NCBI GenBank assembly: GCA_030613145.1
Contig: JAUWMM010000019.1
Coordinates: 1-12,037, forward strand
Direction: 5' to 3'
From: Desulfobacterales bacterium
Lineage (GTDB): Bacteria; Desulfobacterota; Desulfobacteria; Desulfobacterales; C00003060
DNA length: 12,037 nt
Of the stretch, positions 1-12,037 are shown in pieces; within the stretch, counting starts at the first letter, position 1, and each line of letters opens with the position of its first letter. The notes below the pieces were generated by a model that saw only the letters and a program-made list of their open reading frames with translations, was not told where the DNA came from and ran no database searches. The translations under genes were made by a program, and so were the position numbers.

Positions 1-23
1 AATAGATTTGTTAATTTGACCTT

Positions 24-74
24 ATGGCCAGAGCGTTACGCATTCAATACCCAGGAGCCTTTTATCACGGGTAA
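24..74 (+). pseudogene. N-terminal remnant of a REP-associated transposase
   Basis: An ATG at 24 opens a 16-codon reading frame, M-A-R-A-L-R-I-Q-Y-P-G-A-F-Y-H-G, and then stops at TAA 72-74. This is the characteristic start of REP-associated tyrosine transposases (RAYT, Y1/IS200-like), whose usual N-terminus reads like M-A-R-x-L-R-I-x-Y-P-G-A-x-Y-H-V. Homology is lost after the histidine, just before the inverted repeat of the intact RAYT unit that starts at about 79. The gene was probably broken by that unit or by a rearrangement at its edge. The rest of this first gene is not visible after 1175. The fragment is short, so the call rests on one recognisable motif. Confidence 0.6.
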
Positions 75-78
75 CTTT

Positions 79-107
79 GGGGACGCCCTTTAGTTTTCCA
101 GTTTCGC
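79..107 (+). repeat. Left inverted repeat of RAYT unit
   Basis: A 29-base segment beginning GGGGACGCCC and ending CCAGTTTCGC is the reverse complement of 1145-1175, apart from two extra bases in the right copy. It lies 29 bases upstream of the transposase start. Paired termini of this kind around a RAYT are what is expected of the REP-type sequences these enzymes recognise. The GGGGAC start may be the sequence-specific recognition end, which is an inference from RAYT biology. Confidence 0.85.
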
Positions 108-136
108 AATTGTGATTTTTGTGCTATGTACTGGCC

Positions 137-1144
137 ATGCCGCGCAAGTCTAGGATAGATGCACCTGGGGCTCTGCATCACATTATAGCCCGAGGGATTG
201 AAGGTTGTAAGATCTTTCGGGATAGAGCGGACCAGAATAATTTCTTGGACCGGCTTGGCGGTATTGTTAAGGAGACCAATACCAGGTGTTTTGCCTGGGC
301 TCTGATTCCGAATCATTTTCATTTGGTGTTAAGGACTGGTGATGTGCCGATTGCTACGGTGATGCGGCGGCTGTTGACCGGATATGCGGTTTCCCATAAC
401 AGGCGTCACCGCCGCAGTGGGCATCTTTTTCAAAACCGATATAAGTCTATTCTATGCCAGGAAGACGCCTATCTTTTGGAGCTTATACGATACGTTCACC
501 TGAATCCGATTCGTGCCAGGACCGTAAAAGATATAAAGGCATTGGATACATACTCATATAGTGGCCATAGTGCGCTGATGGGTAAGGTAGACAGGGATTG
601 GCAGGCTATTGAATGGGTATTAGGGCTTTTCGATCAGAGGCAATGGATTGCGCGTCGAAGGTATCGAGCGTTTGTTGAAAAGGGCATCCCCGATGGAAGG
701 CGTAGTGACTTGACCGGTGGTGGTTTAATTAGAAGCAGCGGTGGTTGGGCAGCGGTACTGGAAAAGCGCAGCGCCAAGATATTCGAGAAATCAGATGAGC
801 GTATCCTTGGCGATGGTGATTTTGTTGAAGAGGTGCTTTCAGCAGCCCAGGAGCAGATGGAACACAGGTATAGGTTGGCTTCAGAAGGTTATGATCTTGA
901 CAAAATCGCTTCCAAGGTTTGTGATTTGGTGCAGGTTGAGCTTTCTGAGCTCTGGGCACCCGGTAAGGAGCCTAAACGGGTTGAGGCAAGAAGTCTGTTG
1001 TGCTATTGGGCGGTAAGAGATCTTGGTATCAGCATGGCTGAATTATCAAGACGATTAAAGCTGTCCTTGTCAGGGGTAAGTTTGTCCGTAAAGAGAGGAG
1101 AAAGAATAGCACAAGAAAACGACTACAAACTTATCGAGGCTTAG
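137..1144 (+). CDS. REP-associated tyrosine transposase (RAYT)
   Basis: This gene encodes a single-strand DNA transposase of the Y1 (HUH, IS200/IS605-related) family, of the REP-associated type. From the ATG at 137 it has 335 residues. The N-terminus (M-P-R-K-S-R-I-D-A-P-G-A-L-H-H) is typical. The HUH metal site is H60-F-H62 within P-N-H-F-H-L-V, and the probable catalytic tyrosine is Y83 in L-L-T-G-Y-A-V-S-H-N. The conserved G-H-L-F-Q-N-R-Y-K block spans 95-103 and Y-V-H-L-N-P-I-R-A follows at about 120. The C-terminal third (about 230-335) resembles the DnaA-like helix-turn-helix tail found in many longer RAYTs. A TTG at 119 would add six residues but gives a worse family start. The stop is immediately followed by the right inverted repeat. 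It looks intact and therefore possibly active. RAYTs are known to act on REP sequences in trans and are usually single copy. Confidence 0.93.
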   Translation: MPRKSRIDAPGALHHIIARGIEGCKIFRDRADQNNFLDRLGGIVKETNTRCFAWALIPNHFHLVLRTGDVPIATVMRRLLTGYAVSHNRRHRRSGHLFQNRYKSILCQEDAYLLELIRYVHLNPIRARTVKDIKALDTYSYSGHSALMGKVDRDWQAIEWVLGLFDQRQWIARRRYRAFVEKGIPDGRRSDLTGGGLIRSSGGWAAVLEKRSAKIFEKSDERILGDGDFVEEVLSAAQEQMEHRYRLASEGYDLDKIASKVCDLVQVELSELWAPGKEPKRVEARSLLCYWAVRDLGISMAELSRRLKLSLSGVSLSVKRGERIAQENDYKLIEA

Positions 1145-1175
1145 GCGAGAAACTGGAAAACTAAAGGGCGTCCCC
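1145..1175 (+). repeat. Right inverted repeat of RAYT unit
   Basis: A 31-base sequence starts one base after the transposase stop and ends GGGCGTCCCC. It is the reverse complement of 79-107 with a 2-base insertion (GCGA-GA-AACTGG). Together the two copies define a compact unit of about 1.1 kb whose only gene is the transposase. Confidence 0.85.
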
Positions 1176-1213
1176 ATGTCCATTTTTCAATATCAATTAC
1201 TGAAAGGCATTCT

Positions 1214-1960
1214 ATGGAAGGAATTGAATATATATACGAATTATGCGAAGCACTTCCACGAAGTGGCCCTGGAGATAATGAATCTACCAGACGTGCCTTT
1301 AATTCTATTCCCCGATTTCAAACTACTCCCTTGATTTTGGATATCGGGTGCGGCCAAGGAATGCAAACAGTAGAATTGGCAAAAATTTCAAATGGAAAAG
1401 TTATCGCTCTGGATATCCATCAAGCATTTCTTGATTTACTGATGGAACAGGCAAAAAAGTATAGAGTCGCAGAAAAAATAATCCCCAAAAATATATCAAT
1501 GCTAGACATGGATTTTGAGGAAAAAACTTTTGATATTATCTGGTCAGAAGGAGCATTATATTTAATGGGGTTTCAAAATGGATTAAAACGATGCTATGAG
1601 CTTTTGCGAAACAAAGGCTATTTAGCTGTGACAGAGCTTGTATATACTGTTTCCGATCCGCCTCCTCAAGTAATGGAGTATTTTGAAGATGAGTATCCAG
1701 ACATAAAAAATATAGGAGAAAACATTGAAACAATTAAGGAAGAAGGATTCAGCTTAATCTCGAATTTTACATTACCGGAATCTTCATGGCTGAACAATTA
1801 TTACTTGCCAATCGAAAATGAATTACCTCGTTTGTTTAGGAAGTATCAAGGAAATGAAATTGCATTAACGATTTTTGAAGGATTTAGAAACGAAGTAGAT
1901 TTTTATAGGAAATACTCGAGATTTTACGGTTACGAATTTTTTATAATGCAAAGAATTTAG
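1214..1960 (+). CDS. Class I SAM-dependent methyltransferase
   Basis: A 248-residue methyltransferase of the Rossmann-fold class I type. Motif I, the SAM-binding glycine loop, is I-L-D-I-G-C-G-Q-G-M at 41-50. The acidic residue after strand 2 is in V-I-A-L-D-I-H, motif IV is D-I-I-W-S-E-G-A, and a post-motif L-R-N-K-G-Y-L-A-V-T-E-L follows. The N-terminal L-P-R-S-G-P-G-D-N-E-S-T segment before motif I is a signature of a group of uncharacterised small-molecule methyltransferases, so the acceptor is unknown. GAAAGG at 1202-1207 lies 6 bases before the ATG. The gene is clearly more A+T-rich than the transposase before it or the cluster at 3893-11325, and it is a lone plus-strand gene next to a mobile unit. 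This suggests lateral acquisition. It is probably soluble, with no signal peptide or membrane segment. Confidence 0.9.
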   Translation: MEGIEYIYELCEALPRSGPGDNESTRRAFNSIPRFQTTPLILDIGCGQGMQTVELAKISNGKVIALDIHQAFLDLLMEQAKKYRVAEKIIPKNISMLDMDFEEKTFDIIWSEGALYLMGFQNGLKRCYELLRNKGYLAVTELVYTVSDPPPQVMEYFEDEYPDIKNIGENIETIKEEGFSLISNFTLPESSWLNNYYLPIENELPRLFRKYQGNEIALTIFEGFRNEVDFYRKYSRFYGYEFFIMQRI

Positions 1961-2295
1961 GATAATAGTTTTGTTCACTTGGCAGCAAGAAGCTCAGTGG
2001 GTCTGAAATATCGTGATTGGGGAAGCTGTAGGTGATTCAGGTCGTTACTGATATTTTGTGATATCTTTACTCCCAGCCATGATCTGCCGAATAAAGACTT
2101 CTTCACCCAACATATTGAAAAGCCAATAGTTTTGTGATAGACAAACAAGATCTTTGCTGAGTTTGCCAATTTTCAGAATGGAAATTATGGCAAGTTATCG
2201 TTACCCAAAAGCCCTTCCAGCTATCTACTATATAGTGGATATGTCAAGGACCGAGCGTGGCAGATTGAGAGTTGGTTGCCCACGGTGGTATGGGC
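1961..2295. other. Intergenic stretch without a convincing gene
   Basis: I see no well-supported gene here. A 64-codon minus-strand frame (1975-2169, TTG start, ending R-P-T-E-L-L-A-A-K) has a stop directly upstream and no ribosome binding site. It could be the decayed C-terminus of an inserted gene, but I cannot assign it. No clear terminator follows the methyltransferase gene. Confidence 0.5.
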
Positions 2296-2469
2296 TTATT
2301 CTGCGTCCCCTTTCAGTCCCTCGACGTTTCCCACGGCTGGCCCCGGATTGTCAGCGTCATCGACCTGATTCTTGTTGCCCTGCCGCCGCGCCATCTTTTC
2401 CTGAGCCTTTCGTTTGCGTTTGCTCTCCCTCTGCCACTTCTTGAAGCTATGTGGACTGCGCTTTGCCAT
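2296..2469 (-). CDS. Small highly basic conserved-type protein
   Basis: A 57-residue protein beginning M-A-K-R-S-P-H-S-F-K-K-W-Q-R-E. Its first 35 residues are very rich in Lys and Arg and are predicted helical, followed by an acidic, glycine-rich tail. The frame stays open for 24 codons upstream. The ATG at 2469 is chosen because a strong AGGAG (in AAAGGAGAGTT on the minus strand) sits 5 bases before it, while the upstream residues are low-complexity. Small basic proteins of this look recur as hypothetical proteins in delta-type proteobacteria and may bind RNA or DNA; I know no assigned function. It lies downstream of the cold-shock gene on the same strand but beyond that gene's terminator, so it probably has its own promoter. 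Confidence 0.65.
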   Translation of the reverse strand: MAKRSPHSFKKWQRESKRKRKAQEKMARRQGNKNQVDDADNPGPAVGNVEGLKGDAE

Positions 2470-2567
2470 AACTCTCCTTTCTCCATCCGCTGCGGGAGCG
2501 GTTACCACGGCGCCGGCTGTCACGGTGAGCGGACTTTGCATTCGATCTACAATTCACCCACTGATCA

Positions 2568-2607
2568 AAACAAGAAAGGGCACTCCATCTGAATCGATGG
2601 AATGCCC
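2568..2607 (-). terminator. Rho-independent terminator of the cold-shock gene
   Basis: On the minus strand an 11-base-pair stem (2597-2607 with 2578-2588, one G-U pair, 8-base loop) is followed by TTTCTTGTTTT. It starts 22 bases after the cold-shock stop codon, the expected position for an intrinsic terminator. Confidence 0.85.
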
Positions 2608-2629
2608 TGTTTCGGAGTCGAAAACCAAC

Positions 2630-2830
2630 CTAAACCACAGTTACGTTCGCTGCAGCAGGACCTTTTTGGCCCTGCTCAATGTCAAAGGTTACACTATCAC
2701 CTTCATTGAGAGATTTGAAACCGGTTGAATTGATCGCTGAATGATGAACGAATACATCCGGGCCATCTTCCTGCTCAATGAAGCCAAAGCCTTTGCTATC
2801 ATTAAACCACTTCACAATTCCATTGGCCAT
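2630..2830 (-). CDS. Cold-shock protein, CspA family
   Basis: A 66-residue single cold-shock domain, the full usual length for the family. It binds single-stranded RNA and DNA and acts as an RNA chaperone in the cytoplasm. RNP1 is K-G-F-G-F-I at 13-18, RNP2 is V-F-V-H-H-S-A-I at 26-33, and the aromatic W8 and F9 of the nucleic-acid face are present. The start is fixed by AAGGAGGG a few bases upstream of the ATG (minus strand, just above 2830). It is followed by a clear terminator and is preceded by more than 550 bases without genes, so it is monocistronic. A long leader, as in thermoregulated csp mRNAs, is possible, but the paralogue type (cold-induced or constitutive) cannot be told from the sequence. 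Confidence 0.97.
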
Positions 2831-2918
2831 CGTGACACCCTCCTTTCAAAAAAATTCTCATAGTCCCAAACTTGAGGTTGCCACTCTTGACAAATGGATC
2901 TTCCCTCAGAACGAAACC

Positions 2919-2950
2919 GGGCCGCCAATAAAGACGGCCCTTTATTGATT
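2919..2950 (+). terminator. Terminator-like hairpin, orphan
   Basis: GGGCCGCC (2919-2926) pairs with GACGGCCC (2933-2940) with one mismatch around an AATAAA loop, followed by TTTATTGATTATT. It reads as an intrinsic terminator on the plus strand, yet no plus-strand gene lies upstream of it for nearly 1 kb. On the minus strand it would sit about 90 bases before the cold-shock start and could be part of that mRNA's leader. Confidence 0.35.
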
Positions 2951-3008
2951 ATTCTAATAATAACCTACTTCTCAGAGGAAATCAAATCGTTTACGGTTAT
3001 TTCTTGAT

Positions 3009-3033
3009 CAAGATTCTTGGCAAGGGAATCTTG
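3009..3033. repeat. Perfect 8-bp inverted repeat
   Basis: CAAGATTC (3009-3016) and GAATCTTG (3026-3033) form a perfect 8-base-pair stem with a 9-base loop. It is not followed by a T-tract on either strand, so it is more like an operator or RNA hairpin than a terminator. Chance occurrence is possible. Confidence 0.4.
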
Positions 3034-3377
3034 CGTTGAGTCCGTTGCCTGTCGGCGCAAAACAAAAGCCCGAATAAAGTCTTTGATATGAATCGGTTAT
3101 CTATGTCCAAATCGCTAAATTGGCCACCAATGATGCTTGGCAAGAGGAATTCTGGACAAGCAAGAGGCTATGTTCAGTATTGTGGACATGGTGGCGTGTA
3201 GGTTGATTCCCCATATATTGTAAGCGTCCGACTTGGTTCATCCCTAAAGGATCCTGCTATGGAGCTGGGCTAATCAGAACGGGAGCATTGTTTAGGTTTC
3301 TAAACCACATCACAGACTCCCAAATGCTCAAGAGCGAGGCCACAGTCCAGGCTGACTCCACCCTGCAAGCACATCAA

Positions 3378-3384
3378 GAGGAGG
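3378..3384 (+). promoter_or_regulatory. Strong Shine-Dalgarno before an ATA start
   Basis: GAGGAGG lies exactly 6 bases before ATA 3391-3393. No ATG, GTG or TTG occurs at a usable distance. This site therefore decides the unusual start of the secreted protein. Confidence 0.7.
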
Positions 3385-3390
3385 ACTGTT

Positions 3391-3837
3391 ATAAAAAAGA
3401 CAACGTTTTTAGCCGTATTCCTGGCTCTTGCGGTCTTTGTTGTGCCAGCTCATGCTACACCACCTGATGCATGTCAGAAGAACTTGGGAAGCGTGTATGA
3501 TAACCGGAATCAGCAGGTCATTGTGACTGGCACACAGTTCTTAGGGATGTCCTCTGTTGAGCCTTGTACTGTAATGATTGTTCCCCCTGATAAGAAGTTC
3601 GTACTCACTGATATAATTGCAACCCCATTTTCTTCTGATAACTTCGGCATCTTGTTCCTAGAGAACAAGATGCCGAGAGCTATTATGAGTTTTTCCGCTA
3701 AGCAGCATGTTCAAGACAGACTTCATCTTAAATCAGGAATTACTTTCGCCCCTGGCTCCAGTGTTGCGCTGCAACGTAAACGTACTGAAGGGGGAGGATG
3801 TGTCACCTTTTCCGGTTACCTGATTGACGCAAAATAA
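3391..3837 (+). CDS. Small secreted protein of unknown function, ATA start
   Basis: With the ATA codon at 3391 read as initiator the product is 148 residues. Residues 1-22 form a textbook signal peptide: K-K at 2-3, a hydrophobic core L-A-V-F-L-A-L-A-V-F-V-V, and P-A-H-A as the signal peptidase site. The next standard start, GTG at 3442, would remove nearly the whole signal peptide and has no ribosome binding site. The mature part (about 126 residues) holds three cysteines (in D-A-C-Q-K, E-P-C-T-V and G-G-C-V-T) and alternating hydrophobic strands ending V-T-F-S-G-Y-L-I. This fits a small beta-rich exported domain. I do not recognise a family. It is a lone plus-strand gene, convergent with the cluster at 3893. 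The ATA is either a real non-canonical start, a recent mutation of ATG, or a base error. Confidence 0.75.
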   Translation: MKKTTFLAVFLALAVFVVPAHATPPDACQKNLGSVYDNRNQQVIVTGTQFLGMSSVEPCTVMIVPPDKKFVLTDIIATPFSSDNFGILFLENKMPRAIMSFSAKQHVQDRLHLKSGITFAPGSSVALQRKRTEGGGCVTFSGYLIDAK

Positions 3838-3892
3838 GGATAAAACTGGCAGGGAGCAGGGACGTCCATGGCAGGGGCAAAAAACTGGTGCG

Positions 3893-4822
3893 CTATATTC
3901 GTCGGTCTCTACGCAAAATGCGCTGAAGCTCACGGTGCGTGAAATAGGGATCATCATTTCTCAGATATGGGAGCAAGATCTTTTTTTTGCGGAGTAAATC
4001 CCTTGAAATCTCCGCAAAGATCTCGTCAGGCTCATAAAGGGCGGCCTTAGTGATGTGTTGGCCAAATGGGTTGATGATCTCGCTGCCGCCCCAGAATTGG
4101 TATGTGGTCGACTCATCGCAAAGTGGATGAGAACTTTGGGTTGAGGCTGCCCGGTTGCTCTCAGAGCTTGAAATCGTCCGCCTCTCTTCTTGCTGTTCTT
4201 CTCCCACACGGTTGGCACATATGTTGTAAATGCCAAAGATGCGGGAATAAAATGTATTGATAATTTGCCAGCTTTCAATATTACTGAACTCATCCCCCAT
4301 GGAACCCTGTGATGAGCTGAATATAGTGATAAAGACATCCGCCTTCTGGCACACACCAAGATAAGGCAAAGAAGGGTGCCACAGGTCATTGCAGATAAAA
4401 ACAGCAGTATTGAACTCGCGGAGTTTGAAGACAGGAATCTGCTTTCCAGGGGAGAAGTATTTTCGTTCCTCAAAAACACCATAATTAGGCAGGTTTAGTT
4501 TACGGTAGGCAAACAGGATTTCGCCGTCCACGGCCACGAGGGCGGAGTTGTAGAAATTCATGGACAGGGATTCTTCAATAAAACCTACCACAGCTGCCGT
4601 TCCTTTTGTGGCGGATGCCAATTGTTTGATTTCCCGAGAATCCAGCCTGAGGGCCACTTCGTGATACCTTTCGCCGACAAAATATCCTGTTAGGGCCAGT
4701 TCGGGAAATACGATCAGCTGAGCTCCCTTTGCTCGACCCTCACGTATTTTTGTGATGACATCTTCAAGATTCGCCTTGAGATCCAATAAGACGGGACTTG
4801 TCTGATAAACGGCAACTTTCAT
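3893..4822 (-). CDS. Carbon-nitrogen hydrolase (nitrilase superfamily amidase)
   Basis: A 309-residue member of the nitrilase superfamily, which cleaves C-N bonds of amides, N-carbamoyl compounds or nitriles. The catalytic triad is visible: E41 in F-P-E-L-A-L-T-G-Y, K108 in Y-R-K-L-N-L-P-N-Y, and C144 in F-I-C-N-D-L-W-H-P. The F-W-G-G-S-E-I-I-N-P-F-G block near 243-254 closes the core. Between R-V-G-E (205-208) and Y-Q-F-W-G-G-S it carries about 32 extra residues (209-240), rich in Ser, Glu, Gln and Arg, where relatives usually run on directly. The frame is intact. It is the last gene of the minus-strand cluster, 83 bases after the MttB-like gene 1. It may release ammonia or an amine for, or from, the amide made by the synthetase-like protein upstream. 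The substrate is unknown. Confidence 0.9.
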   Translation of the reverse strand: MKVAVYQTSPVLLDLKANLEDVITKIREGRAKGAQLIVFPELALTGYFVGERYHEVALRLDSREIKQLASATKGTAAVVGFIEESLSMNFYNSALVAVDGEILFAYRKLNLPNYGVFEERKYFSPGKQIPVFKLREFNTAVFICNDLWHPSLPYLGVCQKADVFITIFSSSQGSMGDEFSNIESWQIINTFYSRIFGIYNICANRVGEEQQEERRTISSSESNRAASTQSSHPLCDESTTYQFWGGSEIINPFGQHITKAALYEPDEIFAEISRDLLRKKKILLPYLRNDDPYFTHRELQRILRRDRRI

Positions 4823-4841
4823 TGTATCATAGCTCCAATAC

Positions 4842-4877
4842 TCTCCCTCTCACTTGATGGGAGAAGGGAGGAGGGAA
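4842..4877. repeat. Intergenic inverted repeat between cluster genes
   Basis: CTCCCTCTC and GGAGAAGGGAG flank an ACTTGATG loop, giving an imperfect hairpin in the 83-base gap before the carbon-nitrogen hydrolase gene. Its look (CTCCCTCTC-TTGATG-GAGAGGGAG) matches a kind of short intergenic repeat dispersed in many proteobacterial genomes. No T-tract follows on the minus strand, so it is unlikely to terminate the operon fully; it could stabilise or process the mRNA. Confidence 0.5.
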
Positions 4878-4905
4878 AATAAGATTTTTTACGAAACTAT
4901 CTAAG

Positions 4906-6084
4906 TTAATATATAAAGGATTTGCCCGTATTTTTCAAGGTATGATCGTCTTGCATGTAATTCGCCCGGCTGCCATTTCGCTTGATTGCTTCAAGGCCCT
5001 CCGGGTCATAGGATTCAAGTTCATATTCGGGGGCTTGGTCAGATTCGGTCTCTCTACACAGGGCTATATGCCTTTCGAGCTTGGCAATGGAAAAAGAGAT
5101 GAGTTCTTTTAAGAAACCAAAAGCATGTCGCATTTGATGAAACCCGTATTTTTTCATCAAGGCATAACCTTTGATGGCATCCTCCTCTGCCTTCCTGTTC
5201 GGTTTTCCCTCGCTGGTGGTACACGCGGTCTGGATAGAGGGGATGCCCAACTTATTGTTAACCTTTTCCGTGAGGAGATTGGCTATGTTGTGGGCGACTA
5301 AACCTAAATCCACAGCATAATTTTTCCGGATGTTGGCAATGGACGGAAGCCCTGCGTGGACGACCATAAGGCCCGGATTCACAATCTGGGTCAAGGTAAT
5401 TCCGAATAAGGCTTCGGCGTGAGTGAGTGTCAAGAGACCAGACATGCAATAAGGACCGGAAAGGCCTGCCATGGGCATGGTTGAAACATAGATGGGGATC
5501 CCTTTGCGAACGCATGAAAGAAAGGGATCGATCATGCTTTCAATTAAATTTAATGGGCTGTTAATAATGGAGAACTGGACGGTCAAATTTCCTCTGGTGT
5601 CATGGACTCGCTGGGCCCGAGCAATGCCCGCCTCAGTCACGGCAGCTACATAGACCGGTTTGTGGCAATGCTCTACAATCGTATCTATAACCTTGACCTC
5701 TTGATTTCTAATCAAAACCCCTCTTGCCATGAATTGAACAACGTCGGCTTCATTGACGGTTTTGGCTATCTTCACAAGATCTTCAATGGTAGGCTCTACT
5801 AGTTCCCCTGTCTGATCATCGTAAACAAATGGCGCCGTTCCCCCAACCCCGAAGGCGTTCTCCGGGATCCAATACTGGTCACGTTTCGGCGCCGTGCCAA
5901 GGGCCTGTTCCACCAAGGGGGCCAGCACATGAAGGTGTCCCGAGGTTTCGTCAAAGGCGGCAAGACCGGTATCCTCAAAAATCTGTCTTACTTCCAAAGA
6001 GGGGCACTTTACGCCGACCTCTTCTAAGACCCGTAGAGCGTCACGGTGAATTTTTTCCAAAAGACCATTGTCTTCAATATTCAT
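4906..6084 (-). CDS. MttB-superfamily methyltransferase-like protein 1, non-pyrrolysine
   Basis: A 392-residue member of the trimethylamine methyltransferase (MttB, COG5598) superfamily, whose characterised members move a methyl group from a quaternary or tertiary amine to a corrinoid protein. The N-terminal L-R-V-L-E-E-V-G-V (17-25), the V-S-T-M-P-M-A-G-L-S-G-P block (200-210), T-H-A-E (221-224) and N-P-G (236-238) are family marks. The region where MttB carries pyrrolysine corresponds to about 286-304 here (T-A-C-T-T-S-E-G-K) and has no amber codon, as in MtgB-like enzymes. The protein ends just after D-H-T-L-K-N (380-385), so the usual C-terminal 90 or so residues are absent. AGGA precedes the ATG by 8 bases, and the gene starts 9 bases after the metallo-hydrolase stop. 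It is paralogous to 10111-11325. No corrinoid protein is encoded here, so a non-corrinoid role is possible. Confidence 0.88.
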   Translation of the reverse strand: MNIEDNGLLEKIHRDALRVLEEVGVKCPSLEVRQIFEDTGLAAFDETSGHLHVLAPLVEQALGTAPKRDQYWIPENAFGVGGTAPFVYDDQTGELVEPTIEDLVKIAKTVNEADVVQFMARGVLIRNQEVKVIDTIVEHCHKPVYVAAVTEAGIARAQRVHDTRGNLTVQFSIINSPLNLIESMIDPFLSCVRKGIPIYVSTMPMAGLSGPYCMSGLLTLTHAEALFGITLTQIVNPGLMVVHAGLPSIANIRKNYAVDLGLVAHNIANLLTEKVNNKLGIPSIQTACTTSEGKPNRKAEEDAIKGYALMKKYGFHQMRHAFGFLKELISFSIAKLERHIALCRETESDQAPEYELESYDPEGLEAIKRNGSRANYMQDDHTLKNTGKSFIY

Positions 6085-6093
6085 GTTTTTTTC

Positions 6094-6942
6094 CTACACA
6101 CTCACACGCATTCCATCGTAGGCAAAACGAATGTTGCTAAATTCCTTTTCTAGCGCCACATAGTCATCGTGACTCCTGTTCCAGTACTCCTCGAGATGGA
6201 CGAACAGGATCTGGCCGGCCTCAATCCTGTCAGCCAGGGCCAAGGTCTCTTCAAAGGTGTAGAGGGTTGTCCTGGAGATATGATCTTTGCCATAAGTGAA
6301 ATCGTGCTTGAGTCCCTCTTCAAAGATGCCAGGCTGGATCACCAGCAGATCCGCACTTTGGACCTCTGCCCTGTCCTCAGGAAACGGTTTGATGTCACAG
6401 GGTGCATAGACCATCCTTCGGCCTTCCTTTTCAAACACGTATATGAATGACGACTGAGAACCACGGTCCACCGGAACACCCGTGATTTTGATTTTTCCGA
6501 TCTCTATTGTGCCCCGAAAAGGGGTTCGTTGAACAAAGCCCTGCTTTTCGTAGTAGTCGATGGCCGGACCGTAAATGGTTCGAATATTTCTCAGACGGTT
6601 GTCCAACTGTTCGGGCAAGATGAGCCGGATATGTTTGTCCGAGTAAGCCTCCCAGGTGCGAAAATCAAGGGTAATATGTTCCACAACCCGAAGCCCTTCC
6701 ACGTGGTCCGGGTCCAGGTGAGTTAAGAGCAAGTAATCGATGCGCTCTATTCGGGATCGGTTTAGCTGCGAGGCTATCTCTGCGGGTGTGTCGATCAGCA
6801 GATTTTCGTCATGGATGAATGCAGATGGGCCTGTTCTTTCATATGGCACCCCTTTTCTCCTTGCCTCTTCACATACATGGCATCTACAGAGTGGCTTGGG
6901 TATGACCATGCATCCCCCTGATCCGAGAACAGTCAGTTCCAT
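6094..6942 (-). CDS. Metallo-beta-lactamase-fold hydrolase, PhnP/PqqB-like
   Basis: A 282-residue MBL-fold protein. The start (M-E-L-T-V-L-G-S-G-G), the C-x-C-x2-C cluster (C19, C21, C24) and L-L-I-D-T-P (48-53) are like PhnP, a cyclic phosphodiesterase, and PqqB. The main metal motif reads H75-L-D-P-D79-H80: the second histidine of the usual HxHxDH is an aspartate (D77). Later ligand candidates are the Asp in Y-A-P-C-D-I-K and H249 in F-V-H-L-E-E-Y-W. The Cys cluster probably binds a structural zinc. Its ATG follows the TAA of the FAD gene with no gap (TAA-ATG), so the two are probably translationally coupled. No signal peptide is seen, so it is cytoplasmic. Substrate unknown; hydrolysis of a phosphodiester or ester intermediate would fit the fold. 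Confidence 0.88.
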   Translation of the reverse strand: MELTVLGSGGCMVIPKPLCRCHVCEEARRKGVPYERTGPSAFIHDENLLIDTPAEIASQLNRSRIERIDYLLLTHLDPDHVEGLRVVEHITLDFRTWEAYSDKHIRLILPEQLDNRLRNIRTIYGPAIDYYEKQGFVQRTPFRGTIEIGKIKITGVPVDRGSQSSFIYVFEKEGRRMVYAPCDIKPFPEDRAEVQSADLLVIQPGIFEEGLKHDFTYGKDHISRTTLYTFEETLALADRIEAGQILFVHLEEYWNRSHDDYVALEKEFSNIRFAYDGMRVSV

Positions 6943-8280
6943 TTAGCTCCATGGAAAGGGACTACTAGAAACAGGGTGTAACTCTCCTCTGGCATAGCGA
7001 TCAAAGCGGAAAAGTTTGAGCAAGGCCTGCTCCTCTCCCAAAATCTCTTTGGCCACAAGCTGGCCTACTCCGATCATCTTGTAGCCATGATTGGAGTCGA
7101 GGATCATGTAGCAATTCTGTTTCATCGTGTCGAAGATAGGAAAATTGTCAGGCGTAAAGGCGCCTATGCCTCCGGATGGTTCGTTCCTGAATAAATGATA
7201 CTTGTCCTCGTATCTTTTCTGGCAATGGGCAAGGGCGGAGGTCCACATATGAGCAAATTCGGGACCCACAATGAAATCAGGAGAATCAATGCCATAAGGG
7301 TCCACCGCCACTTCCTCTCTGTCCACGATATATGGCATTGAACCGCCCTGAATACCTTTGAAATGGAAGTCAGGCTTGTAGTAGATCCCCCACAGCTTGT
7401 CGGTAATGAGTGATCCGTCCTCGCTGGAATAGAGGGGCGCATCGCTATCCACATGAATCACCGGAGGCATTTTCCCCGCATTGTTCATCCCAAGTTCCGT
7501 TGGGACGCCAAGGGTCCCCTCCTCGAGGCACCAGTAGGTCCACATCTTGACCCCCTTGTGGATCTTACCGTCTCGCCCTTTGATATCGATCTTGTTGGGA
7601 AGCCCCAGCATGTCCCAGAAGCTTTTGGCCCATGGGCCGGCACCAATGATTACCCAGTCACATTCAATGTCACCTCTAGAGGTTTCAACAGCAGTCACGG
7701 CGTTTTTGCTGGTCTTGAATCCTGTGACCTTTACACCGGTCAGAATCCGAACGCCCTCTGCTTCTGCCTTGTCTGCAAGCCTGTAAAGAGACCTTGTATT
7801 GTGTGCGTAACCTCCATTCTTTTCATGTAAGATGGAGGTGATATTTTTGGCTTGCCAGTCATGAAAGATCTTCTCCTTCATGTATTTAAGACATTCCTTT
7901 TCTCCTTCAACAAATGCTGATTCATACCCGATGTTTTGCTGACGTGCAAAGATTTCTGCCACATCCGCATGCATGGATTCTGGAGATATCTGCATGTAGC
8001 CCACAGGATAGTAACCATACCCTTCGGCATCTTCTTCCCAGAGACGGACACTGTGGGCCATGAGCTCCTGCATGGCAGGCTGATAGTAATTATTGCGGAT
8101 GACGCCGCAGGCAATCCCGGATGCTCCAGCTCCAATCGCTCCCTTGTCTATCACCAGAATATCTTGTGGTGAACCGGCGGTCCCCTTGTTCTTCAGTGCC
8201 ACGGCCAAGTGGTATGCGGTGCTCAAACCGTGGATCCCGGCCCCAACAATGATGTACTTGTACTTTGTCGGAAATGACAT
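6943..8280 (-). CDS. FAD-dependent amine oxidoreductase (DAO family)
   Basis: A 445-residue flavoprotein of the D-amino acid oxidase/sarcosine oxidase-beta family. These oxidise secondary or tertiary amines (sarcosine, dimethylglycine, glycine, proline) with FAD. The dinucleotide-binding motif is V-G-A-G-I-H-G (12-18), the ribose-binding acid is D45 in L-V-I-D-K, and G-A-S-G-I-A-C-G-V-I-R follows. W-V-I-I-G-A-G-P-W-A is the second FAD-contacting block, and the C-terminal S-G-G-I-G-A-F-T-P-D-N-F-P-I-F-D and N-H-G-Y-K-M-I-G-V-G complete the fold. AAAGGA lies 8 bases before the ATG. The gene follows the synthetase-like gene after a 328-base gap holding a large palindrome, so it may have its own promoter or RNA processing site. 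Next to MttB-like genes, an N-methyl amine is a natural guess for its substrate. Confidence 0.9.
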   Translation of the reverse strand: MSFPTKYKYIIVGAGIHGLSTAYHLAVALKNKGTAGSPQDILVIDKGAIGAGASGIACGVIRNNYYQPAMQELMAHSVRLWEEDAEGYGYYPVGYMQISPESMHADVAEIFARQQNIGYESAFVEGEKECLKYMKEKIFHDWQAKNITSILHEKNGGYAHNTRSLYRLADKAEAEGVRILTGVKVTGFKTSKNAVTAVETSRGDIECDWVIIGAGPWAKSFWDMLGLPNKIDIKGRDGKIHKGVKMWTYWCLEEGTLGVPTELGMNNAGKMPPVIHVDSDAPLYSSEDGSLITDKLWGIYYKPDFHFKGIQGGSMPYIVDREEVAVDPYGIDSPDFIVGPEFAHMWTSALAHCQKRYEDKYHLFRNEPSGGIGAFTPDNFPIFDTMKQNCYMILDSNHGYKMIGVGQLVAKEILGEEQALLKLFRFDRYARGELHPVSSSPFPWS

Positions 8281-8608
8281 ACGATAAGTCCTTTCACTGT
8301 ATCAATTTATCCTATTAAAAAAAGCGTAACACTTTACGTGTATGACAAAGACCCGTTTTGCGAACGATATTGAGCAATTTTGGAAAAAGATTCATGAAGA
8401 GCGGAACGTCAAAATCGCAAACTGTTTGATCCGCCGCAGGCTTGCCGTAGGCGGAGAGTTTTTGCGATTTAGTGGAGCGATTCATGAATCCCAAAATGGC
8501 TCACAGGAGTGAGCAAAATCAGGCCTTTTTCAAAAAGCTAAACTCTTACAAAAATGCGAGCCTAACGAGCATACAGGTAATCCTTTCAAATAACCAAAAT
8601 ATCACCCC
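8281..8608. other. Intra-cluster gap dominated by a palindromic element
   Basis: This 328-base gap is the only long interruption between co-directional cluster genes. Most of it is the nested inverted repeat at 8371-8514. A further CTTTTT-C-AAAAAG hairpin is at 8525-8537. I see no coding frame and no convincing promoter for the FAD gene in 8281-8370. Confidence 0.6.
8371..8514. repeat. Nested imperfect palindrome, MITE- or REP-like
   Basis: The outer arms are TGAGCAATTTTGG...GATTCATGAA (8371-8398) and its reverse complement within 8476-8503, differing by one base and a 4-5-base indel. The inner arms are AAAATCGCAAACT (8411-8423) and AGTTTTTGCGATTT (8457-8470). The centre has TCCGCC (8430-8435) against GGCGGA (8450-8455). 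The whole would fold into one long cruciform or hairpin about 130 bases long. A separate perfect GCTCAC-AGGA-GTGAGC hairpin (8499-8514) overlaps the right end. There is no reading frame, so this is a non-autonomous element or a structured RNA rather than a gene. Confidence 0.7.
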
Positions 8609-10090
8609 TTACTTAAATGGGTCCCACCTAACAGTCTGTTTCTCGTAGGACGGTGGGAAGAGCTGTAAGAACTCATCGTAGTAATAGAGCTCCTTGAAGG
8701 AAGCAAACGGTAGGCCATATGCTGCCTTGGATCTTTGCTTGATCTCTTCTGGGTCAATGCATTCGGATACCAATTCGTCCATCACGTCATCCATCCCTGT
8801 ACCCATGGCAAATCTGAGTTTTTCACGATTGGCGATCTTTTCGGGCAGCATATCCCTGAATGCCTCTCGGAGGATGAACTTTTCTACCTGGTTTTCACCG
8901 TAGATCTTCCAACTCATGGGTATCTTTTGACTAAAAGCCACCACTTTCGTGTCCAAGTATGGTGTTCGGTAGACGACGCCATTGGCCATCCATGCGCGGT
9001 CAAGCCTTCTCAGGGCTGTATTGTAAGCAATTTCCACCAGCTTTTGGGCAAGGGTTTCTCTTTGCTCCTCACTCTTTACCTTTGGGTTCTTGAGGACCAT
9101 GCGATAACCACCGAACAGCTCATCAGCCCCTTCCCCCACGAGGACCAGGTTGGAATGTTCTTTGACGATTTTGGATACATAGTAATTGGAGAGAATGCCT
9201 GAGATGCAGTCTTCATCAAAGCTCTCCAGATACCATACGGCATCCGACACAAGACCCGTGATGTCTGAATCAGAGATCAAATAAATGTGGTGTTCCAATC
9301 CGAGGTGCTCTGCCATCAATTTTGCGTTTTCCAAATCCGGCCCCGGTTTTCTTTGGACGGCTGCCGTAAACAGCTTGATGTGGGGGTTAAATTCCTTGGC
9401 TATGGTGGCTATAATGGAACTATCCAGGCCCCCGCTCAAGGCAACGGCACCCACGCCTTCCATTCTTTTTTGGACTGCCTCTATCAGAAGCCCTCTTAAC
9501 GCCCTTGCCGTGCCCTGCAGGTCATCAATTTCAGGAATGTCAGGCACAAATGGATCAAACTGTGTCATGCCTTTCTTGCTGCTGTACAGGCACCCTGGAG
9601 GAAGCTCGTTTACATTGAATTTCACATGATCAATCAGCCCCTTCATCTCTGAACTGAAATAAAATACATTGTCGTCCGAGCCAAAAAAGAGCGGTCTGGC
9701 ACCCACGTGATCCCGAGCCAGGATAACTTCCTCATCTTTTTTCACCACAGCACAGGAAAAACTTCCGTCCAGCCGTGAAAAGCATTTTTTATCGTACTTT
9801 TCATAGTATTCCTGGACAAGGTCAAGATCACTCTGACCTTCTGGCCTTTCGTTGTAGAGTTCACCATCAAAGAGGATGTATGGAGGTGCGTCGACCGACG
9901 TACAATGCGTTGTTGTGGGTGTCAGGTTGATTTCGCTGGCACCCAGGGCGCCGCGATCATCCGTTAGCGTCCGGATAATGGTGTTGTCCTCACCGCGATG
10001 CCGCATGAGCTTCAACATCTTGCCTACTTGTCTTGTGCAATTGGCCTCGATTCTTCCATGTTGCGATATAATTCCTGCTATACTTGCCAT
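8609..10090 (-). CDS. Asparagine-synthetase-like amide ligase lacking the glutaminase cysteine
   Basis: A 493-residue protein with the two-domain AsnB layout. The C-terminal ATP-pyrophosphatase domain looks intact: S-G-G-L-D-S-S (219-225), G-E-G-A-D-E-L-F-G-G-Y (319-329) and Y-R-T-P-Y-L-D. This implies adenylation of a carboxylate followed by amide formation. The N-terminal Ntn domain keeps its outline (R-H-R-G-E-D at 30-35, A-R-D-H-V-G-A-R-P-L at 125-134) but starts M-A-S-I-A-G-I instead of M-C-G-I-A-G-I. The nucleophilic Cys is gone. N-G-E-I-Y-N is D-G-E-L-Y-N (75-80), and the arginine of the R-L-S-I block is missing. The start is certain: AGGAGG sits 6 bases before the ATG. It should therefore use free ammonia or an amine, or close a ring, as beta-lactam synthetase-type relatives do. 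It is 20 bases after MttB-like gene 2, in the same operon. Confidence 0.92.
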   Translation of the reverse strand: MASIAGIISQHGRIEANCTRQVGKMLKLMRHRGEDNTIIRTLTDDRGALGASEINLTPTTTHCTSVDAPPYILFDGELYNERPEGQSDLDLVQEYYEKYDKKCFSRLDGSFSCAVVKKDEEVILARDHVGARPLFFGSDDNVFYFSSEMKGLIDHVKFNVNELPPGCLYSSKKGMTQFDPFVPDIPEIDDLQGTARALRGLLIEAVQKRMEGVGAVALSGGLDSSIIATIAKEFNPHIKLFTAAVQRKPGPDLENAKLMAEHLGLEHHIYLISDSDITGLVSDAVWYLESFDEDCISGILSNYYVSKIVKEHSNLVLVGEGADELFGGYRMVLKNPKVKSEEQRETLAQKLVEIAYNTALRRLDRAWMANGVVYRTPYLDTKVVAFSQKIPMSWKIYGENQVEKFILREAFRDMLPEKIANREKLRFAMGTGMDDVMDELVSECIDPEEIKQRSKAAYGLPFASFKELYYYDEFLQLFPPSYEKQTVRWDPFK

Positions 10091-10110
10091 TTAATGCCTC
10101 CTATGGTGAC

Positions 10111-11325
10111 TCAAGTAACAAAAATCTTTCCCAGGTTGGCCGTGGTGAGGGGATCTTCCATGTACATGCCCAAACCGATGCGCTTAATAGATTCCATTCC
10201 CCTTTCGTCATATATAGGCACTTCCACCTCAGGGGCATCCTCAGGCGTGACTTCTTCGACGATCCTGATGGTCTTTTCGAGCTTGCCTATAGAGAAATCG
10301 ATAAGGTAGCGGAGAAATGAAAAGGAATGTCTGACCATATGAAATCCGTATTTCAGCCACAAAGCACGGCCCATCTTTGCATCTTCATAGGCCCGCTCTG
10401 TAGGGTGCTCTTCATGCGTGGTCCCTCCGCTTTGAAACGTGGGCATGTCAAGCATGAGGTTCAGATGGCTCATGAGGATGTTCAAGAAGTTGTGACTGAT
10501 CAGGCCGTAGTTCGGATTGTACTCTATCCTCGGATCGGCAATGGTCGGGAACCCTGCATGAATACAGGTTACACCTGGATTGAGCAACTGAGCAGCACAA
10601 ATGCCAAAAAGCACCTCAGCATGTGTCATGGCCAGGACCCCGTTATAACAAAAGGGCGCGCTTATGCCTGCCATGGGCATGGCAGAAATGAAAACCGGCA
10701 GCCCGGCTTTTACTACTTTCACAAAGTGGTCTGAGAAGTTCTCGCTTACCTCCAGTGGAGGACGCGTCAGGCAGAAGACGATCATTATATTCTTTCTCGC
10801 CTCGTGGAGCTCCTTAGCCCTATCGAGGGCAGTATCTGTGGTTACAGCAAAATAGAGTGGCTTGCTGCAATTTTTCGCCATGATGTTCATCTGCTCGACT
10901 TCGTCCTTGAGTTTTATGCCCCTACCCATGCCGGCTACTACCTGGTTTTCCTCGGCAAACTGAGCGATTCGGGCCACGTGTTCAGCCGTTGGAGTCACAC
11001 CGCCTTGACCGGCCTCGTCATCGTAGACATACGGAGCGGTACCCCCAATAAAAAAACTGTTCCTGGGCACAAAAAAATCAGCCACACCAGGAACAGTTCC
11101 GAGGCACTGCTCAACCAACCCGGAGGTCACGAATACGCGGTCCTCGTAAACTATCGCCAAACCGTCTGCCTCAAATTGTCGAAAAACCTTCTGGATTTCC
11201 GGCTGCTTACAGCCAACACCAAGATTTTCCAGAATCCACATGGCGTCTTGATTAACCTGAATGAGCATCTGTACAGCATCTTCACCAAGCAAAGACTTTG
11301 ATTTTTCAACTTGTTCTTTGTTCAA
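10111..11325 (-). CDS. MttB-superfamily methyltransferase-like protein 2, non-pyrrolysine
   Basis: A 404-residue second MttB-like protein. It shares with protein 1 the G-G-T-A-P-Y-V-Y-D-D block (94-103), A-M-P-M-A-G-I-S-A-P (215-224), T-H-A-E (234-237), L-F-G-I, N-P-G (249-251) and a K-Y-G-F-H-x-x-R-H segment. Elsewhere the two differ widely, so the duplication is old. The pyrrolysine-equivalent region is near 299-317 (S-G-G-T-T-H-E-E-H) with no amber codon. The C-terminus is short as in protein 1, and the D-H-T-L of protein 1 is D-P-L-T here, losing the histidine. The start is a TTG, chosen because AGGAG lies 8 bases upstream (11334-11338); the next ATG is 19 codons in and has no such site. 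It is the first gene after the regulated leader, so it probably heads the operon. Confidence 0.87.
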   Translation of the reverse strand: MNKEQVEKSKSLLGEDAVQMLIQVNQDAMWILENLGVGCKQPEIQKVFRQFEADGLAIVYEDRVFVTSGLVEQCLGTVPGVADFFVPRNSFFIGGTAPYVYDDEAGQGGVTPTAEHVARIAQFAEENQVVAGMGRGIKLKDEVEQMNIMAKNCSKPLYFAVTTDTALDRAKELHEARKNIMIVFCLTRPPLEVSENFSDHFVKVVKAGLPVFISAMPMAGISAPFCYNGVLAMTHAEVLFGICAAQLLNPGVTCIHAGFPTIADPRIEYNPNYGLISHNFLNILMSHLNLMLDMPTFQSGGTTHEEHPTERAYEDAKMGRALWLKYGFHMVRHSFSFLRYLIDFSIGKLEKTIRIVEEVTPEDAPEVEVPIYDERGMESIKRIGLGMYMEDPLTTANLGKIFVT

Positions 11326-11441
11326 GACACTGACTCCTGTTGTGAAATTTCCAAGCCCAAATCGGGTGGAGCGGCAGCCCTTGCATCATCCGATCGCCGG
11401 AAAAGTAGAAAAGCACACGCCGCAAAAATGATTTTACAAAT

Positions 11442-11451
11442 ATGATATCAT
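11442..11451. promoter_or_regulatory. Perfect palindrome, candidate operator
   Basis: ATGATATCAT is a perfect 10-base palindrome in the A+T-rich leader upstream of MttB-like gene 2. Its position downstream of a promoter candidate would suit a repressor such as the MarR protein encoded next door. Short palindromes also occur by chance. Confidence 0.35.
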
Positions 11452-11472
11452 CTGGAAATATTTTAATTGAAA

Positions 11473-11501
11473 CCTTTACAACAAGTCTTGTGATATGTCA
11501 A
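11473..11501 (-). promoter_or_regulatory. Candidate operon promoter with internal palindrome
   Basis: On the minus strand a perfect -35 TTGACA (11496-11501) is followed after 17 bases by TAAAGG (11473-11478), a weak -10. The spacer contains ACAAGTCTTGT (11481-11491), a perfect 5-1-5 palindrome. A dimeric repressor bound there would block RNA polymerase. The leader to the TTG start would be about 145 bases. Confidence 0.4.
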
Positions 11502-11626
11502 ACATCTTTCCAGAACCTTGAGAAACTCTTCAGCCCCTTGTTGAAATTACAAGAAAATCAATGGGTTTTGGGAAAGCGTAGCTTATCGGAGAGGCCAGCC
11601 AGAAAGATGCTGGGTGATTGAAGGGC

Positions 11627-12037
11627 CTATTCCACCTCCAAATCATGGACGTCCAGCATACGGGTAAGCATATTGAGGCCGTGTACGATCTGCTCTATTT
11701 CACTTCTTTGAAGCCTCTGCAGTCCATCCACAATCTTCTGTTGAATTGGGGGCGGCGCATGTTCAGCGAGCTTGTCACCCGCCGCTGTCAACTCGATGGT
11801 GATCACCCGGCGATCCTGAGACGTCCTCATTCTTCTCACAAGTCCTTTGTGTTCCAAGCGGTCAATGATCCCGGTGACTGTGCTGGAGTTTACCATAATG
11901 TGCCTGGCGATTCGGGAGAGAGGCAAAGGGCCATTCTCATACAGGGCGAGGAGGCAATTGAGTTGGGAGGCGCTGACTTGATACTTTTTGTTCAGTTCCT
12001 TGGTATAGAGTTCTCTTGCCTGGATCAACCTTCGGAT
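11627..12037 (-). CDS. MarR-family transcriptional regulator (partial)
   Basis: A winged-helix MarR regulator whose N-terminus runs off the window; the frame is open to base 12037 (I-R-R-L-I-Q-A-R-E-L). About 136 residues are visible of a usual 145-165. The DNA-binding part is clear: L-N-C-L-L-A-L, the recognition region S-R-I-A-R-H-I-M-V-N-S-S-T-V-T-G-I-I-D-R-L-E and the wing R-T-S-Q-D-R-R-V-I-T-I-E-L-T. The C-terminal helices complete the dimer interface. MarR proteins are dimers that bind palindromes and release on ligand binding. It lies upstream of the cluster on the same strand, with candidate operators in between, so it probably controls the cluster and senses one of its metabolites (inference). 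The TTG at 12028 is an internal Leu codon, not the start. Confidence 0.93.
   Translation of the reverse strand: MRRLIQARELYTKELNKKYQVSASQLNCLLALYENGPLPLSRIARHIMVNSSTVTGIIDRLEHKGLVRRMRTSQDRRVITIELTAAGDKLAEHAPPPIQQKIVDGLQRLQRSEIEQIVHGLNMLTRMLDVHDLEVE

Follow-up and report, generated by a model that had tools for sequence, protein, structure and literature searches.

Relatives of sulfate-reducing bacteria from sediments share a conserved gene set whose probable function is to degrade a betaine-like compound. We put at about one half the probability that it is a Desulfobacterota operon that catabolizes an imported carboxylate with a quaternary ammonium group, glycine betaine or something closely related being the most likely substrate. 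The best reading is that a quaternary amine bearing a carboxylate is broken down, that its demethylation step can be swapped, and that the reactions of two short MttB-fold proteins (MTB1 and MTB2) and of an AsnB-like ligase (ASN) are as yet predicted ones. In its favour are the conserved gene order, the mutual exclusion of a flavoprotein (FAD) and the corrinoid protein MttC, a neighbouring importer, the glycine cleavage genes of one genome, the failure to find MttC in several genomes and a related MarR/MttB/MttC/AsnB operon type. New here are the exchange of FAD with corrinoid modules, the FAD-type genomes in which no MttC was found, the two ligase forms in one slot and the nearby betaine importer, ETF-like and glycine cleavage genes. 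With two MttB-like proteins in a conserved operon of genomes in which no partner corrinoid protein was found, a B12-free branch becomes directly testable.

Gene organization

The analysed stretch of DNA (the window, 12,037 bp) makes up the entire contig C40; the draft genome to which it belongs measures 2.0 Mb and is 65% complete. Its genes run 5' to 3' on the minus strand in the order MarR, MTB1, ASN, FAD, MBL, MTB2 and NIT. The MarR-family regulator (11627..12037; profile match 1.6e-18) has lost its 5' end at the contig end. MTB1 (10111..11325; 404 aa, TTG start; MTTB profile, 6.8e-20) is followed by ASN (8609..10090; Asn_synthase, 3.1e-56), an AsnB-like ATP-dependent amide ligase with an SGGLDSS motif in its synthetase domain. 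FAD (6943..8280; DAO, 3.9e-36) is a DAO/sarcosine-oxidase-beta-like flavoprotein, and MBL (6094..6942; Lactamase_B_2, 1.4e-17) is a PhnP/PqqB-like metallo-hydrolase with a CxCxxC motif. The second short MttB-like paralogue, MTB2 (4906..6084; 392 aa; MTTB, 2.1e-29), is 43% identical to MTB1, and NIT (3893..4822; CN_hydrolase, 2.8e-34) is a nitrilase-superfamily amidase. An earlier note, made from the letters alone, had read six minus-strand genes of these families behind a MarR regulator; all six reading frames are intact, the named families are matched and the regulator is in place. Its description of the genes as tightly spaced is accurate for FAD-MBL, MBL-MTB2 and MTB1-ASN (0, 9 and 20 bp) but not for ASN-FAD, which are separated by 328 bp (8281..8608), mostly taken up by a repeat that matches the draft genome at 49 places, the window copy counted. 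MarR and MTB1 are 301 bp apart, and MTB2 and NIT 83 bp. A promoter and terminator scan gave matches no more numerous than in shuffled sequence.

Compared with the related locus L025, the window shows dN/dS values of 0.07-0.20 across the five genes compared. The dS is 1.10 for FAD and 0.07-0.14 for MTB1, ASN, MBL and MTB2; because it is raised for FAD alone, recombination probably exchanged this gene in one lineage or the other and left the remaining genes in place.

Conservation of the gene set

Scanning the genome contigs once yielded 49 named loci. The titles of their records name Desulfobacterales, Desulfobacteraceae, Syntrophobacteraceae, Deltaproteobacteria or a wider group, and carriers include Desulfonema magnum (L038) and strain NaphS2 (L056). 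Loci with little flanking sequence were excluded from each count, leaving 42, 34, 30, 29, 27 or 14 of the 49. L087 and L088 were counted as repeats of L062 and L063, and among nine further loci, L144, L145, L146 and L150 seem to duplicate L034, L043, L047 and L061. Where 1.5 kb or more of downstream sequence is available (42 loci), 37 loci have the ASN slot directly after MTB1 in the same orientation. Thirty loci combine the slot with 5.5 kb or more of downstream sequence, and of these 29 contain MTB2 and 20 MBL; of the 14 that combine it with 8.5 kb or more, 6 contain NIT; the figures for MBL and NIT count against the betaine reading. A MarR gene lies within 6 kb upstream on the same strand in 21 of the 29 loci with the slot and at least 1.5 kb upstream.

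The complete order from MarR to NIT recurs in L142, L143 and L149, all of family f121, and the gene set was found again in other families of the phylum. An MTB2 match at E<=1e-60, a threshold that takes in MTB1, occurs in 14 of 395 genomes drawn evenly over the phylum, the window's own counted. The earlier note had called for a search for conserved co-occurrence and held a functional unit unlikely if the order were unique to this genome or the MttB-like genes were never found with the ligase and flavoprotein elsewhere; the order recurs across the 49 loci and beyond, and neither of those situations holds. A chance neighbourhood was rejected on the conserved gene order. That the genes form one functional unit for an N-methylated amine or betaine, as that note suggested, is well supported by the order, the MarR gene, the importer at some loci and the exchange of FAD with corrinoid modules.

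The MttB-like proteins and a possible corrinoid partner

MTB1 and MTB2 belong to the MttB superfamily, scoring above the curated cut-off of PF06253 and having the MttB TIM-barrel fold. They were previously taken for non-pyrrolysine paralogues, and rightly: both frames are open without TAG, and the column of Pyl334 in MttB holds Thr (T302 in MTB1, T289 in MTB2; profile alignment). They fall outside the trimethylamine methyltransferases of TIGR02369, with 88.7 and 63.7 bits against an equivalog cut-off of 525 and no pyrrolysine. Among the profiles, that of the glycine betaine methyltransferase MtgB scores highest (240.8 bits, against 231 for MttB). Docking predicted glycine-betaine contacts of MtgB at Y94, N199, R309, H345 and F353, according to the accessible text of PMC6855144. 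Only His345 of these five is retained in the profile alignment (H333 in MTB1, H320 in MTB2), so that, by the contacts given there, the two proteins differ from MtgB and are not members of it, which counts against the betaine reading. The corrinoid-contact positions Thr111 and Gly372 of MttB are changed as well, to Ile/Val and Leu (profile alignment). A GGT motif in both proteins was considered as the G110-T111 pair of MttB and dropped, contradicted by the same alignment.

The MttC family (TIGR02370) was searched in 30 plus 10 genomes, of which 14 are FAD-type. No MttC-type protein was found by this profile in seven of the 14 (G008, G011, G018, G020, G464, G324 and G274; 81-98% complete), which show either no match or a match to the B12-domain half only, in frames of 134-167 residues; G464 is a single contig, 98% complete. 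MttC-type proteins lie elsewhere in six FAD-type genomes (G000, G092, G409, G369, G178 and G146), the window's genome among them, and Desulfonema magnum (G134) has one weaker match; both observations count against the betaine reading. The PF02607 cap domain was not found in the five cluster genomes searched for it (G008, G011, G018, G020 and G084), and no MTB2 was found in G274. A required MttC partner is unlikely in the seven genomes, each absence being bounded by completeness and by the profile, and there MTB1 and MTB2 appear to work without a corrinoid protein of the MttC type. Frames of about 1100 residues in several genomes were considered as MetH; this was dropped, as they match the B12-domain half only and PF02607 was not found in G114 or G094.

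These results bear on the view that MTB1 and MTB2 are ordinary corrinoid-dependent quaternary-amine methyltransferases, supplied in trans by MttC, another corrinoid protein or free cobalamin. The fold, the MtgB match, the presence of MttC within the same locus in 10 of the 49 loci and elsewhere in six of the FAD-type genomes fit this view, as does the MtgB homologue MV8460, which methylates free cob(I)alamin in vitro (PMC6855144, accessible text). The half-profile matches at most in seven FAD-type genomes, one of them a single contig, the missing cap domain and the altered Thr111 and Gly372 positions speak against it, and we consider it possible but rather unlikely. The earlier note had combined MttB-family demethylation with FAD oxidation to suggest an N-methylated amine or betaine. 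The substrate class is upheld, but demethylation by the MTBs themselves stays putative in view of the seven genomes in which no MttC was found and of the single predicted contact shared with MtgB.

Exchange of the flavoprotein with probable demethylation modules

FAD (above 60% identity) is present in 24 of the 49 loci and MttC in 10, never together. Among the 30 slot-containing loci with 5.5 kb or more of downstream sequence, 17 have FAD, 10 MttC, none both and three neither; one of these three (L068) keeps a 71-residue FAD remnant, 47% identical. The 18 whole genomes with MTB1, ASN and MTB2 comprise seven with FAD, 10 with operon-linked MttC, none with both and one with neither (G084); G114 was excluded because its operon (L079) is truncated by a contig end. 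The probability of no overlap, uncorrected for kinship, is 2.5e-4 for the genomes and 9.5e-6 for the loci, and a kinship-corrected test has only four independent pairs on starred branches among 47 rows. FAD at E<=1e-30 was found in 7 of 146 genomes, every one an operon carrier.

The corrinoid genes, named from B12-binding, Pterin_bind, Met_synt_B12 and MTTB profile matches (MttC being below the NCBIfam cut-offs), occur in two arrangements: RamA-MttB-MtgA-MttC ahead of MTB1 (for instance L045) and MttC-MttB behind MTB2 (for instance L053). Their MttB proteins are of two kinds. A third state has sarcosine-oxidase-type genes. The nine purely sarcosine-oxidase-type loci have MTB1 with SoxA, most also with SoxB and SoxG and two with SoxD; none of the nine contains ASN, and only one contains MTB2. 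L059 is mixed, with both ligases, MTB2, MttC, MttB, SoxB and SoxA. The best MTB1 tree, built without the fragmentary sequences L069, L070 (read in two frames), L072 and L073, requires seven changes among the three states. Well supported branches force five changes for FAD, two for corrinoid and four for the sarcosine-oxidase type, each state against the rest. Since FAD is swapped with MttB/MttC, with or without MtgA and RamA, or, in a related setting that retains MTB1, with a multi-subunit sarcosine-oxidase-type enzyme, N-demethylation is the likely common role.

Two ligase forms in one slot

The AsnB-like proteins fall into three clades in a tree. A short Cys-less form has Ala (19), Pro (2) or Ser (1) at position 2 in 22 rows, a long form has Cys2 in all 17 operon rows, and a third, also Cys-less, has Ser or Gly there in 11 rows, mainly from the MarR/RamA/MttB/MttC/AsnB operon type. 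In the window ASN, position 2 is Ala instead of the Cys found in Cys-type copies, and the protein thus lacks the Cys2 of glutamine-hydrolysing asparagine synthetase B; the earlier proposal of a ligase without glutaminase activity is consistent with this replacement. Cys-type ASN resembles asparagine synthetase B in exceeding the NCBIfam asnB cut-off (607.6 against 499 bits), unlike the window ASN, which falls below it (293.4 bits).

L035 and L037 share 95% identity in MTB1, 94% in MTB2 and 96% in MarR, and their ligases, one long and one short, share 31%. Because such near-identical operons hold different forms, the ligase step would be workable with or without glutaminase, which is apparently dispensable, and the interchange of Cys-less and Cys-type forms points to ammonia as the nucleophile. 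NIT as a substitute glutaminase for Cys-less ASN was rejected, since it accompanies both ASN types. In G063 and G114 the long form occupies, or begins, the operon slot and the short form is located elsewhere in the genome.

The operon long forms are 71-92% identical among themselves and 72-85% identical to three copies outside operons (a range that omits L124, the fourth such copy), and the tree fails to part the two groups. As the outside copies are equally close and unseparated, Cys-type ASN may simply make asparagine, which counts against the betaine reading. The AsnB gene might then be a plain asparagine synthetase for nitrogen balance, next to MTB1 and MTB2 with a reaction unrelated to methyl transfer. 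The long form of the operon is indeed the sole AsnB-like match at E<=1e-25 in, for example, G090, G069 and G081. We regard this explanation as unlikely, given that the slot so regularly adjoins MTB1 and that the Cys-less form, almost all of it from these operons, and the third form are separate clades, an argument limited by Cys-less copies outside the operon in G063 and G114 and, next to MttB/MttC with MTBs absent, in L122.

FAD, MBL and NIT proteins

FAD scores 125.8 bits with the DAO profile (cut-off 27.9) and 80.9 with soxB (cut-off 529); it is probably an ETF-linked dehydrogenase and is predicted to oxidize N-methyl amines. Desulfonema magnum has neither FAD nor MttC at its operon, its FAD copy lying outside, near two ETF-like genes. 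MBL has HxDxDH replacing HxHxDH in 22 of 22 rows and reaches 48 bits with TIGR03307 against an equivalog cut-off of 272, which places it outside the PhnP type. In NIT, E41, K108 and C144, invariant in 15 rows, are taken by us as the Glu-Lys-Cys triad of the nitrilase superfamily. Its best matches of solved structure are NAD synthetase entries, covering their N-terminal part. In G006 the NIT gene adjoins importer genes.

Neighbouring genes and proposed pathway

A betaine/quaternary-amine-type ABC importer, OpuB/OsmF-like, lies beside the operon in part of the loci; it was found in 12 of the 27 widely flanked loci, and its OpuAC domain and ProV/OsmF-like parts score under the NCBIfam cut-offs. 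Downstream of the operon in G069, in the same orientation, lie MttC, MttB, MtgA, RACo-like, RamA-like, NIT and MarR (33% identical) genes, the RACo-like and RamA-like labels being our own, and then GcvT-like (below the NCBIfam cut-offs), GcvH, GcvPA, GcvPB, LipB and LipA genes. Glycine cleavage genes next to the operon suggest glycine and hence point to a glycine-related substrate, so glycine betaine; that they occur in one genome only among the loci compared counts against this reading. At six further loci (L114-L119) a MarR gene, 70-77% identical to that of the window, comes first, before RamA-MttB-MtgA-MttB'-MttC and the genes for a methyltransferase-domain protein and for a Cys-less AsnB, and the same kind of importer adjoins five of the six; these loci were chosen by their AsnB match, so no frequency can be derived. 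Judged by gene content, this operon type links an AsnB-like ligase with genes for corrinoid demethylation.

On the direction of the route, which the earlier note had left open, the importer, the RamA, MtgA and MttC genes and one genome's glycine cleavage genes point to catabolism. The opposite direction, a biosynthetic route to an amidated N-methyl product, for example an osmolyte, in which ASN would serve as amide synthetase, seems very unlikely. The AsnB-like ligase in L114-L119 is compatible with it, as is an AsnB-like N-acetylglutaminylglutamine amidotransferase among the NCBIfam matches (119.5 bits against a cut-off of 570), but the transporter is an importer, not an exporter, RamA/MtgA/MttC genes take part in the exchange, NIT is an amidase and the neighbours are ETF-like and glycine cleavage genes.

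In the betaine reading, MTB1 and MTB2 would hold the quaternary amine in the MttB barrel and perform or prepare the first C-N step with no dedicated corrinoid protein. The enzyme of the ASN slot would form a carboxamide at the expense of ATP and NIT would open the amide; the earlier note, too, had suggested such making and cleaving of an amide. The FAD protein would oxidize the resulting tertiary and secondary N-methyl groups, passing electrons to ETF, and the backbone would exit as glycine. A more specific scheme, a corrinoid-free demethylase, strikes us as distinctly unlikely: MTB1 and MTB2 would act together, ASN would first amidate the betaine carboxylate, the methyl group would pass to a non-corrinoid acceptor and NIT would restore the carboxylate and free ammonia. 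The amide would ease N-methyl removal and offer the barrel a new handle (H329, R332 and H333). If true, this would to our knowledge be the first MttB-superfamily branch to have abandoned vitamin B12.

Relation to known systems

Like MtgB/MtgC/MtgA of Desulfitobacterium and the non-pyrrolysine MtpB, MtcB, MtyB and MthB, the MTBs have an MttB barrel without pyrrolysine and, like MtgB, carry His at the Tyr364 position. Unlike those systems, they form a pair of short paralogues that stop ahead of the anchoring helices at the C-terminus, the FAD-type loci lack corrinoid protein, MtgA and RamA, and the operon adds an AsnB-like ligase, MBL and NIT. Flavin-dependent N-demethylation with amidotransferase- or amidase-type enzymes is known from the N-methylglutamate pathway and from sarcosine and dimethylglycine oxidases. 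In this pairing the operon would resemble them; it differs in its single-subunit FAD protein and additional MttB-fold proteins.

A literature search, with most subscription papers outside its scope, turned up no apparent description of the gene set, and nothing relevant to homarine degradation as a known match. The mlp gene clusters (PMC10418091) were set aside, being UroD-superfamily based; the accessible main text mentions neither asparagine nor MttB. Oxygen-independent betaine routes described in the accessible text of PMC12478193 are corrinoid systems, betaine-homocysteine methyltransferase and betaine reduction. Betaine-homocysteine methyltransferase already demethylates betaine without corrinoid. 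A B12-free branch would extend the list of oxygen-independent routes, and it may be an unrecognized fate of osmolytes in anoxic sediments.

In the choline pathway of Eubacterium limosum, the choline kinase MthK acts before MthB (PMC12155760, accessible text), a precedent for a preparatory ATP step. As far as that text describes it, the likeness lies in an ATP-using enzyme alongside an MttB-type protein, which could put a handle on the substrate; the difference is that the enzyme here is AsnB-like, not a kinase, and that the FAD-type loci lack a corrinoid protein. Distant short MttB relatives adjoin an APH-family kinase (L097-L099), and at L098 such a relative occurs with the kinase, dimethylglycine-dehydrogenase-like proteins and ETF.

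Divergence and repeats in the window

Between the window and L025, a comparison locus from another genome, the gene for the sarcosine-oxidase-beta-like flavoprotein (8280 to 6943, minus strand) has a dS of 1.10, whereas the other four genes compared have values of 0.07-0.14. Because of this difference, the flavoprotein gene was probably exchanged singly within the operon by homologous replacement. The spacer that separates it from the AsnB-like ligase gene (8281-8608) is repetitive: counting the spacer itself, the draft genome contains 49 sequences that match it wholly or in part. This repeat may possibly have been mobilised by the family of a REP-associated-tyrosine-transposase-like gene at 119-1144 (56 bits against a cut-off of 80). 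Perfect 28-bp inverted repeats (78-105 and 1149-1176) bracket that gene, and the whole element spans 78-1176. Adjoining the transposase-like gene is a class I methyltransferase-domain protein (1214-1960) with weak matches to the DVU_1556 and CpaM families, and a plus-strand ORF of 131 aa (3442-3837) had no match in the Pfam or NCBIfam profile search.

Related loci in other genomes

Short ligases lacking the cysteine and long Cys-type ligases are adjacent in L059 (7131-10238) and L122 (10928-14074). At loci without the AsnB-like ligase (ASN), a giant GlmS-like protein of ~1500-1750 residues lies close to MTB1, the first short MttB-like gene (L062, 14686-19242; L083, 168-4664; L089, 1177-5784; L082, 1-5237). 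It combines a class II GATase-like start and a SIS domain with long stretches without a match, and some of these loci also have an MmgE/PrpD protein. In L097, L098 and L099, an APH-family kinase adjoins distant short MttB-like proteins; L098 additionally has dimethylglycine-dehydrogenase-like proteins, ETF and an Fe-S protein, and L099 a Glu_synthase-domain protein.
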